A DNA stretch of 7,785 nucleotides from Candidatus Zixiibacteriota bacterium. Lineage in GTDB: Bacteria > SM23-81. A program made the position numbers and the translations under genes. The stretch covers positions 1-7,785 of the forward strand of contig DAOVRJ010000111.1 of assembly GCA_030628225.1 (NCBI GenBank), written 5' to 3'. The notes below the pieces were generated by a model. The model worked only from the letters and a program-made list of their open reading frames with translations. It was not told the DNA's origin and did not search any database. Positions 1 through 7,785 of this stretch are shown one piece after another. How positions within the stretch are numbered: position 1 is the stretch's first letter; every line of letters starts with the position of its first letter.

Positions 1-2
1 AC

Positions 3-1160
3 ATCTTGCGGCCCGGTTCCAGCAACGCTTTTGGCCAGAAGATTGAGGTCTCCCACGGGAAGCTGGAGGAGTGCATTCAAAGTGTGGCCCGGGAGCTGGG
101 GAAAGGGACGGGTGAGGAATCTTCCCGGAAATCCTGCCAAAGAGTCCGCGGCACGGGGATCGCTGCCTTCATGAAATCTCCGATCATGGCCACGAACGCC
201 GCCTCATGTGCCGTCGTCAAGTTCAGCGAGGATGGCACCGTCAATGTTCTGGTGGGCTGTACCGAGATGGGCCAGGGATCCTTCACTGCCATCAGCCAGC
301 TTGCTGCCGAGACATTGAAGGTGCCCGTGGAGAAGGTGAAGATCAGCCGGATCATCGACACCGATACCAACCCATACGAGTGGCAGACGGTGGGCAGCAC
401 CACTACCTGGAAGGTGGGCAACGCCATCGCCCAGGCCGCCGGCAGGGCTATCCAGCAGATCAAGGAGATCGCCGCCCAGGTATGGGGCGTAAGCCCTGAG
501 GAGGTGGAGCACGGGCCGGAAAAGGTTTTTCTGCGAGGAAATCCCCAGAAATTCCTGCCTCTTTCCCGCCTGGCCATGGGCAGTCTGCAGTCCGATGGCC
601 AGGCCATTGGAGGGCCGGTGGTGGGATATGGCCGGTTTGTGCCCCAGGGGTTGACCTATCCCGATCCGCAGACAGGTCAGGGTAATCTGGCCGCAGAGTG
701 GACCTTCGGTTGTCAGGGGGCCGAAGTGGAGGTGGATCTGCGCACCGGAGAGATCCAGGTGCTGCGGCTGATCACCGCCGTAGATGCCGGAGTGATCGTC
801 AACCCGGTTCTGGCCCGGGGACAGGTGGTGGGAGCTATGGCCTACGGGATGGGAGCGGCCCTGAGCGAGAAGGTCATCTACTCCCCCGAGGGCCGGATTC
901 GCAACGACTCTCTGACCGATTATAAAGTGCCCACCTCAGGGGACGTGAGCGCGACCGAGTTCGTGGTTATCTTTCTGGAGACCCCCCTTCCGGACAGCGC
1001 TTATGGAGCCAGGCCGCTGGCCGAGCACGGCACCGTCTCGGTAGCTCCGGCCATCGCCAATGCCGTCAGCCATGCCGCCGGTATCCAGTTCTTCTGCTTG
1101 CCCATGACCGCCGATAGCGTGCTGGAGAAACGCCGGGCCAGGGAGGCTAAGGGATGCTGA
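3..1160 (+). CDS. Xanthine dehydrogenase-family molybdopterin-binding (large) subunit, 5'-truncated by window edge
   Basis: This is the C-terminal part, about 385 residues, of a molybdenum hydroxylase large subunit, the chain that binds molybdopterin cytosine or guanine dinucleotide and oxidises the substrate. The frame is open to the left edge, so the TTG at position 6 is not a real start; full-length family members run to roughly 750-800 residues. Family motifs visible in order are a TEMGQG segment whose Gln (codon 273-275) matches the Gln contacting the Mo oxo group in xanthine dehydrogenase, then PYEWQTV, then VDAGVIVNP, then GARPLAEHG followed by APAIANAV near the C-terminus. In that last motif the Glu (codon 1023-1025) matches the catalytic base of the GxGE motif, although the preceding Gly is Ala here. 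The stop overlaps the FAD-subunit start by 7 bp, implying translational coupling. The Mo-FAD-FeS order is that of E. coli xdhABC. The substrate cannot be read from sequence: xanthine, hypoxanthine, nicotinate or another N-heterocycle are all possible. Confidence 0.93.
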   Translation: MLRPGSSNAFGQKIEVSHGKLEECIQSVARELGKGTGEESSRKSCQRVRGTGIAAFMKSPIMATNAASCAVVKFSEDGTVNVLVGCTEMGQGSFTAISQLAAETLKVPVEKVKISRIIDTDTNPYEWQTVGSTTTWKVGNAIAQAAGRAIQQIKEIAAQVWGVSPEEVEHGPEKVFLRGNPQKFLPLSRLAMGSLQSDGQAIGGPVVGYGRFVPQGLTYPDPQTGQGNLAAEWTFGCQGAEVEVDLRTGEIQVLRLITAVDAGVIVNPVLARGQVVGAMAYGMGAALSEKVIYSPEGRIRNDSLTDYKVPTSGDVSATEFVVIFLETPLPDSAYGARPLAEHGTVSVAPAIANAVSHAAGIQFFCLPMTADSVLEKRRAREAKGC

Positions 1161-2014
1161 GGCCCTTCGATTACTATCGCCCCGCAGATATGGATGAGGC
1201 CCTGGCCCTTTTGGGCCAGGGGCCGGAAGCGGCTGTTTTGGCCGGGGGCACAGACCTGCTGGTCAAGATGAGACGAGACAGCCGGCGATCTCCGCTGGTT
1301 GTGGATATTAAAGGGCTGGAAGAGTGCCGGGGGATAGGTTGGGAGAATGAACATCTGTCGGTGGGAGCTCTGACCACCTTCAACGACCTGCTTGGCTCTG
1401 GGGAGATCAGGGAGCACTTTCCGCTGTTGATCGACGCCGCCCGGGTGATGGGTTGTTGTGAGATCCGCCAGCGGGCCACTCTGGGGGGCAACGTGGTTAA
1501 CGCCTCTCCCGGGGCCGAGTCGGGATCGCCTCTGGCTGTTCTCCAGGCCCGGGTGATCGTCAGGGGTCCGCAGGGCAGCCGCCAGATGCCCATAGAGGAT
1601 TTCTGGCAGGGAGTGGGAAAGACTGCCCTGTTTCCCGGGGAGCTGCTGACCCACGTCCTGATCCCCCGTCTGCCGCCAGGATCGCGAAGCGCCTATCTTC
1701 GGCGCAGCCGCGTTCGCGGAATGGACCTGGCCTCGGTCAACGTGGCCGTGGTGGTGATCAATCCTCAGGTCTCCAAAAACCGCCAGATACGCGTCGCCAT
1801 GGGAGCAGTGGCCCCGATGCCCCTCAGGGCCAGGAAGGTTGAGGCGATGTTGCGGGGTCAGGAGATCACGCCTGAGCTTTTGGCCGGAATGCGAGAGAAA
1901 ATCCAAGAGGGCCTGACCCCCAGGGTCACCAGCCTGCGAGCCTCGCCGGAGTATAAGAAAGAGATGGTTGCCGTTCTCACGGAGATGGCTTTGCAGCGTC
2001 TGCTGAAAAGGTGA
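1154..2014 (+). CDS. Molybdenum hydroxylase FAD-binding subunit (CoxM/XdhB type)
   Basis: This 286-residue protein has the usual length for a separate FAD subunit. It passes electrons from the Mo/FeS centres to NAD+ or another acceptor in the cytoplasmic hydroxylase complex. The N-terminal FAD domain shows AGGTDLLVKMR at residues 30-40 and IRQRATLGGN followed by VVNASPGAE at about 104-122, both diphosphate/flavin-binding signatures. The position usually occupied by Asp in the second motif (SPaAD) is Glu122. A YLRRSR segment begins the C-terminal CO dehydrogenase flavoprotein-like domain. The ATG lies inside the end of the upstream gene (shared ATGCTGA) with a GGGAGG ribosome site at 1141-1146. 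The start is well supported because the family begins only a few residues before the FxYxxP motif seen at residues 5-10. Expression is almost certainly coupled to the large subunit. CoxM-type subunits of CO dehydrogenase are similar, but the partner large subunit looks xanthine dehydrogenase-like. Confidence 0.95.
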   Translation: MLRPFDYYRPADMDEALALLGQGPEAAVLAGGTDLLVKMRRDSRRSPLVVDIKGLEECRGIGWENEHLSVGALTTFNDLLGSGEIREHFPLLIDAARVMGCCEIRQRATLGGNVVNASPGAESGSPLAVLQARVIVRGPQGSRQMPIEDFWQGVGKTALFPGELLTHVLIPRLPPGSRSAYLRRSRVRGMDLASVNVAVVVINPQVSKNRQIRVAMGAVAPMPLRARKVEAMLRGQEITPELLAGMREKIQEGLTPRVTSLRASPEYKKEMVAVLTEMALQRLLKR

Positions 2015-2021
2015 ATGATTC

Positions 2022-2489
2022 ATGAAGCATCTCATCAATCTGACGGTCAATGGCCAGAAGATGACGGTGGAGGTGGAATCCCAGCGCACCCTGTTGGAGC
2101 TGTTGCGCGATCAACTCAGTTTCACCGGCGTTAAGGAAGGGTGTGGTGATGGAGAGTGCGGCGCCTGCACCGTTCTGATGGATGGACAGCCGGTGCGCTC
2201 CTGCCTGATCCTGGCCGTGGAGGCTCAGAATACCGAGATCCTGACCATCGAGGGTCTGGCTGCCGGCGATGGGCTTCACCCTCTGCAACAGAGCTTCGTG
2301 AAAGAGGGAGCCGTACAATGTGGTTTCTGCACCCCGGGATTTATCCTGGCGGCCAAGGCCCTGTTGGACAGGCATCCCCATCCCACCGACCAGCAGATCC
2401 GCGAGGCCATGGGCGGCCACCTGTGCCGCTGCACAGGCTACGAGACCATCTTCCTGGCCATTAAAGCCGCCGGCAGCAAGCGCCGTTAA
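2022..2489 (+). CDS. Molybdenum hydroxylase [2Fe-2S] iron-sulfur subunit (CoxS/XdhC type)
   Basis: This 155-residue small subunit carries two [2Fe-2S] clusters that relay electrons from the molybdenum site to FAD. The N-terminal plant-type ferredoxin domain has Cys41, Cys46, Cys49 and Cys61 in the CxxxxCxxC...C pattern. The C-terminal helical domain has Cys100, Cys103, Cys135 and Cys137 (QCGFCTPG and HLCRCTGY). All eight cluster ligands are present and the length is normal, so the protein should be functional. The start ATG is 7 bp after the FAD-subunit stop, and an AAAAGGTGA ribosome site at 2006-2014 spans that stop, so the three subunits should be made from one message. No XdhC/CoxF-type cofactor insertion chaperone follows; it may lie elsewhere. 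The name XdhC is ambiguous because it also denotes that chaperone, so no symbol is given. Confidence 0.96.
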   Translation: MKHLINLTVNGQKMTVEVESQRTLLELLRDQLSFTGVKEGCGDGECGACTVLMDGQPVRSCLILAVEAQNTEILTIEGLAAGDGLHPLQQSFVKEGAVQCGFCTPGFILAAKALLDRHPHPTDQQIREAMGGHLCRCTGYETIFLAIKAAGSKRR

Positions 2490-2810
2490 CTTCTTGAAAA
2501 TCGGCCCTGGAGAGGGGTCGTGTTTTCCTCTAACCTTCTGCGTTGGGGTTTTTTGTCCGCTGTCATGAGAAGAAAAAAATTGATTCGCCGAGTCCCCTGG
2601 GTTCTGCACAAATGCGCCATCAGCTACCGGCGCACGAGAAACCAGCGCCTGGGATCCAGCCTCTGGCCGGATAGCGTGTCGCCCCGCCGTCTTTCCCCTT
2701 TGGCCCGGCGCCTGCGACCCAAGAGGTGTTTTTCCTGGAGCTCTTTGTGTTGAGAGCGGGTTCGGCCACATCGTTCGCTGGCGATCCTTCGTAAAAAGAG
2801 AGGTGAACGC
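2490..2810 (+). other. 321-bp gap between hydroxylase operon and flavoprotein gene; no convincing gene
   Basis: No open frame here has both a plausible start with ribosome site and a recognisable protein. The longest forward one (about 2520-2753, 77 codons, Arg-rich) looks like chance. Several small hairpins are visible. A GGCCC/GGGTC stem (2503-2507 with 2515-2519) is followed by a short T run and could be a weak terminator for the hydroxylase operon. A perfect 6-bp stem TGCGCC/GGCGCA pairs 2613-2618 with 2629-2634. Two mutually exclusive stems, CTGG/CCAG (2649-2652 with 2656-2659) and CCAG/CTGG (2656-2659 with 2663-2666), share one arm. A CGCCG/CGGCG pair joins 2685-2689 with 2706-2710. Unlike the later gaps, this one has no heptad repeats. 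It could be a long 5' leader of the flavoprotein gene, a decayed gene, or plain spacer. I do not recognise a known riboswitch. Confidence 0.5.
2797..2806 (+). promoter_or_regulatory. Ribosome binding site fixing a GTG start
   Basis: AGAGAGGTGA lies 4 bases before the GTG at 2811 and is the only strong Shine-Dalgarno-like sequence near the start of the flavoprotein frame. It supports GTG initiation, because the next in-frame ATG is far inside the conserved barrel. Confidence 0.75.
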
Positions 2811-3827
2811 GTGGAACTGGATCAGTTGTGGAAAAGAGGACAGGAGTTTCTGGGCGTGCGCATTCCCATCGTCTGTGGGGCCATGACCTGGATCTCGGAC
2901 AGCAGCCTGGTGGCGGCTGTCAGCAAGGCAGGGGCCTTCGGCAGTCTGGCTGCAGGCAATCTATCGGCGAAGATCCTGGAGAAGGAGATCGAGCTGACCC
3001 GGGAGTCCACTGACAAGCCCTTCGCCGTCAATCTCATCACTATCGCCCCAAATTATCGGGAACATCTGCGGGTGGTGGCCGCCCAACGCGTGTCGGTGGT
3101 CGTCTTCGCCGGCAGTTTTCCGCGGGCCTCCGAAATAGAGGAGGCCAGGAAGGCCGGCATCAAGGTGGTCTGTTTTGCTTCCAGCGAGTCCATCGCTCAG
3201 CGCATGATTCACAACGGGGCCGATGCCCTGATCCTGGAGGGAAATGAGGCTGGCGGACACATCGGTCAGGTCTCATTGGTGATCCTGCTCCAGCAGGTGC
3301 TGTTTCAGGTGGATGAAGTGCCCATCTTCGTGGCCGGCGGGATCGCCACCGGCCGTCTCATAGCCCACCTGCTTCTCATGGGGGCCTCGGGGGTGCAGCT
3401 GGGCACCAGGTTCGTCATGTCCCGGGAGTGCCGGGCTCACCCCAAATTCAAGGAGGCTTTTATCCGGGCCCGGGCGCGAGAGGCCGTGGCCAGTCCGGCG
3501 GTGAGCTCTGACCTGCACGTGGTGCCGGTGAGGGCCGTCCGCAACAAGGGCACCGAGGAGTTCGCCGATCTGCAGGTCGATTTGCTGCTGAAGCGGCGCC
3601 GGGGCCAGATCTCCCGGGCGGAGGCTCTGCGTCAGGTGGAGGAATATTGGATGGGTGCTTTGCGTCGGGCCGCCGTGGATGGGGATGTTCAGCGGGGTTC
3701 GCTGATGGCCGGACAGAGCGTCGGGCTGGCCAACCGCATCCAGCCTCTGGGGGAGATCGTCGGGGAGCTCGTCGTCGATGCGCAAAAGGAGCTGGATCGT
3801 GTCCGAAAAAAGCTGAGTGACCGGTGA
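2811..3827 (+). CDS. FMN-dependent 2-nitropropane dioxygenase-family protein (nitronate monooxygenase or FabK-like)
   Basis: This 338-residue TIM-barrel flavoprotein belongs to the family that includes nitronate monooxygenase and the enoyl-ACP reductase FabK. Visible hallmarks are RIPIVCGAM at residues 17-25 (first strand, flavin-contacting loop), GAFGSLAAGNL at 41-51, KPFAVNLI at 69-76, EGNEAGGHIG at 143-152 with the conserved active-site His150, FVAGGIATG at 173-181 and GVQLGTRFV at 194-202 (FMN phosphate binding). The C-terminus carries GSLMAGQSVG at about 296-305, common to FabK and many nitronate monooxygenase homologues. The length is typical and no ligand is missing. Sequence alone does not separate oxidation of nitronates from enoyl reduction or an uncharacterised role. 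The protein should be cytoplasmic; no signal peptide is seen. It follows the hydroxylase operon after a 321-bp gap, so co-transcription is uncertain. A 9-bp tandem repeat begins immediately after its stop codon. Confidence 0.88.
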   Translation: MELDQLWKRGQEFLGVRIPIVCGAMTWISDSSLVAAVSKAGAFGSLAAGNLSAKILEKEIELTRESTDKPFAVNLITIAPNYREHLRVVAAQRVSVVVFAGSFPRASEIEEARKAGIKVVCFASSESIAQRMIHNGADALILEGNEAGGHIGQVSLVILLQQVLFQVDEVPIFVAGGIATGRLIAHLLLMGASGVQLGTRFVMSRECRAHPKFKEAFIRARAREAVASPAVSSDLHVVPVRAVRNKGTEEFADLQVDLLLKRRRGQISRAEALRQVEEYWMGALRRAAVDGDVQRGSLMAGQSVGLANRIQPLGEIVGELVVDAQKELDRVRKKLSDR

Positions 3828-3872
3828 TTGAGTTGAGAGAGTTTAGAGAGTTTGGAGAGTTGAGAGAGTCTT
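3828..3872 (+). repeat. Tandem 9-bp repeat, five degenerate units
   Basis: Starting at the base after the flavoprotein stop, five consecutive nonamers read TTGAGTTGA, GAGAGTTTA, GAGAGTTTG, GAGAGTTGA and GAGAGTCTT. The core GAGAGT recurs exactly every 9 bases in the last four. The strand is purine-rich. No coding frame or known regulatory element explains it. Confidence 0.85.
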
Positions 3873-3932
3873 TTGAACTCGGAGCGTGGAGTTCGGAGCT
3901 GGGAACCTTTTGAACTCGGAGCGTGGAACGCC
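3870..3932 (+). repeat. GA-phased heptad array containing a perfect 21-bp direct repeat
   Basis: Units of 7 bp starting with GA follow one another from 3875 (GAACTCG, GAGCGTG and so on) for five units. There is then a 2-base slip and three more units from 3912. Positions 3870-3890 and 3907-3927 are an exact 21-bp direct repeat (CTTTTGAACTC... to ...GCGTGGA). The segment 3875-3906 matches the reverse complement of 3970-4001 at 23 of 32 positions without gaps, so the two could pair across the AT-rich spacer at 3933-3968. Confidence 0.85.
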
Positions 3933-3968
3933 ATCACACTTCTTTCCTATTTTACTTTAAGATTTTTC

Positions 3969-4117
3969 AGTTCCGAGCTCCACGTTCCGGACTCCGAGCT
4001 CATCGCTCGAATCTCGAATCTCGAGTCTCAAGTCTCAGGTTTCCAGGATCTAGGATCGGGGATGGGGGATCGGGGAATGGGGATCCAGTATCCAGAATCT
4101 AGAATCCAGTATCCAGA
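3969..4117 (+). repeat. Long in-phase heptad repeat array, consensus NNNTCNR
   Basis: Twenty-one consecutive 7-bp units run from 3969 to 4115 without losing phase. TC occupies unit positions 4-5 in 19 of 21. The units drift gradually, for example AGTTCCG near 3969, ATCTCGA at 4011 and 4018, GGATCGG at 4053 and 4067, GTATCCA at 4088 and 4109. A perfect 15-bp repeat (ATCCAGTATCCAGAA) sits at 4083-4097 and 4104-4118, exactly three units apart. The array lies between the flavoprotein gene and the phosphoesterase gene and ends about 60 bp before the phosphoesterase start. Confidence 0.88.
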
Positions 4118-4162
4118 AATCTTTCAAAATTCATGTGACGAGCCAGGTTTTTTCATCTTCTG

Positions 4163-4170
4163 AAAAGAGG
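4163..4170 (+). promoter_or_regulatory. Ribosome binding site that decides the phosphoesterase start
   Basis: AAAAGAGG lies 6 bases before the ATG at 4177, and translation from that ATG begins directly with a canonical signal peptide. The upstream in-frame GTG at 4135 would add 14 residues before the basic n-region and has no comparable ribosome site, so ATG 4177 is preferred. Confidence 0.7.
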
Positions 4171-4176
4171 TTGCTG

Positions 4177-6126
4177 ATGAGGAAGCTGATTCTGTCCACG
4201 GTTATTGTACTGGTAGGTTTCTGGGCCGCGGAAGCCTGGTCTCAATCCATGGAGCCCGTGGAGTGGGCCGCCGAGCAGATATTCTCTCAGCCACCCCGGG
4301 TGAAGGGCTTTCGCAAGGGGAAAGCTCTGCTGCATTTTACCACCGTCCGGTCCATGGCGGCCACCGTTCACTATGGCGCTTTTCCAGCCGACGAGGATCT
4401 GTGTCTGCCGGCATTTCGTTTTCGCACCAGGGCGAAAGAACTGGGCCCTGAAGGGGGCTATGAGGCCGAGCTCAATGTTTACAGGTTCGAATACGATACT
4501 TACAACATCGCCGGGGGATCTTCTCTGGAAGGGGTGGTGGCCTATCGAGTAGGGGTCATGGATGATGAGGAGGGAATCGTCCGCTATTTAGAGAGTCGTT
4601 TCCGATATATCAAGGGCGAGGGAGACCAGCGATTTCTCCGACCTTGCATCATCGAGGGTCCCCTGGTGGATCTGGTCACGGATCGCTCGGCAGTCATCTC
4701 CCTGGACGCCGACAGCTTATGCTTCGCCAGAGTTAGCCTGGGCGATCGCTTGATCCTCAGCCGTGACGGGCAGGGAAATCCCCTGAAGGTCCGGCATCAC
4801 GAGATTCAAATCTCAGACCTCAATCCCGCTACTCTGTATCTTTACCAGGCGGAGATCGCCGGCGATGACGATTTTCAGACGAGTCCCTTGGCCTGGCCGG
4901 AGCGGGCCTTCCAGACGGCTCCAGAGCCAGGATCGCGCAGACCTTTTTCCTTCGCCTACATGTCCGACAGCAGGCAATGCCCCGGGGGTGGGGAATTCGG
5001 TTTCGGCGGGGTCAACTATCGGATTGCCCAGCAGTTCATGGTGGACCTCTATCGTCGCGGCGCGGATCTGGTGCTCTTCGGGGGGGACCTGGTCAACGGA
5101 TACACCTCCAGCAGGGAGAGCTATCTCCGGCAGCTGCGCACCTGGAAGAAGGCTGTAGAGCCGGTGGGCTCTTTTATTCCCATCTACGAGGGTATGGGCA
5201 ATCACGAGCAGGTGGGTGATTACATTAAGGTGACTCTTCCCCAGAAGGAGCCGCTCACGCTCTATACCGACCGGGAGGGACAGGAAAGCGGGGAGGCCCT
5301 GTTCGCCGGCCAGTTCGTCAACCCCCGGGGGAGCGTTTATGGCTTCGGTCCCCCGCAGCCGGAGGATCAATGGCCGGGGGTGGGAAAGGATCTGCCGGTC
5401 TTTCCCAACCGGTGGGGGCTGCCCCATGAAAGGGGGCCCTCATATGATGAGACGGTCTATTCCTTCAATTTCGCCAACGTCCACTTCGTTTCCTTCAATA
5501 CCAATTACTGGTACACCGGGGTTTATTATGGTTCACACGAGGAAGTCAATATGGCCCTGGAGCTGGTGGGGGGTACCCGCGAGGGCTATATTATGGAAAA
5601 GCAGATGGCCTGGCTGAAGCGGGATCTGGGAGCCGCACAGCAGGACGGGGACATCGATTGGATCGTGCTCTTCGCCCACGAGCCGGCCTTTCCCAACGGG
5701 GGCCATCTGGGCGACGCCATGTTCTGGGGCCGGCGGGGGAAAGGGCATGAGGGTGGCATGAACGATCCCCGGGTGCCCTCCGGGGATGTGATCGACATGC
5801 GCAACCGGTTCTGGGGTCTGGTCAGCTCCTATTCCAAGACCTTGGTGGTCTTCTTCGGCGACGAGCACAACTACTCGCGGACTTTCATCGACAACTCGGT
5901 ACACCCGGATTTTCAATATCCCGTCTGGCAGATCACCTCCGGTGGGGCCGGAGCGCCTTTTTACGGACAGGACACCTCTGTTCCCTGGACAAAGCAGGTG
6001 AGAGCTTTTACCTCGGTGCCCCACTACTGTCTGCTGACCGTCCAGGGGAGACTGGTCGAGTTGGAGGTCTGGACCCGCACAGGCCGGCTGGTGGAGCGGA
6101 TCGTCCTCTCGGACCTGCCCCGGTAG
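4177..6126 (+). CDS. Secreted metallophosphoesterase, purple acid phosphatase-like
   Basis: This 649-residue protein opens with a signal peptide (MRK n-region, hydrophobic residues 4-18, likely cleavage after AWS at 20-22), so it should act outside the cytoplasm. Residues about 45-235 look like one or two fibronectin-type beta domains, the second resembling the N-terminal domain of purple acid phosphatases. The catalytic domain follows the calcineurin-like order: SDSR (Asp264), GGDLVNG (Asp304), GNHE (Asn342, His343), FAHEP (His501) and GDEHNYSR (Asp562, His564). It ends with SGGAGAPFYG, as in phosphatases of this kind. The expected activity is hydrolysis of phosphate mono- or diesters at a two-metal site. 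Two ligands differ from the usual pattern: the first motif has Arg where DxH enzymes have His, and GHxH is GDxH. About 100 residues between GNHE and FAHEP include an insertion rich in Gly and Pro. It is flanked by repeat-bearing intergenic DNA on both sides and is probably a separate transcription unit. The substrate is unknown. Confidence 0.85.
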   Translation: MRKLILSTVIVLVGFWAAEAWSQSMEPVEWAAEQIFSQPPRVKGFRKGKALLHFTTVRSMAATVHYGAFPADEDLCLPAFRFRTRAKELGPEGGYEAELNVYRFEYDTYNIAGGSSLEGVVAYRVGVMDDEEGIVRYLESRFRYIKGEGDQRFLRPCIIEGPLVDLVTDRSAVISLDADSLCFARVSLGDRLILSRDGQGNPLKVRHHEIQISDLNPATLYLYQAEIAGDDDFQTSPLAWPERAFQTAPEPGSRRPFSFAYMSDSRQCPGGGEFGFGGVNYRIAQQFMVDLYRRGADLVLFGGDLVNGYTSSRESYLRQLRTWKKAVEPVGSFIPIYEGMGNHEQVGDYIKVTLPQKEPLTLYTDREGQESGEALFAGQFVNPRGSVYGFGPPQPEDQWPGVGKDLPVFPNRWGLPHERGPSYDETVYSFNFANVHFVSFNTNYWYTGVYYGSHEEVNMALELVGGTREGYIMEKQMAWLKRDLGAAQQDGDIDWIVLFAHEPAFPNGGHLGDAMFWGRRGKGHEGGMNDPRVPSGDVIDMRNRFWGLVSSYSKTLVVFFGDEHNYSRTFIDNSVHPDFQYPVWQITSGGAGAPFYGQDTSVPWTKQVRAFTSVPHYCLLTVQGRLVELEVWTRTGRLVERIVLSDLPR

Positions 6127-6415
6127 GGAGATGGGAGAGGTTCCTTGCTCGAAGTTCGTTGAAAAATTCGAGATTCGTGGAAAACCTGATGGCAATAGCA
6201 ATGGCAGGAGGTAAAGAGATCAGAGATCAGGGGAAGGAACGTGTTCGTGGGGAAGGAACTGAAGATTGAGGATTTTAGATTTGCTCAGCCTTTCCTCGAA
6301 CCTCGAATCTCGCTCTTACCAGTCTCCAGTCTCTCGCCTCTGCTCTTCCCGAACCCCGGTTATCTTACGATTAACGATCAACGATTGACGAGTCTCGGTT
6401 TTTCAAGGAGACGGG
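6127..6415 (+). repeat. Intergenic region with heptad-phased repeats upstream of the deaminase
   Basis: From 6216 to 6285 ten 7-bp words follow in phase, including GAGATCA twice (6216, 6223) and a run ACTGAAG, ATTGAGG, ATTTTAG, ATTTGCT. GGGGAAGGAAC occurs at 6230-6240 and 6249-6259. From 6295 the orientation changes to TC-rich words: CTCGAAC at 6295, CTCGAAT at 6302, CTCGCTC at 6309, then AGTCTCC and AGTCTCT at 6321 and 6328. Four 7-bp steps TTACGAT, TAACGAT, CAACGAT, TGACGAG follow at 6365-6392. Phase is less strict than at 3969-4115. The 6127-6215 part holds only scattered TTCGNNG words. I see no gene and no clear promoter; any promoter for the deaminase must lie within or before this repeat DNA. 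Confidence 0.7.
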
Positions 6416-7660
6416 ATGGATCTGATCATCAGAAACGCGCAGTTGCGCCACACGGAAGACACTTGCGATATCGCTATTTCCGCGGGCAAGATCGTGGAGA
6501 TCGCCGCCAAAATCTCCCGCAAAGGCCAGCAGGAGATCGACGCCCGGGGCCGGCTGACCACGCCCACATTCATCGATCCGCACCTGCATCTGGACAAGGC
6601 TCTGATCAGCGAGGTGGTCCGGCCAAACCTCTCCGGCACCCTGGGCGAGGCCATCGAGATCATCTGGGAGAAGAAGAGGAAGTACACCGTCCAGGATATA
6701 GTGGAGCGGGCCAGCCGGGTGTTGCGCTGGGGCATCGGCCATGGAACCACAGTCTTCCGGACTCATGTGGATGTGGATACCATCGGCGGGCTGGTTCCTG
6801 TGCAGGCCCTTGTGGAGGTCAAAAACCGGTTTTCCGGCTGCTGTCAGATTCAGATCGTGGCTTTCCCCCAGGAGGGTATTCTCCAGGACCCGGGAGCTGA
6901 GAAGCTTTTGCGGCAGGCCATGAGCGAGGGAGCGGATGTGGTGGGGGGCATGCCCTTCAACGAGCGAACCGAAGCAGATTCTCAAGAACACATCGAGATC
7001 TGCTTTGAGATCGCCAGGGAGTTCGGGGCCGATATCGACATGCACGTGGACGAGACGGACGACCCCGCTGCCCGAACCTTGGAGCTTCTGGCCGCCAGGA
7101 CCATCCGGGAGGGCTACCAGGGACGGGTGACGGCCGGCCACACCTGCGCGCTGGCCGCTTACGACGATGCCCACGCCGCCGAGGTCATCGCTCTGGTCAA
7201 AGAGGCGGGCATCAACATGATCACCAATCCGGCCACCAACCTGATGCTGCAGGGCCGTCTGGATAAAGAGCCCAGAAGACGGGGCATCACCCGGGTCAAG
7301 GAGCTGCTGAGCGCAGGGATCAACGTTTGCTACGGGCAGGATTGCCTCAAGGACACCTTCTATCCCACCTTTGGCCGGGCCGACCTGCTGGAGGTGGGCC
7401 TGATCACCGCCCACGCCGCGCAGATGAGCCTGCCCAAGGAGATCGAGACCCTCTTCGATATGCCCACCGTCAACGCCGCCCGGGTCCTTCGGCTGGATGA
7501 CTACGGCATCCAGGTGGGCAAGACGGCCGACCTGAACATCATCGACACCCCCACGGTGCAGGAGGCCTTCCGCACCCAGGCCGACCGGCGGTATGTCATC
7601 CGCAGGGGGAAGGTTATTGCAGAGACGAGGACGAGGACGGAATTGAGGATTGTAGAGTAG
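6416..7660 (+). CDS. Cytosine deaminase (CodA)-like amidohydrolase with altered substrate pocket
   Basis: This 414-residue member of the amidohydrolase superfamily is alignable by eye with E. coli cytosine deaminase over its whole length. Metal and catalytic residues are present: HLH at His56/His58, the FPQEGI motif with Gln152, DMHVDET with His210 and Glu213, GHT with His242, and Asp309. Further family segments are FRTHVDV at 115-121, NPATNLMLQGR at 271-281, RRGITRVKELL at 288-298 and LDDYGIQVGK at 360-369. Where CodA reads GHDDVFDPW, this protein reads GQDCLKDTF (307-315), so the position of CodA Asp314 is Cys310, the preceding His is Gln308 and the Trp is Phe315. It should deaminate a cytosine-like ring in the cytoplasm, but the pocket points away from plain cytosine. 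AAGGAG at 6405-6410 lies 5 bases before the ATG. The last codons are repeat-like DNA. No permease or regulator is adjacent in the window. Creatinine or other N-heterocycle deamination remains possible. Confidence 0.9.
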   Translation: MDLIIRNAQLRHTEDTCDIAISAGKIVEIAAKISRKGQQEIDARGRLTTPTFIDPHLHLDKALISEVVRPNLSGTLGEAIEIIWEKKRKYTVQDIVERASRVLRWGIGHGTTVFRTHVDVDTIGGLVPVQALVEVKNRFSGCCQIQIVAFPQEGILQDPGAEKLLRQAMSEGADVVGGMPFNERTEADSQEHIEICFEIAREFGADIDMHVDETDDPAARTLELLAARTIREGYQGRVTAGHTCALAAYDDAHAAEVIALVKEAGINMITNPATNLMLQGRLDKEPRRRGITRVKELLSAGINVCYGQDCLKDTFYPTFGRADLLEVGLITAHAAQMSLPKEIETLFDMPTVNAARVLRLDDYGIQVGKTADLNIIDTPTVQEAFRTQADRRYVIRRGKVIAETRTRTELRIVE

Positions 7661-7768
7661 AGATTAGGGAAAAGAAGAACCGATCCTGGTTAAAGGCCGA
7701 GATTCGAGACTGGAGATTCGAGACTCGAGGAATTACTGGGAACCGGGGTTCGGGATCCGGGATTCGTA
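7642..7768 (+). repeat. Heptad repeat array overlapping the 3' end of the deaminase gene
   Basis: Four 7-bp words (ATTGAGG, ATTGTAG, AGTAGAG, ATTAGGG) run through the stop codon at 7642-7669. After about 30 bases of ordinary sequence, ten in-phase units occupy 7699-7768. They begin GAGATTC, GAGACTG, GAGATTC, GAGACTC, and end with words in CGGG (AACCGGG, GTTCGGG, ATCCGGG). GAGATTCGAGACT is exactly duplicated at 7699-7711 and 7713-7725. ATTGAGGATTGTAG here matches ATTGAGGATTTTAG at 6265-6278 at 13 of 14 positions. The array probably continues beyond the window. Confidence 0.8.
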
Positions 7769-7785
7769 AAGGCAAAGTTCAACTG

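What the first reader, a model, noticed from the sequence alone, without database searches (positions are those of the whole stretch)
7334..7363. Deaminase lacks the CodA Asp314 discriminating residue
Metal ligands and catalytic Gln, Glu, His and Asp are intact, but the loop reads GQDCLKDTF instead of GHDDVFDPW. From established work, CodA Asp314 excludes 5-substituted cytosines, and CodA homologues lacking this Asp include bacterial 5-methylcytosine deaminases. Cys310 here, with Gln308 and Phe315 as further changes, suggests 5-methylcytosine, 5-substituted cytosine or another ring amine as substrate. If so, the gene would be mis-named by simple homology transfer.
Basis: partly seen in the sequence, partly recalled or inferred. 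Interest (0 to 1): 0.62.

Follow-up and report, generated by a model that had tools for sequence, protein, structure and literature searches.

The report
Unassigned deaminase in pyrimidine-breakdown operon
A gene that would be auto-named "cytosine deaminase" belongs to a large untested branch of that enzyme family, and its pocket and gene neighbours suggest that it feeds an anaerobic pathway which breaks the pyrimidine ring apart, rather than acting as an ordinary cytosine or 5-methylcytosine deaminase.

Summary
Window 7334-7363 encodes GQDCLKDTFY, and Cys310 aligns with CodA Asp314. Metal ligands and catalytic Gln/Glu/His are intact. These form a clade apart from both CodA and the Klebsiella 5-methylcytosine deaminase. 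Lys61 (CodA Thr66) matches AtzC Lys65, which binds the extra ring oxygen of ammelides. The Klebsiella enzyme has Ala, Gln, Ser, Trp at positions 66, 312, 314, 319; this clade has Lys, Gln, Cys, Phe. Neighbours are a xanthine-dehydrogenase-type hydroxylase (in the window), AllF/AllG carbamoyltransferase subunits (apparently the same operon, on another contig), a PF04199 hydrolase, CodB, and uridine phosphorylase in relatives. In Pseudomonadota a cyanuric-acid/barbiturate ring opener sits directly downstream. Best reading: an aminohydrolase that makes a fully oxygenated ring (barbiturate, or cyanurate in Pseudomonadota) for ring opening and carbamoyl-phosphate recovery. The substrate is inferred, not shown. 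5-methylcytosine remains possible but is not favoured; plain cytosine is a serious rival. New variant of a known kind.

The parts
6416..7660 (+). CodA/AtzC-type amidohydrolase (deaminase-like), 414 aa, GQDC/HLDK subfamily
7334..7363 (+). active-site loop G307-Y316 GQDCLKDTFY (CodA 311-320 GHDDVFDPWY)
7343..7345 (+). Cys310 codon, the CodA Asp314 position
   Evidence: invariant 82/82
7340..7342 (+). Asp309 codon, metal ligand / catalytic base (CodA Asp313)
7337..7339 (+). Gln308 codon (CodA His312; Gln also in the Klebsiella 5-methylcytosine deaminase)
7358..7360 (+). Phe315 codon (CodA and Klebsiella Trp319)
6596..6598 (+).
6581..6589 (+). metal ligands His56 and His58 (HLH)
6869..6871 (+). 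Gln152 codon (CodA Gln156, binds the substrate oxygen)
3..1160 (+). molybdenum-hydroxylase (xanthine-dehydrogenase-type) large subunit, C-terminal part, cut by the contig start; clade XDH1
1154..2014 (+). FAD subunit of the same hydroxylase
2022..2489 (+). 2Fe-2S subunit of the same hydroxylase
2811..3827 (+). NMO/FabK-like flavoprotein, also between hydroxylase and deaminase in the sister genome
4135..6126 (+). Metallophos-domain protein (663 aa), also next to the deaminase in the sister genome; role unclear

Best explanation
The gene encodes a mononuclear-metal aminohydrolase of the CodA/AtzC type, in an untested subfamily marked by HxHLDK ... GQDCxxDxFY. It keeps the CodA catalytic machinery: metal on His56/His58/His210/Asp309, and Gln152, Glu213 and His242 for attack on the amino-bearing carbon and release of ammonia. 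Most likely its substrate is a 4-amino six-membered ring that already carries a second ring oxygen at the cytosine C6 position. That oxygen would be held by Lys61, with Cys310 removing the Asp charge that CodA places there. The product would be a fully oxygenated ring: barbiturate in the window's lineage and other anaerobes (6-oxocytosine = 6-aminouracil made by the adjacent hydroxylase), or cyanurate from ammelide in Pseudomonadota. The ring would then be opened (PF04199 hydrolase in anaerobes, AtzD-family enzyme in Pseudomonadota). In anaerobes the ureido acid would be split by an AllFGH-like carbamoyltransferase to carbamoyl phosphate, giving ATP through carbamate kinase. Shown here: sequence, clade, pocket residues, gene order and co-occurrence. 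Inferred: the substrate, the order of hydroxylation and deamination, and the ring-opening assignments.
For: (1) Lys61, invariant in the clade, is AtzC Lys65, which hydrogen-bonds the extra ring oxygen of the docked substrate beside residue 304, the CodA-314 position (PMC4577212). No sampled member of the CodA/5-methylcytosine side has Lys there. (2) The clade is separate from CodA plus the Klebsiella 5-methylcytosine deaminase. (3) Own genome: hydroxylase subunits are upstream of the gene on the same strand; contig C25 carries AllF-like and AllG genes followed by residues 1-284 of the hydroxylase large subunit, and the window begins at residue 392 of the same protein, so they read as one operon. 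A PF04199 hydrolase and carbamate kinase are elsewhere in the genome. (4) AllG in 40 of 50 GQDC genomes vs 7 of 88 background genomes without a CodA-family gene. (5) AtzD-family ring openers occur in 10 of 50 genomes; the 37 genomes with a strong PF04199 match have none. The two replace each other while the deaminase is constant. (6) In Rhodospirillaceae L056 and L064 a GHDS-type deaminase, the GQDC enzyme and AtzD lie in tandem with gaps of about 35-60 bp, so the GQDC enzyme precedes ring opening and is not redundant with the GHDS type. (7) Two hydroxylase clades coexist in many genomes: XDH1 with this deaminase (CodB in part), XDH2 with uracil permease/cyclase/AllFGH.
Against: No activity was measured. 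AtzC K65A is faster on ammelide (PMC4577212), so Lys is not required for that chemistry. Elusimicrobia with this gene lack a close XDH1 or XDH2 homologue, so a hydroxylated substrate is not explained there. CodB and uridine phosphorylase neighbours also fit cytosine to uracil. The AtzD partners tested match the cyanuric acid model, so the product would differ between lineages. In 35 of 50 genomes this is the only CodA-family gene at E 1e-40.
Confidence: 0.4

Rival explanations
1. Plain cytosine deaminase (cytosine to uracil) of a divergent clade, feeding uracil to a neighbouring uracil-hydroxylating molybdoenzyme.
For: Catalytic set identical to CodA; closest solved structure is CodA (Z 57.1, rmsd 1.9); CodB-type cytosine permease over cut-off and uridine phosphorylase over cut-off as neighbours; only CodA-family gene in 35 of 50 genomes.
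Against: Thr66, Asp314 and Trp319 all replaced and fixed; Anaerotruncus genomes also hold a true CodA with GHDD; a tandem second CodA-like deaminase beside AtzD in Rhodospirillaceae; a dedicated second hydroxylase clade would be superfluous where XDH2 serves uracil.
Confidence: 0.27
2. 5-methylcytosine (or other 5-substituted cytosine) deaminase making thymine, with the adjacent hydroxylase acting on thymine and methylmalonyl-CoA as a late intermediate.
For: Loss of Asp314; Ser at this place in the Klebsiella 5-methylcytosine deaminase and 5-methylcytosine activity of CodA with this Asp changed to Ala (PMC6186785); Gln308 shared; methylmalonyl-CoA-decarboxylase-like subunits near AllG in Halanaerobiales; a dedicated hydroxylase.
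Against: Separate clade from the Klebsiella enzyme, with Lys66 and Phe319 instead of Ala and Trp; AtzD-family ring opener as partner in Pseudomonadota; a GHDS-type enzyme, more like the 5-methylcytosine type, sits beside it in some operons.
Confidence: 0.13
3. Ring-opening cyclic amidase: the enzyme itself hydrolyses barbiturate (bound as an anion by Lys61) to ureidomalonate; no deamination.
For: Lys61 would suit the anionic trioxo ring; malonate, part of the barbiturate skeleton, binds AtzC through the equivalent Lys65 (PMC4577212); the operon has hydroxylase and AllF/AllG; some anaerobic clusters carry a uracil rather than a cytosine permease.
Against: AtzD ring openers sit directly beside it in Pseudomonadota, which would be redundant, and a PF04199 hydrolase is present in nearly all genomes without AtzD; the intact Gln152/Glu213 set is that of aminohydrolases.
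Confidence: 0.12

Closest known systems
E. coli cytosine deaminase CodA (PDB 1K6W, 3O7U)
   Same: Fold (Z 57.1, rmsd 1.9 over 411 residues), 41% identity, all metal ligands and catalytic Gln/Glu/His/Asp
   Different: Thr66 to Lys, His312 to Gln, Asp314 to Cys, Trp319 to Phe; separate clade; below the NCBIfam cut-off (364 vs 483 bits)
Klebsiella pneumoniae 5-methylcytosine deaminase Kpn00632 (PDB 4R7W, 4R85, 4R88)
   Same: Fold (Z 55.8), 39% identity, Asp314 lost, Gln at CodA position 312
   Different: Ser not Cys at 314, Ala not Lys at 66, Trp not Phe at 319; groups with CodA, not with this clade
AtzC, N-isopropylammelide isopropylaminohydrolase (PDB 4CQB, 2QT3)
   Same: Fold (Z 53), Lys at position 66, non-acidic residue at 314; in Pseudomonadota the GQDC gene lies just upstream of an AtzD homologue, the step where AtzC acts in atrazine breakdown
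   Different: 34% identity; AtzC has Asn304 and His219 where this protein has Cys310 and the CodA-type Glu213; not in the GQDC group of the tree
NCBIfam NF005748 (PRK07572) 'cytosine deaminase' subfamily
   Same: Best family model, 436.2 bits over the full length
   Different: Just below the curated cut-off of 438; a family name says how members are annotated, not that the function was tested
E. coli AllFGH oxamic transcarbamylase (pathway partner)
   Same: AllF/AllG/AllH homologues adjoin or accompany the deaminase
   Different: E. coli AllFGH works on oxalurate in allantoin breakdown (PMC11326118); here ureidomalonate, one CH2 longer, is proposed but untested

Membership tests
Amidohydrolase superfamily, mononuclear deaminase type (CodA/AtzC side) | HxH, His and Asp metal ligands, catalytic His and Gln after strand 3 | tested here: met
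   His56, His58, His210, Asp309, His242, Gln152; AF2 model pLDDT 96 with CodA, Klebsiella enzyme and AtzC as top structures
Cytosine deaminase CodA (NF006685) | Score over curated cut-off of 483 bits | tested here: not met
   364.3 bits
Cytosine deaminase CodA (NF006685) | Pocket residues Thr66, Asp314, Trp319 | tested here: not met
   Lys61, Cys310, Phe315
PRK07572 cytosine deaminase subfamily (NF005748) | Score over curated cut-off of 438 bits | tested here: not met
   436.2 bits, a near miss
Klebsiella-type 5-methylcytosine deaminase | Asp314 replaced by a small non-acidic residue | tested here: met
   Cys310 here, Ser in the Klebsiella enzyme
Klebsiella-type 5-methylcytosine deaminase | Groups with Kpn00632 in a tree | tested here: not met
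   Kpn00632 groups with CodA; the query lies in a separate group
Klebsiella-type 5-methylcytosine deaminase | Deaminates 5-methylcytosine efficiently | not testable with these tools
   needs an enzyme assay
AtzC N-isopropylammelide hydrolase | Lys65 / Asn304 pair holding the extra ring oxygen | tested here: inconclusive
   Lys61 present, Asn replaced by Cys310
AtzC N-isopropylammelide hydrolase | Same clade as AtzC | tested here: inconclusive
   AtzC does not join the 37-row GQDC group, but it is a long branch
AtzC N-isopropylammelide hydrolase | Acts directly upstream of an AtzD-type ring opener | tested here: inconclusive
   Yes by gene order in Pseudomonadota; no AtzD found in the window's own genome

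The most novel reading that the evidence does not exclude
The GQDC enzyme and its XDH1 partner form an undescribed cytosine branch of an anaerobic, energy-conserving pyrimidine pathway: hydroxylation at C6, deamination to barbiturate, ring opening by a PF04199 hydrolase, phosphorolysis of ureidomalonate by an AllFGH-like enzyme to carbamoyl phosphate, then malonyl-CoA decarboxylation, in some lineages by a sodium-pumping enzyme. It would occur in many bacterial phyla and in archaea.
Probability: 0.3. Interest if true: 0.72.

Novelty: new variant of a known kind. Interest (0 to 1): 0.5.

Why it matters
A widespread subfamily named 'cytosine deaminase' by homology probably does something else, in genomes where it belongs to a pathway that conserves energy from pyrimidines without oxygen. 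I found no paper in the held library describing that anaerobic route (most subscription journals are not held). The case also warns that the CodA Asp314 rule alone does not predict 5-methylcytosine deaminases: position 66 and gene context matter too. The candidates, including cultured Anaerotruncus colihominis DSM 17241 and Lutispora saccharofermentans, make the substrate question directly testable.

Tried and rejected
Lys61 co-varying with an Asp partner (AtzC Lys65-Asp127): rejected, that Asp is conserved in every enzyme sampled. Cys310 as sequencing error or private mutation: rejected. Cys314 as a unique mark of this clade: rejected, it also occurs with Ala/Ser66 and Trp319 in Rhizobium/Azospirillum/Rhodovulum enzymes. 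Uridine phosphorylase in the window's own genome: not found, though present beside the gene in the sister genome. AtzD-family ring opener in the own genome: not found. The Hitchcock 2014 paper on the Klebsiella enzyme is not held, so its content is taken from PMC6186785 and from the PDB sequence; that Rsp0341 and NCgl0075 were also 5-methylcytosine deaminases is my own recollection. PMC12828455 tested two uncharacterised CodA-cluster proteins that use only its 'compound 15', but neither the compound's name nor the sequences could be obtained, so whether they belong to this clade is unknown.

Full report
OBSERVATION. The window holds one CodA-like gene, 6416-7660 (+), 414 aa. Positions 7334-7363 read GQDCLKDTFY, and Cys310 (TGC, 7343-7345) lies where E. 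coli CodA has Asp314 in every alignment made. Asp309 fills the metal-ligand place of CodA Asp313, so no other Asp takes over position 314. Metal ligands (His56, His58, His210, Asp309) and catalytic Gln152, Glu213 and His242 are intact.

IT IS A SUBFAMILY. Eighty relatives from species-level genomes (about 53-83% identity), with the query and one further copy, all have Gln308, Asp309, Cys310, Asp313 and Phe315 (82 of 82). One search pattern contained GQDC, so I checked for bias. Relatives found by whole-genome protein search (G001, G097), a plasmid-borne Haloarcula protein at 49.6% identity and 22 of the 29 CodA-family loci examined from a profile search of 50 genomes also carry K and C. The other 7 have Thr, Ala or Ser at 66 with Trp319, and Asp, Ser or Cys at 314. 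Record titles span many bacterial phyla and archaea. The closest is candidate division Zixibacteria SM23_81, at 83%.

PLACE AMONG KNOWN ENZYMES. An AlphaFold2 model (mean pLDDT 96.2) matches CodA (Z 57.1, 41% identity), the Klebsiella 5-methylcytosine deaminase (Z 55.8, 39%) and AtzC (Z 53, 34%). In a maximum-likelihood tree the GQDC rows plus Haloarcula form one group (91/84), separate from a 13-row group (100/99) that holds CodA, the Klebsiella enzyme and the rhizobial GHDC enzymes. AtzC is on a long branch and its position is uncertain. The protein misses both relevant NCBIfam cut-offs (436.2 vs 438 and 364 vs 483 bits).

POCKET. In CodA numbering, positions 66/312/314/319 are T/H/D/W in CodA, A/Q/S/W in the Klebsiella 5-methylcytosine deaminase, K/S/N/W in AtzC and K/Q/C/F here. 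The AtzC crystal and mutagenesis paper names Lys65, Asn304 and Trp309 as the counterparts of CodA Thr66, Asp314 and Trp319, and docks the extra ring oxygen of isopropylammelide between Lys65 and Asn304 (PMC4577212). That oxygen maps to cytosine C6 (my inference from the ring geometry described there). So Lys61 suggests a substrate with an oxygen at C6. Cys314 also occurs in a CodA-side group with Ala/Ser66 and Trp319; Cys alone is not diagnostic.

GENE CONTEXT. In the window the gene follows a three-subunit xanthine-dehydrogenase-type hydroxylase, an NMO-like flavoprotein and a Metallophos-domain protein. The hydroxylase large subunit is cut at the contig start. Contig C25 of the same genome carries an AllF-like gene, AllG, and then the first 284 residues of a protein 79% identical to the Zixibacteria large subunit; the window piece covers residues 392-776 of the same protein, also at 79%. 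The parsimonious order is allF - allG - hydroxylase - flavoprotein - Metallophos - deaminase. About 107 residues lie in the contig gap, so the join is inferred. Elsewhere in the genome are a PF04199 cyclase-type hydrolase beside a second hydroxylase (C13) and carbamate kinase (C219). Among 81 neighbourhoods the commonest partners are hydroxylase subunits (22, 18 and 15 loci), AllF (13), AllG (11), PF04199 hydrolase (11), CodB cytosine permease (11, representative over cut-off), uridine phosphorylase (9, over cut-off) and AtzD-family ring openers (9).

GENOME-LEVEL TESTS. AllG is in 40 of 50 GQDC genomes; excluding the own genome this is 39 of 49 against 7 of 88 background genomes without a CodA-family gene (Fisher p about 8e-18, not corrected for phylogeny or for the different taxon sampling). 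The PF04199 hydrolase is in 40 of 50. AtzD-family ring openers are in 10 of 50 and in none of the 37 genomes with a strong PF04199 match. The two look like replacements for one another, with the deaminase constant, which argues that the deaminase is not itself the ring opener. In two Rhodospirillaceae (L056, L064) a GHDS-type deaminase, the GQDC enzyme and AtzD are in tandem with gaps of about 35-60 bp: two non-redundant deaminases, the GQDC one immediately before ring opening. The four further AtzD partners scanned, like the first, pass the cyanuric acid amidohydrolase model. Hydroxylases fall mainly into XDH1 (beside this deaminase, CodB in part) and XDH2 (beside cyclase, AllFGH and uracil permease), and many genomes, including the window's, have both. 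A third, more distant hydroxylase type accompanies the deaminase in some Clostridia. Near AllG in Halanaerobiales are methylmalonyl-CoA-decarboxylase-like, biotin-carrier and sodium-pump decarboxylase subunits; near AllG in Tissierellales and Lutispora is a family III CoA-transferase, in Tissierellales also a carbon-nitrogen hydrolase. These fit malonate or malonyl-CoA as the end of the route.

MECHANISM. Shown: intact catalytic set, distinct fixed pocket, gene order and co-occurrence. Inferred: the enzyme replaces an exocyclic amine by oxygen on a ring that already has a C6 oxygen, giving barbiturate (anaerobes) or cyanurate (Pseudomonadota), which is then opened; in anaerobes the ureido product would be phosphorolysed by an AllFGH-like enzyme (E. 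coli AllFGH does this with oxalurate, PMC11326118). Rivals are plain cytosine deamination, 5-methylcytosine deamination and direct barbiturate hydrolysis. Main gaps: no assay; Elusimicrobia with the gene lack a close XDH1 or XDH2; in 35 of 50 genomes it is the only CodA-family gene.

VERDICT. Real and correctly read residue change; the 5-methylcytosine reading is not favoured; the protein is an untested, widespread variant of the CodA/AtzC type embedded in what looks like an undescribed anaerobic pyrimidine-opening pathway.

Noticed in passing
7654-7785 of the window: Intergenic sequence rich in GAGATTCGAGACT-type units matches about 40 other places in the same genome: a dispersed intergenic repeat family. 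Similar-looking sequence lies by eye at about 3830-4000 and 6130-6400.
   Followed up: partly
L169, L186 (Halanaerobiales); L167, L168, L184 (Tissierellales, Lutispora and a Clostridiales): AllFGH/cyclase clusters in anaerobes include, by lineage, sodium-pump decarboxylase, biotin carrier, family III CoA-transferase, carbon-nitrogen hydrolase and uracil permease: an apparent complete anaerobic pyrimidine-to-malonyl-CoA gene set.
   Followed up: partly
L023, L024, L025: In unclassified bacteria an aldehyde ferredoxin oxidoreductase-like gene stands directly upstream of the deaminase; two of these genomes have no XDH homologue at E 1e-40.
   Followed up: partly
L056, L064: Tandem GHDS-type and GQDC-type CodA-like deaminases followed by an AtzD-family ring opener and an amidase in Rhodospirillaceae.
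   Followed up: partly
L077: A contig in a record titled Klebsiella pneumoniae (MAG TH-11nov19-3) carries a GQDC gene that groups with a Betaproteobacteria MAG; probably a mislabelled or contaminated MAG.
   Followed up: no
L110, L113, L105, L106, L116: A second family with Cys at the CodA-314 position (Ala/Ser66, Trp319) on Rhodovulum, Azospirillum and Rhizobiaceae plasmids, often with ABC transporters: better candidates for 5-substituted cytosine deaminases than the window gene.
   Followed up: no
window 4135-6126: Metallophos-domain protein of 663 aa kept between hydroxylase and deaminase in two Zixibacteria-type genomes; no reason for its place is evident.
   Followed up: no
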